Of a DNA stretch of 64,000 nucleotides, positions 1 through 64,000 are shown piece after piece. Source of the DNA: Candidatus Woesearchaeota archaeon. Lineage in GTDB: Archaea > Nanobdellota > Nanobdellia > Woesearchaeales > 21-14-0-10-32-9. The stretch is taken from NCBI GenBank assembly GCA_020854775.1, contig JAHKLZ010000025.1, positions 1 to 64,000 on the forward strand, read 5' to 3'. Position numbers and translations under genes: made by a program. The number at the start of each line of letters is the position of its first letter. The stretch's first letter is position 1. Under the pieces are notes generated by a model. The model worked only from the letters and a program-made list of their open reading frames with translations. It did not search any database and had not been told where the DNA came from.

Positions 1-1081
1 AACAAGTAGCTTCAGGATCCTCAGGGATTTCTTCTACGCTACAAGGCTCACAAGGCCCACCACAATCAACACCATCCTCACAAAGAATACTACCATCAAG
101 CATAACATGACAATTCTGAACACCATCAAAACAAGTAGCTACGTATTCACAGTCTCTCCAAAAAGTTTTATCTTTTTCACAACCCATCCTATCTCTGCAA
201 AACCTGTACTGAGTACCATTAATGAAACAATCAGACCAAGGATCGCAACGCCAATCAGAAATACAAGGACTATCAAAACCAGACAGGTCCCTACCAGGAT
301 CAGAATCAACACCATCACACCTAGACTCAATAGAAACAACGTTAGAATCAGCTGTTAAATTACCACCATCCTTAGCTTCAAAAATAACATAATCAGTTTC
401 ACAATTACCTTCAGGACTAATAACCGTAACGAAAGAATTAGGAGAAATAATTACTTGAACCCTAAGATTGCCAACAGCAGCATAAGAATAATTCAAAGAA
501 GACTTACCCCACTCAGGACGAATATCCACGTCCCCAAAGTAATCACCAAGCGCGAAAGCAACAATAGTAGAACCATCCTTTAAAACAATGTTAGGCAAAT
601 TATTCTTCAAATAAGGAGGATCATTAATATCAAGAACCTCGAAATCATAATACTCAACGGCCCAAAAAGAACATTCACCAATATCAAAACCAGAAACCGG
701 AACGGAACGATTACCTACGCCTGATTGATTAGCGCTCAAAGAAAATGAACCATCCTCAAACAAATTAAAAAATAACCCGTTGTAAACAGAAGAATAATTA
801 TCAATAACGACTTCGTGCCCCCTAGGATGACTAGCATTAACATAACAAAAAACAGTGTTATCCTCTAAAGTAGTTGATTGATTAAAAACAGAAGGACAAT
901 GAGAAACATTAAGCACAGGAGGAAAATTAAGACAAAACTGAAAAGAACCAGACCTAGTAGCATCCCCTTTGAATAAGTTAGACTCAACAGAAGAATCAAA
1001 CAAAACAACCAATAAAACTAATTGAATCAAAACTACTGATACAACAAAAAAAACAAGGAATGAAAGGAAATCTTTTTTCAT
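1..1081 (-). CDS. Secreted, Cys-rich surface protein, C-terminus cut by window edge
   Basis: An open frame runs from ATG at 1081 to the window edge, about 360 codons without a stop. The N-terminus (MKKDFLSFLVFFVVSVVL, then more hydrophobic residues to about residue 28) is a signal peptide or anchor. Around residue 155 there is a cadherin/Ig-like phrase (VLDINDPPYL), and the last 100 residues are rich in Cys with repeated CxDGxxNC and DCGGPCEPC-type motifs, common in secreted archaeal and bacterial surface proteins. Many Asn-x-Ser/Thr sites are present. It is probably an exported adhesin or envelope protein. No enzyme motif is seen, the C-terminal end lies outside the window, and the family is not assigned. 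Confidence 0.8.
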   Translation of the reverse strand, partial: MKKDFLSFLVFFVVSVVLIQLVLLVVLFDSSVESNLFKGDATRSGSFQFCLNFPPVLNVSHCPSVFNQSTTLEDNTVFCYVNASHPRGHEVVIDNYSSVYNGLFFNLFEDGSFSLSANQSGVGNRSVPVSGFDIGECSFWAVEYYDFEVLDINDPPYLKNNLPNIVLKDGSTIVAFALGDYFGDVDIRPEWGKSSLNYSYAAVGNLRVQVIISPNSFVTVISPEGNCETDYVIFEAKDGGNLTADSNVVSIESRCDGVDSDPGRDLSGFDSPCISDWRCDPWSDCFINGTQYRFCRDRMGCEKDKTFWRDCEYVATCFDGVQNCHVMLDGSILCEDGVDCGGPCEPCSVEEIPEDPEATC

Positions 1082-1124
1082 AAATAACTAAAGTCAAGAG
1101 AGAACTATATAAATATTTTTATAA

Positions 1125-2423
1125 TTAATTAAGAACAGAAAGAACCTTCTTAGAAATATCCTTCGGTGATAAGAACTCTTCTTCCCCAGAAGACATATTT
1201 TTAAGCTTGAACAAACCTTTTTTTAATTCATCTTCACCAACAAACACGACGAAAGGAATCTTTTTAGAATTAGCATAATTAAGATTCTTATTCAAATTCC
1301 TACCAATAATATCAGTTTCAACTCTTAAACCTTGATTCCTAAGATCTTTAACAACATGCAAACAAGACTTATCATCCACTAACGGAACAACGAATACTTG
1401 AGTCAAAGAATCAAAATCATCCTTAGAGAAAGCAACACTTAACCTGCTTAAACCAAAAGAGATACCTACGCAAGGATACTCATTCTTGGAATTCAAAAAC
1501 TGAGAAACAACTTTATCATACCTGCCACCAGAAGCAACAGAGCTTTTAACTTCGCTATTAATAAGAGTTATCTCAAAAACAGTGCCTGTATAAATATTTA
1601 ATCCACGAGACAAAGATAAATCAAGCTCATAATTATTAACATTATAAGCATCAAGATAATCAAATAAATCAAACAACTCAGAAATACCTTGCTTACCTTC
1701 CTCAGAAACAACAACTTCTTTTAACTTAGCAAGTTTCTCTTTGTTGTTGCCAGAAACATTAAAAAAATCAAAAACCTTATCAGCAGTTAATTTATCAACA
1801 CCCACACTTTTCAATTCAGCATACAACTCTTCAATCTTAACTTTTTTTAATTTATCAATAATCAAAATAACCTCTTCCTTATTGGAAATCCCTGCAACAT
1901 CCAGTAAACCATTTAATAATTTACGATTGTTAACACTAATCAACACACTCATATCTAATTCATTAAAAACAGAAGATGCCAATTCTAATATTTCCGCGTC
2001 AGCACTCATCTTCTTAGAACCAAGAATGTCAACGTCACATTGCCAAAACTCACGAAACCTTCCAAGACCAATAGGACCATCACGCCAAACCTTAGCCATA
2101 TGATAACGCTTAAAAGGCAACTTCAACATAGGATTCATACCAATGAACCTAGCAAAAGGAACTGTTAAATCATACCTTAAACCAAGCTCCCTATCCCCTT
2201 GATCTTTCAACTTAAAAGTTTCCTTAAGAATCTCGGATCCACCAGCATACTTAGCAGATAAAATATCAAAACGCTCAATAGCAGGCGTATCAAACGGAAC
2301 AAAACCATACTTCTCAAAAGTATCCCTTAAAAAATTCATAGTCCTCTGTAAAGAAATCATCTCCGAAGGAGAAGAATCACTCATACCCTTAGCAAGTTGC
2401 AACTTCATATTATCACGAAACAC
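1125..2423 (-). CDS. hisS: Histidyl-tRNA synthetase
   Basis: Class II aminoacyl-tRNA synthetase that charges tRNA-His in the cytoplasm. Class II motif 2 is visible as GRFREFWQCDVDILG (about residues 120-135), the family-specific histidine-A motif as LDLSLSRGLNIYTG (about 265-280), and the motif 3 region as GISFGLSRLS (about 320). The C-terminal 90 residues fit the HGTP anticodon-binding domain. The length (432 aa) is typical. The first possible start is GTG at 2423, overlapping the lgt stop (TAGTG); ATG at 2408 gives MKLQLAKGMSD and is equally likely. It is the last gene of the run trx-lgt-hisS. Confidence 0.96.
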   Translation of the reverse strand: MFRDNMKLQLAKGMSDSSPSEMISLQRTMNFLRDTFEKYGFVPFDTPAIERFDILSAKYAGGSEILKETFKLKDQGDRELGLRYDLTVPFARFIGMNPMLKLPFKRYHMAKVWRDGPIGLGRFREFWQCDVDILGSKKMSADAEILELASSVFNELDMSVLISVNNRKLLNGLLDVAGISNKEEVILIIDKLKKVKIEELYAELKSVGVDKLTADKVFDFFNVSGNNKEKLAKLKEVVVSEEGKQGISELFDLFDYLDAYNVNNYELDLSLSRGLNIYTGTVFEITLINSEVKSSVASGGRYDKVVSQFLNSKNEYPCVGISFGLSRLSVAFSKDDFDSLTQVFVVPLVDDKSCLHVVKDLRNQGLRVETDIIGRNLNKNLNYANSKKIPFVVFVGEDELKKGLFKLKNMSSGEEEFLSPKDISKKVLSVLN

Positions 2424-3271
2424 TAATTTTTTCTTGAATTAAACCTAAGATTCTTCTTAGACTTTAAATCTTTTTTTACTTTTTTTAAAAAAAAACCAGG
2501 ATATTTAATTTTTATTATGAAAAACAAAGATACTAATGAGAAAACAATACAAAGATACTGCCCTGTGCCTAAACCAAGAAATAAAGGTTGTTCACGATAA
2601 AAATCAATAAAGAACCTTAACACGTTATAAAAAAACAAACCATACAAAAACAACAATCCTTTTTTCAAAGTAGAAAAAGAAGAATAAATCAATAAAGCTA
2701 TGCTCACAGCGAAGTTCTTAAAAGACTCATATAATTGATAAGGATGCCTACAACCTTGAGGCGCATTATAAACGAAGTTGCTCTGAGAATAATCAATACA
2801 AAACTTAGCAGAGGAAGGAACACCCCATAATTCTCCGTTAATAAAATTAGCAATCCTGCCTAACCCAAGAAAGAACATGAACGGAACAATGAATTGATCA
2901 GCTAAATCATAAAATTTAACTTTCCTATCCTTAACAAATAATAAGCCCGCAATGACCGCGCCTATTATTCCTCCATGAACAGACATACCACCGTGCCAAA
3001 TCTTAAAGACCTCGAAAGGACTAGTTAACAAAACACTAGTGTTAAAGAAAACAAAGTCAAAGAAACGAGCCCCGATGATGCTACCAAGCATGAAATAAAT
3101 CATTAAAGAATCCAAATCATTTAAGCCAAGATGCTTAATCCTAGCCCTTTTAATTTGATATTTTAAAAAAAAATAAGCAAACAAGAAACCAAGAAAATAA
3201 ACCAACCCATAATACCTAACCTCGAATACACCAAAACTAAACGCTACCGGATCAATATTATGAATAAACAC
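2423..3271 (-). CDS. lgt: Prolipoprotein diacylglyceryl transferase (bacterial-type Lgt)
   Basis: Integral membrane enzyme that moves diacylglycerol from phosphatidylglycerol to the lipobox Cys of prolipoproteins in bacteria. The Lgt signature is complete: GRIANFINGELWG at about residues 137-149 fits the family pattern G-R-x-[GA]-N-F-x-N-x-E-x2-G. The HGGMSVHGG motif (about 93-101) and HPYQLYE (about 176-182) are also present. About seven hydrophobic segments and a length of 282 aa are usual. The GTG start at 3271 has GGTGG a few bases upstream. It lies 10 bases after trx and overlaps hisS. The enzyme is a bacterial hallmark and unexpected in an archaeon whose lipids are normally ether-linked, so the acyl/alkyl donor is an open question; gene transfer is likely. 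Confidence 0.93.
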   Translation of the reverse strand: MFIHNIDPVAFSFGVFEVRYYGLVYFLGFLFAYFFLKYQIKRARIKHLGLNDLDSLMIYFMLGSIIGARFFDFVFFNTSVLLTSPFEVFKIWHGGMSVHGGIIGAVIAGLLFVKDRKVKFYDLADQFIVPFMFFLGLGRIANFINGELWGVPSSAKFCIDYSQSNFVYNAPQGCRHPYQLYESFKNFAVSIALLIYSSFSTLKKGLLFLYGLFFYNVLRFFIDFYREQPLFLGLGTGQYLCIVFSLVSLFFIIKIKYPGFFLKKVKKDLKSKKNLRFNSRKN

Positions 3272-3281
3272 TTAACCACCT

Positions 3282-3590
3282 TTAACTAAAAGACTCACTG
3301 ATCTGAGACTTCAAAACATCTTTAGGAACGAAACCAACAATCCTGTTAAGCTCTTTACCATCCCTAAACAAGATAATAGTAGGAACTCCTCTAACACCTA
3401 ATTCAACAGCGGCTTCACCCACTTCGTCAATGTCAGCTTTAGCAAATTTAACCTTTTCTAATTCTTTACTAACTTCTTCAAACACAGGACCAAGCATTTT
3501 ACAAGGACCACACCAAGAAGCCCAGAAATCAACAACTGTATCTCCTTTAGAAATAAAATCTTTTAATTCATCAACTTTCAAATCTTTCAT
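3282..3590 (-). CDS. trxA: Thioredoxin
   Basis: Small thiol-disulfide oxidoreductase of 102 aa with the canonical WCGPC active site (about residues 27-31), the buried Asp region VVDFWA before it, and the cis-Pro loop GVRGVPTI (about 70-77). No signal peptide, so cytoplasmic. A GGGGG ribosome binding sequence lies about 9 bases before the ATG. It is the first gene of the run trx-lgt-hisS. A thioredoxin reductase is not in this window. Confidence 0.95.
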   Translation of the reverse strand: MKDLKVDELKDFISKGDTVVDFWASWCGPCKMLGPVFEEVSKELEKVKFAKADIDEVGEAAVELGVRGVPTIILFRDGKELNRIVGFVPKDVLKSQISESFS

Positions 3591-3658
3591 TAAAAAAACC
3601 CCCTACACTAAACTAAATGAACTAATCAATACTTTATAAAAATTTCGCCAAATAAAAA

Positions 3659-5062
3659 TTAAATCAAAGCCCTAATAATAGGTATAAAAACAAGAATAAG
3701 AACTAAGAAAAACAAAAACTTAGATAACAAAGTTAAATACTTTGATGCTTTCTTTTCACCAAACTTTTTTTTCATAACAAGAAAAATCATTCTGCCACCA
3801 TCAAGAGGACCAACAGGTAATAAATTAACAATCCCTATACCGAAGCTTAAAACAAATATTAACCATAATAATCCAAGATTATTATTAAGACTTGAAGAGA
3901 AAGGATTACCAATTAACCAAAAATAAGCATAACTAAAAAACTTGTTATTAGAAACCACGGTTGTACCAGAAACCTCTGTGTCAAGGAAAACACCAATAAA
4001 AGGTCTTGACTCATTGTTAGGATCGGAACCAAGAACAACTAATTTTTCATCATCATCAATCATGAAAGAAACAACATCACCCGGACTAAGATTCTGAACA
4101 AAAACAACTAATTCATAACTAGAAAGAACAGACACGTTATTAACACTCTTAATAACATCACCTTCATCAAGCATAGATAAGTCACGACCATCATCCATGT
4201 TTACGAAACCATCAATTCTGACACCTGAAGGCTCATATAATGAAACAGATAACAAACTAAACAAAGCCAATAATATGAACAAGAAACCCGCTAATAAAAT
4301 ATTAGAAAAAGGACCCGCAGCAAAAACAGATAATTGCGCCTTAGAAGAAGCATTCTTTAATTTTTTTTCATCAGGTTCAACGAATGCACCAGGCAAAGGA
4401 CCAAACATGACGAATCCAGAACTCTTAATAGGAACTTTGTAAGATTTAGAAACAACACCGTGACTAAATTCGTGAATAACAACGACGACTAACAAAGAAA
4501 TCAAGCCTTCAAATAAAGGAAGCTTGAAAGGAGTGCCAGGAATACTTATACCTGGAAGTACAGGCGCGAACATAGGCGGAGCTGAAGGATCAAAAAATAA
4601 CTGATACAAACCCATACTTAACAAAACAAGCATGAACAACATACCAAGAAAACCAACATAGACACCTACGTAACTCGCTGATTTAATCTGCCTAAAAAAA
4701 ACAATAGACACACAAACACCAAGAAAAGATAAAGCTAACAAAAGCCTCAAAGATAAAGCAAAAAAGAAACTAAAACCAAAAATCATATCTAATAAGAGAA
4801 AGAAAACAAGAACTAAGAAAGAATAAGAAGAAATCAAAAATATTTTTTTACCAACCAAATCTTTTTTCTTAGGAAGAGGCGTAGCGAACTTCTTCATTTG
4901 CTTAATCCCTAACTTAGTCTTTAATAAAGCGACTAAACCTTGAAACTCGAAGCGACTCCTATAAAAATAAATTAATAAAGCAACACCCAAATAGAAAAGA
5001 ATTACTAAAGCGTGTTCTTGCAACCAATTAAATGACATGAAATAAAAAGGAAAATCAATCAT
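3659..5062 (-). CDS. Site-2 protease family (M50) membrane metalloprotease with PDZ domain
   Basis: Intramembrane zinc protease of 467 aa. The zinc site HEFSH is in a hydrophobic helix (about residue 197), and the second metal-ligand motif NLLPVGPLDGGRM is near residue 414, as in S2P/RseP enzymes. Between them lies a PDZ-like segment (GDVIKSVNNVSV, about residues 300-312). Several extra hydrophobic helices precede the catalytic core. Such enzymes cut membrane-bound regulators or signal-peptide remnants; the substrate here is unknown. It lies 24 bases after the CNNM-type gene in the same orientation. Confidence 0.92.
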   Translation of the reverse strand: MIDFPFYFMSFNWLQEHALVILFYLGVALLIYFYRSRFEFQGLVALLKTKLGIKQMKKFATPLPKKKDLVGKKIFLISSYSFLVLVFFLLLDMIFGFSFFFALSLRLLLALSFLGVCVSIVFFRQIKSASYVGVYVGFLGMLFMLVLLSMGLYQLFFDPSAPPMFAPVLPGISIPGTPFKLPLFEGLISLLVVVVIHEFSHGVVSKSYKVPIKSSGFVMFGPLPGAFVEPDEKKLKNASSKAQLSVFAAGPFSNILLAGFLFILLALFSLLSVSLYEPSGVRIDGFVNMDDGRDLSMLDEGDVIKSVNNVSVLSSYELVVFVQNLSPGDVVSFMIDDDEKLVVLGSDPNNESRPFIGVFLDTEVSGTTVVSNNKFFSYAYFWLIGNPFSSSLNNNLGLLWLIFVLSFGIGIVNLLPVGPLDGGRMIFLVMKKKFGEKKASKYLTLLSKFLFFLVLILVFIPIIRALI

Positions 5063-5086
5063 ATTTAAATTTTGTTAAAAAAAAAA

Positions 5087-6325
5087 TCATAGTTTCTTAA
5101 TGGACACTAATAAAATCTTATCATTATGAACTTGCTTAATCGTGATAACAACTTCATTATCTTTACATTTAAAGAATTTGTCTTTCTCAGCGGAATCAAT
5201 ACGCTCCATTAAGAAACGAGAAACAGGCTTAAACTCATTAGTAATAGGCAAAGAAAGATTCAGCTTCTTATTAATAGTCCTAATAAAAGTTTTGCCCTTA
5301 ACTAACCATTCATCATCAGATACTTGCTTAATCAAAGAATCAACACGATCCTCTTCATCAAATATTTCACCTACTAATTCCTCAACGATGTCTTCAACAG
5401 TAACCAAACCAACAACTTGCTTATAAGCCCCAACAACTATAGCCATGTGATAATTACGTAGCTGCAACTCTTTCAAAGTTTCATCAAGCTTCTTAGCCCT
5501 ATTAACAAAATAAATAGGATTCATCACAGACTTTAATTTAGCAGTATTATTACCCTTAAATATTTGACCAACAACGTCCTGAATAGTAATCATGCCCTTA
5601 ATATTACCTTTGTTACTTGAATGAACAGGCATCCTAGTATAACCATACTCAATGATTAAAGGCATAGCTTGCTCAACGGTTAAGTTCCAATCCAAAGAAA
5701 AAACATCTTTAATAGGCGTCATAATCTTAGAAACAGACAAATCATCAAGCTTGAAAACCTTGTTAATAATAGCTTTTTCATTCTTATTAATCTCACCTTC
5801 TTTTTCACCAATATGAATCAAATACTTAATTTCACTCTCAGTAACCAAAGGATCATGATCAGAACTACCAATAAAACGATTAATCACTAAACTAAGATAA
5901 TTAAAGCTTTTAACAAAAGGATATAATAAATAAAACAAAGTAAGCAAAATAGGCGAAATAGCTAAAGCAATATTCTTAGAGTTCTTAACAACGAAAGTCT
6001 TAGGAATAATCTCCCCGAAAGTAAGAAGAATCAAAGTCATAACCCCTGTAATAATACCTATGTTCATATTATTAAAATGATCAAACGCGATCTTAGTAGC
6101 AATCGCGGAACTAGCAACATTCATGATGTTATTACCAATAAGAATAGTAATCAGAGACTCATTAGGATGATTCTTAAGCTTAAGCAAAGCTTGAGCATTC
6201 CTAACTTTCTTATTAACGAGTTGCTCAGCTTTAAGCTTAGAAGTCGCAACAATCGCAACTTCTGCACCACTAAAAAAAGCTGACAAAGCAATAGTTATTA
6301 TTATCAAAAAAAATTCTGTTTGCAT
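5087..6325 (-). CDS. CNNM/CorC-type transporter (DUF21-CBS-CorC_HlyC)
   Basis: Membrane protein of 412 aa with the three expected parts: an N-terminal DUF21 transmembrane domain (about residues 1-180, with FFSGAEVAIV at its start), a pair of CBS domains (about 190-310, with MTPIKDVFSLD and TVEDIVEELVGEI), and a C-terminal CorC_HlyC domain (about 325-405). The family is linked to Mg2+/Co2+ efflux or its regulation; older annotation calls it hemolysin. The promoter is ATATTTATAT, read on the minus strand at 6356-6368, divergent from the next gene. Confidence 0.93.
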   Translation of the reverse strand: MQTEFFLIIITIALSAFFSGAEVAIVATSKLKAEQLVNKKVRNAQALLKLKNHPNESLITILIGNNIMNVASSAIATKIAFDHFNNMNIGIITGVMTLILLTFGEIIPKTFVVKNSKNIALAISPILLTLFYLLYPFVKSFNYLSLVINRFIGSSDHDPLVTESEIKYLIHIGEKEGEINKNEKAIINKVFKLDDLSVSKIMTPIKDVFSLDWNLTVEQAMPLIIEYGYTRMPVHSSNKGNIKGMITIQDVVGQIFKGNNTAKLKSVMNPIYFVNRAKKLDETLKELQLRNYHMAIVVGAYKQVVGLVTVEDIVEELVGEIFDEEDRVDSLIKQVSDDEWLVKGKTFIRTINKKLNLSLPITNEFKPVSRFLMERIDSAEKDKFFKCKDNEVVITIKQVHNDKILLVSIKKL

Positions 6326-6355
6326 TTAACCCCTGAGTAACAAGTAATTGTAATG

Positions 6356-6420
6356 ATATAAATATTTTTCTGTGAAAAAACAACAAAATAAACAAATATT
6401 GAAGTAAAAATATTTAAATA
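6356..6420. promoter_or_regulatory. Divergent archaeal TATA promoters
   Basis: Two TATA-like boxes share this gap. ATATAAATATTTT at 6356-6368 faces left, 31 bases or more from the CNNM-type ATG at 6325. TATTTAAATA at 6411-6420 faces right, about 23-32 bases before the ATG at 6443, so that message is probably leaderless. Confidence 0.6.
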
Positions 6421-6442
6421 AAACCAACATTAAACAAATAAC

Positions 6443-6910
6443 ATGGCTAAAACAATATCAAGAGATACTCCTTTAGCAGAGATAACCCTTAGAAAATACG
6501 AGAAACCAATAACTCTGCAAGGACGAGAACTTATAAGAAAATTTTGCTTAAGCATAGGATTATTACAACCAGGAGATTCCAGAGACGTAGTCGTAGACGT
6601 TTTACAAGTTTTCTTAACTAATAAAGGAAAAGAACTCAGCTCCACAGAAGTAGAAAAATTAGTAATAGAAAACAGAGAAAAATACAACTTAACAATACTA
6701 GGCGTGGCTCCTTCTAATATAAGAAGACAAATACTAAGACTTAGAGATTCTTTCCTAATAGAAAAAAATGGAAATAATTACAGAATAAACGAAGGCGCAA
6801 GTATTAAAGAAATATTCTTAGAAAAAGTAGAAAAATATTACTTTAGCTCCATTATGAGCAGAGTAAAAGAATACGTTGTTAAAGTAGATGACGAATTCCT
6901 AAAAGAATAA
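6443..6910 (+). CDS. Conserved archaeal-type HTH protein
   Basis: A 155-aa cytoplasmic protein opening with MAKTISRDTPLAEITLRKYE and containing RKFCLSIGLLQPGDSRDVVVDVL (reading on from residue 34), followed by a segment that looks like a winged helix (SSTEVEKLVIENREK ... PSNIRRQILRLRDSFLIEK, about residues 75-115). It resembles predicted archaeal transcriptional regulators (COG1318-like), an assignment made from memory of the family rather than a search. It is followed after 6 bases by the release-factor methylase gene and is probably cotranscribed with it. Confidence 0.7.
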   Translation: MAKTISRDTPLAEITLRKYEKPITLQGRELIRKFCLSIGLLQPGDSRDVVVDVLQVFLTNKGKELSSTEVEKLVIENREKYNLTILGVAPSNIRRQILRLRDSFLIEKNGNNYRINEGASIKEIFLEKVEKYYFSSIMSRVKEYVVKVDDEFLKE

Positions 6911-6916
6911 ATAAAA

Positions 6917-7486
6917 ATGTACGAACCACAAGAAGACTCAATAATGCTTAAAGAAGCAATAGAACAATTTCTAAAAAAAGAACCTCAAGAAATATGCGCG
7001 GACTTAGGCACAGGAACAGGAATACAAGGATTAACAATGATTCCGCGCTGTAAAAAAGTTTTATTCATAGATATAAACCCTGAAGCCATTAATTATGTTT
7101 CTCATTCCTTAAATAAAGAACAAAAACAAAAAGCAGAATTCATAGAATCTGATTTGTTCAAAAACGTGAATCCTGAACTGAAAGGAAGAATTGGATTAAT
7201 AGCTTTTAATCCTCCTTATTTGCCGAGAGAACAAGACGAAGAGGAAGATGAAGAATTAACAAGTGGAACTAAAGGAATAAATACAACTCTTAGATTCATA
7301 AAAGAAAGTAAACCTTTCCTTAATAAAAAAGGAAAACTTTTATTCGTTGTTAGTTCTCATTCAGACGTTGAATCAATAAACGAAGAATTAAAAAAACAAA
7401 ATTACAAATACAAAATAATTAAGAAAGCACATTTTTTCTTTGAAGACATAATGATTTATGAGGCTTACCTTGATGAAGATAAATAA
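6917..7486 (+). CDS. HemK2/Mtq2-type release factor glutamine methyltransferase
   Basis: SAM-dependent N5-glutamine methyltransferase of 189 aa. It begins with the family phrase YEPQEDS, has motif I as DLGTGTGIQG (about residues 29-38) and the catalytic NPPY motif in AFNPPYLP (about 99-106), which positions the Gln amide. Archaeal and eukaryotic HemK2/Mtq2 proteins of this short type, lacking the N-terminal domain of bacterial PrmC, methylate the GGQ glutamine of the class I release factor. It overlaps the next gene by 14-29 bases, pointing to translational coupling. Confidence 0.9.
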   Translation: MYEPQEDSIMLKEAIEQFLKKEPQEICADLGTGTGIQGLTMIPRCKKVLFIDINPEAINYVSHSLNKEQKQKAEFIESDLFKNVNPELKGRIGLIAFNPPYLPREQDEEEDEELTSGTKGINTTLRFIKESKPFLNKKGKLLFVVSSHSDVESINEELKKQNYKYKIIKKAHFFFEDIMIYEAYLDEDK

Positions 7487-8135
7487 AGAATTAGCTCTTG
7501 AATTATGGAACAAAAAAGAATATTTCTCAAAAGGAAAAAGAGGATATATTTACTTAGCGAAAAACAACGAAGAAGTCTTTGTGATAAAAACAAGGAATCC
7601 TGAAAGCAAAGCTCCTAATACTATACTAAGAGAATATGAAAATAATAAATCATTAAATAATCACGGAGTAGGACCTGAAATGTATTATTACGACGAAGAA
7701 TTAGATTTTGTGATAAGAGAATTCGCGGAAGGAACAAGTATTTTTGAATGGATGAAAAATGTTAATGACAAAAAAATAATAGAGAAAGTATTCTTGAATT
7801 TGTTAGATCAATGTAAAAGAATGGATGAAGCAAACATAAACAAATTAGAAATGAATCATCCGCACAAAGATTTACTAATAAGAAATAACGAACCAGTAAT
7901 AATAGATTTTGAAAGATGTAAACAAACAATAAAACCAAAGAACGTAACGCAACTATGCCAATTCTTAAGTTCTAAACACATAAACATAGAATTACAAAGA
8001 TTTAACGTGCAAATAAGTAATGAATCATTAATGAAACTAGCAGAGACTTATAAAAAATCAAAACAAAAAATAAAAGAATTTGAAAAAATAAAAAAAGAAA
8101 TAATTAACGCTTTTAAGAACCCATCTTCTTCTTGA
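7458..8135 (+). CDS. Predicted Ser/Thr protein kinase-like protein (COG2112-like)
   Basis: A 225-aa protein with a small kinase-like fold. An ATP-binding lysine is likely in VFVIKTRNP (about residue 36), a catalytic-loop equivalent is HPHKDLLIRNN (about 134-144), and IIDFERC (about 147-153) stands in the place of the DFG/DFE magnesium site. These match the short archaeal kinases of the RIO/Bud32-like group. The ATG at 7458 overlaps the upstream gene by 29 bases; ATG at 7473 (MKINKELALELW) is an alternative. Its 3' end overlaps the convergent tfb gene by 23 bases. The substrate is unknown. Confidence 0.75.
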   Translation: MRLTLMKINKELALELWNKKEYFSKGKRGYIYLAKNNEEVFVIKTRNPESKAPNTILREYENNKSLNNHGVGPEMYYYDEELDFVIREFAEGTSIFEWMKNVNDKKIIEKVFLNLLDQCKRMDEANINKLEMNHPHKDLLIRNNEPVIIDFERCKQTIKPKNVTQLCQFLSSKHINIELQRFNVQISNESLMKLAETYKKSKQKIKEFEKIKKEIINAFKNPSSS

Positions 8136-9039
8136 TTTTCTTAATTTCTTTTTCTAAACCAAGCTCATCAAGCAACTCTTTGTACCTGTTCCTAATAGTT
8201 ACTTCTGTAACCCCTGCGACGTCCGCGACTTCTCTCTGCGTTCTTTTCTCGCCGTTAAGCAAAGCAGCAACATAAAGAGCAGCAGCAGCAATCCCCGTAG
8301 GACCACGACCACTAGTTAATTCTACTTTTTGAGCTTCCTCAATTATCTCAACTGATTTAGTCTGAGCCTCAGGACTCAAACGAAGACTAGAAGCGAACCT
8401 AGCAATATAATCTGAAGGATTACTAGGTAAAATCTTTATTCCTAGCTCCCTAGTAATAAATCTGTAAGTCCTACCAATTTCTTTTTTTTCAACACCAGAC
8501 GCTTCACTTAACTCATCTAAAGTACGAGGAACATCGTGACGACGACAAGCAGCATACAAAGCACCAGCAACAACTGATTCCATGCTCCTACCTCTTACTA
8601 AGCCACGTTGAACAGCTAAAGTATAAATCCTAGAAGCTTCTTCTTCAACAGACCCAGGAAGTTTCAAATAAGAAGAAACTCTTTTAAGTTCAGCTAAAGC
8701 AAGTTTTAAGTTACGCTCAATAGCAGTACTAATTCTTTGTTGCCATTTTCTTAATCTGAAGAATTTACTTTTATCTCTACCGCCCAATTTATAAAAATCA
8801 GCTTTAGTACCAACTTCAGTACCTAGACCTTGATCAAATTGAGTGTAAGACATAGGCGCTCCCGTTCTTCTTTTATTAGCAGCAGCGTCACTATCAAATT
8901 CACGCCATTCCTGATCAAAATCAACCATTTTCTCTTCAAGAACAAGACCGCATTCGCGACAAATAATTTCTCCTTTCTCTTTGTTCCACTGAAGATTTAC
9001 AGAACCACATTCCGGACATTTCTTAACGTATCTTGACAT
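8113..9039 (-). CDS. tfb: Transcription initiation factor TFB
   Basis: Archaeal TFIIB homologue that bridges TBP-TATA and RNA polymerase and sets the start site. An N-terminal zinc ribbon (CPECGS...CRECG, about residues 7-30) is followed by the B-reader region and two cyclin repeats (about 110-200 and 205-300). GAGGTGA lies 5-6 bases before ATG 9039 (MSRYVKKCPECG), so that start is chosen over the upstream in-frame start at 9069. Length after this choice is 308 aa, typical. It is the only general transcription factor in the window. Confidence 0.97.
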   Translation of the reverse strand: MSRYVKKCPECGSVNLQWNKEKGEIICRECGLVLEEKMVDFDQEWREFDSDAAANKRRTGAPMSYTQFDQGLGTEVGTKADFYKLGGRDKSKFFRLRKWQQRISTAIERNLKLALAELKRVSSYLKLPGSVEEEASRIYTLAVQRGLVRGRSMESVVAGALYAACRRHDVPRTLDELSEASGVEKKEIGRTYRFITRELGIKILPSNPSDYIARFASSLRLSPEAQTKSVEIIEEAQKVELTSGRGPTGIAAAALYVAALLNGEKRTQREVADVAGVTEVTIRNRYKELLDELGLEKEIKKIKKKMGS

Positions 9040-9307
9040 AAAAATTTCACCTCGGAAATCACTAAACATTGAACCAAGTCGTCGAGAAAAAAAATAATCT
9101 CGAAAAAAAAAACTTGAAAAAATGTTAAATTTATAAACAAATTAAGTTCCTAGTATATAAATATTTCTGTTCTCGACTAGTTTTTTTTAGAAACACTTTT
9201 AAAATAACAAAAAAAATAGTAATCACTAAAACATAATAAAAAAACAAATAAAGTTTTTTGAAAAAAAACAACAAATAAAAAAAGAATAAAAAAAACAGCA
9301 GAAAAAG

Positions 9308-9316
9308 TTTATAAAT
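9308..9316 (+). promoter_or_regulatory. TATA box of the aIF1A gene
   Basis: TTTATAAAT ends 25 bases before the ATG at 9341, the spacing expected for a leaderless archaeal transcript. The rest of 9070-9340 is A-rich non-coding DNA; the open frames on its minus strand are low-complexity Phe-rich and are not taken as genes. Confidence 0.6.
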
Positions 9317-9340
9317 AAGCCTGTACTCTTCAAAAAAACA

Positions 9341-9667
9341 ATGAAACAAAAATACGACGACCAAGAACAAGAAGACTTCAGAGTAAGACTACCAAGAGGA
9401 AACGAAGTACTAGGCATACTAGAAGCAAGACTAGGCGCATCAAGATGCGACGTGAAATGCCTAGACGGAAAAACAAGAAACTGCAGAATACCAGGAAGAC
9501 TAAAAAGAAAACTGTGGGTCAGACCAGGAGACATAGTAATAATAGAACCATGGGAATTCGGTGGAGACGAAAAAGGAGATATAATCTTCAAATACAGACC
9601 AGTACAAGCAACCTGGCTAAAAAACAACGGGCACCTAGACAAACTACAAGATCTAGATGACTTCTAA
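9341..9667 (+). CDS. eif1A: Translation initiation factor aIF1A
   Basis: A 108-aa OB-fold protein. Family features are RLPRGNEVLGILEARLGASR near the N-terminus (about residues 17-36), KCLDGKTRNCRIPGR (about 39-53) and RPGDIVIIEPWEF (about 61-73). aIF1A binds the A site of the small ribosomal subunit during start-codon selection. It stands alone between tfb (divergent) and tRNA-Phe. Confidence 0.97.
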   Translation: MKQKYDDQEQEDFRVRLPRGNEVLGILEARLGASRCDVKCLDGKTRNCRIPGRLKRKLWVRPGDIVIIEPWEFGGDEKGDIIFKYRPVQATWLKNNGHLDKLQDLDDF

Positions 9668-9715
9668 AAAGAAAACAATATAAACAAAACAAAAAAACAC
9701 AAAAAAAAAACGAAT

Positions 9716-9789
9716 GGGACCTTAGCTCAGACTGGGAGAGCGCCACGCTGAAGACGTGGAAGTCCTGGGTTCAAATCCCAGAGGTCCCA
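9716..9789 (+). tRNA. tRNA-Phe (GAA)
   Basis: The cloverleaf closes with acceptor GGGACCT/AGGTCCC, an anticodon stem CCACG/CGTGG around the loop CTGAAGA, and a T arm CTGGG-TTCAAAT-CCCAG. The anticodon is GAA, with a purine (G) at position 37, the site of wybutosine modification; the Taw3 enzyme for this pathway is encoded at 43.3 kb. The discriminator is A and CCA is not encoded. No intron. Confidence 0.97.
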
Positions 9790-9918
9790 TACACCATTAT
9801 TCTCACACAAAAAACCCTAAAAGGATTTGAACATGCACAAAAACCCCAAAAAGTTTTGGCACCCCTCACCAAGGTTCTCGAAGCACGAAAACCCTTAAAA
9901 CACGAAAATACAAAAGAA

Positions 9919-10848
9919 TCAGAACTTATACGCATCAAATTCTTCCCTAGAAAACATTAATTGCTTCTTCGCCTCAAAAGACTCATCAGACTTCAAATCC
10001 TCAAAAAAAATCTGATCATTATCCTTCTCAATCAACAAAGCATGATTGCCAACAGCCCTAATAGTAGGCTTACCAACCGCGTTCTTCATCTTATGAGAAG
10101 AATGAAGATGACCATCAACAGTCACCTTAGCAAGCAAACTAAGCTTCGCAGCCACAAGAAGCGTAGGAGTCTCATCAGCATGCTTCTCAGCGCGCCAAGA
10201 ACCCCTACCAATCTGACCATGAGTAAAAAAAACATCCAACCCCTCAAAATCCCTCATGATACGAATCCAATCAACATCATCAACAGGATCACGAAGATCC
10301 TCAACTTTTTCCCTATCAAAATCAGATATTAACTTTCGCTCAGTACGAAGATGACTAAAAATATTAGATAATTCTTTCTCAGACAAAATACCATAACAAT
10401 AAGACTGCAAATGACCCGTATTAGGAATCCCCGCAACTCTTACACCATTAAGATTTAATACGCCTTGATACGAATTCAAATCAATAAACAAATCCTTATT
10501 CTTCAAATAATAAGAAACCAAGTCACAAAAGAAAACAGGCTCATGATTACCTAACAAATAAACAGTTAAAACCTCGTATTTATCAATTAAATCAGCAAGT
10601 TTCTTCGCGTGAAGAGCAATCATCGCCTTGTAAAGCTCCTTTAATTGCTTACCATGCTTATAAGTATCAGAATACTTTTCAGGAACAGTTAAACCCATAG
10701 CCATAGCTATCCCCTCAAAATTATAATCACCAACAACATCACCATTAATCACGAAAGGAACCTTTTTTTCATTCGCAACTTTGAACCAGTGCTCAAGAGC
10801 ACCCCAATTCGCGTGATGATCCGAACTTGTAAGCAAAGCATTAATCAT
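9919..10848 (-). CDS. Calcineurin-like metallophosphoesterase
   Basis: A 309-aa cytoplasmic phosphoesterase. Metal-binding motifs are in order: SDHH (about residues 9-12), GDVVGDYN (about 38), GNHEP (about 100), FTHGQ (about 207-211) and GHLHS (about 243-247). These fit a two-metal phosphatase or nuclease. It is not Mre11, because the start and the residues around the motifs differ from the Mre11 family, although rad50 is close by. The substrate cannot be told from sequence. The gap back to tRNA-Phe (9790-9918) has no gene. Confidence 0.88.
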   Translation of the reverse strand: MINALLTSSDHHANWGALEHWFKVANEKKVPFVINGDVVGDYNFEGIAMAMGLTVPEKYSDTYKHGKQLKELYKAMIALHAKKLADLIDKYEVLTVYLLGNHEPVFFCDLVSYYLKNKDLFIDLNSYQGVLNLNGVRVAGIPNTGHLQSYCYGILSEKELSNIFSHLRTERKLISDFDREKVEDLRDPVDDVDWIRIMRDFEGLDVFFTHGQIGRGSWRAEKHADETPTLLVAAKLSLLAKVTVDGHLHSSHKMKNAVGKPTIRAVGNHALLIEKDNDQIFFEDLKSDESFEAKKQLMFSREEFDAYKF

Positions 10849-10889
10849 TTATTCAAAAAAATTGAAAGAATTAAAAAAGTTATCGAAAA

Positions 10890-11303
10890 TCACTCCCCAA
10901 TTATTTTAATGACCACTCTTTTCTTTCTACGACCATCAAATTCAGCATAATAAACTTGTTCCCACGTACCAAGATCCAAAGAACCATTCGTGATAGGAAG
11001 AGTAACTTGATGCCCCATCAAAGTCCTTTTAAGATGCGCATCAGCATTATCCTCACCAGTCTGATGATGCTTATACCCAGGTTTTCTAGGAGCCAATTCT
11101 TCTAACCAGACTTGAAAATCCTCAATCAAGCCAGATTCCGCGTCATTAACATAAACAGCAGAAGTTATATGCATCGGATTGATTAAACAAAGACCTTCTT
11201 TTACACCTGACTTCCTAACAGCAACTTCCACGTCATCAGTAATGTTAACAAACTCCATTTCTTTATCCGTATTAAAATACAAATACTCAGTGTGCGACTT
11301 CAT
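10890..11303 (-). CDS. YjbQ family (UPF0047) protein
   Basis: A protein of about 137 aa of the widespread YjbQ/UPF0047 family, some members of which show weak thiamine phosphate synthase activity. Family phrases are SHTEYLYF at the N-terminus, [18 protein letters not shown] (about residues 37-54) and [18 protein letters not shown] (about 90-107), followed by [14 protein letters not shown]. The start at 11303 (MKSHTEYL) fits family members better than the upstream Met at 11324. Biological role uncertain. Confidence 0.9.
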
Positions 11304-11392
11304 AAAAAAAAAGAAATACTTCAAAGTTTTTAATTATTACTCACAACTAATAAGAGAAAAACATTTATTAGTAAAGATTTATTCCTAAACCT

Positions 11393-13489
11393 ATGATTAT
11401 TAAATCTTTAAGTTTAACAAATATTCGCTCCTACAAAGAACAAGAATTTTATTTCAAAGAAGGACTGACTCTTTTATCAGGAGACATAGGAAGCGGTAAA
11501 TCAACCGTTTTATTAGGAATCGAGTTCGCGTTGTTCGGATTAATAAGAGGCTCAATAAATGGCTCATCATTATTAAGACACGGCTCAAAAGAAGGAATTA
11601 TTAAGTTAAAATTCTTGATGAACAAAGAAGAATACGTAATAGAACGAGGATTAAAGAAGACAAGCACAGGAATAACACAAGATAATTGTTCTTTAACAAA
11701 GAATAACAACAAAGAATTGTTAACACCCGTAGAATTAAAATCTAGAATCCTAAGCTTGTTAGGATACCCTGAGGACTTAGTTACGAAGTCCAAGACTTTA
11801 ATATTTAGGTACACCGTTTACACACCACAAGAAGAAATGAAGCAAATAATCTTTGAATCAAAAGATGAAAGATTAGAAAAACTTCGTAGAATCTTCGGCG
11901 TTGATAAGTACGAATTAATAAAGAATAACGCTTCTAATTACGCAAGGGATTTAAGGTCAGAACTAAAAAATTATAATGTTTTAAGCGACGAAAAATCTGA
12001 TTTAAAAGAAAGAATTAAGAATTTGTTAACTGAAGTAAATTTGTTAAAAGAAGAAAATGATGAATTAAAAAAGAAACGAAACGAATTAAGTAAAAAAGAA
12101 GATTTAATCAAAGAAAAGCAAGAATCAATAGAACAAAAAACTAAGAAGTTTAATGAATTAAAAAATAATAACAACTTGTTCATCAATAATATTAATTCTT
12201 TGAATAATAACTTGGAAGAATTAGAAAAAGACATAAAAGACTTAGAAGAAAATACTACTAAGAAAGAAAAAGAAATAGAAAACGTTCCCGTAATTAAAAG
12301 AAGCACTGAAGAAATATTAAAAGAAATAAAAGAATTACGAATTAAAGAAGAAGAATTCGAAAATAAATTAATGAATAATAAGAATCAAGACGCAGTCGTA
12401 AAGAACAAGGTTTTAGAAATAAAAAAATTAATAGAAGAAATAAATCATTTAGATAATTGTCCTACGTGTAAACAAAGTGTTAGTAAAGAACATAAAAATA
12501 ATTTGGTGAACGAAGAAGAAAATAAATTATTAAGTTATGAAGAAAAAGAAAAAATTCTAAGAAGTAATCTTGAAAAATTAGATTCTATAAAGAAAAAATT
12601 CGAAGAGAAAAAAATAGAATTAGAAAAAGAAAAAGAAGAAACATCAAGGAATGAATACAAACTAAAAATAATAGAACAAAACAAGAAATTTGTTGATGAA
12701 CAAAAACAAAAATTATTATTGCTTAACAAGAAAAAAGAAGAACTAATACTGAGAATAAAACAACAAAAAGAAGAACATGCAAAACTAAAAGAAGAACTAA
12801 TAACTTATGAGGACTTAGAACAAATAATTAAAACAACAAAAAAAGAACAAGAAGAATTAAACAACGAAATAAAAGAAGAAGATAAAAGAATTTTAAGAAA
12901 TGAAGAAGCAACTAAGTACAAAGAACAAACGTTGAAAGATAAAAAAACAGAACTAGAAAAGAAAGAAAAAGATCTTGATTTATTAGGAAAGAAAAGAACA
13001 TTAGAAAATTGGATAAGCAATCACTTCATAAACTTAATGAGCATCATAGAAAAACAAGTACTCGCGAAGATACACAGAGAATTTAATGAGTTATTCAAAG
13101 AATGGTTCTCAATGCTAATAGATGATACTGAATTAGAAGCTAACATAGAACAAGATTTTTCTCCAAGCATAACGCAGAACGGATACGATTCAAGTGTTGA
13201 GAACTTGTCAGGAGGAGAAAAAACAGCTGTTTCACTAGCATACAGACTCGCATTAAATAAAGTAATTAATGATTTGGTGCATGACGTGAAAACAAAAGGA
13301 TTGTTAATACTTGATGAGCCAACAGATGGATTCAGCTCGGACCAATTAGATAAAGTAAGAGATGTTTTAGAAAGAACAAATACTAAACAAACAATAATTG
13401 TTAGTCACGAAGCAAAACTTGAAAGCTTCGTACAAAACATAATAAGAATAAGTAAGAATAATCACGAAAGCGAAATCATACAAATATGA
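11393..13489 (+). CDS. rad50: Rad50-like SMC family ATPase
   Basis: DNA double-strand break repair ATPase, 698 aa. Walker A is GDIGSGKST (about residues 30-38), a long coiled coil runs from about 190 to 545 and is interrupted by the zinc hook CPTCKQ (about 357-362). The ABC signature LSGGEK is near residue 605 and Walker B LLILDEPTDGF near 637. The coiled coil is short compared with other archaeal Rad50 proteins, which are usually about 850-900 aa. Neither mre11, herA nor nurA, the usual archaeal partners, is adjacent. dut follows after 19 bases. Confidence 0.93.
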   Translation: MIIKSLSLTNIRSYKEQEFYFKEGLTLLSGDIGSGKSTVLLGIEFALFGLIRGSINGSSLLRHGSKEGIIKLKFLMNKEEYVIERGLKKTSTGITQDNCSLTKNNNKELLTPVELKSRILSLLGYPEDLVTKSKTLIFRYTVYTPQEEMKQIIFESKDERLEKLRRIFGVDKYELIKNNASNYARDLRSELKNYNVLSDEKSDLKERIKNLLTEVNLLKEENDELKKKRNELSKKEDLIKEKQESIEQKTKKFNELKNNNNLFINNINSLNNNLEELEKDIKDLEENTTKKEKEIENVPVIKRSTEEILKEIKELRIKEEEFENKLMNNKNQDAVVKNKVLEIKKLIEEINHLDNCPTCKQSVSKEHKNNLVNEEENKLLSYEEKEKILRSNLEKLDSIKKKFEEKKIELEKEKEETSRNEYKLKIIEQNKKFVDEQKQKLLLLNKKKEELILRIKQQKEEHAKLKEELITYEDLEQIIKTTKKEQEELNNEIKEEDKRILRNEEATKYKEQTLKDKKTELEKKEKDLDLLGKKRTLENWISNHFINLMSIIEKQVLAKIHREFNELFKEWFSMLIDDTELEANIEQDFSPSITQNGYDSSVENLSGGEKTAVSLAYRLALNKVINDLVHDVKTKGLLILDEPTDGFSSDQLDKVRDVLERTNTKQTIIVSHEAKLESFVQNIIRISKNNHESEIIQI

Positions 13490-13508
13490 AATAAAAGAGG
13501 AAAACAAA

Positions 13509-13934
13509 ATGAAACTAAAAATGAAGAAATTAGAACAAGACGCAAAACTATTCAGTTACGCACACGAAGGAGACGCAGGCCTAGACATATATTCATACGA
13601 AGATAAAACCATAAAAGCAGGAACAAGAGAAACAATAAAAACAGGCATCGCAATCGCACTAGAAAAAGGATACGTAGCATTAGTATGGGACAAATCAGGA
13701 CTAGCATCAAAGAAAGGAATAAAAACCATGGCTGGCGTAATAGACTCAGGATACAGAGGAGAAATAAGCATAGTATTATTTAATACAAGCAAAGAAGATT
13801 ATGAAATAAAAAAAGGAGATAAAATCGCACAAATATTAATACAACCAATAATCAGCGCGGAAATAGAAGAAGTTAATTCGTTAGATGAAACCAGCAGAGG
13901 CGAAAACGGATTTGGAAGCACAGGGAAACAATAA
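13509..13934 (+). CDS. dut: dUTP diphosphatase (trimeric dUTPase)
   Basis: Hydrolyses dUTP to dUMP and keeps uracil out of DNA. The five conserved motifs are present in 141 aa: HEGDAGLDIYS (motif 1), DKSGLASKKGI (motif 2), GVIDSGYRGEI (motif 3, with the catalytic Asp), KKGDKIAQILI (motif 4) and the C-terminal arm RGENGFGSTGK (motif 5). AGAGG precedes the ATG. It follows rad50 closely; dUTP control next to a repair ATPase is sensible but may be chance. Confidence 0.97.
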   Translation: MKLKMKKLEQDAKLFSYAHEGDAGLDIYSYEDKTIKAGTRETIKTGIAIALEKGYVALVWDKSGLASKKGIKTMAGVIDSGYRGEISIVLFNTSKEDYEIKKGDKIAQILIQPIISAEIEEVNSLDETSRGENGFGSTGKQ

Positions 13935-14432
13935 CTAATTAACAGATCTTAATTTATTAGCTAAAACTTTTAATTTCTCAGAGTCCGCTTTAGGACCATC
14001 AGCAGAAACTAAGTAACCCTCATATTTATCAAAATAATAAGATTCTTTGCTCAAGTATTGTTTCCAAACACCTTTCTTAATATGACCCGTACCATGCATA
14101 GGAATAAGTTTTATGTGAGCATGATTAACACCTGTTCCCTCCATGATTAAACCAATCCTACCAACGTCTTCAAAGTACTTTAAAAGAATATTAGAAACTT
14201 TTTTCGCAGCTAAAATAAATTTTTGTAAAACATCATCAGGTAAAGCCAAGCAATCACTACCAAAATGTTTCTTAGGAACAACTACTGTGAAACCCTCAAC
14301 GCTAGGCCACGTAGATAAAAAAGCCATGAATTCATCATCTTCCCAAAAAATACCAGGCGTTTGAATATTACCTTTAATTATTTCACAAAAAACGCATTCA
14401 CCACTACCAGTTTTAGAATCATAATCAGCCAT
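13935..14432 (-). CDS. HIT family hydrolase/nucleotidyltransferase
   Basis: A 165-aa histidine triad protein. An N-terminal pair of Cys (CVFCEIIKGNI) is typical of the family, and the catalytic triad is in NHAHIKLIPMH (about residues 109-119), fitting H-x-H-x-x-x-x-x-H variants. HIT proteins cleave nucleotide-phosphoramidates or dinucleotides. It ends directly against dut (tail to tail). Substrate unknown. Confidence 0.88.
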   Translation of the reverse strand: MADYDSKTGSGECVFCEIIKGNIQTPGIFWEDDEFMAFLSTWPSVEGFTVVVPKKHFGSDCLALPDDVLQKFILAAKKVSNILLKYFEDVGRIGLIMEGTGVNHAHIKLIPMHGTGHIKKGVWKQYLSKESYYFDKYEGYLVSADGPKADSEKLKVLANKLRSVN

Positions 14433-14513
14433 AACGAAAATGAAAACAAAAAAAAGTTATAAATCTTACGAAAAAAAAGCAACATATATAAACAAGTAAC
14501 TTAACAAAAAAAA

Positions 14514-15089
14514 GTGATGGAAGCAGCAGTAAGCACTGATTTAGTAACACTCATAATAATACCATTACTAATATTAATCGCGAGAATAGTAGACGTTACG
14601 CTAGGAACAATAAGATTAATATTCATATCTAAAGGAGAAAAATTATTATCAGTAATAATAGGATTCTTCGAAGTACTAATATGGCTAGTAGCAATAACTA
14701 GGATAATGGATAATTTAACGAACGTATACGCTTACTTAGCATACGCAACAGGATTCGCAATAGGAACATACTTAGGAATAGTAATAGAGAAAAAAATACG
14801 CATAGGAAAAGTAATAGTAAGAGTAACAACGCACAAAGACGCACAAGACTTAGTAGAAGAACTAAGAAGAAAAAGATACACCTTCACAAGCATAGGAGTA
14901 GACGGACCAGACGGAGAAGTAAAATCACTACACACAATCATACACAAAAAAGACTTAGACAAATTACTAAAATACATAACTAATTATGATAAAGACGCAT
15001 TCTACACAGTAGAAGACGTAAAAATAGTAACCGAACACAACAACGACTCAGCAATCAAACAAAAACCAGTAATAAGCGTAAGAAAATAA
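14514..15089 (+). CDS. UPF0316/DUF2179-type membrane protein
   Basis: A 191-aa protein with three N-terminal membrane helices (about residues 10-95, including [19 protein letters not shown]) and a cytoplasmic C-terminal part (about 100-175) resembling the DUF2179 ligand-sensing fold found in bacterial YitT/YebE-like proteins. Both GTG at 14514 and ATG at 14517 could start it. Function unknown; a small-molecule-responsive membrane protein is a guess. An SDR remnant follows immediately. Confidence 0.8.
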
Positions 15090-15097
15090 AAACAAAA

Positions 15098-15241
15098 AAA
15101 ACATTACTAGAAAACATACCAATAAACAGATTAGGCAAACCAGAAGACATCGCGAGAGCAGCAGTTTTCTTAGCATCCGAAAGATCAAAGTATATCACGG
15201 GACACAACTTAGTAGTAGACGGAGGATGGCTCTGCCACTAA
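15098..15241 (+). pseudogene. C-terminal fragment of a short-chain dehydrogenase
   Basis: Read in frame to the TAA at 15239-15241, these 47 codons give an SDR C-terminus ([17 protein letters not shown]...[12 protein letters not shown]). By hand alignment 29 of 47 residues match the C-terminus of the intact SDR gene just downstream. There is no start codon and no Rossmann part, and the homology begins right after the upstream stop codon. This is best read as the remnant of a tandem SDR duplication whose first copy was largely deleted. Confidence 0.85.
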
Positions 15242-15246
15242 AAAAA

Positions 15247-15996
15247 ATGAAACTAAGAGGAAAAATCGCGATAATAACAGGCGCGGGAAACGGGATAGGA
15301 AAAGCAACCGCGATAGAATTCGCAAGGGAACACGCAAAACTAATATTATTAGATATAAATGCTAAAACAACTAAGGAAGTCGCAGAACAAATAAAACAAC
15401 AAGGCGGAGAAGCCGAATACATGAAGTGCGACGTAACCAAGAAAGAACAAGTAAAAAAGTGCATCAATAAAATAATAAAAAAATACGAAAGAATAGATAT
15501 ACTAGTAAGCAACGCAGGAATATTCACGCAGAAACCAATACATGAGATGACAGAAAAAGAATGGAACAACATAATAGATGTGAACTTAAAAGGAGCATTC
15601 CTAACAATAAGAAGCGTCGCTGAACACATGAAGAAAAACAAGAAAGGAAAAATCATAACGATATCATCCATCGCGGGAAAAAAAGGAATGATAAACACTT
15701 CCGCTTTCTCAGCCGCGAACGGAGGCATCATAAACCTAGTAAAAGAACTAACACTAGAATTGTCACCCTACAAAATAAATGTTAATTCAATATCACCAGG
15801 AATCATAGCGACAGAGATGCTAACAGAACTCATGGATGACTTAGAAAAAAGAAAAGAAATGCTATCAAACATACCAATGAAGAGAATAGGAACACCCGAA
15901 GAAGTAGCAGACGCAGTAGTATTCTTAGCTTCAACAGATTCAGACTTCATAACAGGACACAACTTAGTCATAGACGGCGGATGGACAACTCATTAA
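15247..15996 (+). CDS. Short-chain dehydrogenase-like protein with altered active site
   Basis: A 249-aa SDR fold: NAD(P)-binding TGAGNGIG (about residues 12-19), NAG motif in SNAGIF, the Asn in DVNLKGAF and the serine in TISSIAG are all present. The catalytic YxxxK is replaced: the aligned segment reads TSAFSAANGGI, so Tyr is Phe and Lys is Asn. The C-terminus (ITGHNLVIDGGW) is normal. It may be a non-catalytic SDR, or act by another mechanism. ATG 15247 (MKLRGKIAIITG) fits the family better than ATG 15226, which would overlap the upstream fragment. Confidence 0.9.
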   Translation: MKLRGKIAIITGAGNGIGKATAIEFAREHAKLILLDINAKTTKEVAEQIKQQGGEAEYMKCDVTKKEQVKKCINKIIKKYERIDILVSNAGIFTQKPIHEMTEKEWNNIIDVNLKGAFLTIRSVAEHMKKNKKGKIITISSIAGKKGMINTSAFSAANGGIINLVKELTLELSPYKINVNSISPGIIATEMLTELMDDLEKRKEMLSNIPMKRIGTPEEVADAVVFLASTDSDFITGHNLVIDGGWTTH

Positions 15997-16053
15997 ACAG
16001 ACAACGAAAAAGACCAAGAACTCTCTGATTTTAATATTTTTAAGTTAATAAAA

Positions 16054-16422
16054 TCAAAAACCTTGCTTAGTCATTTCATCTTCATAATATTTATGTTTGT
16101 CTAAAAATAATTTTATGAAGTATTTATCCTTTTTTTTGATTAATATTGCTCTGACGTTACTACCTATTCTTTTTACGAAACCTATTATTTCAGGGTTTTT
16201 CTTTGATTGTACAGGATTAACTTTTTTTTCTTCGCAGTTCTTAATCCAGTTAATTAATTCTTTTTGCTGAGATTCTTTAAGGTTCTCAAAACACTTGTTG
16301 AAATGACCATCAAATTTTAAACCAGTGCCTAATAATTGCTTTATTTTGATTTTTGCTTCGCTAACTGAGAAATTTGAGTGTTTCTCTGTATGTCTTGATG
16401 TAGAACTTGATGTTTTTTGCAT
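16054..16422 (-). CDS. RelE/ParE-like small protein (putative toxin)
   Basis: A 122-aa basic protein. The C-terminal half (IGFVKRIGSNVRAILIKKKD, then YFIKLFLDKHKYYEDEM) has the strand pattern and basic/aromatic content of RelE/ParE-type mRNA interferases, but this is a reading by eye. Its start lies inside the upstream nucleotidyltransferase-like gene, overlapping by 62 bases, so the two are translated together. It may be the toxin or the target of that partner. No family assigned with certainty. Confidence 0.6.
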   Translation of the reverse strand: MQKTSSSTSRHTEKHSNFSVSEAKIKIKQLLGTGLKFDGHFNKCFENLKESQQKELINWIKNCEEKKVNPVQSKKNPEIIGFVKRIGSNVRAILIKKKDKYFIKLFLDKHKYYEDEMTKQGF

Positions 16423-17206
16423 TTTTATACTCTATTTGCAGTTTCTCATAAATTAGTAATTGATCTTGTATAAGTTTTCTTCTCGTTTTAAATAAAATCA
16501 AGGAAGTAATAAGCTCATTGGACAAAATTTCGAAGTTCTTCCGATTAAATTTTTTTATTAAACCATGAAGTTGCTTCGGATTCAAAATTATTCCCTTTAA
16601 GAATTCTGTTTGCAAAAAGAAATCCCTGAGTGTCTTTTCATAGCTTTCATCACTTATTATTTCATTTATTAGTAACTCGAATGTTTGCAACGAATTTTTT
16701 ATATTAATTTCAGGATTTGATTGTTCATGAGCAAAATTACTAACACTTATTTGTCTTAATGAATTAAAGAATAAAGAATTAAAGAAGGATTCTTGTAAAT
16801 AAGTTATATGTAAATTCTTCTTTTTTACGTCTTCTTTTTTGTACTTTGAAAAAATGAAAACATCAATATCTTCATAGTGTTTGTTGAATAAGAAAGAACC
16901 AGATATCATTATTTTTTTATTTTTGTGTTGTTTTTCCAGTTTCTTCATTAATTTTTGAGCTTCATCAAGCCTGTTTTTATGAAAATATTCCTCGCCCTTA
17001 ATCATTAATTTGTTTAAGCTGAAGAATTCCAACAAAGCACTAAGTTTAGGTTTTATAAATTTGTAATAATAAGTTTTTTCATTAGAATCAAGTTTTTTAT
17101 TCTGCAATTTCTTCTTTAAGATTTTAATTTGAAGCTCAGTGAATAACTTCGTATCTACCAATAAATTGGTTTTTTCAATCATCTCACCAGTTATAAATTT
17201 CTCCAT
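16361..17206 (-). CDS. Nucleotidyltransferase-fold protein
   Basis: A 281-aa Lys-rich helical protein with an embedded NTase motif: KIMISGSFLFNKHYEDIDVF (about residues 97-116), that is GS followed by DxD, as in MNT-type and AbiEii-like nucleotidyltransferases. The flanking helices have no recognised match. The promoter region upstream is TATA-like (ATATTTATATT on the minus strand near 17245). It overlaps the RelE-like gene. An NTase paired with a small basic protein recalls toxin-antitoxin systems in which one partner nucleotidylates the other; here this is inference. Confidence 0.7.
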   Translation of the reverse strand: MEKFITGEMIEKTNLLVDTKLFTELQIKILKKKLQNKKLDSNEKTYYYKFIKPKLSALLEFFSLNKLMIKGEEYFHKNRLDEAQKLMKKLEKQHKNKKIMISGSFLFNKHYEDIDVFIFSKYKKEDVKKKNLHITYLQESFFNSLFFNSLRQISVSNFAHEQSNPEINIKNSLQTFELLINEIISDESYEKTLRDFFLQTEFLKGIILNPKQLHGLIKKFNRKNFEILSNELITSLILFKTRRKLIQDQLLIYEKLQIEYKNAKNIKFYIKTYRETLKFLS

Positions 17207-17293
17207 TTATGATAATAAAATATCATATTAATATAAATATTTATTTATTTTTTTAGAATGTTTTAAAATCATCATAATTATCTAAAAAAAAAA

Positions 17294-19033
17294 CTAAGAC
17301 TTCTTCTGCTCGTAATACAAATCTTCTAAGTGCTCAACATCCAAGACATCATCAGGCTTCCTATCAGACCTTAAAGCAACAATCCTAGGAAAACGAAGAG
17401 CAAAACCCGCGGCGTAACTAGGACTCTTCTGAATTTCCTCAAATAAAACACTAACAACGACTTCGGGCTTAACCTTAACATCTCTACCTTTCTCCTCTAC
17501 TATTAAAGGCTTTAATAAATCAGTTAATTCTTGAAACGAAAGACCTTCCTCAGGCTTTTCTTTCAAACCAGTACCAACTTTGCCAAGCTCAAGAAAATCA
17601 GAATCAGACACGCAAGCCAAAGTAAAACTAGTAAGCCAACCACTACGCTTACCCTCACCCCACTCAGCACCCACAATTACTAAGTCAAGAGCATCCATCG
17701 AGGATTTAAATTTAACCATGGAGCCAACCCTCGCACCAGGTTTATACGTTCCTTCAAGGTTTTTGAACATTAAGCCTTCATTACCAAGAGCAACAGATTC
17801 CTCAAAGAATTTGTTCGCTTCGTCTTCATCACTCGTAATTAATTTTTTAGATAAAACAATTTTCTTAGGAACCTCTTTGATTAAAGACTCAATTATTTTT
17901 CTACGCTCACTAAACGGCTTGTTTAACAAGTCCTCACCATTTAAGTATAATACGTCAAAGACATTAAGTTCAATCGGTAATTTCTTCGCTAATTCCTCGA
18001 TGTTATACTTTCTTTTAATCCTCTGCGAGATGTTCTGAAAAGAAGTATACTTATTAGTCTCAGGATTATAACCTACGGCTTCACAATCAAGAATAAAAGA
18101 ATCCGCTTCCACGTTGTGCTCAACATATTCTTTGACTTCAGGGAATTGAGCAGTCACATCCTCAAGTCTCCGCGTAAATATTTTAACCTCGCCGTTTTTA
18201 TGAATCTGCATCCTGAAACCATCATACTTATACTCCAAGATAGCAGGAACACCAACGGATTTGAAAGCATCCTTAATCGTAGGCGCTTTTTGAGCAAGCA
18301 TAACTTTTAAAGGTTTGCCCACAACTAATCTTATTTCTTTCAAAGCACTAAGACCTTTTTTAGCAGTGAGCGCCGCGATCTCAAAATCATTAGTTTTATC
18401 AATAACGGATTGCAACAAATCCACGACTTCATTATACTTTTCTCTGTTCTCAGGATTAATCGAACCATCATCATAATTAGGCTCAGCCTCCGATAAGAAA
18501 GCCCAAGCAATCGCGTCACGAAGAGTACCTTCAGCCACGCCAACCCTTAAGTCTTGAAGAGCAATCCTAACAACGAATTTAGCCTCCAAAGGCTCAGCCA
18601 AGGATAAGAGACGAGAAATAATTTTTATTTTATTATCAACACTACCCGTACCCTCAAGAGACGCGAGCTTCCTAAAACTAGAAAAAACTTCTTCAACAAA
18701 TAATTCTTCTTTAAACAAAACGTTTTGTTTTTTCTTCGAAGCTAAGTCCTGCGCAACAACGCCTAAATCACCCTTGTTCCTCCAAAGATTCTCTATATTA
18801 TCAGTAGAAGAACCAAAAACAGAACTCATCGCCTTAATCACTATTTTAGAAGCAATCCCCAAGTCCTGCTTCTCAGCAGTATTAAAAACCTTACCCTGAA
18901 GCAACAAGATTAACCTACCTAAATCCTCAGAGTCAGCGTTTCTTAACAAATCACAAATAATCTTAGTTTTCTTCAAACGCTTAGACTCAGCCCCAAGTGA
19001 TTCATAAGCAGAAGCTAACAAAACGAATTTCAT
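17294..19033 (-). CDS. lig: ATP-dependent DNA ligase
   Basis: Archaeal replicative ligase, 579 aa. The N-terminal DNA-binding domain (about residues 1-210) is followed by the adenylation domain with the nucleophilic Lys in EYKYDGFRMQIHK (about 266), motif III FILDCEAVGY and motif IV EGLMFKNLEGTYKPG, and by the C-terminal OB domain with motif VI RFPRIVALRSDRKPDD. Seals nicks in Okazaki fragment joining and repair. The length is typical. Confidence 0.97.
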   Translation of the reverse strand: MKFVLLASAYESLGAESKRLKKTKIICDLLRNADSEDLGRLILLLQGKVFNTAEKQDLGIASKIVIKAMSSVFGSSTDNIENLWRNKGDLGVVAQDLASKKKQNVLFKEELFVEEVFSSFRKLASLEGTGSVDNKIKIISRLLSLAEPLEAKFVVRIALQDLRVGVAEGTLRDAIAWAFLSEAEPNYDDGSINPENREKYNEVVDLLQSVIDKTNDFEIAALTAKKGLSALKEIRLVVGKPLKVMLAQKAPTIKDAFKSVGVPAILEYKYDGFRMQIHKNGEVKIFTRRLEDVTAQFPEVKEYVEHNVEADSFILDCEAVGYNPETNKYTSFQNISQRIKRKYNIEELAKKLPIELNVFDVLYLNGEDLLNKPFSERRKIIESLIKEVPKKIVLSKKLITSDEDEANKFFEESVALGNEGLMFKNLEGTYKPGARVGSMVKFKSSMDALDLVIVGAEWGEGKRSGWLTSFTLACVSDSDFLELGKVGTGLKEKPEEGLSFQELTDLLKPLIVEEKGRDVKVKPEVVVSVLFEEIQKSPSYAAGFALRFPRIVALRSDRKPDDVLDVEHLEDLYYEQKKS

Positions 19034-19150
19034 AAAAAAACAATAAGAACCCTCTTTTTTTAAATCTTATCAAAAAAAAAAAAAAAATTACGAAACGCAA
19101 AATATATAAAAAACAAGAAAAGAACAAATAAACAACGAGGGGGTTGAATA

Positions 19151-19531
19151 ATGAAGAAAATAGAAAACACACACCTACTAATACTATACATAGTCGTAAC
19201 CATATCAATACTACTATCCGCGACTACACTAACCGGATTCGCAACGAAGAACAAAGACACAGAAATGGAATGGATATGCAACTACGCAGAATGCACGAAC
19301 TACGTAGAAATAAGCGGAGAAGAATGGGCAAGAGAAAACTGCCAAATAACAGCTGAAGGCACCATATGCTTACTAGTAATGGATGATGGAAGACAATTCC
19401 AAGTACCACTAGAAGAACTAAACCTAAACGAAATAACAGCTACGAAGTGCACGAGTTACGTATGCGTACAAGAAACACCAATAAAAAAAGTTAACTACGA
19501 AATAAACATCGAAGACTACCTTAACAACTAA
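19151..19531 (+). CDS. Small exported or membrane-anchored protein, unknown
   Basis: A 126-aa protein with one hydrophobic N-terminal segment (about residues 8-31, HLLILYIVVTISILLSA) and an extracytoplasmic part with five Cys (WICNYAEC, ENC, TIC, KC, YVC) that could form disulfides. A G-rich GAGGGGG stretch lies just before the ATG. No homologue is recognised. It ends at a run of 21 A residues (19530-19550) that separates it from the convergent gene and may act as a terminator. Confidence 0.75.
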   Translation: MKKIENTHLLILYIVVTISILLSATTLTGFATKNKDTEMEWICNYAECTNYVEISGEEWARENCQITAEGTICLLVMDDGRQFQVPLEELNLNEITATKCTSYVCVQETPIKKVNYEINIEDYLNN

Positions 19532-19550
19532 AAAAAAAAAAAAAAAAAAA
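19530..19550. terminator. A21 tract between convergent genes
   Basis: An uninterrupted run of 21 A lies between two convergent stop codons. Read on the minus strand it is a T-tract, the usual archaeal termination signal, for the leftward transcript; it has no stem-loop in front. Confidence 0.4.
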
Positions 19551-19555
19551 GTTAA

Positions 19556-20509
19556 TTATTGGTTTTGGAAGTCGCGATTAATTAATCTTTCCAAGTTATA
19601 ATCCTTCGCGGAATCATCACTCACTAACACTTCAGAGAAAGAATAAGGACGCAAAGAAAAATCACCAAGAACAGAACCCCTAATAAAACTCTTAGCATCA
19701 CTAACCCGTTCCTTAAACAAAGAAAACTTCTCACTAAACCAAGAACCATGATTCTTCTTCAAATAAAAAAAACCATTAAGAACCAAACCCGCATAACCAA
19801 ACGCGGGACGAGCCTTCTCATCCCTATTATACAAACGATAAGAATTCCAAACAAGATTACCAAGAGCCATAGGCGTAGTAACCACTAAGGACCACAACCC
19901 AAAATTAGACACGAAATCCCCATAACTAGAACTATTCATCGCGGTCTCAGCGCCACCACACACAAATAAACCATGATCCAACATGCTAAGAGGCGCATTC
20001 CAATCCTGACAATACTTCTTAGAATAACCAGTATAAGGCGCGAGCTTAGAAGCAGTCTCATCATCAGCCATACCCACAACCATGGTAGCATAAACCCAGT
20101 TACGAGCCTCATACCAAGCCCTCAAAACACCAGAAGAACTCTCCACCATGAAACGATGCTTAGCAATCTTACGAACACGCCTAAGATCCGCCCTAGAACT
20201 AAGACCCTCAACTTCAACAATTCTTCTATACAAATCAAAATAAGGCTCACCCTCAAGAACATCACTAGAACTCTTAGATTCCTCAAAACCCTGCTCCACC
20301 CAGAACTCATCCCAGAACTCATCAGAAAACACACCCGAACCATCACTCCCAGAATCACCACTCAAACCAGAACCACTCATTTTAGAAACACCACTAACAT
20401 TCACCGACTCAGAAGAACCATTCGAACCATTAGAAGACTCACTAGGTAACAAATCATACAAATTACGCAAAAAAGGCTTAAAATCCAATTCATCAACCAT
20501 AACCAACAC
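19556..20509 (-). CDS. Hypothetical protein with Ser/Gly-rich linker
   Basis: A 317-aa protein of unknown family. Residues about 20-65 form a low-complexity Ser/Gly/Asp linker. The remainder is globular and aromatic-rich (EFWDEFWVEQGF; RAWYEARNWVYATMVVGM), with moderately hydrophobic stretches near residues 195-255 that could sit in a membrane. The overlapping plus-strand open frame is a shadow. The start could be the first Met at 20509 or the Met at 20497. Confidence 0.65.
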   Translation of the reverse strand: MLVMVDELDFKPFLRNLYDLLPSESSNGSNGSSESVNVSGVSKMSGSGLSGDSGSDGSGVFSDEFWDEFWVEQGFEESKSSSDVLEGEPYFDLYRRIVEVEGLSSRADLRRVRKIAKHRFMVESSSGVLRAWYEARNWVYATMVVGMADDETASKLAPYTGYSKKYCQDWNAPLSMLDHGLFVCGGAETAMNSSSYGDFVSNFGLWSLVVTTPMALGNLVWNSYRLYNRDEKARPAFGYAGLVLNGFFYLKKNHGSWFSEKFSLFKERVSDAKSFIRGSVLGDFSLRPYSFSEVLVSDDSAKDYNLERLINRDFQNQ

Positions 20510-20641
20510 TCACAACTAGCCAATAATAAAAAAAAGAAGCAATAAAGAATTATTAAAACTATCTAAAAACAACGAAGAAACAAACCCAAAAAAAAACAAA
20601 GAAAAAACTTTAAAAAGCACACACAAATACTTAAAAAATAC

Positions 20642-20714
20642 AGCCCCGTAGTGTAGCGGCCAATCATCCAGGACTTTGGATCCTGGGACCTCGGTTCAAA
20701 TCCGGGCGGGGCTA
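20642..20714 (+). tRNA. tRNA-Gln (TTG)
   Basis: Acceptor AGCCCCG/CGGGGCT, anticodon stem CAGGA/TCCTG with loop CTTTGGA giving anticodon TTG, and T arm CTCGG-TTCAAAT-CCGGG. The A1-U72 pair is the archaeal tRNA-Gln identity feature used by GatDE, encoded at 59.7-62.4 kb. Its last bases (20703-20714) plus TATA are copied at 22796-22811. Confidence 0.96.
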
Positions 20715-20758
20715 TATACCATCAGGCGATTGAGAGGACTCTTCGTTTTTAAATCGCC
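20703..20758 (+). repeat. tRNA-Gln 3'-end copy 1 with downstream hairpin
   Basis: The 16-base sequence CGGGCGGGGCTATATA (20703-20718) recurs at 22796. Behind it is an inverted repeat GGCGATT (20725-20731)/AATCGCC (20752-20758), with GGACTCTT (20736-20743) in the loop and a T-run after it. The second copy has the same layout but different stem bases. It could be an attachment site arm, or a tRNA terminator. Confidence 0.7.
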
Positions 20759-20879
20759 AGATTTTTTTAAAAAGTAAAAATTTTCTCATATCAGAGTCTT
20801 AAATGATGATTTTACTATTTGAGTATTTTTCTTAAAAATTAATATTTTTATCAAATTTTAACAAAAAATGATGTTTTAT

Positions 20880-20900
20880 CATAGCCCATGCAGGGCTATG
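20880..20900 (-). terminator. Hairpin at the stop of the P-loop kinase gene
   Basis: CATAGCCC (20880-20887) and GGGCTATG (20893-20900) form a perfect 8-bp stem with a 5-base loop that includes the stop region of the leftward gene. It is followed on that strand by an AT-rich stretch ending in T-runs. Confidence 0.5.
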
Positions 20901-21414
20901 CATCCTTTGTGTTTAATCGCGCTAATTCTGATTTTATTAGTTTTATTTTTTCTTCAACAGCATCATCTTCATTTAGAATAAGTGTACCGTAGTCAAATTT
21001 TGAAACTAAATCATGCACCGCAGTCGTAGCAATAATTCCATATGATTTTTTTCTTTCAGCATCTCTTTTTATACATACATCTTTTTTTGCTTTTAGCGTG
21101 AATACAAAGACTTTGTGTTTGTTGAATTTTGTTAAGAGATCTTCTAATACTGTTTTATGATAAAAATTTCCATCAATTACAACTGACTTTTTTTTATTTA
21201 AGTTTTTCAATATATCTGGATAAATAAGTTCATTTATTTTAAGAAAATTATGTTCAGGAATACACCCAATTTCAAAATCTATAACATCTAACTCGTTTTT
21301 TGCAAGAATTTCATCAACCGAGAAGTATTCAGCATCTAAATCTTCTGCTAATTTTTTAGATATAGTAGATTTTCCTATTCCTAAAGGACCTCTTATAATT
21401 ATAATATCAGGCAT
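20896..21414 (-). CDS. P-loop kinase-like protein
   Basis: A 172-aa nucleotide-binding protein with Walker A GPLGIGKST (about residues 9-17), an Asp after the second strand (EYFSVDEIL) and a lid-like region rich in Lys/Arg (KKDVCIKRDAERKKS, about 110-124), as in small-molecule or nucleoside kinases and zeta-toxin-like proteins. The substrate is not identifiable. It is the first gene inside the tRNA-Gln-bounded segment and has more A/T in third positions than the core genes. Confidence 0.75.
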   Translation of the reverse strand: MPDIIIIRGPLGIGKSTISKKLAEDLDAEYFSVDEILAKNELDVIDFEIGCIPEHNFLKINELIYPDILKNLNKKKSVVIDGNFYHKTVLEDLLTKFNKHKVFVFTLKAKKDVCIKRDAERKKSYGIIATTAVHDLVSKFDYGTLILNEDDAVEEKIKLIKSELARLNTKDA

Positions 21415-21484
21415 AATATCTTATCAAGAGCTGTTTTTAAATATTTTGTGCTGTTTTCAACAATTAACTTAAAATATAATCTCT

Positions 21485-22087
21485 TTATTTAGTTAATACG
21501 TCTAGAAATAGTTTTAGATGTTCTTCTCTTTGTAGTTCTTTTATGTCAGCTTGATTTAGTGCATCACCAGCATTATTTAATATTTTTTGATTATTAAAAG
21601 ATTCATTTATTTTATTTAATAAATAGTTTCTTTCTAGAATTAATTGCTCTATTTTTTCATTAAAAAAATATTTCACTAAATTCTCTTTAACACTGTTGTT
21701 TTCTTGTTCTTGTTTTATTAATTCTTTTGCAACATATAAAAATCCTTTGATGCATCTTTGATAATCCTCATCATCTAATTTTTCTAGGAAAATTCTTATT
21801 TCTTGATTTCTTGCATACAATTTGAATTGTAAATGTTTATCTGAATGCCCTTTTTTATGATGATGAATCATCGATTCCTTCGTCTCACCTTCTAATGTGA
21901 ACTTCGCTGATTTTAGATTTAAGCAATATTCATCTTCTACTAAAGAATTTGTTTCAGTTAGACTTATTTGTATATCTTTCTCAGAGAACGTAGCTGAGTA
22001 TTCATCTTGAAATTGCCCCCTTTTATTTTTCAAATTAGTAGAGTTGGCGAATTCTGGCAAAATATAAATATATTTTGGCTTACTCAT
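21485..22087 (-). CDS. Hypothetical protein, second gene of island pair
   Basis: A 200-aa protein without a recognised family. It starts MSKPKYIYILPEFANSTN, has a His-rich phrase SMIHHHKKGHSDKHLQF (about residues 72-88) and a helical, acidic/basic C-terminal half (about 105-200). Its ATG overlaps the upstream stop by 4 bases (ATGA), so the two are an operon. Position inside the tRNA-Gln-bounded segment suggests mobile or defence-related cargo, but no motif proves this. Confidence 0.65.
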   Translation of the reverse strand: MSKPKYIYILPEFANSTNLKNKRGQFQDEYSATFSEKDIQISLTETNSLVEDEYCLNLKSAKFTLEGETKESMIHHHKKGHSDKHLQFKLYARNQEIRIFLEKLDDEDYQRCIKGFLYVAKELIKQEQENNSVKENLVKYFFNEKIEQLILERNYLLNKINESFNNQKILNNAGDALNQADIKELQREEHLKLFLDVLTK

Positions 22088-22695
22088 GGAAGATGCCTCC
22101 TGATATCGAAGTGCAATGAATCTTTTGATAAATTGTTCTTTTCATATACATTTGACCAAATATCTCCATTAAAATAATCTTCTATTGTTTCAAATTGATA
22201 TAATTTCATATCAAATACATCTTCAAGTAATTCTTTTAGACATATAAAATATATTAAATTAGCCTCTTGCTCTCGCATATGTTCAGGATCTTGCCAACCT
22301 AAGCCATGATTAGTATTTATAATTTCTAAATCAAGACGCCAATCAAAATCTTGCCTGCCTGAGAGTTCTTTTAATGATTTATTTTGCAAAAGAGCCATTA
22401 TTGAAATATCATTATACTTACACACAACGCTGTATTCTAAGTTGTTTATTTTTATTTTTAATGTTTTATGAGTTCGCTCATATTTTGTACCTATAATATT
22501 CCCTTTTTCTAGTATGGTTGTGTTAGTATTAGATTTTAAAACATTAGCAAGTTTAATTAATCTTAGAATTATTTGCTCATGCGTTTCTTTGCCTTTCGCT
22601 AATTCTTCTAACATATTCTTTGTTTTTTGCTTCAATCTTATTGTTGAAGATTTTTCATTTGAAGACACATTTACATTTTTCATTTTCAATACCAA
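22084..22695 (-). CDS. Hypothetical protein with RHH-like N-terminus
   Basis: A 203-aa protein. Residues about 12-47 (SSTIRLKQKTKNMLEELAKG then KETHEQIILRLIKL) have the strand-helix-helix look of a ribbon-helix-helix DNA-binding domain. The rest (DWRLDLEIINTNHGLGWQDP; HFDIRRHLP) is unknown and might bind a ligand or a partner protein. It is the first gene of a two-gene operon with the 200-aa protein. It may start at Met 22683 (MKNVNVSS). Confidence 0.65.
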   Translation of the reverse strand: MVLKMKNVNVSSNEKSSTIRLKQKTKNMLEELAKGKETHEQIILRLIKLANVLKSNTNTTILEKGNIIGTKYERTHKTLKIKINNLEYSVVCKYNDISIMALLQNKSLKELSGRQDFDWRLDLEIINTNHGLGWQDPEHMREQEANLIYFICLKELLEDVFDMKLYQFETIEDYFNGDIWSNVYEKNNLSKDSLHFDIRRHLP

Positions 22696-22795
22696 ATCTT
22701 ATGTATATGATGTATACAAAATATACGAAGTATATAAATTTTGTGTTTTTGTAATACAAAATCTGAATTTTATTTATAAATAAAGACATACGAGT

Positions 22796-22858
22796 CGGGC
22801 GGGGCTATATAACCACCACGCCTTTTTAGTGGACTCTTGGTCACAATTGGCGTGATTC
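22796..22858 (+). repeat. tRNA-Gln 3'-end copy 2 with covarying hairpin
   Basis: CGGGCGGGGCTATATA (22796-22811) repeats the end of tRNA-Gln. The stem behind it is CACGCC (22817-22822)/GGCGTG (22849-22854), the loop again holds GGACTCTT (22831-22838), and a T-run follows. Stem bases differ from copy 1 on both sides, so pairing is kept. Together the copies bound 2.1 kb with three leftward genes. Confidence 0.7.
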
Positions 22859-22990
22859 TTTTTTAAATTCATTATTTTCTTTGATTTTCTTTTTTAAAAC
22901 CGCTATTACTTCATCAAGGGTTTCACAATCGTATTTTTTTAGAAGTTTTTGCTTTTCTTTTTCAAAATTTAATTCATTTAGAAAATCCAA
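22841..22990 (-). CDS. Possible 49-aa protein, antitoxin-like
   Basis: A short frame starting with TTG at 22990, preceded by GGTGA six bases upstream and by an in-frame stop. It reads DFLNELNFEKEKQKLLKKYD, then CETLDEVIAVLKKKIKENN, a helical pattern like the end of small archaeal RHH antitoxins (KYxxxTxDEVI). The last codons overlap the hairpin of the tRNA-Gln 3' copy, so it could also be chance coding. No toxin partner is next to it. Confidence 0.4.
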   Translation of the reverse strand: MDFLNELNFEKEKQKLLKKYDCETLDEVIAVLKKKIKENNEFKKESRQL

Positions 22991-23145
22991 TTAAATCACC
23001 AAGAGTTAAAAGTTCTCAGTGATTTTTATATGAAGATGTAGATTCAACCAAATATTTATTACAATACGAAGAAGAGATACCATCTCAACAATTTAGAAAA
23101 TATATTGCGAATATTTCTGAAATAAAGGATTTGAACGAAGAATAG
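22985..23145 (+). pseudogene. Gene remnant, unknown family
   Basis: In one frame this reads SPRVKSSQ, stop, then FLYEDVDSTKYLLQYEEEIP followed by SQQFRKYIANISEIKDLNEE and a stop at 23143-23145. There is no start codon, one in-frame TGA (23020), and protein-like composition after it, so it looks like the decayed C-terminal end of a gene. The remaining bases to 23257 hold only a short AT-rich leader and an AGAGAGG ribosome binding sequence for the next gene. Confidence 0.45.
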
Positions 23146-23257
23146 TTAAATATAAATAATTCAAATATTCCTATACATAATTGTTGGGAATGTATGGTCT
23201 TTAGACCTGCAGATAGATTTTTTTCAACTGTAAATAAACTAAGAGAGGCTAAGATTT

Positions 23258-23797
23258 ATGCTAACAACTAAAGAATGTATGACTTTATTAGAAAAACATG
23301 GTATAACTGGTCATGTACTTAGACATATTCTAAGAGTTAATCAAGTCGCTGTTTTTCTTGGATTGCGATTGAAAGAACAAGGAGAACATATTAATATCGA
23401 TATATTGAATGCTGCAAGTTTATTACACGATATTGGTAAGAAGAGAGGAGATGATTTAAAAATTAATCATGTTCCTGCAGGAGTTATGATTTTAGAAGAA
23501 GAAGGTTATCCTGAACTAGCTGAAATAATAAGCAAACATTCAATAAATGCAATAGTCGAAGAAAATATAATTCCAACCACATGGGAAGAAAAAATAGTTT
23601 ATTATGCAGATAGGCGTGCTAAAGAAGACGAGCTAGTCAGTATCGAAGAAAGGATTAGTGATTTAAGAAAAAGATACCCTGATATAGAAAGATTTATTGA
23701 AACTGCAGAACCAAAAATACAAGCCTTAGAAAATGAAATATTCAACATAATCAAAATCGATAAAGAATTAATCGAGTTGAAAAATCAACCTCTTTAA
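23258..23797 (+). CDS. HD domain phosphohydrolase
   Basis: A 179-aa HD-superfamily metal-dependent phosphohydrolase. The metal ligands are seen in order: His of RHILRVNQVA (about residue 22), HD in LLHDIGKKRGDD (about 54-55), a His in INHVPAG and a late Asp in YYADRRAKEDE (about 127). Such single-domain proteins act on nucleotides or other phosphate esters. AGAGAGG lies about 11 bases before the ATG. It overlaps the convergent gene by four bases. Confidence 0.88.
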   Translation: MLTTKECMTLLEKHGITGHVLRHILRVNQVAVFLGLRLKEQGEHINIDILNAASLLHDIGKKRGDDLKINHVPAGVMILEEEGYPELAEIISKHSINAIVEENIIPTTWEEKIVYYADRRAKEDELVSIEERISDLRKRYPDIERFIETAEPKIQALENEIFNIIKIDKELIELKNQPL

Positions 23798-24348
23798 TTT
23801 TTCTTGTAATATTTCAATAATTCTTCATAATATTTTTTATTTCTCTCTGCATTTTCATTATTAACTTTGGCACTTATTTCTAAAAAATGTAAATAATCTC
23901 TTTTATTTTCTTTTCCTTTTTTTGTATGCATGTCTAATGCATACTCAGGAATAACTAACATCATCCCGTCTTTCCTCTTTAAGCTAAGATAATCATATAT
24001 TTCACTCACAAATCTATCTTTTTTAGCTTCGCAAAGAATCTTTATCGCTTTAATTGCTTGCATATGTCTATCCCACACCTTACTTGATTTTAATTCATAA
24101 AAAACATTTTTTAAAGCATTCACTTGACAAATTGCTTGATTATCTGATATGTCTTCAACAACAATAACACTTACTCTTTCCCAAAACTTATCTATAAAGA
24201 CATCTCCTGATTCTAAAAGTTCTAAACCGAAAAAGCACGCATTTTCAATATTTCCTCTTCTGATTTCTTTTTGAAGCGCAGATATTACTTCATCAGCAGA
24301 ATATCCTGAAATTGTTTTAAGATCTGCAAAGCGTTTTGTTAAAGACAT
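23794..24348 (-). CDS. Helical protein resembling the RarA/MgsA C-terminal region
   Basis: A 184-aa helical protein. SADEVISALQKEIRRGNIEN (about residues 17-36) and ERVSVIVVEDISDNQAICQV (about 57-76) recall the C-terminal oligomerisation and clamp-loader-like part of RarA/MgsA/WRNIP1 proteins, which also exists as stand-alone proteins in phages and islands. There is no AAA+ domain in front. The assignment rests on pattern only. Confidence 0.6.
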   Translation of the reverse strand: MSLTKRFADLKTISGYSADEVISALQKEIRRGNIENACFFGLELLESGDVFIDKFWERVSVIVVEDISDNQAICQVNALKNVFYELKSSKVWDRHMQAIKAIKILCEAKKDRFVSEIYDYLSLKRKDGMMLVIPEYALDMHTKKGKENKRDYLHFLEISAKVNNENAERNKKYYEELLKYYKKN

Positions 24349-24384
24349 ATAACAAAGAATATTACCAAGTTTATATAAATTCCT

Positions 24385-24500
24385 TTTTAATCAGCAATCG
24401 AAATCGCACACAAACATATGTTCTTGAAGATGGAAAAATAGCACTTACAGGCGGAAAAGAAATTATAAAAAACTTAAACCAAAAACAGAAGAAAAATAAG
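24385..24500 (+). pseudogene. ABC-type ATPase C-terminal remnant
   Basis: In one frame this reads TYVLEDGKIALTGGKEIIKNL, typical of the last strand and helix of an ABC transporter ATPase (LivF- or SufC-like), then runs into Lys-rich sequence and a stop. No start codon, Walker motif or upstream domain is present. It is a short decayed fragment. Confidence 0.5.
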
Positions 24501-24904
24501 AAGAATTCGTAGGCTATGTTAAAGAGCTTAGAGGCGATTTAAAAAAAGAATTAGCAAGATTCGACGAAGTTCAAGAAGAAGCCCTGAATACTGGGCACGA
24601 CTCCGTAAAGATTCCTTCTTTCGTAGGCGTCATCAAGATGTATTCTCCTTCAAAAAAAGACCCTAAAGTATTAGTAGAAAAACGAGCCATTTTAACGGAG
24701 GATATGAGCGCAAATAAAAAATACGAACTAACCACTAATTCAGGAGATGAAACCGCGAAGATGTGGCACTCAGAGAATGGAAAAAAAAGATTTGTAGGAA
24801 CTTGCTTCATAGACCCAGGCAATACAAACCAAGATGTTACTCGCGCAAACAAATATTTACAAAACTCACTAGGCATAACTAATCTATATCATAGTAAGCA
24901 ATAA
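24500..24904 (+). pseudogene. 5'-truncated gene, unknown family
   Basis: An open frame of 134 codons begins right after a TAA at 24497 and has no ATG until 24638. The frame before that Met is protein-like (EEFVGYVKELRGDLKKELAR, then a further 20 residues to IPSFVGVIKMYSP), so the natural start has probably been lost. The rest reads to FVGTCFIDPGNTNQDVTRAN and a stop at 24904. If ATG 24638 is used, an 88-aa protein would remain. No family recognised. Confidence 0.5.
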
Positions 24905-24944
24905 AATCAAAAATTTTATTTAATAAACAATTTCTTTGTTAAAA

Positions 24945-25424
24945 ATGATCGAAAACAAATTAATCGAAGTTCTTAGAATAATAGTTGAACGATTAGAACA
25001 ACAAAAATTTAAGTGGGTCCTAGTTGGAAGCGCTAGTTTAGCATTACAAAACGTTAAGATTAAACCCGGCGACGTAGATATTCTAACTGATGGCGATGAC
25101 GCACTTAAAATGAACGAGATATTTAAAGATTTTAAAGTTAGAGACGTCGAGTTCAAAACATCAGAAATATTTGAGTCTTACTTCGGCGAATTCAATATTA
25201 ACGGAGTTAAAGTTGAAATAATGGGTGATTTAAAAGAAAAGATCGACGGGGAATGGACGAGCCTTAAAGACAGACTAAAAAGAACTGAGTACGTAGAAGT
25301 TGATTCTTTTAAAGTTCCTGTATCTCCATTATCTGAGCAACTTGTTTCTTATGAAAAGCTCGGACGAGAAAAAGATAAAGTTAAAGTAGAATTGATAAGA
25401 GAAGCGTTAAACAATAAATCTTAA
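24945..25424 (+). CDS. Nucleotidyltransferase domain protein
   Basis: A 159-aa protein of the nucleotidyltransferase fold. WVLVGSASLALQNVKIKPGD followed by VDILTD (about residues 23-48) gives the GS...DxD motif with the catalytic carboxylates, and EIMGDLKEKI supplies a later acidic residue. This resembles small MNT/DUF6036-like proteins, often antitoxins or defence parts. ATG 24945 is chosen; an in-frame TTG lies nine bases upstream. No HEPN partner is adjacent; the next gene is unknown. Confidence 0.8.
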   Translation: MIENKLIEVLRIIVERLEQQKFKWVLVGSASLALQNVKIKPGDVDILTDGDDALKMNEIFKDFKVRDVEFKTSEIFESYFGEFNINGVKVEIMGDLKEKIDGEWTSLKDRLKRTEYVEVDSFKVPVSPLSEQLVSYEKLGREKDKVKVELIREALNNKS

Positions 25425-25475
25425 TTTTTTAGTTGGTCCGAAAAGCTTATAAACTTTTTAATGATTATTTGAAGA

Positions 25476-26576
25476 ATGAGTTTGTTGAGTTTTTTTAGTA
25501 AAAACAAAATTAGTGAGTGGAAAGACTTAAAAAGCACCACTAAAGAAGCCCTAAGCATTTATGAAAAATATTTTCTTAATTTTCTAGAAAGAGTTGAACT
25601 TTCTCAAGCGGTTTTTTTGAAAAGCGAAGAATTCATTAGAAAAGGTATTGATCTTTCTGTGCCTGAAGAATACGATACTTCAGGAACTAATAAAGCCGTT
25701 GTGAAAGAATATTCTGATTTTGTGAGTTCTAATCTTAATAAGATTAAAGCTTTGTTAAATAAAGAAATTAAGATTGATGATGTCGAAAAGTCTGATTTGG
25801 AAAAAATAAATTTTAGTTTAAAAAAAACTTTGTCATTTTCAGATGATTTTTTTCATGAATTTAAGAAAGATCAAGATTATTTAACTATATTAAATAATGT
25901 TATGCTTAATTTGTCCGAACAAATAAATTTAGTGGAAGATATAACTAATAGTTTTCTTGGCGAAGATATGTTTAATGTTGTATTGTCAGATAAAGACTTA
26001 ATGAACGAGTTTAAACAATGTTTGAAGAAACAAATAGAGTTGCTAAAAAAAGAATTTGAATTATTAACAAATGAACGAGTTAATTCCGCTGCTGAATTAG
26101 GATATAAAGTAGAGGAAGCTTTGAAGAATTCTTATTTTGAAAAGAATTTACACAACATATTAATGAAATCTGAACAAATAGTTAAGTTGTTTAATGAGCA
26201 AAAAATATCTTTGTATCATGCAAAAAATATAAGCAGCCATAACAGTGCCAACATCAAAATTCTTCCATTATCAGAAGATGTTTATCCTGATAATTTTTAT
26301 GTCACAACTAAAAGTCCTAAAGCAGCCATTAACATAAAAAAAGGACATTCTAATAATCAGCAAGGCGTAGTAATAGCTGTTTATGAAATAATTATTCCTG
26401 AATCTTTAGTTAGTCATTTGAAGTCAGATGCTAATGAAGGAAATCATAATATTTTAGGTTCTGAAGAAGCTTATTTAAACGCGTATTATATACCTTTAAT
26501 TTCTTTTTCTTTGTTTAATAAATATTTCTTATATGGTTTAATAAAAGAGAAACATTTGTTTTCTGAAACTTATTAG
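25476..26576 (+). CDS. Large hypothetical protein, possible ADP-ribosyltransferase-like C-terminus
   Basis: A 366-aa protein. The N-terminal 240 residues are helical and Lys/Glu-rich. The C-terminal 130 residues contain, in order, ISLYHAKNIS, NFYVTTKSPKAA, VYEIIIPESLVSHL and ILGSEEAYLNAYYIP, an order reminiscent of ADP-ribosyltransferase folds ([R/H], STS-like, ExE-like). This is a pattern reading and the key residues are not conclusive. TATA-like AAAGCTTATAAAC lies about 30 bases before the ATG. Confidence 0.6.
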   Translation: MSLLSFFSKNKISEWKDLKSTTKEALSIYEKYFLNFLERVELSQAVFLKSEEFIRKGIDLSVPEEYDTSGTNKAVVKEYSDFVSSNLNKIKALLNKEIKIDDVEKSDLEKINFSLKKTLSFSDDFFHEFKKDQDYLTILNNVMLNLSEQINLVEDITNSFLGEDMFNVVLSDKDLMNEFKQCLKKQIELLKKEFELLTNERVNSAAELGYKVEEALKNSYFEKNLHNILMKSEQIVKLFNEQKISLYHAKNISSHNSANIKILPLSEDVYPDNFYVTTKSPKAAINIKKGHSNNQQGVVIAVYEIIIPESLVSHLKSDANEGNHNILGSEEAYLNAYYIPLISFSLFNKYFLYGLIKEKHLFSETY

Positions 26577-27133
26577 TATTTTATCCCATTTATAGATCTT
26601 ATTTTTCCAAGTCTTGTTTCTAAATTTTTGTATAATTCATCATTTGGTTTTTCTAAAAGAGATAAGTTTTCAGTGCTTTTAATTGTTCCATTTAAAGAAT
26701 AAACTAAAGAGTCAGACGCGAATTTACCATATTCAACGTTATTTACATTTCCAAATTGAACTAATGATTTATTTAAAGAATTCTTACAACTTAATGCATA
26801 TTGTGAAAATAAATCGTTAAAATCATTACTCATTGGTTGATTGAAAAAAATGAAGTTTTTAATTATGTGACTTTGCGAAGTTTGATTTGGGAATTCATAA
26901 ACGTTTTCAGGAACTTCTACGAGCATTTCATCCAATTTCGCATCTATTGCTGCTTTTAGAAATATTCCATTCTTAACAACTTCATAATTATTATTCACAG
27001 AAGGTATGAAGTATTTTGTATTATCTAATTTCAAAGTTGAAACTAAGTCATCAAAAACAATGCTTTGTTCTAATTCTTCTTCATTAGTAGATTTGTATTT
27101 TAAGTCATCAATTTTAATTACTTTAAATCCCAT
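26573..27133 (-). CDS. Hypothetical protein
   Basis: A 186-aa soluble protein without a recognised domain (MGFKVIKIDDLKYKSTNEEE at the start, LVQFGNVNNVEYGKFASDSL near residue 135). CTTTATAAATT on the minus strand lies about 25 bases before the ATG, so it is probably transcribed on its own and leaderless. Convergent with and overlapping the 366-aa gene by four bases. Confidence 0.6.
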   Translation of the reverse strand: MGFKVIKIDDLKYKSTNEEELEQSIVFDDLVSTLKLDNTKYFIPSVNNNYEVVKNGIFLKAAIDAKLDEMLVEVPENVYEFPNQTSQSHIIKNFIFFNQPMSNDFNDLFSQYALSCKNSLNKSLVQFGNVNNVEYGKFASDSLVYSLNGTIKSTENLSLLEKPNDELYKNLETRLGKIRSINGIKY

Positions 27134-27285
27134 AATGATGATAATTCATCTTAATTTATAAAGTTTACGTTTTTTAACTACTTTTAAGTGATTAATTAAT
27201 CTTTTTGTTTTTTTTCGTAAATCTTACGAAACATTACCACTTTTAAATAGAAACATTTATAGAGTGTTTGTTGTTCCTTAAAAAC

Positions 27286-28437
27286 ATGGAGCGAGGAGTA
27301 CTTCCAAGACAAGAAATCATAAAATTCATAGAACAAGGAATCATAAAACTAAAAAACTTCAACGAAAAACTACTACAACCAGGAAGCATAGACCTACCAA
27401 TAGGAAACAAAGCATACCACGTTTCATCATCATTCTTACCAAAACCAGACGAACCAGTAGAAAAATACATAGAACAATTCTGGAGAGGAGAAGTAGACCT
27501 AACAGACAGCAAAGGAATACTCAAAAAAAACAACATATACGTGATACCAATAAACACTGAACTAAACCTACCAAGCAATTACTGGGCACAATTCAACCCA
27601 AAAAGCACCACGGGAAGAAGCGGACTAAGTAGCAAAGTAGTAAGCGACGGACACACCGCGTTCGACGAAACCAAAGGCGCATCCGGTAAAATATACGTAA
27701 TAGCACAACCAAAAGCATTCGACACAAAAATAAAAGAAGGACTAGCCATAGGACAAATGAAGCTATGGAAACACCAAATAATACCCTTAGGAAAAGAAGT
27801 ACTACAAATGTACAACCAAATAAATCCATTAATACACGACGAATACGACGAACCAATACCCTTACTAAATGACTTATTCAAAAACAGCGCCATAAAACTA
27901 ACCGTGGACCTAGAAAGCGACGTAGTAGCATACCGCTCAAAAGCCAACTCTAACCTAGTATACGACTTATCAGGAAGCAGAGGATCAATGAACGAACAAC
28001 AAGAAAAATTCTGGGAAAAAATAACCGCGCCAGAAAAAGGACAACTACTACTAGAACCAGGCTACTTCTACATCATGGGCACAAGAGAAAGAGTAAGATT
28101 CCCAAGAAACATAAGCGGAACACTAGAATACATAGACAAAAACGCGTTCGAAGGATACGTACACGAAGCAGGATTCATGGACATAGGCTTCGGATTCGGA
28201 GAAAACGGAGAACTACCCGCAACACACATAACACTAGAAATGAGAGTATTCGAACCCTTCACGATTACGCACGGACAATACATCGGCAAAATGAACTACG
28301 AACCCGTACTAAACATACCAACAGACAAAGAAGGAAAACTAGCAGTGTACGGAGCAGGAATCTACAAACTAAGCAACTACCAAGCACAACCAAGAGGCCC
28401 AACACTCGGAAAACAATTCCTCGAACCCAAAAAATAA
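27286..28437 (+). CDS. 2'-deoxycytidine 5'-triphosphate deaminase-like protein (DCD family)
   Basis: A 383-aa protein made of two dUTPase/dCTP-deaminase-like halves. The first has LLQPGSIDLPIGNKAYHV (about residues 29-46) and NPKSTTGRSGLSSKVVSDGH (about 104-123), the second LLLEPGYFYIMGTRERVRFP (about 250-269) and YIDKNAFEGYVHEAGFMDIG. This arrangement matches the long bacterial dCTP deaminase family. It would make dUTP, which Dut removes. ATG 27286 is chosen over TTG 27268. Codons end in A/C far more often than in neighbouring genes, so it may have been acquired separately. Confidence 0.85.
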   Translation: MERGVLPRQEIIKFIEQGIIKLKNFNEKLLQPGSIDLPIGNKAYHVSSSFLPKPDEPVEKYIEQFWRGEVDLTDSKGILKKNNIYVIPINTELNLPSNYWAQFNPKSTTGRSGLSSKVVSDGHTAFDETKGASGKIYVIAQPKAFDTKIKEGLAIGQMKLWKHQIIPLGKEVLQMYNQINPLIHDEYDEPIPLLNDLFKNSAIKLTVDLESDVVAYRSKANSNLVYDLSGSRGSMNEQQEKFWEKITAPEKGQLLLEPGYFYIMGTRERVRFPRNISGTLEYIDKNAFEGYVHEAGFMDIGFGFGENGELPATHITLEMRVFEPFTITHGQYIGKMNYEPVLNIPTDKEGKLAVYGAGIYKLSNYQAQPRGPTLGKQFLEPKK

Positions 28438-28513
28438 CCCGAAAAAACAAATCGAAAAACATCCGAGATTCAACACGAAGAATCTTTTAAGAACAAATAT
28501 TTCTTTAACACAA

Positions 28514-29167
28514 ATGAAAATCAAAGACATAACTTCAGAGAACAGACCTCGGGAGAGAATGATGACTCAAGGAGCCGAATCACTATCCAACACCGAACTA
28601 ATAGCAATAATCCTACAAAAAGGAACAAAAGAATTTAACGCATTAGATTTAGCCAACCAAATAATAAGCATGTACGGATTAGAAAAATTAAGCCAATGCT
28701 CCCTACAAGAATTAATGAAGATAAAAGGCATAGGCAAAGCCAAAGCCACACAGATACAAGCCGTTTTCGAATTACACAAAAGAATAAAAACCAAAAAGAA
28801 CGGAACACAAATCAAGAACGCCAAAGACGTGTATGATTACTGCGAACCCATGCTCCGAGACAAAGACAAAGAACACTTCATGATACTACACCTAAATACA
28901 AAGAACCAAGTCATAAAACACGAAACAATAAGCATAGGAACCCTAAACGCGTCCATCGTACATCCACGCGAAATATTCAAATCAGCCATCAAAGAAAACG
29001 CGAACGCAATCATTCTTGTACACAACCATCCAAGCGGAGACCCCGAACCCAGCCCCGAAGACGAAGAAATCACACATCGACTCGAAGAAGCCGGAGAACT
29101 TTTGAATATTAAAATTTTAGATCATGTAATAATAGCGGAAAAAAAGTTTTACACATTCAAAAAATGA
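28514..29167 (+). CDS. radC: RadC-type JAB/MPN domain protein
   Basis: A 217-aa protein with an N-terminal UPF0758 region containing a helix-hairpin-helix (LMKIKGIGKAKATQIQAVFE, about residues 75-94) and a C-terminal JAMM metal site: LVHNHPSGDPEPSPEDEEI (about 175-193), with HxHPxGDPxPSxED. The biochemical role of RadC is unsettled; the metal site suggests a protease or deubiquitinase-like hydrolase or a nuclease-associated role. It is very common in bacterial mobile islands and less so in archaea. Confidence 0.95.
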   Translation: MKIKDITSENRPRERMMTQGAESLSNTELIAIILQKGTKEFNALDLANQIISMYGLEKLSQCSLQELMKIKGIGKAKATQIQAVFELHKRIKTKKNGTQIKNAKDVYDYCEPMLRDKDKEHFMILHLNTKNQVIKHETISIGTLNASIVHPREIFKSAIKENANAIILVHNHPSGDPEPSPEDEEITHRLEEAGELLNIKILDHVIIAEKKFYTFKK

Positions 29168-29228
29168 CGTTCACTGGACATTTTAAGCGAAACTTTTTAT
29201 TAATAATAGCTTATCTTTATTCTAAAAA

Positions 29229-29645
29229 ATGAAAATTTATGTTGATACCAATGTTTTTATTGACTTAATAAAAGAAAATTCATCAAGAAGAAAATCAGAA
29301 AGAGTGTATGAATTTTTTAAAAAAGGTTGGAATTGTGCATTTGAATTAATTGTATCTGATTGGACTAGAACTGAGATTTGCAGACACGTAAAAGAAGAAG
29401 AACTCACACTTTTATTTAATGAATTTAAAACAAAAAACAAACTTTATTTTGTAACCCACACTAAAGAAGAAACTCAAGAAGCTAAATCTAGAAATGAACA
29501 TTGGCAAGATGAACTACATTTAATGCTCGCAAAAAAATCTGGTGCGGATATGATTGTTACTTACGATAATGATTTTATTTCTTATGCTTCACCCATCTTT
29601 GATATAAGATATCCTGAGAATGCTTTTGCTCACCGCGAGAAATAA
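29229..29645 (+). CDS. PIN domain protein (putative RNase)
   Basis: A 138-aa PIN domain. The acidic residues are in place: VDTNVFIDL (about residues 4-12), TRTEICRH (about 46), DELHLMLAKKSGADMIVTYD (about 97-116, two Asp). VapC-type toxins have this layout, but no small antitoxin gene precedes it, so it may be a solitary RNase. Its 3' end overlaps the convergent HTH gene by 71 bases. Confidence 0.85.
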   Translation: MKIYVDTNVFIDLIKENSSRRKSERVYEFFKKGWNCAFELIVSDWTRTEICRHVKEEELTLLFNEFKTKNKLYFVTHTKEETQEAKSRNEHWQDELHLMLAKKSGADMIVTYDNDFISYASPIFDIRYPENAFAHREK

Positions 29646-30471
29646 TTAAGTCGTCCAAAATATTACTTATTTCTAATTCACATTCTTTAATCTTTTTATT
29701 AAAATAAATACTTATATCATAATCAAAATATTTATTATTTTTCAGATCTTCTTTGAAGTTTACAACCGCGATGTATTTCCAAACTAAATTGAACAATTCT
29801 CTTGTTTTATGATTCCACCCGAGAAACATAACTGATCGCGCATAATCAGTAACTAATTCTTTAGTTTCTTCAGGAACTAACATTATTAAATCCATCATAT
29901 GAATATTAACATTATCTTCAAAAGAAAAATCTTTTAGGGATTTTTTTAATAAATATAATTTGTTATCTGTTTTTTTATAAATTTGATTTTCTAATTCAAA
30001 ATTATCTATAACAGAATATTTTTGAGTGGTTTCTTTTAGAAAAAGTGTTTGTTCTTTATTTAACAAATTATATTCTGTTTCATTTCCTCTGAATTGAGTT
30101 AAACAAACAGGACCATAAAGATACCAACCCATAGGTATTTTTAAATTAAATTTTTGATTTAATTCAAACAATATTTTGTGTGCTTGAGTTTTTGTTACGC
30201 TAGGTGCGAATTTTTTTATTTTTGCAAAGATGTCTTGAATTAATTGTTTTGTTTTTTCAGGAACAGGTATTTTAAAGAAGTTATCTCTATCATATAAGTA
30301 ATAAAGTCTTTTATTACCTTTATCATCAGAAAATACAATGTCTATTTTTTCAAGTATTTCTAAGTATTTTTCTGCTGTTTTCCAATTAAAATCCCCATCA
30401 GCTATTTGACTAATTGGTTTTGGTCCAGATTCTAATTTAGATGTCATAGTTTGAAATGCATTATTTAACAT
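29575..30471 (-). CDS. Winged-helix protein, unknown family
   Basis: A 298-aa protein. An N-terminal winged helix is likely (KPISQIADGDFNWKTAEKYL followed by EILEKIDIVFSDDKGN, about residues 18-53). The rest contains PMGWYLYGPVCLTQF (about 137-151) and a helical C-terminus. GAGGTGA lies five bases before ATG 30471, which sets the start; the GTG at 30480 is part of that ribosome binding site. Possibly a ligand-sensing regulator. The upstream gap (30472-30714) is AT-rich without a gene. Confidence 0.7.
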   Translation of the reverse strand: MLNNAFQTMTSKLESGPKPISQIADGDFNWKTAEKYLEILEKIDIVFSDDKGNKRLYYLYDRDNFFKIPVPEKTKQLIQDIFAKIKKFAPSVTKTQAHKILFELNQKFNLKIPMGWYLYGPVCLTQFRGNETEYNLLNKEQTLFLKETTQKYSVIDNFELENQIYKKTDNKLYLLKKSLKDFSFEDNVNIHMMDLIMLVPEETKELVTDYARSVMFLGWNHKTRELFNLVWKYIAVVNFKEDLKNNKYFDYDISIYFNKKIKECELEISNILDDLIISRGEQKHSQDILYQRWVKHKK

Positions 30472-30684
30472 GAAAGTCACCTCACTTCATCGTTAAAAAT
30501 TTAAAAAAAGTTTCTAAATGATGCAAATCGTCTTAAAACAATACAATTTGCGATAATAGTAGAATATAGTACACTATTTCATTATATAAATATTTATGTG
30601 ATGCAATATATATTTAGTATTTTAATATTAAATAAATAGAAAATAATATTTCATTTGTCTTTGAAGTACTAAATGAACAAAAAA

Positions 30685-30693
30685 TTTATAAAT
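30685..30693 (+). promoter_or_regulatory. TATA box of the 46-aa pilin-like gene
   Basis: TTTATAAAT ends 22 bases before the ATG at 30715, the spacing of a leaderless archaeal message. This supports transcription of the very short gene. Confidence 0.5.
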
Positions 30694-30714
30694 TAAATTA
30701 CACTACTAAGGAAT

Positions 30715-30855
30715 ATGAATATTAAAATAAATAAAAAAGGTGCTGCTTTAGCATGGTTTGTTATGGCAATTGTTTTTTTACTGATCGTTGTAGCTTTTAT
30801 ACCTGAAGTGAAAGAAACATTGTTTGAAGCCTTGACTATTGTTTCAGCTAAATAA
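30715..30855 (+). CDS. 46-aa class III signal peptide (pilin-like) protein
   Basis: A 46-codon gene: MNIKINKKGAALAWFVMAIV leads into a single hydrophobic helix to about residue 29, then PEVKETLFEALTIVSAK. Basic residues followed by KKGA and a hydrophobic stretch is the class III signal peptide layout processed by PibD/FlaK-type peptidases in archaeal pilins. It would leave a mature peptide of about 37 aa, almost all helix. It has its own TATA box. Function unknown. Confidence 0.6.
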   Translation: MNIKINKKGAALAWFVMAIVFLLIVVAFIPEVKETLFEALTIVSAK

Positions 30856-30896
30856 AAAACAAAGAATAAATTGTGAGTCTTCACAATTAGGTTTAA

Positions 30897-31057
30897 CTAT
30901 AAAAAAATATTTTCTTCTTTAGAAACATATAATAATAAATCATCTATTTGTCTGTTGTTTAAAGTTATCCCTGTTTTTTCTTTTATCATTTTTTTAAGTA
31001 TAAACATTTTGTGTAGAATTCAAAATAATCTTTGTCAAATTCAGGTGTATATACGAA
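30897..31057 (-). pseudogene. Decayed coding tail after the UDG-like gene
   Basis: Directly behind the stop of the upstream gene, the same frame continues as FVYTPEFDKDYFEFYTK before stopping. A one-base shift then opens a second frame, MFILKKMIKEKTGITLNNRQ followed by IDDLLLYVSKEENIFL and a stop. Both pieces look like real protein, so this seems to be the C-terminal end of a gene broken by a stop and a frameshift; alternatively it is the remnant of a separate gene. Confidence 0.4.
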
Positions 31058-31756
31058 TTATTCTTTGAATTTTTTGTAATCAACATCTTTTTTTAGTATT
31101 TCTTGATAAAAATTTGTTTTTTTAATTTTATAAATATTTTCTGGATTAATTGTTGAGGATTGTGGATTTTTCAAAAAATAATAATCATACTTTTTTAATT
31201 CTGGTACTGCTTCTCGCCATCGTTTTTCTGCTCTTAGTATTATTATGGTCGCTTTTCGCTTTATTGCTTGTTCAACTAAGTAAAATCCGTATTCTTGTGA
31301 ATATATTTTTTTCATAGCTTTGTAATTCTTTGAATGATAAGGAAAATATTCCACACACAATACTTTTGATGATAATTTTTTTGGTTCGACATCTTTTCTT
31401 AATTGATTAAGCTTTCTTTTCCACCACTTATAACCTGGCGTTTTTTCAAATTCAGGGTTTAAAAAATAAAAAGGATACTCTGCTTGTTCGTGAATTAGAT
31501 TTTTTCTAATTGCATCAACATAATTTATTTGTTTATGCAATTCTTTATCTTTTTTATCCACACCCGGATTTAAATTTAACAAAACTATATCTGCGTCCTT
31601 ATTACCTATAAACGGTTCTGGAAGTAAATCTAAAACTATTTTATACTTATCCTCTGCTTTAGCATTAAATTCATCTATGAATTTTTTATCCTCTTCTAAA
31701 ACATAAGGTGATTTATCCGGTAAATTTTTCCATAGGTTTTTCATCTTTTTACTCAT
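31058..31756 (-). CDS. Uracil-DNA-glycosylase-like fold protein, unclassified
   Basis: A 232-aa protein. ADIVLLNLNPGVDKK (about residues 55-69) is like the first motif of the UDG superfamily, CVEYFPYHSKNYK (about 134-146) lies in the middle, and LKNPQSSTINPENI (about 200-213) recalls the late active-site loop. I recall this layout in unclassified bacterial proteins, but the enzymatic activity is unproven. The frame continues after the stop (see the tail feature). Confidence 0.55.
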   Translation of the reverse strand: MSKKMKNLWKNLPDKSPYVLEEDKKFIDEFNAKAEDKYKIVLDLLPEPFIGNKDADIVLLNLNPGVDKKDKELHKQINYVDAIRKNLIHEQAEYPFYFLNPEFEKTPGYKWWKRKLNQLRKDVEPKKLSSKVLCVEYFPYHSKNYKAMKKIYSQEYGFYLVEQAIKRKATIIILRAEKRWREAVPELKKYDYYFLKNPQSSTINPENIYKIKKTNFYQEILKKDVDYKKFKE

Positions 31757-31763
31757 TATATTA

Positions 31764-32216
31764 TCATATCTTTATATTTATTTCTGTGGTTGATGTTAAT
31801 TTGTTGTCTTGCGTTAGTACTATGCTTGGAAGGTATTCTTTGACTGCTATTTTGTTTCGAGGTATGCATAAGTCTTCATCTATAAAACAATAAAATATTT
31901 TTGATTTCTCGTATTTGTTCTTTTTTCTTGTAAAAACGATGTTGTCTTCTGAATCAATAACCGGGATCGCTATTTCTTTCAATTTAGGCATTATTCTTTT
32001 TAATTCTTCTTGAACTAATAAATTTACTAATTCCGCTACATAAATTCTTTCTAAATCGCTATCAGGGTGTTTTAGCACGTACTCAAACGAGACTAGTTTA
32101 GGCCCTTCAACTACTAATCTATGTGTATCGTTGGTTTCTCCGAGTGATTGTTTTGCTAGAAATGAAAACAAGCCTTTCGCTTCATATTCTTCTTTTAATT
32201 TTTCGTTAAAACTCAT
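31764..32216 (-). CDS. Hypothetical protein next to DUF2779 nuclease
   Basis: A 150-aa protein with no recognised family. The N-terminus is helical (NEKLKEEYEAKGLFSFLAKQ), the middle RLVVEGPKLVSFEYVLKHPD. It follows the DUF2779 gene after about 25 bases in the same orientation, so the two are probably cotranscribed. GGGGGAA lies about 5 bases before the ATG. Confidence 0.6.
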   Translation of the reverse strand: MSFNEKLKEEYEAKGLFSFLAKQSLGETNDTHRLVVEGPKLVSFEYVLKHPDSDLERIYVAELVNLLVQEELKRIMPKLKEIAIPVIDSEDNIVFTRKKNKYEKSKIFYCFIDEDLCIPRNKIAVKEYLPSIVLTQDNKLTSTTEINIKI

Positions 32217-32241
32217 TTTAATTCCCCCTTAACAATTTTTT

Positions 32242-33681
32242 TTATTTAATAACGCTTCTCAGGCCTTTTAGTATTATCAGCATTGCTTCGGTGTCTAGTT
32301 CGCAGTAATCCAGTAAGTCTTTTCGTAGTTCTGACGTTAATTTTCCCCTGTTTTTTTTATATAAAATCATTGCTTCTGAGCCGTTGCTAACAACTAAGCC
32401 TTTATGCGTTTTATCGCTAAATACTGGTAATATGTTTTTGATTGAGTTGCTTCCTCTTTGTTTCTTGTTGTGATACCAGAAATTTGAAAATGGGTCTTTT
32501 AAATCTTGTATTCTTAAAACTATTTTGTGTATTTCTTCTTGGTACTTTGGAAAGTCTCTGGCGATTTCATTTAACCTTGGAATTTCGTATGCTTTATGAA
32601 AAACTAGTATTGTTCCTTCTTTTGGCAAATCTTTGATTAAAGTTTGAATAAATGTTTCTCTTGGGTCTCCTTCTTTTTCGTATAAGAATTCTTTATGTTC
32701 AACTTCTCCTGATTCGTGTTCGATGTGCATAGAGTACTGAAAAGGCAGATGTTGATATGGTTTTGTTTTCTCATATTCAGGTATTGCTAAAGAGAAACTT
32801 TCAAAATCCAAGTGAATAATTGGCTTGGTTAATCCTGAAATGAAATCTTTTATTTGTTTTACATCAACGTAAACGTTTTCTTGTGCTTTTATTTGTATTT
32901 GTTGGTTATTATTAGTTTTGTAATTGGTTTGTATATCTCTCAAAGAATGTATTCCTTGCAAGTACATTTCTACTGCGGTTTTTCTTTTAACTCTGTATAA
33001 TTCAAAAACGTTTCCTTCAGGTAAACTTTCTAGGAATTCATCAATAAAAATATTCCCGTAATCTGATTTTGGATAATCTTCAACATTAAAATCAGGACAT
33101 TCAGGCAAATCAATAACGCGCAAAAACTCAGCTATTTTTAACTCAACATAATCAACAGAAAACACTTCAGGAGTCACATCTGTTTGTTTAAACAAAGACT
33201 TCAAATCAAGACTCTTCCCCCTAAAATATTCGTTATTTAAATGTAAAACATAAACATTCTTGATTATTAAGCCATTTTTTTCAGCTAGATATTTTTGAAA
33301 AGCCAAATCGTCTATATGGGCAGACTTCACACCAGTAGTGCTTTTAACCTCGATTAAATCAAAACCATCCTTGTTAGGAACTAAAATATCAAAACGAGCA
33401 TGACAACGCCCATGCAAAAACACGCATTCAAACAAAACTTTTCCTTCATTTAACAATTCCTTAGTTTTATTAACATTATCCAAAAAATCATAATCAGACA
33501 AATCAACCCCTGAAGAAAACAATTTTTTAGCCAATTCCCCCACGTTATGACCTTCATCAAATTTATCTTGCAAAACCATATCTGGTTCAGAAATACGCTC
33601 AGAATTATTTACCAAAGTCCAAAGTAAAGCATGACTCTCAAGACCAGCCATATACTTAGATTTAGATAACATTTTCCCCAT
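32242..33681 (-). CDS. DUF2779 nuclease-like protein
   Basis: A protein of about 479 aa. The N-terminal half carries a Cas4/PD-(D/E)xK-like core: GRCHARFDILVPNKDGFDLI followed by EVKSTTGVK (about residues 91-120). The C-terminal half is RNase H/DEDD-like: IIHLDFESFSLAIPEYE (about 290-306), TILVFHKAYEIPRLNEIA (about 355) and DLLDYCELDTEAM (about 457). This two-nuclease layout is that of DUF2779 proteins, found in islands. The opening SKSKYMAGLESHALLW is typical of the family. ATG 33681 or 33672 are possible starts. Confidence 0.8.
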   Translation of the reverse strand: MGKMLSKSKYMAGLESHALLWTLVNNSERISEPDMVLQDKFDEGHNVGELAKKLFSSGVDLSDYDFLDNVNKTKELLNEGKVLFECVFLHGRCHARFDILVPNKDGFDLIEVKSTTGVKSAHIDDLAFQKYLAEKNGLIIKNVYVLHLNNEYFRGKSLDLKSLFKQTDVTPEVFSVDYVELKIAEFLRVIDLPECPDFNVEDYPKSDYGNIFIDEFLESLPEGNVFELYRVKRKTAVEMYLQGIHSLRDIQTNYKTNNNQQIQIKAQENVYVDVKQIKDFISGLTKPIIHLDFESFSLAIPEYEKTKPYQHLPFQYSMHIEHESGEVEHKEFLYEKEGDPRETFIQTLIKDLPKEGTILVFHKAYEIPRLNEIARDFPKYQEEIHKIVLRIQDLKDPFSNFWYHNKKQRGSNSIKNILPVFSDKTHKGLVVSNGSEAMILYKKNRGKLTSELRKDLLDYCELDTEAMLIILKGLRSVIK

Positions 33682-33781
33682 AAACAATATTAAAAAAACT
33701 TAATTTATAAAGATATTCATAATAGAAAACGAGCATCAAAATACGAACATATTTATAAATAAAAAATCATAAAATAAGACT

Positions 33782-34102
33782 ATGAAATTACTATTTATAT
33801 GTAACCAAAGTATGTATCGAAGTAGAACCGCCGAGGATTTATTTAAAGACAAACACGAAACACAATCCGCAGGTATTTATTCTTATAGAAACCAATTAAC
33901 CAAAGAAAAACTAGACTGGGCTGACTTAGTAATAGTTATGGAAGACCATCAAAGAAAATTCATAGGTGAGAATTTTCCAAAACAATACTTAAACAAAAAA
34001 ATTATTTGCTTAGATATAAAAGACATATATAATTACGACGAGCCCAAATTAATTAAGCTATTGAAAGAAAAAATATTTAAAGAACAAATAAAAAAATCAT
34101 AA
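33782..34102 (+). CDS. Low molecular weight phosphatase-like protein
   Basis: A 106-aa protein of the LMW tyrosine phosphatase/arsenate reductase fold. The P-loop CNQSMYRS fits C-x5-R-S (about residues 7-14), followed by TAEDLF, QSAGIYSY and ADLVIVMEDHQ. The C-terminal DP-type acid is not in its usual context (DIYNYDEPK at about 92). The protein is shorter than typical LMW-PTPs (about 150 aa), as in a minimal family subset found in islands. Confidence 0.8.
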   Translation: MKLLFICNQSMYRSRTAEDLFKDKHETQSAGIYSYRNQLTKEKLDWADLVIVMEDHQRKFIGENFPKQYLNKKIICLDIKDIYNYDEPKLIKLLKEKIFKEQIKKS

Positions 34103-34136
34103 AAGTAAAACAATAACAAATATTAACTTATTAAAT

Positions 34137-34253
34137 GTGTTTAAAATAGATTCTGAATCATTAGGAAAAGGAATATTGATGTTTATAATTTTATTTTTTT
34201 TAATTTGGTTAAGAATAAGAAATAAAAATTCTAAAGTTCAACAAAATGTTTGA
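34137..34253 (+). CDS. Possible 38-aa single-pass membrane peptide
   Basis: A frame starting at GTG 34137 reads FKIDSESLGKGILMFIILFF then LIWLRIRNKNSKVQQNV: a short hydrophilic start, one hydrophobic helix and a basic tail. No clear ribosome binding site, and ATG 34179 would leave 24 aa. The gap 34103-34372 otherwise holds only the promoter of the HNH gene. Confidence 0.3.
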   Translation: MFKIDSESLGKGILMFIILFFLIWLRIRNKNSKVQQNV

Positions 34254-34372
34254 AGAGATTATCTTGAAAGTGTATTAAAAATATATAAATTGAGTCTTAT
34301 AACTTCACTGGTCAACTATGCCCAAATAATATTTAAATGTGTTCTTGCAAACTATGATGTAGGTGATATTTT

Positions 34373-34597
34373 ATGGCTGGGACGTATGTTGATAAGAATA
34401 GTTATCGTAGGTTTTCTGATAGTGGTAAACTTGTGTCTAGGTGGGTGGCTGAGGATAAGATTGGTCGTCCTTTGAAGAAGAGCGAGGTTGTTCATCATGG
34501 CTACTACGGTAAGGATTGTAATGATCCTGATAACTTATGGGTTTTCAAGAATCAATCTGAGCACATGAAAAAGGCTCACAACAAGAAAAAGAACTAA
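34373..34597 (+). CDS. HNH endonuclease-like small protein
   Basis: A 74-aa protein. VVHHGYYGKDCNDPDNLWVF followed by KNQSEHMKKAH (about residues 39-70) is the HNH pattern: His-His, Asn of the PDNL turn, and a late His. TATA-like AATATTTAAAT (34326-34336) precedes it, and AGGTGAT lies seven bases before the ATG. Stand-alone HNH proteins of this size come from phages, mobile elements or defence loci. Confidence 0.75.
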   Translation: MAGTYVDKNSYRRFSDSGKLVSRWVAEDKIGRPLKKSEVVHHGYYGKDCNDPDNLWVFKNQSEHMKKAHNKKKN

Positions 34598-34615
34598 AAA
34601 AAATAATTAATAGAA

Positions 34616-35383
34616 TCAGATTAATTTCTTGTAAATCAAATAAAGAATCGTTGATGTGAACAAGAACACACACAAAATAACCGTGAAGATTATCGAAGGG
34701 TACTGACTCGCGAATCCCGACGTGGAAACGTGTTTTAACAATATGCCTAAGTAAGCCCAAACAAGTACTGAAGCGTACGCGACGTCTTTATTCTTCAGCG
34801 TCGCTAAAATACCTATGGTTGCACCTATTAATAAAACAATGATTGTCCAAATAATCTCGCTTATTCCGAAGCCGTTCCAATTAACACTAACCAAAAAAAC
34901 GGTTACGTTCGCAATAGTCGCTACGGTTATCCAACCAAAATACACGCTGAAAGGCAACTTCATCAAAAAATAATCTTCGCGTTTCAACTTGTAACCATGA
35001 AGACATTCAGCTATCTTAATAAGACTAAAAAGTATTAAACCCATAAAAAACAAGGAAAGCCACATAGCGTCGTAGTGCCAACAAAAAAGCCAAGAAATAT
35101 TTGCAAGAGAACTAATAATGAAATAAAACCTTATTTTTTCCAGAACTTTTTCGTGTTTCTTAACGTTACCAAAAACATTGAACTGATACAGAACAAATAA
35201 GCTTAGCAATAAGTAAATCAAACCCCAAATAGAAAACGTTAAACCAGCCGGAGCAAACAAGTTAGGATAAGAATCAGACACAGCACCCGTAGCAACGTTA
35301 TTTATAGGCAGAGCATTAGCTAAAAAATTAACCAAAACCATGCCGAGATAAGACAATAAAACAAATATTTTTGTTAAACGCAT
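34616..35383 (-). CDS. TspO/MBR-related membrane protein
   Basis: A 255-aa protein with seven or so hydrophobic helices. LFAPAGLTFSIWGLIYLLL (about residues 42-60) resembles the TspO hallmark region, and conserved Trp residues follow (ISWLFCWHYDAMWLSLFF). TspO proteins bind porphyrins or steroid-like ligands; this longer form belongs to the tryptophan-rich sensory protein-related group. The start codon is beside ATG 35385 of a rightward frame that is not considered real. Confidence 0.75.
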   Translation of the reverse strand: MRLTKIFVLLSYLGMVLVNFLANALPINNVATGAVSDSYPNLFAPAGLTFSIWGLIYLLLSLFVLYQFNVFGNVKKHEKVLEKIRFYFIISSLANISWLFCWHYDAMWLSLFFMGLILFSLIKIAECLHGYKLKREDYFLMKLPFSVYFGWITVATIANVTVFLVSVNWNGFGISEIIWTIIVLLIGATIGILATLKNKDVAYASVLVWAYLGILLKHVSTSGFASQYPSIIFTVILCVFLFTSTILYLIYKKLI

Positions 35384-35541
35384 AATGAATCAACGTAAAA
35401 CTAAGTATTTAATTGTTTCTAAAAAAAAGTATTATGAAAATAAATTCCTAATACTCCACAAGACAACTGTGCACACAGTGTATTTAAACAACAATTTTTT
35501 TCAAATATTGATGGTTGAAGTTTTAGAACAAGAAACAAAAA

Positions 35542-35550
35542 ATATAAATA
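35542..35550 (+). promoter_or_regulatory. TATA box of the RHH/MazF operon
   Basis: ATATAAATA ends 24 bases before ATG 35574, which argues that the antitoxin begins there without a leader, rather than at the upstream in-frame ATG 35385. Confidence 0.55.
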
Positions 35551-35573
35551 CTGAATCGTATTTATTCGTACTT

Positions 35574-35822
35574 ATGGGTATGCAAATAAGTTTGAAATTG
35601 TCTGATAAAATGTTTAATACAGCAAAGAATTTTTCTGAAGAAAAAGGTTATGATACACTGCAAGATTTTATCAGAGAAACAATAAGAGAAAAATTGTTTG
35701 AACAAAACAACGAAAAACTTAGAGGAATACAAACTTACAAAGCTAGTGAAAAAACTTTAGCCAAACGCTGGTCAACAGCCAAGGAGGCTAAAGCATGGAG
35801 TCATTTACAAAAAAAGAAATAG
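35574..35822 (+). CDS. RHH antitoxin of a MazF-type module
   Basis: An 82-aa protein. MQISLKLSDKMFNTAKNFSE then KGYDTLQDFIRETIREKL gives the ribbon-helix-helix strand and two helices (about residues 3-43), followed by a basic toxin-binding tail. The start is set by the TATA box 24 bases upstream; Met 35580 is an alternative. It overlaps the toxin gene by 28 bases, a typical coupled antitoxin-toxin arrangement, and probably represses its own promoter. Confidence 0.82.
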   Translation: MGMQISLKLSDKMFNTAKNFSEEKGYDTLQDFIRETIREKLFEQNNEKLRGIQTYKASEKTLAKRWSTAKEAKAWSHLQKKK

Positions 35823-36127
35823 TTCTTTTTCCTTTCCCATACACTGATTTATCTAATAGAAAACTCAGACCTTGTTTAGTATTATCTGAAGATTTAGGAG
35901 ATGATGTTATTCTTTGCCAAATTACTTCTAAAAGAACAAAAAAAGACAAGTATTGCGTGGAAATAAAAAAGAACAATACTTTGAATGGTTCTTTGCAATT
36001 GAACAGTTATGTTAGGTGCGACATGCTTTTTACAGCAGAAAAAAATCAAGTAATAAGAAAGATTTGTAAAATTAAAGATGAAGATTATGAAAAAGTCGTA
36101 TACAAAATACGCGAAATAATAAAATGA
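35795..36127 (+). CDS. MazF/PemK-family toxin
   Basis: A 110-aa mRNA interferase of the MazF/PemK fold: KKEIVLFPFPYTDLSNRKLR followed by PCLVLS (about residues 6-31), the conserved Arg-Pro and the Ser/Thr-rich ICxxTS-like strand LCQITSKRTKK. These proteins cut mRNA at short sequences. AAGGAGG lies before the ATG, inside the antitoxin gene. Confidence 0.88.
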   Translation: MESFTKKEIVLFPFPYTDLSNRKLRPCLVLSEDLGDDVILCQITSKRTKKDKYCVEIKKNNTLNGSLQLNSYVRCDMLFTAEKNQVIRKICKIKDEDYEKVVYKIREIIK

Positions 36128-36221
36128 TGTGTTTAACAAATCATTACGCGGAATAGAATAATATTTAAATGATGAATTCTAAGAAAAGAATTATTAAGAC
36201 TTTTTGTTATTGCAAGGTGAG

Positions 36222-36704
36222 ATGTTGCTCAGAACTTTTGATAAAAACAGAATTATTAACAGCTTAACAGGATTTAAAGCAAGAAATTTCTATGCAAGAA
36301 CTTTGAAAATGAAAGAACTCATGCACGCCATGACTAACAACGTTTTAAGTTTAGACGTTGTTGATGAAATGGGCAGAAGCATACACGATCAACCCGTTCA
36401 TTACGATGATGATTACATTCACAGCATTTACCGAGTATTATATGATTCTAACAAGCTAGGAATAATAAACATAAGTCTTTCCCGCATAATTAATAATGAG
36501 AGCTTAGAATCCGCTGTTTTAACAATGATTAATAACGTGAGCCCTGAAACTCTTAACATTAACTTATTTGAATATGACAAAGAAGAATACACTTTTTGTA
36601 TGACTCTAAGCAGAAAATTCCCATTAATTGGCAGGGTTAAAGGAGAAGTTGTTCCTAATTATAATTTTCCTTACACAGATACAACTAAGCACTTCTATGG
36701 ATAA
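36222..36704 (+). CDS. Hypothetical protein
   Basis: A 160-aa protein without a recognised family (LRTFDKNRIINSLTGFKARN at the start; DQPVHYDDDYIHSIYRVLYD near residue 60). TATA-like ATATTTAAAT lies near 36155. ATG 36222 is directly after a GGTGAG; TTG 36204 is a possible earlier start. It is convergent with the carotenoid operon and meets its last stop directly. Confidence 0.55.
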   Translation: MLLRTFDKNRIINSLTGFKARNFYARTLKMKELMHAMTNNVLSLDVVDEMGRSIHDQPVHYDDDYIHSIYRVLYDSNKLGIINISLSRIINNESLESAVLTMINNVSPETLNINLFEYDKEEYTFCMTLSRKFPLIGRVKGEVVPNYNFPYTDTTKHFYG

Positions 36705-37520
36705 TCAAAGAATAAAGAATAAAGATGCGTGCACAAATCCTAAGAATCCGATGAACGCTGTTACGTACGGGAAATACCAATAAACCTTGTTTATCCTGTT
36801 AATATTCTTTAAAGTGTACAAAGCCAGAATAGGATAAACTATTGTTAAAGCACCAAGAGGAGATGCCTTAATACTTATTATGACTGAGAACACCGACCAA
36901 AGAATAACGCATAAAAACAAACTCATTTTTTGTCCGAGAACCAAAGCAGTAGTTTTTAACTTAGCCTTCTTATCAGCTTCCACGTCAGGAACAGCCGAAT
37001 AAATATGCATAGCCCAAACCCAAGCAAAAGAAGCAATTATAACTAATAAAGAAGGAAACTGCTTAGTTAACTCGAAGTAAGCATAAAAACCAGGAAGAAC
37101 ATACAAAATGTTACTTAAAAAATCCAAGAAAGGAATCGCTTTAAACCTAGGAGGCGCACTGTACATAGTTGATAAAACAAGCCAAACCAACAAGATTAAT
37201 GAACCAGTAAGAGAACTCCACACAAAAATAGGAATAAGCAACAAAACACTAATAATTAACCAAATAATTAATTGCTTTTTTTCTTTAAACAATAACCTAT
37301 GCTCCTTACTCGTTTTTTTCTCATTAAAAAAATCAGTGTCCCTATCAAAATAATCATTAATCCCGTACAAATAAATATTAGCAGGCACCAAGAAATAAAG
37401 AAAAGTATAAATGAACTGCCAAGAAACACCCAAAGAATACAAGCCATAAAAATAACCAAGCAAATAAGGACCTGCTAAGTACAACCAAAACCTAGGCCTG
37501 CTAATCTTGAATATGTTCAT
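36705..37520 (-). CDS. UbiA-type prenyltransferase, probable lycopene elongase
   Basis: Integral membrane prenyltransferase of 271 aa with about eight helices. The first Asp-rich motif is NDYFDRDTDFFNEKK (about residues 56-70), the second DVEADKKAKLKTTA (about 181-194). In haloarchaea a UbiA family protein adds C5 units to lycopene on the way to C50 bacterioruberin. Being the last gene of a crtI-crtB-polyprenyl synthase operon makes that role likely here; menaquinone or ether-lipid prenylation is less likely. ATG 37520 overlaps the upstream TGA (TGATG). Confidence 0.85.
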   Translation of the reverse strand: MNIFKISRPRFWLYLAGPYLLGYFYGLYSLGVSWQFIYTFLYFLVPANIYLYGINDYFDRDTDFFNEKKTSKEHRLLFKEKKQLIIWLIISVLLLIPIFVWSSLTGSLILLVWLVLSTMYSAPPRFKAIPFLDFLSNILYVLPGFYAYFELTKQFPSLLVIIASFAWVWAMHIYSAVPDVEADKKAKLKTTALVLGQKMSLFLCVILWSVFSVIISIKASPLGALTIVYPILALYTLKNINRINKVYWYFPYVTAFIGFLGFVHASLFFIL

Positions 37521-38533
37521 CAAAACTTCCTCTCAATAACATAATTTAATAATTTTTCTAATAAGAACCTAATCCTAGGATCTTGCTCTTTTATTAATTC
37601 AACAGTTTCTTCCTTTAAATTATTTATGACTTTCCTAGTCTTATCAGCCACATCATATTTTTCATAAAGCTCCTTAATCTTAACAACTGATTCATCACTC
37701 AAATCAGAATAGTACTGATTCAACAATAATAAGTCTTCGTCAGAAACACTTATCTCCAAAACTTTTCTAGGATAATGTTGCTTACCCGCCTTTATATCAG
37801 ACGTATTAGACTTACCTATTTCTTCAGCGCTTCTATCCAACTCTAACAAGTCATCAGTGAACTGAAACAAAATCCCTATGTTATCAGTTATTTTCTCCAA
37901 GTCCTCAGTGAAAGATTCCCCACTCAGAATATACGCGAGCTTAAAAGGTAACGTGATGGTGTACTTCGCAGTCTTAAACTTATAAATATTCATGACGTCA
38001 TCATTAGTAACAATTTCTTTTTGAGAAAGAATAATCTCATTAAGCTCCGCGAAACCAGTTTTTACGAATTCCTCAGATAATTGCTTAGTAACATCTTTAT
38101 TAACCCTTGACAAATTCATATAAGCAGAATAAGTACCAATTAAGCCAACGCATTGAGCAATACTCTGCGCGTCATGATCCAAATCCTTAGAATCAGGAAT
38201 AAGCTCCTTAACTATTACGTGAATAGAAGGCTTACCCCTCCTAACATCGTCCTTATCAATAATATCATCAATAACTAATATGGATGAATGTAGAACTTCT
38301 AAGCTAGTCGCGGTTATTAACGCGTCATCATTAACCTTACCTGTTAAGACATCATTAATTAAAATGATTAAAGAACCACGAATAAGCTTACCCCTAAGAG
38401 AATACTCCTTTAAGTAATCATAAATCTTCAAGTCCTCAGTCCTAGTTATTAAAGAAGAATTCTTATCAAAAAAACTAATCATCTCATTTCTTAATAATTG
38501 ATGATAACTTTGCAATTCTTTCAAATCATTCAC
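37520..38533 (-). CDS. Polyprenyl (geranylgeranyl) diphosphate synthase
   Basis: Trans-prenyltransferase of 337 aa that makes the C20 precursor for phytoene. The first Asp-rich motif is IDDIIDKDD with RRGKPSIH (about residues 92-108), and the second is FQFTDDLLELDRSAEEIGKS (about 229-248). The second motif reads DDLLE, so the last Asp of DDxxD is Glu; product length cannot be read with certainty. It overlaps crtB by 8 bases and the UbiA gene by one base. Confidence 0.92.
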   Translation of the reverse strand: MNDLKELQSYHQLLRNEMISFFDKNSSLITRTEDLKIYDYLKEYSLRGKLIRGSLIILINDVLTGKVNDDALITATSLEVLHSSILVIDDIIDKDDVRRGKPSIHVIVKELIPDSKDLDHDAQSIAQCVGLIGTYSAYMNLSRVNKDVTKQLSEEFVKTGFAELNEIILSQKEIVTNDDVMNIYKFKTAKYTITLPFKLAYILSGESFTEDLEKITDNIGILFQFTDDLLELDRSAEEIGKSNTSDIKAGKQHYPRKVLEISVSDEDLLLLNQYYSDLSDESVVKIKELYEKYDVADKTRKVINNLKEETVELIKEQDPRIRFLLEKLLNYVIERKF

Positions 38534-39353
38534 CCCTAAAATAATTAACTAATAACTTAAACATTATTAAATGTTTCCCAGGTTTTACTTGTTTTCTCAA
38601 AACAATCCTAGGATTCTTCTTAATCTTCTTAGCAGTCCAAACAAACATGTCTTGAGCAGTCATTATAGGAACTAAGCAATCACTACGAATATAACCAAAA
38701 CCCTTCCTAGCACCAGAATCTAACTCAAAGAATCTGTTTAACTGCGCTAACAAAAAAGAATCAAAAGCCTCCGCGTTTCGCTCATCATTAATAGTATCAA
38801 AATCAAGATTCTTCAAACCAGAAATCTTAGCTTCATCCAAAGGAAGATAAGACCTGTTCATCTTAGCATCTTGATTAATATCCCTAATGAAGTTTATGTA
38901 CTGCATAGCTTTACCTAGAAGCATAGCGTGCTTATACGAAGACTTCTTCAAATTCATTATTTTAGCCATGAACAAACCAATAACCTCAGCGGAACCATAA
39001 ATATAAGCATAAGTATCAACCAAAGATTTACACTTAGTACGCTTCAAGTCAGACTCCATAGCACTAAGAAAAGCAACAACCCAAGACTCCCTGAACTTTT
39101 TATTATTATACAAATCAACAAAGTCATCAATGACTTCGTAACCAGACTTCTTACCACGTAAAGCAAGCAAAGTCTTATTCTTAAAATCTAAGAATTCTTT
39201 TTTCTTCTGAGGCACACTATCAACTAAGTCATCAGCAGTCCTAACGAATGCATAAAGCGTAAAAACATCTTTCCTAATACTCCTAGGAAAAAAAATACTA
39301 CTAGTATAATACGTAGTGCTACCTTTCTTGAAAATATTATTTTTTGTACTCAT
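38526..39353 (-). CDS. crtB: Phytoene synthase
   Basis: Joins two GGPP molecules to phytoene, 275 aa. First Asp-rich motif RTADDLVD (about residues 33-40), second motif YINFIRDINQDAKMNRSYLP (about 142-161) corresponding to the DxxxD region and the signature of phytoene/squalene synthases. The length and helical composition fit. The start overlaps the crtI stop by 17 bases, so translation is coupled. Confidence 0.94.
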   Translation of the reverse strand: MSTKNNIFKKGSTTYYTSSIFFPRSIRKDVFTLYAFVRTADDLVDSVPQKKKEFLDFKNKTLLALRGKKSGYEVIDDFVDLYNNKKFRESWVVAFLSAMESDLKRTKCKSLVDTYAYIYGSAEVIGLFMAKIMNLKKSSYKHAMLLGKAMQYINFIRDINQDAKMNRSYLPLDEAKISGLKNLDFDTINDERNAEAFDSFLLAQLNRFFELDSGARKGFGYIRSDCLVPIMTAQDMFVWTAKKIKKNPRIVLRKQVKPGKHLIMFKLLVNYFRGE

Positions 39354-40803
39354 TTTTTATCTTATTAGCTAAAATCTGCGAACTAATAATCACCATAGGC
39401 ACACCTATACCCGGATGATTATAATGACCCGTGTAAAACAAATTCTTAACTTTTTTACTCTTCATACTCGGCCTAAAAATAGCTGTTTGAAACAAAGTAT
39501 GACTAAGACCAAGAGCAGAACCCTTAAAAGAATTATACCTTGATTTAAAATCAGAATGAGAAAAAATCTTTATTACATCTATGTGCTTAATAATCTTAGT
39601 CTTAAGCGTTTCCTCTAAGTGCATCAATATCTTATCTTTGTACATATTCCTTATTTCCTCAGAATCCCTAAGACCCGGAGCAACAGGCACCAAAACAAAT
39701 AAGTTCTCCTTATCCTTAGGAGCAACAGACTTATCAGTTTTAGAAGGACAACAAACATAATAAGACGGCGCATCAGGCCACTTCTTTTCTTTAAATAATT
39801 GATTAAAATGATGCATCCAATCATTTTCTAAAAACAAATTATGATGCTCCAACCCCCTAATCTTCTTATTAATACCAAGGTACATTATGAACGCGGAAGG
39901 AGCCACAACTCTATTAGACCAATACTTCTTAGAATAAGACCTGTACTTCTCATCTAATAAATAATTCTCAGTGAACCAATAATCAGCGTTACTAATAACT
40001 AAATCCGCGCTGTAAGAATCCACGTTAGTAACAACCTTCTTTATTACACCTTTATCCACGACTAATCTCTGAACAGGTTCATTAAGCTTATACTTAACCC
40101 CTAATTTCTTACTAATATCATAAATAGATAACGCGACAGCATTAAGACCTCCTTCAGGATAAAACACGCCCATGTTGAAATCAATATGACTCATAATGCT
40201 GTAAAGAGCAGGAGTATTCTTAGGCGCGCCACCCAAGAAAACCATGGTGTACTCCAAGATTTTTTTTATTTTATCAGACTCAAAATTATTACTAACGTAC
40301 TTATCAAGATTCTGAAAAACATTAAGCTTAGTACCCTGAACTAATAATTTGAAACTAAAAAAATCAGACAACTTATTGTATTCACGGTAAATAAATTCAC
40401 GCATAGCAGTATCATATTGATACTTAGCTCTTTCCAAGTACTTTTTGAGTTTCTCCGCGCTACCTTTCTCCAAGGATTCGAACAAAGCATAAGTTTCCTC
40501 GATGTTAGGCGTTACTTCTAATTCTGAGTCATGAAAAAATATTTTGTAACTAGGATTTAACAATTTAAGATTAAGCTCCTTATTAGGAGATGTGCCAAGC
40601 TCAGCATAAAACTTCTCAAATACGTCAGGCATCAAGTACCAAGAAGGACCCGCGTCGAACCTGAACTTCTTCTCAACGAACATAGAAGCCCTACCCCCTA
40701 CTTGTTCGTTCTTTTCAAAAACCGTTACTTCATGACCTTGCTTAGCTAGAAGCGCAGCCGCGGATAAACCACCAAAACCAGAACCTATAATTATTATCTT
40801 CAT
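39337..40803 (-). CDS. crtI: Phytoene desaturase
   Basis: CrtI-type FAD-dependent desaturase, 488 aa, making lycopene (or a desaturated intermediate) from phytoene. The N-terminal dinucleotide fold is IIIIGSGFGGLSAAALLAKQ (about residues 3-22), followed by VFEKNEQVGGRASMF and FDAGPSWYLMPDVFEKF, and the C-terminal FAD signature is NLFYTGHYNHPGIGVPMVII (about 450-469). GGTG lies five bases before ATG 40803. It is nine bases after the Fur-family gene. Confidence 0.95.
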   Translation of the reverse strand: MKIIIIGSGFGGLSAAALLAKQGHEVTVFEKNEQVGGRASMFVEKKFRFDAGPSWYLMPDVFEKFYAELGTSPNKELNLKLLNPSYKIFFHDSELEVTPNIEETYALFESLEKGSAEKLKKYLERAKYQYDTAMREFIYREYNKLSDFFSFKLLVQGTKLNVFQNLDKYVSNNFESDKIKKILEYTMVFLGGAPKNTPALYSIMSHIDFNMGVFYPEGGLNAVALSIYDISKKLGVKYKLNEPVQRLVVDKGVIKKVVTNVDSYSADLVISNADYWFTENYLLDEKYRSYSKKYWSNRVVAPSAFIMYLGINKKIRGLEHHNLFLENDWMHHFNQLFKEKKWPDAPSYYVCCPSKTDKSVAPKDKENLFVLVPVAPGLRDSEEIRNMYKDKILMHLEETLKTKIIKHIDVIKIFSHSDFKSRYNSFKGSALGLSHTLFQTAIFRPSMKSKKVKNLFYTGHYNHPGIGVPMVIISSQILANKIKNEYKK

Positions 40804-40811
40804 CAAAACAC

Positions 40812-41183
40812 CTACTTAACGCACTTATCACAAATACCTTTAACCTCTAATTGAAAACTATTAATAGAACCAGGAATCTTATCCTTTAAGAAATCAATAT
40901 TATCAATCTCGAAATGAATAACCTTGCCTGTTTCTTCACAAACAAAATGACAATGACTCTTCTTACCACGAGAATAAACTTTTTTCCGGTCACAAATATA
41001 AGAAATAAGCTCCTTGTTTTTTTCAGCTTCGTTTAAGAATCGATAAATAGTAGCCACTCCAATACTTTCATCTATTTCTTTAACCCTTAAAAATAAGTCT
41101 TCAGCACTAAAAAAAGAATTAATACTGCTTAGTTCTTGTTTAATTAATTCTTTTTGCTTAGTATTCCTATTCTTACGAGGCAT
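40812..41183 (-). CDS. Fur-family transcriptional regulator
   Basis: A 123-aa metalloregulator. The N-terminal winged helix has SIGVATIYRFLNEAEKNKEL (about residues 37-56), and the dimerisation part has CHFVCEETGKVIHFE (about 78-92) and a C-terminal CDKC. One CxxC plus the His residues could hold zinc; the second CxxC pair of many Fur proteins is missing. It is the first gene of the carotenoid operon, so Fe, Zn or peroxide control of carotenoid synthesis is a reasonable guess. Confidence 0.88.
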   Translation of the reverse strand: MPRKNRNTKQKELIKQELSSINSFFSAEDLFLRVKEIDESIGVATIYRFLNEAEKNKELISYICDRKKVYSRGKKSHCHFVCEETGKVIHFEIDNIDFLKDKIPGSINSFQLEVKGICDKCVK

Positions 41184-41266
41184 ACTATTTAAGAAAAACT
41201 AATTATTTAAAATACTTATTAAAAAATGAGTAACATTTAAATAATGAATCCGCAAAGAAAAGAAAC

Positions 41267-41929
41267 ATGGAAGACGTACTAATAATAAACTTCAAGACTT
41301 ACAAAGAAAGCACAGGAAGAAACGCACTAAGAATAGTTAGAGCCGCAGAGAAAGCTTTAACAAAGAAAAAAGGAAAAATAATACTAGTTCCACAAACAGT
41401 TGATTTAAGACTAGTAAAAAAATCAACGAAGATACCTGTTTTTGCACAACACACCGATTTAGAAGAACAAGGAGGACACACAGGGAGCACGAACATAGAC
41501 GCAATAAAAGAAGCAGGAGCTAAAGGAATACTAATAAATCACTCAGAGAAAAGACTCTCAATGAAAAGAATAGAACAAACAGTTAAGCTATGTAAAAAAA
41601 AGAAACTTCTAAGCTTAGTATGCACGAAGAACTTAGCAGAAACCAAGAAAGTATTAAAATTCAAACCTGACTACGTAGCCGTAGAACCACCTGAATTAAT
41701 AGGAGGAACAACTTCTATAAGCGAAGCCAAACCAAAACTAATACAAGAAGCATCTAAGACCTCAAACAAAATAAGAATACTTTGCGGAGCAGGAATACAC
41801 TTAGAAGAAGACGTCAGAATAGCCAAACAATTAGGAGCGAACGGAGTACTAGTAGCGTCAGGAGTGATAAAAGCAAAAAACGTAGAAAAAGAAATCATTA
41901 GCTTACTAAAAGGATTTAACAAAAAATAA
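41267..41929 (+). CDS. tpiA: Triosephosphate isomerase
   Basis: Archaeal-type TIM of 220 aa, shorter than bacterial enzymes. The substrate-binding NFKTY (about residues 8-12), the catalytic His in AQHTD/INHSEKR and the catalytic Glu in VAVEPPELIGG (about 139-149) are visible, and the phosphate loop is CGAGI (about 170). Interconverts DHAP and glyceraldehyde-3-phosphate. TTTAAATAA at about 41235 serves as promoter, divergent from the Fur-family gene. Confidence 0.95.
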   Translation: MEDVLIINFKTYKESTGRNALRIVRAAEKALTKKKGKIILVPQTVDLRLVKKSTKIPVFAQHTDLEEQGGHTGSTNIDAIKEAGAKGILINHSEKRLSMKRIEQTVKLCKKKKLLSLVCTKNLAETKKVLKFKPDYVAVEPPELIGGTTSISEAKPKLIQEASKTSNKIRILCGAGIHLEEDVRIAKQLGANGVLVASGVIKAKNVEKEIISLLKGFNKK

Positions 41930-41942
41930 AAAAAATAAGAAT

Positions 41943-42467
41943 TTATTTGTTTATGTACAACAATTTCTTATTATCATGCAAGTTCCAATGAGAACCGTTA
42001 TAATGCTTAACTTCTAAAGTAACTGAGTGCTGACCCTTAGGTAAATCCTTAACAGGCACAATAACGAACACAGCGGCTTTATCCCTGCGAGCAATCGTGA
42101 AATTCTCCTCGTTCATGTACGAATGCAAAATATTCTCATCTACTAAATCATCATTACCACTTACGCTCATAGTGAAGTTCCTAGGCGTGTTGTAAATATT
42201 ATGAATACCCACACCGAAAATAACAGAGTCCTCACCCTTACCAGGAGTTAAAGGATTCCTATGAATATAAATAGGATCATTAGACACAAAAGCATTAATT
42301 AACTCTTGCTCCATCATCGCGTCAACTTCCCCACTAATCTGATTAGTCCTAAAAATCAAGTTACCAAACAAAGCAATACCCGCCATTAACATCAAAGCAG
42401 CAATAATAATACCTACTAAAGTACTAATAGCTATTTCCATACCTTTCTTGTTACGAATCATTTTCAT
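41943..42467 (-). CDS. Class III signal peptide (pilin-like) protein A
   Basis: A 174-aa exported protein. MKMIRNKKGMEIAISTLVGI is a basic, Gly-terminated class III signal sequence followed by a hydrophobic helix (about residues 10-32), as in archaeal pilins and archaellins. The outer part is beta-rich (GKGEDSVIFGVGIHNIYNTP). GGGTG lies about eight bases before the ATG. It closes a three-gene run with the 79-aa protein and pilin-like protein B; it may form a surface filament or complex. Confidence 0.82.
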   Translation of the reverse strand: MKMIRNKKGMEIAISTLVGIIIAALMLMAGIALFGNLIFRTNQISGEVDAMMEQELINAFVSNDPIYIHRNPLTPGKGEDSVIFGVGIHNIYNTPRNFTMSVSGNDDLVDENILHSYMNEENFTIARRDKAAVFVIVPVKDLPKGQHSVTLEVKHYNGSHWNLHDNKKLLYINK

Positions 42468-42506
42468 CAATCAAACACCCTAAAAAAAAAGAAAAAATTA
42501 GGAAAA

Positions 42507-42746
42507 TCATAATTTCCTAAAATCAAAATGCCTAAGCATGATAGACGTGAACATCAACAAAATCGTGACACCCACCAACAAAATCAAAGCGCCTAAGCCC
42601 CATTCAACGTTCTTATTCAACAACAAAAAAATACCCGCGACTATACTAATAGTACCAAGCCACAAGTACTTATCAATTATTAACTTGAACAAAGCAAACT
42701 CTTCATCATGCGTTAAACTCAACTTATTCTTTCTTTTCTTAAACAT
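42507..42746 (-). CDS. Small two-helix membrane protein
   Basis: A 79-aa protein with two hydrophobic helices (about residues 29-46 and 52-70) and a basic start (MFKKRKNKLSLTHDEEFALF). GAGGTGA precedes the ATG. It is between the two pilin-like genes, so it may be an accessory or anchor protein for them. No family recognised. Confidence 0.7.
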   Translation of the reverse strand: MFKKRKNKLSLTHDEEFALFKLIIDKYLWLGTISIVAGIFLLLNKNVEWGLGALILLVGVTILLMFTSIMLRHFDFRKL

Positions 42747-42759
42747 ACTAATTCACCTC

Positions 42760-43242
42760 TTAGTTCTGAACAATCATAATGAACTGACTTTGAACATCAG
42801 AACCCTTCATTGACAAAGTACAAACATAATGACCCGGATCAGTTGCAGAAATTATTGCTTCAAAAGTACCTATAGCACCTGAACCTATCTTTTGTTCACC
42901 TACCAACAAATCAACACCCCCATTAGAACCCGCACCATTATCACAATCAACATCCGGTTCAAACTCAGCTTCAGCATCTTTATTATAATAACCTATACCT
43001 ATTCTTACTTTATCCGCAGGTTTAATTCTTAATTCATTCCCAGAAGAAAGAACTAAAGGATTAGTCCTTGAAGGCTCAACCCTGAAATCTACGATGTCAA
43101 AAGCACCCATCAAGCTCTCATCACCCTTAGCAAAGAAACCTCTAATAAAAGCGATTGCTGCACCTATAATAACAATAGCAATAACCAACATAACAACAGT
43201 ACTAATACCTAGTTCCATCGCTCCTTTTTTTCTAAAACCCAT
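42760..43242 (-). CDS. Class III signal peptide (pilin-like) protein B
   Basis: A 160-aa exported protein starting MGFRKKGAMELGISTVVMLV, with the RKKGA cleavage context and a hydrophobic helix to about residue 34. The outer part has one Cys pair (DCDNG; YVCTL) and an Ig-like strand pattern. GAGGTG lies about seven bases before the ATG. It is the first gene of the three-gene run; the organisation resembles that of protein A. Confidence 0.82.
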   Translation of the reverse strand: MGFRKKGAMELGISTVVMLVIAIVIIGAAIAFIRGFFAKGDESLMGAFDIVDFRVEPSRTNPLVLSSGNELRIKPADKVRIGIGYYNKDAEAEFEPDVDCDNGAGSNGGVDLLVGEQKIGSGAIGTFEAIISATDPGHYVCTLSMKGSDVQSQFIMIVQN

Positions 43243-43341
43243 ATTTTACACCTCTAAATCTTTTTTTTAATCGAATAGACTAAAACACTCGTTAAGAAAC
43301 TATTAAGATTTTCATTTAAATAATTTTCTATAAATTCAACA

Positions 43342-43926
43342 CTATTGAAACCGCTTCTTAATCTCTAAGCCGAATTTTTTAAGCAAAAAATTATTTCTTT
43401 TAAGCTTATCATTAGCTTTGCTAAACAATAAGTCTAAGTGATTATCAGAAACTAATAAGACTTTGTTCTCAGAAATAGGACAATCAATTTTTTCATTAAA
43501 AATAATTTCAACCATTACTCTCCTACTAATACCTATTATTCCAGAATGCTTAAAACCTAAGTCTCGACACAAGTTTAAAAGAGCAGAAGCTGATTCGATG
43601 TTTCTGCAAGCAACATGAAAAATAGGCGCTTCTTGTCTGAACCAAACCGTGTCTAAAGGAACAACTTTTAATTCATCACTAATTTCTTTCTTAGTTACTT
43701 CCCCGTGCTTAACGAATAACCAACCAGAATCAAACTTTTTTTTACTCTTAGCTTCTCTAAACAAAGAAATTCTTCCCGAACAAGAACTCGTAGTGTAAAA
43801 ATCCTTAGAATCATTAAGAGCAGTAATGACTGGTTTAGCATCTTCATCAACGTTTCCTTTTCGGGATTTATCTTCTTTTTCTAATTTCTTAATAATTGAA
43901 GATTTAGACCTGTCAAAGTACTCCAT
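43342..43926 (-). CDS. taw3: tRNA-Phe wybutosine methyltransferase Taw3
   Basis: A 194-aa TYW3/Taw3 family protein that N4-methylates the tricyclic precursor at G37 of tRNA-Phe. It starts with FDRSKSSIIKKLEKEDKSRK and has the family motif DFYTTSSCSGRISLF (about residues 42-56), then WFRQEAPIFHVACRNIESAS (about 98-117). Other wyosine enzymes are not in the window. Ten bases behind the CRM gene in the same direction, GGTG ribosome binding site present. Confidence 0.92.
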   Translation of the reverse strand: MEYFDRSKSSIIKKLEKEDKSRKGNVDEDAKPVITALNDSKDFYTTSSCSGRISLFREAKSKKKFDSGWLFVKHGEVTKKEISDELKVVPLDTVWFRQEAPIFHVACRNIESASALLNLCRDLGFKHSGIIGISRRVMVEIIFNEKIDCPISENKVLLVSDNHLDLLFSKANDKLKRNNFLLKKFGLEIKKRFQ

Positions 43927-43935
43927 GATGACACC

Positions 43936-44181
43936 TTATTTTTTTATTCTTTTAAGAAATAAAACGTTACCAACTAATTTTTGTTCGACAGGAACACGTA
44001 ATTCTTCAGTGATTAGCAGAGCTAATTCTTTTCTTGATTTTCCTTCTAAAGCATTCTTTAAGAATTTAATTTTGACAAGTTTATTATTAGCTAAGTTCTT
44101 CTTCGTGTTATCTATTAATTGCGCAGAAACACCATTCTTACCTAGTTGAATAATTACTGCATTACTTTCTTGAACATTCAT
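43936..44181 (-). CDS. YhbY-type CRM domain RNA-binding protein
   Basis: An 81-aa CRM domain: IIQLGKNGVSAQLIDNTKKN (about residues 9-28), then LVKIKFLKNALEGKSRKELA (about 35-54) and VGNVLFLKR at the end. Proteins of this type bind pre-ribosomal or structured RNA. ATG 44181 (MNVQESNAVI) is preferred over the upstream Met at 44229. It precedes taw3 in one transcript. Confidence 0.88.
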   Translation of the reverse strand: MNVQESNAVIIQLGKNGVSAQLIDNTKKNLANNKLVKIKFLKNALEGKSRKELALLITEELRVPVEQKLVGNVLFLKRIKK

Positions 44182-44263
44182 GAACTTAAGAAATAAAGAT
44201 TCATTAATAAAACCTACGAAAAACAACAAAAAAAGTGTTCACTTTACAGTAATTAAAAAAGTA

Positions 44264-44274
44264 ATATTTATATA
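44264..44274 (+). promoter_or_regulatory. TATA box of the C/H/D protein gene
   Basis: ATATTTATATA ends 22 bases before ATG 44296, supporting a leaderless start at MSDELESL rather than at 44275, which would lie inside the promoter. Confidence 0.6.
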
Positions 44275-44295
44275 TTGTTTTTTGTTCCCAAAAAT

Positions 44296-44751
44296 ATGAG
44301 CGACGAATTAGAATCTTTAATAAATAAGAATCTTATGCAAGAACTATATAGCATCAGACATTTCTTAGAAAAATACGAGCCTTATTTTCCTCTTCATAAA
44401 TGCATAAAAACATCTTTCTTAGTAAGTCATTTAACAGGCTTAGAAACAAGTTCAGGATTCTGGATTCCTAAACACAGACAAAAAAATGATTGGGAATACA
44501 AAATGCATGAAGATCAATCACACACTTGGAATTACGATCCTAGCAGCGAATTATACATTGATTTAACTCAAGACCAATTTAGTGAAACTTCTAAGAAAAT
44601 AGTTATATTACCTCGAAATAATCAAGTACTAAAAGAAATAAGTTCTGAAAACAAAAACAATCAATACTTTTTAACCGATAATGATTTTAGTAAATGGATA
44701 ATTCTTGCTAGAAGACAATATCATCAAGAAGTTACAGTGAATCACTTCTAA
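44296..44751 (+). CDS. Cysteine-peptidase/transglutaminase-like protein, unclassified
   Basis: A 151-aa cytoplasmic protein. A Cys-containing helix (HKCIKTSFLVSHLTGLETSS, about residues 34-53), then HTWNYDP (about 76-82) and YIDLTQDQF (about 87-95) give a Cys-His-Asp order, as in papain/transglutaminase-like folds where His-x-Trp-x and IDLTxxQF are common. Activity is inferred from this order only. No partner gene; it stands alone between divergent and convergent neighbours. Confidence 0.55.
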   Translation: MSDELESLINKNLMQELYSIRHFLEKYEPYFPLHKCIKTSFLVSHLTGLETSSGFWIPKHRQKNDWEYKMHEDQSHTWNYDPSSELYIDLTQDQFSETSKKIVILPRNNQVLKEISSENKNNQYFLTDNDFSKWIILARRQYHQEVTVNHF

Positions 44752-44776
44752 AAAAATAAAAAAAAATAAAAAAAAG

Positions 44777-46363
44777 TTATTTTTTGAATACTGCTACTAA
44801 TAACAATATTACTCCTACAAGTACAAGAACGATTAGCGCTGTTAATAAAACAACGTAGACATTGCTGTCTTTGTCAAAGATTGATGTTTTCTTTCCCGTA
44901 GCTTCAGAAATAGGAGTTCCTGGAACAACTACTTCTTGAACAGGAGGAACAACCACGACAGTATCTTCCTTTTCATCTTCTTTAACAGGTTCGCAAGATC
45001 TTACGTTAAACATCAATATTTCTGTGCTAGTATCACTTGTGCTCGTCATCCTAGGATGAGCAATTAATTCCATGAAGTATTCTCCAGGAATCGCGTCTTT
45101 AGGCACGTCAAAGAACTTAGTTATTGTTCTTGAATCATCGTAATCAAGAACTATGTTTCTTTCCCATTCATTAATGTTAAGTTCAGGAACGTAGTATCTT
45201 ACACCTGCAAGACTTAAATCCCTAGTACCTATGTTTCTTAGATTCATAGAAACTCTTAGTCTTTCACCTGCACAAACAGATTCAGGAACTATTGCTATGT
45301 TGCTCATTAACAAATTATAAGATTTTGATTCAAGTCTTAATTCAAGAACCCAAACATCTGATAATAAGTCACCAGCTCTTGTTTCCCCTGTTACTCTTAT
45401 TTCTAAGTCAAAAGGCGCATCATCAGGATGAACATCAACAGGATCAATGTAAAAAGATATTGTTTGATCTTCTGTTCTTCCAGTTCTTATTCTTGATATA
45501 AAAGCTTCTTGACCGTCCGCATCAACTAAGTCATAGCTATAAATTTCTATTTCTACATCTCTTAATTCATTATCATTGTGTGTTGGTAAATTATTCCTAA
45601 TAGATATTCTAAGTTCTATCATGTCACCAAGATTAGCTTCTCTATCAATAGCGTAAGGTACAGAACTTGATAAGTAATTATCTCTTGAAATTGTTTCAAG
45701 TCTTCTTCCTTCAGCTCTTACTTCTATTCTATCAATAGTCATTCCTTGAACACTCACAGTGAAAACACCTTCAACAGGATTAAAATCTGAAGGAGCGTCT
45801 TGTGGAAGTGCTGAGACTCTCACATTGTAAGAACCTAATTGAGAAATTGTCGGAGTCCAAATTAATTCATCATTCAAAAGAATCATTCCTTCAGGACCAT
45901 CAATTAATTCGTAGTTGTAACCTTCAACAGCCAAAGGATGACTGCTAGATGCTTGCAACTTAAATTTGTATTCTTTTTCAGGAATAGCTGAAACAGGTGC
46001 TGAACCTGTGTTTAAGCTGATTGTGAATGCAGAATAAATAACTGTTAAGTCAAATTCTTCAACATCGTTGTTTGTAGCATTTGAAACTTCAACTCTTATG
46101 GTGTGAGTTCCTATGTCTGCTAATTTTGGAGTCCATGTTATTTTTCCATCGTTATTTATAGTCATACTCGCAGGATTATCAAGCAAAGTATAAGTTAGAT
46201 CGCCTACGTTTTCATAACTAGTAAGTTCCACGTTTTGAGAGAATTCTACTCCTACGTGTGCGTCTTTTTCTTGTATTTCTTTTATTTCTAATGCTGAAGC
46301 TGCATAAACAGTCACCATTAATAATACAAGCGCTATTAATATTGTAAATAATTTTTTCTTCAT
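44777..46363 (-). CDS. Large surface protein with Ig-like repeats and C-terminal anchor
   Basis: A 528-aa exported protein. A signal peptide (LFTILIALVLLMVTVYAASA) leads into two putative Ig domains of the He_PIG type (TLLDNPASMTINNDGKITWT and its second form with EGMILLNDELIWTPTISQLG, about residues 60-200), then beta-rich regions including a CARDB-like one (SVCAGERLRVSMNLRNIGTR), a Val/Pro-rich linker and one C-terminal transmembrane helix with a basic end. A GGGGGTAAT element lies about 7 bases before the ATG and the leader is long. Codons are T-ending, as in highly expressed genes. S-layer or cell-surface adhesion role likely. Confidence 0.82.
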   Translation of the reverse strand: MKKKLFTILIALVLLMVTVYAASALEIKEIQEKDAHVGVEFSQNVELTSYENVGDLTYTLLDNPASMTINNDGKITWTPKLADIGTHTIRVEVSNATNNDVEEFDLTVIYSAFTISLNTGSAPVSAIPEKEYKFKLQASSSHPLAVEGYNYELIDGPEGMILLNDELIWTPTISQLGSYNVRVSALPQDAPSDFNPVEGVFTVSVQGMTIDRIEVRAEGRRLETISRDNYLSSSVPYAIDREANLGDMIELRISIRNNLPTHNDNELRDVEIEIYSYDLVDADGQEAFISRIRTGRTEDQTISFYIDPVDVHPDDAPFDLEIRVTGETRAGDLLSDVWVLELRLESKSYNLLMSNIAIVPESVCAGERLRVSMNLRNIGTRDLSLAGVRYYVPELNINEWERNIVLDYDDSRTITKFFDVPKDAIPGEYFMELIAHPRMTSTSDTSTEILMFNVRSCEPVKEDEKEDTVVVVPPVQEVVVPGTPISEATGKKTSIFDKDSNVYVVLLTALIVLVLVGVILLLVAVFKK

Positions 46364-46518
46364 CTTTTATTACCCCCGTCGCGCAACATAATACTTTTTT
46401 TTGATTGTGTTCTAAAAAGATCACAAATTGCTTTGTTATTACATGATAGTGAAAACTCCTTTATAAATTTTATGGTGAGTTCTATTCTTTTAATAATAAA
46501 AAAAACAAAAATAGTAAC

Positions 46519-46530
46519 ATTTATATATTC
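46519..46530 (+). promoter_or_regulatory. TATA box of the acidic CxxC protein gene
   Basis: CATTTATATATTC-like sequence lies about 76 bases before ATG 46606, and AGGTGA lies about 11 bases before that ATG, so this message has a leader of about 50 bases with a ribosome binding site. Confidence 0.45.
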
Positions 46531-46605
46531 TAGTGATGTTATGTGTATACTAGGGGCAATTATCTTGCTTTCTGGTTTTTTTATCAAAATAGGTGAAACA
46601 AAAAA

Positions 46606-47100
46606 ATGAATAAAATAAACGAATTAAAAGATGAAACAATCAAAACATTAGCACAAACACTAAAATCATCAGGATTAGCAGCATCAGAAACAGAAGCAAT
46701 AAGAATGGCAATGAATATGGCCCAAACAAACAACAAAGTAAACAGCAACTTCGAAGAAAGAAAAGAAAAAAACATAATGGGCTTATCCTACTTAAAAAAA
46801 GAACAAACAAATAATTCACCAAAACAAGAAATGAAAGAAGAAGAAGTATACGCAGAAGTAGAACCAGAACACACAGAATCAGACTGCGAATCCTGCGGAT
46901 TTTGCGGATCAAACGAAAGTCTTAACGAATTATTTGAAGCAGAAACAAAAGACGAATTCATAACCCAAGACTTACTAAAAGAAGAACAACCAGAAACAAC
47001 AAAAGAAATACCTATTGAAGAAAACAGACCTAAAAAAGATATGAATTCCTACAGAGAATCATCAGTTAATCTAGGCGACGTATTCAAATTCAAAGAATGA
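46606..47100 (+). CDS. Acidic hypothetical protein with Cys cluster
   Basis: A 164-aa protein of unknown family. The N-terminal helix (DETIKTLAQTLKSSGLAASE, then TEAIRMAMNMAQT, about residues 8-42) looks like a small folded domain. The rest is disordered and Glu-rich, with CESCGFC (about 95-101) that might bind a metal. AGGTGA precedes the ATG. It is not in an obvious operon. Confidence 0.65.
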   Translation: MNKINELKDETIKTLAQTLKSSGLAASETEAIRMAMNMAQTNNKVNSNFEERKEKNIMGLSYLKKEQTNNSPKQEMKEEEVYAEVEPEHTESDCESCGFCGSNESLNELFEAETKDEFITQDLLKEEQPETTKEIPIEENRPKKDMNSYRESSVNLGDVFKFKE

Positions 47101-47101
47101 A

Positions 47102-47569
47102 TTAACAAAGAGGAATATTTTCTCTAATCAAAGATTTGCCACTACAAAGAACTTTCTCATTAAGCACAATAATAACAGGAATTAATTCAGCTCTAATCCT
47201 ACCAGGCATAATATCTATCTCAGTACTAAGAATTTGACCAACCCCTAAACCCGAATTAGGAATAAGAATATCCTCAACCCTGAAATCAGAACTTATCTGC
47301 CTATTAACAATACTATTCAAAGGAACCTTACCAGAATTAGAAATAACAATTTTGAGTCTGCCAGAATCCTCATTAAAACAAAGCATTTCTTCACCCAAAA
47401 GAACTTGAGGCGCAATCCTAATATCATCACAACTAGAAGAATCTCGCCTCTCAGAATCAGAACCCCAACTCATAACCATAGCTCCAAGAGCAACAGCGAA
47501 AGCAACCAAGAAAATAGTCACCAACAAAGGAGACATACCTTTTTTATCAACAAAGATTCTGAAAAACAT
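47102..47569 (-). CDS. Pilin-like exported protein C
   Basis: A 155-aa protein with class III-type start MFFRIFVDKKGMSPLLVTIF, then a hydrophobic helix to about residue 32. The outer part has about three Cys (SSCDD, MLCFNED, VLCSG, IPLC). GGGTGA lies about nine bases before ATG 47569, so the longer upstream frame to 47686 is not used. Similar to archaellin/pilin minor subunits. Confidence 0.78.
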   Translation of the reverse strand: MFFRIFVDKKGMSPLLVTIFLVAFAVALGAMVMSWGSDSERRDSSSCDDIRIAPQVLLGEEMLCFNEDSGRLKIVISNSGKVPLNSIVNRQISSDFRVEDILIPNSGLGVGQILSTEIDIMPGRIRAELIPVIIVLNEKVLCSGKSLIRENIPLC

Positions 47570-47707
47570 TACTTGATTCACCCTCAAAGAAAAGAATAAC
47601 CAAGAAGTTATATAAATATTTCGAAACCAATAAATAAAAAAAAACAGACAGAAAAATATAAATACTACATGACCCAAAACAAACAAATAAAGAAAAAAGG
47701 GGAAATA

Positions 47708-48127
47708 ATGAAAAAAAATCTAAAAGGACAAGCATGGTCCATAGACATAATAATAGGCGTAGTATTATTCTTAATATTATTAGTAGTGGTTTACACATTA
47801 GTAGCCACTTCGAGAGCAGGAACCATAGAGCTAAGAAGAAACGCGGAACTAATACACACAAAGTTCGATAAAACAAAATCAACACACCCAGATATACCAT
47901 CAATACTAAGCGGAAACATCTTAGAACCAGATAAACTACAAGAATTAATGGCAAAAGAATACGACGAGATAAAAAGAGCGCTAGGAATAACAGGAGAATT
48001 CTGCATAGTAATAACTCATCCCGATGAAGGAATATACGAAGTAAACGGAAAAAAATCATTCGGAGATCCAAGCCACGGATTAATCGTAGGTCAAAACGAA
48101 ACAGGATCAATATATTGCGGACAATAA
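47708..48127 (+). CDS. Pilin-like exported protein D
   Basis: A 139-aa protein, MKKNLKGQAWSIDIIIGVVL, with one hydrophobic helix (about residues 9-33) behind a KKNLKG motif like a class III signal peptide. The outer part has two Cys (EFCIVITH, IYCGQ). GGGGA lies just before ATG 47708, chosen over ATG 47669. It is followed by the small membrane protein, MoxR and VWA genes, in the same direction. Confidence 0.78.
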   Translation: MKKNLKGQAWSIDIIIGVVLFLILLVVVYTLVATSRAGTIELRRNAELIHTKFDKTKSTHPDIPSILSGNILEPDKLQELMAKEYDEIKRALGITGEFCIVITHPDEGIYEVNGKKSFGDPSHGLIVGQNETGSIYCGQ

Positions 48128-48130
48128 AAA

Positions 48131-48586
48131 ATGACAACACAAATACTTCTATTAATATTATTGTTCCCCCTAGCATTCATAACAGGAAAATTCATAACTA
48201 AGAACAGCGAAGAAGAAATACAAGAACTAAGAAACACAACAATAAAAATAATGAAGATATTCATAATTTTAACTGCGTACCTAACAATAAAAGAAACACT
48301 AAGCGAAATAACCTCCCTAATAATAACCGCGTTAATATTAACAAGTTTCTTACTTAAAAAACAAAGCATACAAGAAAAAATAATAATATCATTAATAGCC
48401 AGCACCGCCATATTTTATGAATTACAAGAAATAATAATTCTAGGATTAATAAGTATTTTCTTAAAAGGAATAAACACACAAGAAGAAAAAGAAAAACTAG
48501 TAACAAAGAAAACAATGCTTCAAGTAACTCTGATCATATTAACAATAAGCATTAAGTTCTTAATATTATATTTTTTCGCTCAATAA
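48131..48586 (+). CDS. Multi-helix membrane protein
   Basis: A 151-aa protein with about four hydrophobic helices (first MTTQILLLILLFPLAFITGK, last TLIILTISIKFLILYFFAQ). It starts three bases after the pilin-like gene stop, so the two are cotranscribed. No family is recognised; it may anchor or export the neighbouring protein. Confidence 0.7.
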   Translation: MTTQILLLILLFPLAFITGKFITKNSEEEIQELRNTTIKIMKIFIILTAYLTIKETLSEITSLIITALILTSFLLKKQSIQEKIIISLIASTAIFYELQEIIILGLISIFLKGINTQEEKEKLVTKKTMLQVTLIILTISIKFLILYFFAQ

Positions 48587-48638
48587 ATAAAAATAATAGC
48601 CAAAGCTTTTTATATTACGCAAACATTCCAAAAATTCT

Positions 48639-49592
48639 ATGGAACACGACTTTTCTTATGAAAAAAAAATAATAGCCAAAGAATTCCAAGGAATCATAGG
48701 CCAAAAAGAAGTAATACAACAAATAAAATCAGCTATATTAATGAAAAGAAACCTCATAATAGTTGGTTCCCCAGGAATAGGAAAAACAACCCTAGTAAAA
48801 AACCTGGTAAACATATTACCTGAAAAAATAATAAAAAAAGAAGATGGAAACGAAGAACACAAAAAACCTCCTTTCATCAGGGTTCAAGGAAGTCCTGATT
48901 TAACCGCTGAAGACTTAATAGGAGATATAGACCCAGTAAAAGCAATGAAACACGGACCACTATCTTTAGAAGCATTCACACCAGGAAAAATATTCAAAGC
49001 AGACAAAGGAATATTATTCTTTGATGAAGTAAATCGTTGCTCAGAGAAATTACAAAACGCGTTACTACAAGCATTAGAAGAAAAAAAAGTAACTATAGGT
49101 AGCTACGACGTAGATTTAGAAGCAGACTTCATATTCATAGGAACAATGAATCCTGAAGAAGCAAGCACAGAGCCATTAAGCGACGTGTTCCTAGACAGAT
49201 TCGACTTAGTGTACATGGAGCCACCAGAAACAAAAGAGCAAGAATCACAAATCGTGAAGAAATACGGCAAGAAACTCGTTGAATACCCTGATGAATTGTT
49301 AAATATGAGCTTAGAATTCATAAGAGCACTAAGACAAAGTAAGGACTTAGAAAAAAAACCATCAGTAAGAGCAAGCCTAGGAATATATGAACGAGCACAA
49401 TCAAACGCTTACCTAAAACAAAAAGAACGAGTAAGCTTAGAAGATGTGCAAAGAGCAATGATCTCAGTTCTAAGTCATAGAATAAGATTAAAACCATCTC
49501 TGAAGTATTTAAAATCAACTTCTGATTACGTGAATGAAACATTCACAGAATTCTGCGAGAGCACAGAATCAGAAACAGGAGGTTCTCCCTGA
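48639..49592 (+). CDS. MoxR-family AAA+ ATPase
   Basis: A 317-aa AAA+ ATPase with Walker A VGSPGIGKTTLVKN (about residues 43-56), Walker B GILFFDEVNRC (about 124-134), sensor 1 FIGTMNPEE (about 165-173) and the sensor 2 arm near SVRASLGIYERAQS (about 243). Related to MoxR/ChlI-type chaperones, which assemble complexes or insert metals together with a VWA partner. TTTTTATATTACG-type promoter lies about 30 bases before the ATG. It overlaps the VWA gene by 59 bases. Confidence 0.92.
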   Translation: MEHDFSYEKKIIAKEFQGIIGQKEVIQQIKSAILMKRNLIIVGSPGIGKTTLVKNLVNILPEKIIKKEDGNEEHKKPPFIRVQGSPDLTAEDLIGDIDPVKAMKHGPLSLEAFTPGKIFKADKGILFFDEVNRCSEKLQNALLQALEEKKVTIGSYDVDLEADFIFIGTMNPEEASTEPLSDVFLDRFDLVYMEPPETKEQESQIVKKYGKKLVEYPDELLNMSLEFIRALRQSKDLEKKPSVRASLGIYERAQSNAYLKQKERVSLEDVQRAMISVLSHRIRLKPSLKYLKSTSDYVNETFTEFCESTESETGGSP

Positions 49593-50817
49593 CAACAAAG
49601 ATTCGCATGATGAAGAAAAAGAACAAGACACCATAAAAGCAAAACCTGAAAAAGAAAAATCGGATGAGCTACAAGGTAAGTTAAGAAAAGATAATAGAGA
49701 AGATAAATTATTACATTCTAAAATACCTTTGGATAAAGACAAAATAGACAAAGGCAAACTACTAATGGACGCGATAAATAATAACATAAGTAGTTTTAGT
49801 CCCGACACGGCTTTTGAGAACTTCGTTAATAATTATCACACAACTAAGAAATTAACTGGAGAAACAATGATACGAGAATTAACAGGTTATGATCCTAAGT
49901 ACGTAGATAAAAACATAAACATACCTGAATTCAAACGCGAACTAAAAGAAAGAATCAAAAAGAACATAGAAGAACTAAAAAAAGATGGATTACTAAACAA
50001 AGAAGGATTCATAACCGAGCAAGGATATGACTTCGCATCATTATCATTACTATCTGAAGAATTAGATAAATTAGAAGGAAAAGGATTGCTAGGAGAAAAT
50101 AAAAGCAAAGAAAAATCTTTACTAGGAAGCATAACTGATTATAGACCTTATAGAAACAGCGACAACTACAAACAACTAAACACGAGACAAACAATAAAAA
50201 AAGCAATAAGAAGACAAAGAACAGAAATAACAAGAGATGAATTCGTATCAAGTGAAAAAGAAAGTAAGGGCAACTTAGAAATAATTTACGTAATAGATAA
50301 CTCCGGGAGTATGAAAGGACAAAAAATAGGAATGGCAAAAAAAGCAGGAATAGCTTTGATGTACAAAGCCATAAACAACAAAGACGAAGTAGGACTGGTA
50401 ATATTCGGAGCGAAACTAAGCAAAGAAATAAGACCGACAAATGATTTTTATTCATTATTACAAGAAATGAACAACATAAAAACGAGTGGAGAAACAGATA
50501 TAAGCCTAGGAATAGAAACAGCGACAAAGATGTTTAGTTCAAAAACAAAAACAAAACACATAATATTATTAACAGACGCAGTACAAACACTAGGAAAAAA
50601 ACCAGAACAAGAAGTACTAAAAAAAGTAAGTGAAGCGCACAACCAACAAATCACGATAAGCGTGATAGGAATAAGTCTGAACAAACAAGGAGAAACTCTT
50701 GCTAAAAAAATAGTAGACATAAGCCAAGGCTCACTATTCAAAGCCACGAAGATAGAAAACCTAGACCAAATAATATTAGAAGATTACTACAGAGCAAGAC
50801 ATAAAAGAAATTATTAA
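49534..50817 (+). CDS. VWA domain protein, partner of MoxR
   Basis: A 427-aa protein. The first 240 residues are helical and charged, without a known domain. The C-terminal VWA domain (about 247-415) has the MIDAS site IDNSGSMKG (DxSxS), the Thr in KTSGETDISLGIE and the Asp in LLTDAVQTLG. MoxR-VWA pairs act as ATP-driven assembly or metallochelatase-like machines. Ends overlapping the convergent prs gene by four bases. Confidence 0.9.
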   Translation: MKHSQNSARAQNQKQEVLPDNKDSHDEEKEQDTIKAKPEKEKSDELQGKLRKDNREDKLLHSKIPLDKDKIDKGKLLMDAINNNISSFSPDTAFENFVNNYHTTKKLTGETMIRELTGYDPKYVDKNINIPEFKRELKERIKKNIEELKKDGLLNKEGFITEQGYDFASLSLLSEELDKLEGKGLLGENKSKEKSLLGSITDYRPYRNSDNYKQLNTRQTIKKAIRRQRTEITRDEFVSSEKESKGNLEIIYVIDNSGSMKGQKIGMAKKAGIALMYKAINNKDEVGLVIFGAKLSKEIRPTNDFYSLLQEMNNIKTSGETDISLGIETATKMFSSKTKTKHIILLTDAVQTLGKKPEQEVLKKVSEAHNQQITISVIGISLNKQGETLAKKIVDISQGSLFKATKIENLDQIILEDYYRARHKRNY

Positions 50818-51851
50818 TCAAGAAGCCTACTTATACTTCTACCCTCATTAATGTTACAAATAACTTTAGCGAAATAACTCTGCAAAGATACTTGATCATA
50901 CCAAGAATTATTCTCTTTAAAATTACTAGGCTTATAAGTAACATTAGTACCAATTATTTTATCAATCAAACTCTCAGAGTACGCTTTATTTATCCTAGAA
51001 ACAGCAGGACCATTAAACAAATCAAGACTCGCACCAAAATAAACACGCCTAGCACCATTCTCCTTAAGCTCCTTAGCAGCAGTAACCAACGTACCCGCAG
51101 TATCAATTATGTCATCAATCACAAAAACATCTTTATTCTTAACATCACCTAACAAAGCCATACATTCAACTTTATTAGCACAAGAATAATCTCTTTTCTT
51201 ATACAAAACCGCGAGTTCAGTCATCAAGTTCTTAGCAAAATAATTAGCCCTTTCAACCCCTCCTTCATCAGGAGCAACAATAATCAAATCAGAACTCATA
51301 TAGTTCTTCTTAATATGCTCAATCAAAGTCTTAGAAGCCCTAAGATTCTCTAAAGTAGCAATACGAAAAAAACCAGCAATAGCCTCATTATGAATATCTA
51401 AAGTAATAACCCTATTAGCACCACAATCCTCTAATTCCCTAGCAACCAAAGCAGCAGTTATACTCTCCCTTCCCTTCTGTCTATCCTGTCTAGCATAAGC
51501 AAAAACAGGAACAACAGCAGTTACTGCTTGAGCATTAGATAATTTAGTAGCATTAATAGCAGTCTTCAAAGCCATAAAGTTATCATTAACAGACAAACCA
51601 TTACTTTTATTCTCAACATCCTGAAAAATATAAACATCTTGATTCCTAACACAATCTTCTAATTCCGTTTTTATTTCACCATTCGCAAAAATAGTCTCAG
51701 CAGAATTCACCAATATTTGTTTATTAGCATCATCCCCTCTTTCCAAAACTAAATCTTTCAAGCTACTAATAACTTTTTCAGCAAAATGCTTACCAGAATC
51801 ACAATGAATAATACTTAACTTGCCACGATTAAACTCTTGAAACAAGGACAT
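50814..51851 (-). CDS. prs: Ribose-phosphate pyrophosphokinase
   Basis: PRPP synthase, 345 aa. VVPVFAYARQDRQKGRESIT (about residues 109-128) holds the ATP-binding flexible loop, TLDIHNEAIAGFF the ribose-phosphate region, and VFVIDDIIDTAGTLV (about 240-254) the PRPP loop. It supplies PRPP to purine, pyrimidine, histidine and NAD routes. Slightly longer than typical (about 310-330 aa), with an N-terminal extension of 10-15 residues. Confidence 0.95.
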   Translation of the reverse strand: MSLFQEFNRGKLSIIHCDSGKHFAEKVISSLKDLVLERGDDANKQILVNSAETIFANGEIKTELEDCVRNQDVYIFQDVENKSNGLSVNDNFMALKTAINATKLSNAQAVTAVVPVFAYARQDRQKGRESITAALVARELEDCGANRVITLDIHNEAIAGFFRIATLENLRASKTLIEHIKKNYMSSDLIIVAPDEGGVERANYFAKNLMTELAVLYKKRDYSCANKVECMALLGDVKNKDVFVIDDIIDTAGTLVTAAKELKENGARRVYFGASLDLFNGPAVSRINKAYSESLIDKIIGTNVTYKPSNFKENNSWYDQVSLQSYFAKVICNINEGRSISRLLD

Positions 51852-51905
51852 AACAAAAAGAAAACAAAAACCATTAATAAACTTTACTATAAAGTAGTTA
51901 CAAAA

Positions 51906-52505
51906 CTAGTTGAATATTAAGACTCTGTGATCACGCTTCTTCTTCGTCTGAAGAGTATCAAAAGATTCCTCTAACGCCTTCTGATCAATAAGAATCTCCC
52001 CTTTCATAGGATCAAGAACAGTTATTAACTCAGAACCCTGACGCTTAAAAAAAGGCAAATATTTAGACGTACTACGAGTATCACGAAGAGACCCAGCATT
52101 CACCCTAAGAAGAAGAATCTTACCATTATTCAAAAAAGCCAAAATCTCCTCTAATTTAAGCTCACGCTCCTCCAAAGAAATCTCCAAAGAAAAAAGCTCC
52201 TTAGCAAAAATACGAGACATATACTTAGCATCATCAATCTCTTTCTTAGTATAACCCTTAAACCTATAATCAGGATAATCATACTCACGCTCCTCAAGAA
52301 TAATACGAACATCAAGCCCTAACTTCTTAGCAAAACAAGCCATACCGTAAATACTAGGCGCACGGGTAGGCAGATTAACAGTTTCTCTCCAAACCTTAAA
52401 TTCGTTTTCACGATTAAGCTTAAAATCAGGATTAAAATGATTAAGAATCATCATCAAAGAGCAAGCCGCACACGTATAATCCGTTGTTTGTTTATACAAC
52501 TCCAT
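51906..52505 (-). CDS. Peptidase C39-like protein
   Basis: A protein of about 199 aa of the papain-like C39 family. TTDYTCAACSLMMILNHF (about residues 7-24) has the Gln/Thr-x-Asp-Tyr-x-Cys pattern with the catalytic Cys. The His/Asp pair is expected near the ELITVLDPMKGEI region. Free-standing proteins of this type (DUF3335-like) are found beside ATP-grasp or secretion genes, but neither is adjacent here. ATG 52505 is chosen. No signal peptide. Confidence 0.8.
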   Translation of the reverse strand: MELYKQTTDYTCAACSLMMILNHFNPDFKLNRENEFKVWRETVNLPTRAPSIYGMACFAKKLGLDVRIILEEREYDYPDYRFKGYTKKEIDDAKYMSRIFAKELFSLEISLEERELKLEEILAFLNNGKILLLRVNAGSLRDTRSTSKYLPFFKRQGSELITVLDPMKGEILIDQKALEESFDTLQTKKKRDHRVLIFN

Positions 52506-52541
52506 AAACAAAGAAAAAAGAAAACAAGTTTATAAACCTTG

Positions 52542-53501
52542 CTAAGAATCAGCAAATAATTGCTCAACAACATTAGTAGCATACTCGCCTTTACCAAGAG
52601 AAAAACTAACAACTAATTTCTTCTTACCAATATTAAGTTCATCATCTAAAAAATCACTAATAACCAAATCAGAAGGCTTGATAAAAACCTTTCTAGTAGT
52701 GCCCTCAACACTCAAAAAAGAAATATCCCTATTCAAAAAATCTTTACTAACCACTCCTTCCTTTTGTAATAAATCATTAACAACTCCTGAAACTTCTTCA
52801 CTCGCAGAAAAACCACCAAAACCAGGCAAAGGAACAAAATCAACAACCACTCCTTTATTCAAAAGAATCTTAACAGATTCATTCCACAAATAACTCTGAT
52901 AAGCATGAACATACAAAATAAGAATCTTCTTAGGTAAAGTCTTAAGAGCACCCACGAAGTCATTCTTAGACTTCTCTAAGTGCTTCCTAATATTCTCACC
53001 CCAAGACCTATCATTAATTAACAAATTCACAGCGTCAGAATACTTCTTTTTTAGCAGATATTTACCAATAACCACGTTGTTCTCAGAGAAACGTTGCTCA
53101 TGAAAAAAATTAATAATACTTTTATCACTAATCTTCTCATCACCACTCAAACCACGAATAGTTATCCTAAAAGAATTACCTTTAAGCCTACCAAGACTAA
53201 CAAGCTCATCAGACTTACCAAGAAACCTTAAAGAAATATCTTCATGATTAAAACTTTTTAATTTATCAGGACTTGTCAAAACAGATATTGTTTGAGACGT
53301 AACTGCTTGCTTATCTTTTATTCCCGCGTAACTAATACACTTCCTAGGAATTCTAAGTTGACGAGAAACTTCAAAAACCGCGTCTTCAGTGTTACGATTC
53401 CTTTTAGATAATTCGCAAATGCAATACTTTCCTTTATCAAGTACTTCAAGTAGCGGAATCTCAGCGACTACGAAGTCTTCAGGAACTTGTTTTAAAATCA
53501 T
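52542..53501 (-). CDS. truD: tRNA pseudouridine(13) synthase TruD
   Basis: Pseudouridine synthase of 319 aa. The catalytic-Asp motif is YAGIKDKQAVTSQ (about residues 56-68), the N-terminal phenylalanine strand LKQVPEDFVVAEIPL fits, and HAYQSYLWNESVKI (about 198-211) and LPGFGG follow. Archaeal TruD proteins usually reach about 400 aa; this one is short in the insertion domain. ATG 53501 (MILKQVPEDF) is used; AT-rich promoter AATATTAAAT lies about 27 bases upstream. Confidence 0.93.
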   Translation of the reverse strand: MILKQVPEDFVVAEIPLLEVLDKGKYCICELSKRNRNTEDAVFEVSRQLRIPRKCISYAGIKDKQAVTSQTISVLTSPDKLKSFNHEDISLRFLGKSDELVSLGRLKGNSFRITIRGLSGDEKISDKSIINFFHEQRFSENNVVIGKYLLKKKYSDAVNLLINDRSWGENIRKHLEKSKNDFVGALKTLPKKILILYVHAYQSYLWNESVKILLNKGVVVDFVPLPGFGGFSASEEVSGVVNDLLQKEGVVSKDFLNRDISFLSVEGTTRKVFIKPSDLVISDFLDDELNIGKKKLVVSFSLGKGEYATNVVEQLFADS

Positions 53502-53589
53502 TAAATAATAAGAAACAACGTTCTTATTTAATATTTTTGAAGACAATGGACAAATTTTAAAAACCACGAAAGAACCCCTTTAAAAGACT

Positions 53590-53664
53590 GAACCTGTAGC
53601 GTAGCCTGGATAGCGCGATTGCCTCCTAAGCAATAGGTCGAGGGTTCGAATCCCTCCAGGTTCG
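53590..53664 (+). tRNA. tRNA-Arg (CCT)
   Basis: Acceptor GAACCTG/CAGGTTC, anticodon stem ATTGC/GCAAT with loop CTCCTAA (anticodon CCT, Arg AGG codon), T arm GAGGG-TTCGAAT-CCCTC, discriminator G, CCA not encoded. The 3' end (last 11 bases) is the first unit of a tandem repeat that continues downstream. Confidence 0.96.
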
Positions 53665-53870
53665 TTAGAAACTGGAGGCTTACAAATAACACATTTGGAT
53701 TGTCTCCAGGTTCGTTAGAAACTGGAGGCTTACAAATAACACATTTGGATTGTCTCCAGGTTCGTTAGAAACTGGAGGCTTACAAATAACACATTTGCAT
53801 TGTCTCCAGGTTCGTTAGAAACTGGAGGTCTCTTATTACAAAATAAGATTATCTCCAAGTTCGTTAGACC
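53654..53870 (+). repeat. 50-bp tandem repeat derived from the tRNA-Arg 3' end
   Basis: Units start at 53654 (inside tRNA-Arg), 53704, 53754, 53804 and, degenerate, 53853. Each begins with 25 bases CTCCAGGTTCG-TTAGAAACTGGAGG, in which the first 11 are the tRNA 3' end and CTCCAG/CTGGAG form a hairpin. The 25-base remainder is almost identical in units 1-3 (CAAAT-AACAC-ATTTG hairpin; one G to C in unit 3). In unit 4 it is a different sequence that forms another hairpin, TCTTATT-ACAA-AATAAGA. The rest of the gap to 53966 is AT-rich. Confidence 0.9.
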
Positions 53871-53966
53871 TTTTATTTTCTTTCTCATTATCTTATTATT
53901 AATTATTCTTACATAAGAAAAACATTTTTAAAGAAAAAAACATAACGTTCAAACAAAAAACAACTT

Positions 53967-55067
53967 GTGACAATGAAAAAAAAATTGAAGACTAAAAAAA
54001 ATTATGAATTAATAAATAAACTAAGTCAGTTTAACAAAACAAAAAGACCTTTATCAATAGTCATTTTTGCATTATTAGGCGTTGTTGGCTTAACAATAAT
54101 ATTATTAAAATCTGATTTTAACGAGATACTTGGTTTTTTAAGAAACACCACGATGATCTTAATAATTTTTTATTTATTAATACAAGTACTTCTAATGCTT
54201 GTTTTAACTATGCGCTGGGCAGTAATACTTGAATCTCAAGGGCATCGAAGAATTAATTTATTCAGATTAAACAAATACAGAGTCGTAGGACAAGCCGTTA
54301 GTTTTCTTACCCCAACCGCTAAAATGGGTGGTGAAGGAATAAAAACTAGGATTATGTCAAAACGAGAAAGTATTCCTTACAGCAAAGCTTTATCAAGCAC
54401 ATTCATAGATAACTCTGTTGATTTAACCGCTTCAGGCCTATTTTTCTTAATAGGAACCATAATAATACTTTTGAGTATAAACGTGGGCTTTAAGACTAAA
54501 ATGTTTTTAGGTTGTTTAATATTCTTGTTTTTGTTTTTTTTAGGTGTTTTTAATTACAGGTTGTTTAAAGGAAAACCCATGATGCATGGTTTAGCTAAAC
54601 GCTTTGGTTTGTTTAAAATAAAAATGATAAAAGATTTTGAGCACGAAATAAAGAAGTTTGATGAATATCTACACGAATTTTATAGAAAAGACAAAAAACA
54701 TTTTTATTACGCGATATTATTATCTCTTATTAGTTGGATACTTATGTTTTTTGAATATTACGTGGCTGGGAGAATGCTAGGATTTAATTTTTCTGCTTGG
54801 ATGATTTTTTTAATAGTGACACTAGTAGGACTAGCTTATTTAATTCCTACACCTATGGCTCTAGGAACATTAGAAGCAGGACAAATTTCCGCTTTTAGCA
54901 TATTAAATATAAGCTCAGCCGCAGGTATAGGTCTTAGTTTCATAGTTAGAGCTAAAGATATGTTAATAGCTTTTTGGGGCGTGGGAATAATGAGTTTTTA
55001 TGGTTTTAATCCAAATAATGCTCTTGAAAAAGCAGGATTCGGTGACGAAGTTGAAAATAAGAAATAA
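53967..55067 (+). CDS. LPG-synthase-TM/UPF0104 membrane protein
   Basis: A 366-aa protein with about eight helices of the lysylphosphatidylglycerol synthase transmembrane type. Family phrase: LTPTAKMGGEGIKTRIMSK (about residues 111-129) and SSTFIDNSVDLTASGLFFL (about 139-157), then AYLIPTPMALGTLEAGQISA (about 292-311). Members move or modify polar lipids or lipid-linked sugars; AglD-related ones take part in haloarchaeal glycosylation. It overlaps the glycosidase-like gene by up to 68 bases. Confidence 0.85.
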   Translation: MTMKKKLKTKKNYELINKLSQFNKTKRPLSIVIFALLGVVGLTIILLKSDFNEILGFLRNTTMILIIFYLLIQVLLMLVLTMRWAVILESQGHRRINLFRLNKYRVVGQAVSFLTPTAKMGGEGIKTRIMSKRESIPYSKALSSTFIDNSVDLTASGLFFLIGTIIILLSINVGFKTKMFLGCLIFLFLFFLGVFNYRLFKGKPMMHGLAKRFGLFKIKMIKDFEHEIKKFDEYLHEFYRKDKKHFYYAILLSLISWILMFFEYYVAGRMLGFNFSAWMIFLIVTLVGLAYLIPTPMALGTLEAGQISAFSILNISSAAGIGLSFIVRAKDMLIAFWGVGIMSFYGFNPNNALEKAGFGDEVENKK

Positions 55068-56187
55068 TTATTTGCTTTTATTAGACGGATTAAAACTTTT
55101 TTTCAGAAGCAAAAAGAAAAAATTCTTAGGAACAAAGAAATATGAAGGAACCACTAATAAAATATGTGAAAAAATAATAATAGATTGTTATAACACGAAG
55201 AAAAAATACTTCATGGTCAGTCCGAACAATTTTAATCAATTCTACTCCAGAGATTTCGGAATGATTTGCGAATCATTAATAAAATTAGGATATGAACAAG
55301 AAGTGATAAACACCATTAATTATGCTATGAACATATATGAAAAGAAAGGAAGAATAACTACTCAAATAAATAGCAGAGGACAACCATTAGATTTTCCTTG
55401 TTGGACTCCTGAATCAACTTCTTACATGCTTAACTCAATAATTTTAACGAATAATAAAGAATTAATAAATAAGTATAAATCTTTTTTTAAAGAACAAGCA
55501 AGAATAATTTATGAAGAAGCAATAGATAAAGAAACAGGGCTTGTGAGAAAAGATAAAAATTTTAGTTCTATGAAGGATTATGCAAAACAAAAAAGTTCTT
55601 GTTACGTGAATTGCTTAGTAGGATTATTCTCTGAGAATCTTAAAAAAATAGGCTTAAAAACAGAACTGCAAAAATACGATTACGAATACATAATAAAGAA
55701 ATATTTTTGGAAAAAAAATTATTTCGCGGATGATTTGTCAGGAAAAAATTTAATGAGTGGAGACGCTAATGTTTTTCCTTATTGGACTAAACTAATAACA
55801 AATAAAGATATGTTCAAAAAAAGTCTTAAATCAATCAAAGAAAAAAAACTTAATGAGCCTTTCGCATTGAAATACAATAAAGAAGAAGACAACGCGGATT
55901 GGAACTTGATGAATTACTTAAACAAAAATTATGAGAATGAAACTATTTGGTCTCATTTAGCTATTTGTTATTTGAAAACTTTATATTACTTCAAAGAAGA
56001 TAAAGAAGTAAGAATTGAATTAATAAAACAATTAAATAAGCACTCCGAGTTAATAAAAAAACAAAGAACGATGTACGAAGTGTACACGAAAGAAGGAAAA
56101 CCTTTCAAGAGCTTAGTGTTTGAATACGATGAAGCCATGTCTTGGTGCGCAGAAATATTAGAGCTTAATAAATTATTAAAAAAATGA
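55000..56187 (+). CDS. (Alpha/alpha)6-barrel glycosidase-like protein
   Basis: A protein of up to 395 aa without signal peptide. FYSRDFGMICESLIKLGYEQ (about residues 84-103), RGQPLDFPCWTPESTSYMLN (about 126-145), SGDANVFPYWTKL and a C-terminal EYDEAMSWCAEILELN fit six-hairpin glycosidases such as GH15, trehalase or amylo-glucosidase-like enzymes. Acidic residues in YSRDF and EYDEA may be catalytic. It may start at GTG 55042 instead of ATG 55000, which would lessen the overlap with the upstream membrane protein. Confidence 0.7.
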   Translation: MVLIQIMLLKKQDSVTKLKIRNNYLLLLDGLKLFFRSKKKKFLGTKKYEGTTNKICEKIIIDCYNTKKKYFMVSPNNFNQFYSRDFGMICESLIKLGYEQEVINTINYAMNIYEKKGRITTQINSRGQPLDFPCWTPESTSYMLNSIILTNNKELINKYKSFFKEQARIIYEEAIDKETGLVRKDKNFSSMKDYAKQKSSCYVNCLVGLFSENLKKIGLKTELQKYDYEYIIKKYFWKKNYFADDLSGKNLMSGDANVFPYWTKLITNKDMFKKSLKSIKEKKLNEPFALKYNKEEDNADWNLMNYLNKNYENETIWSHLAICYLKTLYYFKEDKEVRIELIKQLNKHSELIKKQRTMYEVYTKEGKPFKSLVFEYDEAMSWCAEILELNKLLKK

Positions 56188-56636
56188 ATTACGAACTCAG
56201 AAAAGCAAAAAGAACGGACTTAGAAAAACTTTTATTAATACAAAAAGAAATAATTATTAAATCAACACATTATGATTCTAGTATTAAAAAAAATACGACT
56301 TTCGTAGATATAAAAAAACTAATTTTGTCAAAACAAACAAATTTCTTAGTAATAGAATTAAACAAAGAAATAATATGTTGCGGATACGCAGAAATAAGGA
56401 AATCACCTAATTACATGAAACCTAAGAATTACGGATACATAGGAATGATTTTTGTTTCTGAGAAACACAGAAAAAAAGGATTAGCAACAAATATAATTAA
56501 TAATCTTGTTAAATGGTTAGAAACAAATAAAATAAAAGAAATAAGACTTGAAGCTTACACAAAGAATGAAGACGCAATAAAATTATTTAGAAAAACAGGC
56601 TTTGAAGAATTATTTGTTACTATGAAAAAAGTTTAA
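56184..56636 (+). CDS. GNAT family N-acetyltransferase
   Basis: A 150-aa acetyltransferase: acetyl-CoA motif A is FVSEKHRKKGLATNIINNLV (about residues 92-111), preceded by GYIGMI, and the C-terminal AIKLFRKTGFEEL is the motif B region. It overlaps the glycosidase-like gene by four bases (ATGA), so it ends the run UPF0104-glycosidase-GNAT. The substrate is unknown. Confidence 0.88.
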   Translation: MNYELRKAKRTDLEKLLLIQKEIIIKSTHYDSSIKKNTTFVDIKKLILSKQTNFLVIELNKEIICCGYAEIRKSPNYMKPKNYGYIGMIFVSEKHRKKGLATNIINNLVKWLETNKIKEIRLEAYTKNEDAIKLFRKTGFEELFVTMKKV

Positions 56637-58069
56637 TCTCTAACTTCATAAACAGTTAAATCCCAACCACAAGAATCACTAATATAAAACAATTCATGAA
56701 CTTGAGAATGATTAACAACTCCTAAGAAAGGAATACCTGCTTGTTCAGAGAACGCGAAGAAATCAGGATCATAACTCATAAAGTAATCAGACATATTAAC
56801 AGACCAAGGACTATACGCTTCTAAGTTCGCGTAGTAACCAAAATAAGGCCAAACACTACTAACTATTAATTGTCCAGGCTCAGATATTTCTTTTATCAAA
56901 CTAATTGATTGATGCAAAGCGCCTGAAGAAGTACACTTAGATGTTTTTATCAAATCATTAATTCCATGAATAGACGTCAAAAAAATGGAAACAAACAAAA
57001 CAATTAATAAAAAAACAAACATCAAATCTTTATATTTATTATTAGTTAATAATAAAACAACGTTAAACCCAAGAACTATGAGTAAAACAATAAAAGGAGA
57101 CATCTCTAATATGTAACGCGCAAGTTTTAATTTCACAAAGAAAAAATAAAATAATAACTGCGAAGACAAAACAAGCAACAACAAAGAAGTCTTAGAATAA
57201 AATTTTTTATTAAAACCCCGCTTCCAAAATTTAAAAAAATAAAGAACGTTAAACAAAATCAATAACAAAGCTAAACCATACTCAGCTAATAAGAACCTTA
57301 ACAAAATCAGAGGGGATTCCCTAGCAGTATATTCTAAGATAGCGGAGGTCTGCGATAAAGCAAAATACAAAGGATGACCTTTTTTTATTAAACCATGAAT
57401 TAACCAAGGAATAATAGCCAATAAGAAACCAGAACCATAAAATAATAAGTTCCTGAACCAATTCTTTCTTAACAAGAAAAAAATCACCAAAACAAAAGAA
57501 ACAATAATTGTTGAGAGACGAGCAGAAAAAGCCAAACCAGAAAACAAACCCGCTAAGAAAACAAAAAAATAACCCTTCGTAACAAATTTGTTTTTAATCT
57601 CTTCGTGTTTAAGAAAGAATAAGAACGCTAATAAAAACAACAAAACACCTAATATGTCAGTGTAAATCCTAAAACCCCAAGTTATGAATTGTAAAGAAAA
57701 ACCAAAAATTAAAGAAGCTAACAAAGACAAATCATCACTCAAAAAATATTTAGCAACAAAATAAAACACTAACACAGAACCTAAAGAAAAAAGAATCATT
57801 AATAATTGAGCAACAATAACGAACTCCCCAGTTAATAACCAAACACCCCCAATAACCGCGCTAAGAAGAGGAAAACGAAAATCCTCAACGAAGAAAGAAT
57901 CACCTATGTAAGAACGAGCATTAGCCAAATAAACAACTTCATCCCACGCAAGCAAACCCTGAAGAGAAATAAAATAAGAAAACAAAAATAACAAGAAAAA
58001 CAAAAATGAAAACAACAAATACTTATTATTAAATTTCAAATCAAACACCTTTAAAAGTAAATTTATCAT
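56633..58069 (-). CDS. GT-C/GT39-like membrane glycosyltransferase
   Basis: A 478-aa protein with about eleven helices. The first outer loop has LLAWDEVVYLANARSYIG (about residues 35-52), with Asp-Glu as in PMT/ArnT-like family members, and ISFxxWGFRIYTDILGVLLF follows (about 135). Such enzymes transfer a sugar from a polyprenyl phosphate to protein or lipid. It begins inside the DPM-GtrA gene (29-base overlap), which probably supplies the sugar donor. Confidence 0.82.
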   Translation of the reverse strand: MINLLLKVFDLKFNNKYLLFSFLFFLLFLFSYFISLQGLLAWDEVVYLANARSYIGDSFFVEDFRFPLLSAVIGGVWLLTGEFVIVAQLLMILFSLGSVLVFYFVAKYFLSDDLSLLASLIFGFSLQFITWGFRIYTDILGVLLFLLAFLFFLKHEEIKNKFVTKGYFFVFLAGLFSGLAFSARLSTIIVSFVLVIFFLLRKNWFRNLLFYGSGFLLAIIPWLIHGLIKKGHPLYFALSQTSAILEYTARESPLILLRFLLAEYGLALLLILFNVLYFFKFWKRGFNKKFYSKTSLLLLVLSSQLLFYFFFVKLKLARYILEMSPFIVLLIVLGFNVVLLLTNNKYKDLMFVFLLIVLFVSIFLTSIHGINDLIKTSKCTSSGALHQSISLIKEISEPGQLIVSSVWPYFGYYANLEAYSPWSVNMSDYFMSYDPDFFAFSEQAGIPFLGVVNHSQVHELFYISDSCGWDLTVYEVRD

Positions 58070-59099
58070 TAGCTAAATAATTCCAAGTAGCCGCAATAAT
58101 TATCCCAATAAAATTAGATAATAAATAATACACACCTAGCTCAGTTAATAACCACAACACAGAAACAGATATTCCCAAACCAACAAGAGACACCCCATTA
58201 AAAGAAACCAAGCGCTTAAAAAAAGAATACTTCTTAGCCCTAGATTTCCAAGTCCAAAAATTATTCAACAAAAAATTACTAATAATAGCCAACTCCGTAG
58301 CAATGATACCAGATAAAACATAAAACAAATCAAAACGCTCAGTTAACAACCAAAGAATACCAGTATTAACAACGACGCCTGAAGCACCAACAACTAAGAA
58401 TTTAAACAAAGTAGCATATTTCTTCAAAGCAAAAGAAAACAGCATAACAAGATAAGCAATAATCACATTAATACCTAGTTTACTCTCGCCTCTTTTTCTA
58501 ATACGAAAAACATACGGAACCTCTTTTATTTTAACTTTCTTCTTAGACTCAAGAACAAAGAACATCTCCAAAAAAATCTTAAAACCCCTACCAGACAAAT
58601 CATTCTTAACTTTATTAAAAACAGATTTATTAGTTAAAAAAAAACCAGCCATAGGATCATTAACACTAGCAGAAAACAAAGGCCTAGACAACAAAGCAGC
58701 GAATCTACTCATAAAAACTCTTTTCTTAGACCACCCACTCACCCCTCCGCCTCGAACGAAACGAGAACCAACAACGAAATCACAATTCTTGTGCTTCAAC
58801 ATTTCTTTAATAATAGAAGAATCATGCTGATTATCAGCATCAAGAACCAATAAATAATCATACTTAGCCTCAGAGAAACCGCGAATAACAGCTGAACTAA
58901 GACCTTTATCATTAACGCGCCTAATACACCTAACATGACTAATACCTGAATCATTAACAACTCTCCAAGTCTCATCAGGAGAATCATCATCCACAACTAT
59001 TATTTCATGCTTAATCCCTTTAATATTCTTCTTAAGCTCCTTAATAGTACTAAGAACAGAATCTTTCTCATTATACGTAGGAATAATAACTGATAACAT
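58041..59099 (-). CDS. Dolichyl-phosphate sugar synthase fused to GtrA domain
   Basis: A 352-aa fusion. Residues about 1-225 are a GT2 family polyprenyl-phosphate mannosyl/glucosyl synthase: VIIPTYNEKDSV, VVDDDSPDETW, LVLDADNQHD (the DxD site) and VGSRFVRGGGVSGWSKKR. Residues about 230-350 form a four-helix GtrA-like domain (YATLFKFLVVGASGVVVNTG...ISNFLLNNFWTWKSRA), which may flip the sugar lipid across the membrane. Cooperates with the following GT39-like gene. Confidence 0.93.
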   Translation of the reverse strand: MLSVIIPTYNEKDSVLSTIKELKKNIKGIKHEIIVVDDDSPDETWRVVNDSGISHVRCIRRVNDKGLSSAVIRGFSEAKYDYLLVLDADNQHDSSIIKEMLKHKNCDFVVGSRFVRGGGVSGWSKKRVFMSRFAALLSRPLFSASVNDPMAGFFLTNKSVFNKVKNDLSGRGFKIFLEMFFVLESKKKVKIKEVPYVFRIRKRGESKLGINVIIAYLVMLFSFALKKYATLFKFLVVGASGVVVNTGILWLLTERFDLFYVLSGIIATELAIISNFLLNNFWTWKSRAKKYSFFKRLVSFNGVSLVGLGISVSVLWLLTELGVYYLLSNFIGIIIAATWNYLANDKFTFKGV

Positions 59100-59245
59100 A
59101 AAAAAAAACCTTTTTTTAAATTAATCAATAAATAAAATAAATACTTATATAAACATTTCTTAAAAAAAAGAACATAACAACGTAAAGTTTAAGAATAAAA
59201 CACATTTTCTAAACCTTCTAAAAAATCAAAAAAAAAGGAATAAAC

Positions 59246-59668
59246 ATGATGAAGCTATTTAAAAAAAACAAAAAACAAGCAGTACCAGTAAATTACGAAG
59301 CATTCGTAGCAAGAGAATTCAAAAAATCTAATAATTTATACTTCTTAAACAAAGAAAAACAAATCAAAGACATAATACAAGTAATACCAGCTAATGCGAA
59401 CATACAAGTAACCGCGTTCTACAACAAAGCAAGACAACTATCAGAAAAAAACGACACAACCCCTATTTACGAAAATGAAGCAATGAACCAAGAAAAGTTC
59501 TTAAAAGGATACGCCTTGTTAACAAAACACAATAATCACGTAGCAAGAGGCATCATAAGCCAAAAATACGCAGAACCAAACACCACACAAATAACACTAG
59601 CACTACAATTCTTACCAAGAAACATTAACAGATCAACCATCACCGCGATAATACAATACTACAAATAA
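59246..59668 (+). CDS. Hypothetical protein
   Basis: A 140-aa basic protein without a recognised family. The central part has IKDIIQVIPANANIQVTAFY (about residues 44-63), the end TALQFLPRNI-like sequence and ITAIIQYYK. AAGGAAT lies about eight bases before the ATG. It is flanked by AT-rich DNA and meets gatE tail to tail. Confidence 0.6.
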   Translation: MMKLFKKNKKQAVPVNYEAFVAREFKKSNNLYFLNKEKQIKDIIQVIPANANIQVTAFYNKARQLSEKNDTTPIYENEAMNQEKFLKGYALLTKHNNHVARGIISQKYAEPNTTQITLALQFLPRNINRSTITAIIQYYK

Positions 59669-59673
59669 AAAAA

Positions 59674-61101
59674 CTAATTACTAAATTCTTTATCAAGAAG
59701 CTCCTTAACTTTCTTACCATCAGCCCTACCCTTCAAAGAAGCCATGACTTTACCCATTAATAAACCAAGAGGCGCACCTTTATTATCCTTAAGAGTCTTC
59801 CTAATAACCCCCCTTATTTCCTCATCACTAATCTGATGATACTTAGATAAATCAAGATTATTATTTAAAGCATCACCCAAGATGTCCTGCACAGAAGAAT
59901 AAGCAATTCTATTATCAGAAAAAGCTTTTAATATTTTATCAAAATGCTCAGGACTCAAAGACTTATTAGCTTTTTTCTCCGCACTAGGAACTTGAGATAA
60001 AAAGAAATCAGCAATGTTAGTAGGAGAAAAAGTAGAAGACTCAAACCTAGAACAAACACTCTCAAAATCCAAATCAGACTTAGACTCTTTCTTCACAACT
60101 TTAACAGCTAAATCCCTACTAAGATTAAAAGAAGTCTGATAACGATTAACTTTTTCATCAATAGTCTCAGGAATCTCAAACAAAACATCCTTCAAAATAA
60201 CAGACTCAACATCAGTTTCAGGATACATACGATCCGCACCAGGCATAGGCCTAAGAAAAGACGTAGACCCATCCGGTTCAGCCTTCCTAACCTCTTTTCC
60301 CACTTTTTTACCTTTACTCAACAAATCAACATGGCGCTGAACCTCATTATTAACAACAAAAGGAATCTTCCTTATATCCTGAAAACCCTTAATTTCGACT
60401 CGCTCACCACCTTTAATAGAGATGTTAACATCCTGCCTAATACTACCAATACCACGCATACAATTATCCAAACTACGAAGAATCATACCAAGATGAGACG
60501 CAACATCCTTACACTCATCAGAAGAACTAATATCAGGAGCAGTCGCAATCTCAATCAAAGGAATACCCAGCCTAGAAATATTATATTCATCACGAGTACT
60601 AGAACGACTAATAATCTGAGCCGCCTCTTCCTCCAAACAAAGAGTTTCAATCCTAAACTTCTTCTTATTAACCTCAATGAAACCATCATAACCAATAAGA
60701 GCAGTCCTTTGAAAACCAGAAACATTAGAACCATCAATCACGGTTTTACGCATAAACTGAACCTTATCAACCAAACGCATATTCAACAACTTAGCCACAA
60801 CAACCGCTGATTTTAACGCATCAAAATTAACAGAATGAGGGGGCTCCTCATCCAACTCCACCAAACAAGAACAATCATTAAAACCATGATAAACAAATTC
60901 TTTAGACTTCTGAGTCTCAAAAAAAGCAGCCTTATCAACACCACCAAACTCCCCTGCACTAGCCCTTAAACGCCTCACAAACCTAAAATCAGACTCACCC
61001 TTCTTAATAACAGTAGGACAACTACAAAAAAGCTTTTTACCACTTAACTGCTGATGAATCTCCAAGCCACACTTAAAACCCAATTCCTTAAAATTAATCA
61101 T
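59674..61101 (-). CDS. gatE: Glu-tRNA(Gln) amidotransferase subunit E, short form
   Basis: GatE activates Glu on tRNA-Gln for amidation. Diagnostic parts: CGLEIHQQLSGKKLFCSCP (about residues 10-28), CLVELDEEPPHS, VIDGSNVSGFQRTALI (about 114-129), IETLCLEEEAAQI, RLGIPLIEIATAPDI and RGIGSIRQDVNISIKGG, then EVRKAEPDGSTSFLRPMPGA (about 266-285). Archaeal GatE is usually about 620 aa because of an AspRS-like insertion between these last two; here the segment is only about 40 residues, so the insertion is missing. GGTGG lies five bases before ATG 61101. Confidence 0.93.
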   Translation of the reverse strand: MINFKELGFKCGLEIHQQLSGKKLFCSCPTVIKKGESDFRFVRRLRASAGEFGGVDKAAFFETQKSKEFVYHGFNDCSCLVELDEEPPHSVNFDALKSAVVVAKLLNMRLVDKVQFMRKTVIDGSNVSGFQRTALIGYDGFIEVNKKKFRIETLCLEEEAAQIISRSSTRDEYNISRLGIPLIEIATAPDISSSDECKDVASHLGMILRSLDNCMRGIGSIRQDVNISIKGGERVEIKGFQDIRKIPFVVNNEVQRHVDLLSKGKKVGKEVRKAEPDGSTSFLRPMPGADRMYPETDVESVILKDVLFEIPETIDEKVNRYQTSFNLSRDLAVKVVKKESKSDLDFESVCSRFESSTFSPTNIADFFLSQVPSAEKKANKSLSPEHFDKILKAFSDNRIAYSSVQDILGDALNNNLDLSKYHQISDEEIRGVIRKTLKDNKGAPLGLLMGKVMASLKGRADGKKVKELLDKEFSN

Positions 61102-62377
61102 CAAAACCACCAATTAATCTATTAACACATTCACCAACGAAATCCTTATCATACAAATCTTTAATCTCTTCTTTCTTAAAATTACTAAGCAACCACGCAA
61201 CCTTAATATAAGCAGTCTCAGGAGACAAAGCAAAATCATGACCAAGAACCCCTAATTCTTTCAATTTACGCCCATGAGAATAAACATTAAGATTAACCCT
61301 GCCATTAATTGTTTGAGTAACCATAACCAAAACAACGCATTTACTCAACAAACTAAGCTTATTAAAAATCTTCTTATTAATCCTAGTATTATCATCAAAT
61401 TCACCAATAGGAAAATGACCAAGACCCGTACCCTCAAGAACCAAAGCATCAAACTTCTTATAAACATCAAACTCCTCAGGCCTCAAACCAGGCCTAGCCC
61501 TAATCCAACCAACCTTAATCTTATCATTAAACAAAAACAACTCGAACTTATCCCTAGAAACCACTGGCTCAAAAAACATAACTATTTTACGAGACTCAAA
61601 ATTAACCCTAGCAACAGGCAACGCATTAACAGCTTTAAACGCGTCTCGCTTACTAGAATGCAACTTCCTAACATTAACACCCCTAAAAACAAAAGAATCA
61701 GGATCATCCAAAGAAGAATGCATACAAACAAAGACCCCACTAAAAGATTTCTCAGAAATAAAATGAACAGCATTCAACAAATTAGAATAAGCATCCGAAC
61801 TAGGACGATCACTACTACGCTGAGAACCCACAACTAAAACAGGAACAGGAATATTAGGAAGCATAAAAGAAAGAGCCGCACTAGTATAATGCAAAGTATC
61901 AGTACCATGCGTCAATATTATACCTTTAAGCTTAGGATATTTCTTAACAGAATCAAAAATTTTCTTAGCAATCAAATTATAATGAGAAAAATTCAAATCA
62001 TCACTAGGCATATTACTAATAAGCTCGCTACCAATCCTATGATTCTTTTTCAACTCAGGATACAACCCTAACAAGTCCTCAGGAGAAACCAAAGAAGTAA
62101 CAGCGCCAGTAGAATAATCAACCCTGCTAGCAATAGTACCACCAGTATGAAGAATCAAAATATCAGGCTTAGACTCCAAAATACAAGTCTTACTAAGAAC
62201 CCTAGGCGAATCACTCAGCTTCTTAAAAGACCTTATATTCTTCAAAAAAATACCCTCATTATAACCCGAACTAAGCTTTAAAAAAACAGAATCATCATCC
62301 TTAGAAACAAGAACTCCCTTCCTAACAATACCATCAACAAGAACAAATTCGTATTTAGCACCAATAACTAATCTCAT
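61094..62377 (-). CDS. gatD: Glu-tRNA(Gln) amidotransferase subunit D
   Basis: Asparaginase-like subunit that releases ammonia for GatE, 427 aa. After an N-terminal AnPRT-type domain (about residues 1-65), the amidase shows LHTGGTIASRVDYSTGAVTS (about 75-94, nucleophile Thr), ILTHGTDTLHYTSAALSFML (about 153-172, Thr-Asp-...Lys-type site) and FVFRGVNVRKLHSSKRDAFK. GatD overlaps GatE by eight bases. The promoter (ATTTATATAAA on the minus strand near 62400) is next to the rpsJ 3' copy. Confidence 0.95.
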   Translation of the reverse strand: MRLVIGAKYEFVLVDGIVRKGVLVSKDDDSVFLKLSSGYNEGIFLKNIRSFKKLSDSPRVLSKTCILESKPDILILHTGGTIASRVDYSTGAVTSLVSPEDLLGLYPELKKNHRIGSELISNMPSDDLNFSHYNLIAKKIFDSVKKYPKLKGIILTHGTDTLHYTSAALSFMLPNIPVPVLVVGSQRSSDRPSSDAYSNLLNAVHFISEKSFSGVFVCMHSSLDDPDSFVFRGVNVRKLHSSKRDAFKAVNALPVARVNFESRKIVMFFEPVVSRDKFELFLFNDKIKVGWIRARPGLRPEEFDVYKKFDALVLEGTGLGHFPIGEFDDNTRINKKIFNKLSLLSKCVVLVMVTQTINGRVNLNVYSHGRKLKELGVLGHDFALSPETAYIKVAWLLSNFKKEEIKDLYDKDFVGECVNRLIGGFDD

Positions 62378-62412
62378 ACAACAAAGAAATAAACTTCGTT
62401 TATATAAATATT

Positions 62413-62491
62413 ACTAAGAAAAATAAAAAAAAGAATTAATCCTAAAAAGAATTAAGAATCAAGCATCTCAATCTCAATATTCAAACCCTCA
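62413..62491 (-). repeat. Copy of the rpsJ 3' end (79 bp)
   Basis: This stretch repeats 62633-62719 (the last 12 or so codons of rpsJ plus its trailer) with two mismatches and an 8-base length difference. It codes for the same tail (GLNIEIEMLDS) but has no upstream gene body. The two copies are direct repeats 228 bp apart, flanking a structured 141-bp segment. Confidence 0.9.
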
Positions 62492-62632
62492 CCACCAGTA
62501 CCCCCGTGGACGCGCTACTAGCATAGGGCACATACTCACGCAAAGCTTTCGTAGGTTTCAAGACAAGCTTGAAACTAAAGCCCTATACCCTAATCCAAAC
62601 ACCACACTAAAATAATACAAAAACAACTCTAA
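62492..62632 (-). other. GC-rich structured segment between rpsJ 3'-end copies
   Basis: This 141-bp stretch is much richer in G and C than its flanks. Possible helices: ATAGGGC (62523-62529)/GCCCTAT (62580-62586); inside it GTTTCAAG/CTTGAAAC around 62554-62574, a perfect 8-bp hairpin; and CCAC/GTGG around 62493-62509. No open frame over 30 codons makes sense. It could be a structured RNA or a small inserted element. Confidence 0.5.
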
Positions 62633-62679
62633 ACTAAGAAAAATAAAAAAATAAAAAAAAGAATTAATTCCAAAAAGAA

Positions 62680-63015
62680 TTAAGAATCAAGCATCTCAAT
62701 CTCAATATTCAAACCCTCAGGAATAGGAACCCTCATGATTAAACGAAGAGCACGCTCATCCACGCCCAAATCAATCAAGCGCTTATGAACACGCATCTCG
62801 TACCTATCCCAAGTAGCTGTACCATCACCACAAGGACTCTTCCTAGTAGTCAAACGAAGCTTCTTAGTAGGCATAGGAATAGGACCTTTAATAACAACTC
62901 CTGTTTTCTCCGCTATACCTTGAATGTACTCACAAGTAGCATTAATCTTCGAAATGTCTGTGCTTGCTAATTTTACTCTTGCTCTCTGCATCTTCTTACC
63001 ATCCACATAATCCAT
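62680..63015 (-). CDS. rpsJ: Ribosomal protein uS10
   Basis: Small-subunit protein of 111 aa: QRARVKLASTDISKINATCE (about residues 10-29), VIKGPIPMPTKKLRLTTRKS (about 41-60), TWDRYEMRVHKRLIDL. Archaeal uS10 usually begins about MQKARIKL, so Met at 62991 may be the real start instead of 63015. It follows aEF1A in the same direction, as in the classical archaeal str-like gene order. A 22-A run precedes it (63057-63078). Confidence 0.97.
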   Translation of the reverse strand: MDYVDGKKMQRARVKLASTDISKINATCEYIQGIAEKTGVVIKGPIPMPTKKLRLTTRKSPCGDGTATWDRYEMRVHKRLIDLGVDERALRLIMRVPIPEGLNIEIEMLDS

Positions 63016-63056
63016 AATGAAAAACTTTTTTCGCCATGAAAAAAAATAATGAAAAT

Positions 63057-63078
63057 AAAAAAAAAAAAAAAAAAAAAA
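63057..63078 (-). terminator. A22 tract between aEF1A and uS10 genes
   Basis: A run of 22 A (T-run on the coding strand) lies directly behind the aEF1A stop. In archaea an oligo-T tract without a hairpin is the standard termination signal, so part of the strong EF1A transcript probably ends here before rpsJ. Confidence 0.5.
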
Positions 63079-63084
63079 TTATAA

Positions 63085-64000
63085 TTAAACTTTCTTAACT
63101 ATTTCAATACACATACCAGCCGCGACTGTTGAACCAGAATCCCTAATAGCGAATCTAGCCAATTTAGGATTAACCTTGGTATTCTCAATCACTAATTTTT
63201 GAACTGGTCTAAGTGTAACAATAGCCGCGTCACCATTCTTGATGAAATCAGGATTTTCCTGTAAAACTTCACCAGTAGCAGGATTAAGCTTCTTATCAAT
63301 ATTAACAAATTGACAAGCAACCTGAGCTGTGTGAATGTGAAACACAGGCGTGTAACCTTTAGTAATAACACTTGGATGATTCAAAACAACGATTTGAGCT
63401 TTGAATTCTTCCACAACAGGAGGAACATCAGCAGCGTCACCGATAACATCTCCCCTAGCAATGTCTTTTTTACCGAAGCCACGCACGTTGATACCAACGT
63501 TGTCACCAGGATAAGCTTCCCTGTGTTGTTCATGATGCATCTCGATACTCTTAACTTCACCAGGAACCCCTTTACCTTCTCTTCCAGGTACCGCAATAAC
63601 TTTTTGACCAACTTTCATAATACCTGTTTCTATTTTACCAACTGGAACAACACCAATACCCGTGATGTTATAAACATCCTGAATTGGCATCCTCATAGGT
63701 AAATCAGTAGGTTTTTCTGGTGGATTCAAATTATTAACAGCTTCAAGTAATGTTGGACCTTTATACCAAGACATGTTCTCTGATTTCTTAACAATGTTTT
63801 CACCTTTAAGAGCAGAAACAGCTAAGAATTGAACGTTTTCAGGTTTGAAACCAACACTCTTAATTAACTTAGTTACTTCTTCTTTAACAGCATTCCATCT
63901 TTCTTCTTTGTAATCAACACCAGAGATGTCCATCTTATTAATAGAAACTATTAATTGACCAACACCAAGTGTTTTTGATAAGAAAACGTGTTCTTTAGTC
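63085..64000 (-). CDS. tuf: Elongation factor 1-alpha, C-terminal part (5' end outside)
   Basis: The frame is open to the window edge and reads [20 protein letters not shown] then NKMD, the guanine-recognition motif, followed by domain 2 ([20 protein letters not shown]) and domain 3 ([20 protein letters not shown], ending [20 protein letters not shown]). It delivers aminoacyl-tRNA to the ribosome. The P-loop and switch regions lie beyond 64000. The ATG at 63933 is internal. Confidence 0.97.

Follow-up and report, generated by a model that had tools for sequence, protein, structure and literature searches.

The tandem array behind a tRNA-Arg(CCT) gene of a Candidatus Woesearchaeota archaeon most probably consists of copies of a tiny non-coding mobile element, which adds about 36 bases (arm plus core) per insertion beside a duplicated stretch of its target, a reading to which we give a probability of roughly three in four. 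Combining a survey of tRNA loci with pattern searches and covariance model searches, we found an element family with a covarying structure, a duplicated target and an arm specific to each target, occurring at unrelated genes, with empty sites and varying copy number in relatives. Members of the family occur throughout this class of archaea, where they sit at the ends of tRNAs and the starts of genes. The window, that is, the whole stretch analysed, comprises 64,000 nucleotides of contig JAHKLZ010000025.1, and we refer to the genome it belongs to as the source genome (other genomes and individual loci carry the prefixes G and L).

Anatomy of the array behind tRNA-Arg(CCT)

The host gene lies intact on the forward strand, with limits of 53590–53664 by Rfam and 53589–53665 by ARAGORN, and tRNAs were the sole matches of the Rfam scan. 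An earlier note, made from the letters alone, had described a 25-base unit present four times exactly, followed by a worn fifth copy. This array is confirmed: the 25-mer CTCCAGGTTCGTTAGAAACTGGAGG occurs exactly at 53654, 53704, 53754 and 53804, the worn copy CTCCAAGTTCGTTAGAcc begins at 53853, and Tandem Repeats Finder reports 53654–53828 with a score of 343 and 99% matches.

We parse the array, all on the forward strand, into copies of a target (T), each followed by an arm and a core. The functional target copy T0, CTCCAGGTTCGTTA (53654–53667), opens with the last 11 bases of the gene (tRNA positions 63–73) and continues with TTA; the arm of unit 1, GAAACTGGAG (53668–53677), repeats the start of T in inverted orientation, and the core of unit 1, GCTT-ACAAATaacacATTTGG-ATTGT (53678–53703), scores 57.8 and 55 bits with the two covariance models described below, R1 and R2. 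Target copy, arm and core recur in unit 2 (53704–53753), identical to unit 1, and in unit 3 (53754–53803), which carries one core substitution. Unit 4 (53804–53852) is 49 bases long, shares the arm of units 1–3, as expected from their common target, and has a core of its own, GTCT-CTTATTacaaAATAAG-ATTAT, scoring 26.7 bits with R1 and 21.2 bits with R2. A distal worn target copy, CTCCAAGTTCGTTAGA (53853–53868), closes the array and would be the second copy, T1, of the oldest insertion.

As had been noticed before, the interval hairpins are nearly alike in units 1–3 and replaced in unit 4, where a different 7-bp hairpin stands, and the downstream half of unit 1 can indeed pair with the tRNA's own 3′ strand. 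The 25-base unit itself holds as a repeat, but the conserved hairpin, which the earlier note had placed within it, lies outside the 25-mer: the partner of the arm GAAACTGGAG (53668–53677) is CTCCAGGTTC in the unit that follows, with the core enclosed between them, and it is this pairing that covaries between loci. The array strand folds with a z-score of −7.2 relative to dinucleotide shuffles, with none of 200 shuffles as good.

With its own core and worn distal target, unit 4 would represent the oldest insertion in the array. A later insertion with another core may then have entered between unit 4 and the tRNA and multiplied in tandem to give units 1–3; tandem slippage explains the identity of units 1 and 2 equally well. 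An archaeal tRNA intron was considered and set aside. The bulge–helix–bulge (BHB) motif of such introns has two 3-nt bulges, 4 bp apart, inside the tRNA; here the consensus has one 2 × 3 internal loop and lies outside an intact tRNA.

A shared core and an arm that follows the target

Each copy follows the plan T0–arm–core–T1, in which the arm (about 11 bases) and the core (about 26 bases) are near-constant in length and T ranges from about 12 to 43 bases, plus two longer outliers. The arm repeats roughly the first 11 bases of T in inverted form, so that each copy, at whichever gene, forms with its target a double-stem hairpin of about 47 bases. The core has the form GGYTT-hairpin-WTTRT, with G-Y-U-U and W-U-U-R-U around a variable hairpin, and its closing pairs are a G-C pair, a conserved G-U wobble (17 of 20) and a Y-R pair (C-G in 14, U-A in 6). 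The wobble is kept on one strand, which is therefore the folding strand. The inner stem covaries. Over the whole structure of these 20 elements, 88% of cells pair compared to 41–55% when the partner is slid, 14 of 18 pairs are changed on both sides, and none of 500 shuffles attains the covariation score.

In a table of 32 elements, partly picked from loci with clear anatomy, the arm forms 8.5–8.7 of 11 pairs with its own target compared to 5.86 (s.d. 0.23) in permutations (maximum of 6.75 in 2,000), and T0 and T1 match at 9 or more of 11 positions in 30 of the 32. Mismatches are frequent at the sixth and seventh pairs, and the arm is thus not always a clean copy of T. T0 is the working gene edge in every case examined. 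At the start of an AMP-phosphorylase gene in G138 and G119, the arm has kept its match to T0 (by eye in G119) while T1 has diverged, which indicates that the arm belongs with the functional copy.

This anatomy could also have a purely mutational origin, in which replication template switching at tRNA and start-codon sequences acts with no mobile element at all. A single switch predicts T0–arm–T1 exactly, template switching is known to create, maintain and repair hairpins (PMC8794818), and no recombinase family among those examined is common to all carriers. However, switching within a locus cannot supply a core shared by unrelated loci, whereas unrelated loci and families have the conserved core of about 26 bases (GGYTT/WTTRT) in common, and exact copies of it turn up at genes unrelated to each other, which weakens this account to the point where we consider it improbable. 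The exact core pattern, GGCTTGAAAAT-N-ATTTTCATTGTC, gave nine matches, most of them in the same anatomy, in 6 of 353 genomes; read backwards it gave none in the 353 genomes, and the exact core had no match in viruses. Because exact copies are this rare, the evidence for recent movement is thin.

At several loci (L402, L401, L406, L410, L391 and others) we observed a motif of the type GAGCAAAGCGAA or GAGCATAGTGAGA just before the arm, inside the duplicated target, which resembles a GCGAAGC-type mini-hairpin; a near variant of it had no match in the window.

Distribution, empty sites and copy number

Inserts of the same kind lie 3′ of tRNA-Arg(TCT), Leu(TAA) and Cys in the source genome, and other structured inserts lie 3′ of tRNA Gly(GCC), Ser(GGA) and Ala; in each case the tRNA 3′ end is present a second time and delimits the insert. 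Among the 136 tRNAs of five genomes, 25 are followed within 300 bases by a duplicate of their 3′ end (2–3 of the 25 being artefacts of a similar neighbouring tRNA or, in G042, of one tRNA called twice), compared to 1 of 136 for a mid-tRNA control (p = 2.6 × 10−7). The covariance model R1, built from seven inserts, matches in 51 of 118 relatives at E ≤ 0.5, with the strong matches at tRNA 3′ ends and other gene edges. Most of the strong matches within the same order (E < 1 × 10−4) fall at tRNA 3′ ends (Arg, Thr, Ile, Ser); others lie at the starts of protein genes or at one tRNA-Leu 5′ end, antisense to the gene.

A second model, R2, built from 20 elements, was searched against 378 genomes of the class and, at E ≤ 0.001, matches in 45 of them, other orders included. 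Of its 22 matches outside the model-building set, 7 show a target duplication at p < 0.01, and the remainder are mostly in AT-rich start-codon regions, where the duplication test is weak, or may be chance matches. A loose core pattern searched over all genomes returned chance matches only and was reused as a negative control: none of 235 such matches in bacteria and viruses had a target duplication of at least 11/12, compared to 6 of 9 in this class.

The spread of targets also bears on whether the array is a functional RNA, in which tRNA-like minihelices (acceptor and T arm, lacking the D and anticodon arms) would be cut by RNase Z into small RNAs or would control tRNA maturation, two uses that the earlier note had raised. 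The unit fits tRNA numbering (GAAACTG(1–7)-GAGGC(49–53)-TT...ATT-GTCTC(61–65)-CAGGTTC(66–72)-G73, with TTA as spacer), its stems covary, the fold is very stable and, as in a switch, the arm has two possible partners, the tRNA and its own copy. Yet the element can form no tRNA minihelix where it lies antisense, at the start of protein genes or at the 5′ end of a tRNA, the 3′ copies decay while the tRNA remains intact, and relatives carry other inserts or none at tRNA-Arg(CCT). We find this reading unlikely, and the antisense copies at protein gene starts leave both the small-RNA and the tRNA-processing versions unsupported as a general explanation. A dedicated tRNA minihelix gene was likewise dropped as a general explanation, given the element copies at start codons.

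An array common to all strains, which the earlier note had named as counting against its own reading, is not what the relatives show: at the same tRNA-Arg(CCT) gene, G003, G006, G001 and G008 have other inserts, and G009 and G053 have none. The exact 24-mer had no match outside the source genome in our collection scans. At the orthologous gene in G003 (L025) and G006 (L027), we observed a similar arm (AGAAACTGGA in G003) with another core type (GAACAAAGTGACC-like), and a single site seems able to exchange one core for another.

Direct comparative evidence of insertion and serial growth comes from the start codon of an AMP-phosphorylase-like gene (MKLKIKDMDIATGG), compared in 25 relatives of one family. 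Most of these have an empty site, where the same upstream gene ends, at its stop codon, a few bases short of the ATG, whereas G019 carries one unit, G101 and G205 carry two and G181 at least three. In G181 (L479), read by eye, the duplicated start and the element seem to be in frame with the gene (MKLKIKDNEKPKVFQAFDFEIYSKKMKLKIKD...), and the element may form an N-terminal extension of the AMP-phosphorylase-like protein. Serial insertion of a tiny element, as first suggested for the array, is thus supported: the element turns up again at further tRNAs and loci, its target is duplicated, some sites are empty and copy number differs. The tRNA is one kind of target among others rather than the element's source.

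Further insert families lie at tRNA ends. Three tRNA trailers share a hairpin, GGATTTGAACATG..CAAAAA-loop-TTTTTGGCACCTCTCA, that begins with the reverse complement of the T arm: those of tRNA-Phe in the window (9791–9875), of Gly(GCC) (L053) and of Gly(TCC) (L056). Another insert, GGTCCYGAAAC-loop-GTTGAGGATAT, a hairpin with tandem G-A pairs, is found at Ala in the source genome (L070) and at Ser and Leu in G001 (L327, L329), with the same target-duplication plan and arms matching the tRNA. A third family has a conserved AGGGCGTYAACGGGCGTACTGGTT between duplicated tRNA 3′ ends at Ser(GGA) in the source genome (L063) and at Arg and Val in G001 (L028, L321), with no target-matching arm, and in G042 both tRNA-Gln and tRNA-Ile (L366, L355) are followed by a longer insert, GATTCGTGAGACTTCCGRTAGGAATGTCTCACTTRGTCGCCATTGATCAAACTTGGCAAGTTTGG.

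Movement and comparison with known systems

An insertion would add the arm and the core hairpin beside T, giving T0–arm–core–T1, in which T0 would stay the working edge (tRNA 3′ end, tRNA 5′ end or start codon) and T1 would decay. The arm may be made at or after insertion, with T0 copied backwards by snap-back or template switch. The conserved G-U wobble and the variable target length suggest a single-stranded intermediate that would fold on the core strand, and the varying target lengths are a poor fit to a transposase with a fixed stagger.

We searched for an enzyme that could move the element. Cas1 integrase (PF01867) was absent from all 10 element-bearing genomes searched, and the source genome had no match to Y1 transposase (PF01797) and no reverse transcriptase, so that the latter was rejected as the mover. 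Y1 is present in 11 of 16 genomes with the element compared to 3 of 12 without (p = 0.054), and 20 regions around Y1 (IS200-type) genes had no R2 match at E < 0.1; an IS200/REP parent was rejected on the absence of Y1 from the source genome and of the element near Y1 genes. Among the families covered by the parent-transposon search in the source genome (Y1, reverse transcriptase and integrase), only integrases were present. IS200-type transposase, reverse transcriptase and tyrosine integrase are each absent from some element-bearing genomes, and none of the recombinase families examined is common to all of them.

The seven tyrosine integrase matches in the source genome, together with the role of tRNA 3′ ends as classic attachment sites (PMC3293823), would fit att-site scars left by integrase elements that use these ends. 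We regard this as very improbable: no integrase was found in the carriers G101 (96% complete) and G042 (84%), start codons are among the targets, and the structured arm and core of near-constant length, about 36 bases, are unlike random scars.

Going beyond insertion as such, we tentatively propose a class-wide group of mobile elements of about 36 bases that may rebuild their outer stem from each target they enter, a transposition with target-templated ends that would need neither Cas1, Y1 transposase nor a host reverse transcriptase; we see this as a serious possibility, though short of a probable one. If true, the element would rank with the smallest cellular mobile elements described, and none of the standard transposition schemes predicts ends that are copied from the target. 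It would offer a natural, countable system for how DNA copying creates hairpins and keeps them paired, and would account for many odd structured tRNA trailers and start-codon leaders in these archaea, which are otherwise open to being mistaken for regulatory RNAs. The literature searched contained no description of such elements in these archaea.

Several known systems share part of this anatomy. At the ends of REP and IS200–IS605 elements, a 5′ guide complementary to the junction sequence precedes a hairpin, a similar layout of guide and hairpin, but here the target is duplicated, the source genome has no Y1 and the regions searched around Y1 genes lack the element. CRISPR and casposon arrays share the regular repeat–spacer look and polarised growth beside a tRNA; here, however, the repeat is the target itself, spacers 1–3 are near-identical and palindromic, and the ten carriers searched lack Cas1, and we rejected a CRISPR-like array, as the earlier note had.

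The closest kinds are MITEs, Rickettsia palindromes and mitochondrial GC clusters. MITEs are likewise short, non-coding, palindromic, multi-locus and flanked by a duplicated target; they are defined by element-owned terminal inverted repeats shared between loci and by a target duplication of fixed length set by the transposase. Here only about 36 bases are inserted, the outer inverted repeat comes from the local target and the inner core alone is shared, the duplication varies (12–43 bases and the two outliers), and the families searched gave no parent transposon. Rickettsia palindromic elements are also palindromic repeats at or in genes of small genomes, but at about 150 bp they carry their own palindrome (PMC10969869), whereas the stems here correspond to the individual target, and T is present twice. 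Mitochondrial GC clusters and double-hairpin elements are very small mobile hairpins of about the size of our element, the yeast GC42 being 42 nt long with a two-base (AG) target duplication and an unsettled mode of movement (PMC4478555); the sections of that source drawn on here describe no target-copied arm, and as with the Rickettsia elements it is by anatomy and by their description in the literature that we set them apart from the archaeal element, whose arm follows each target.
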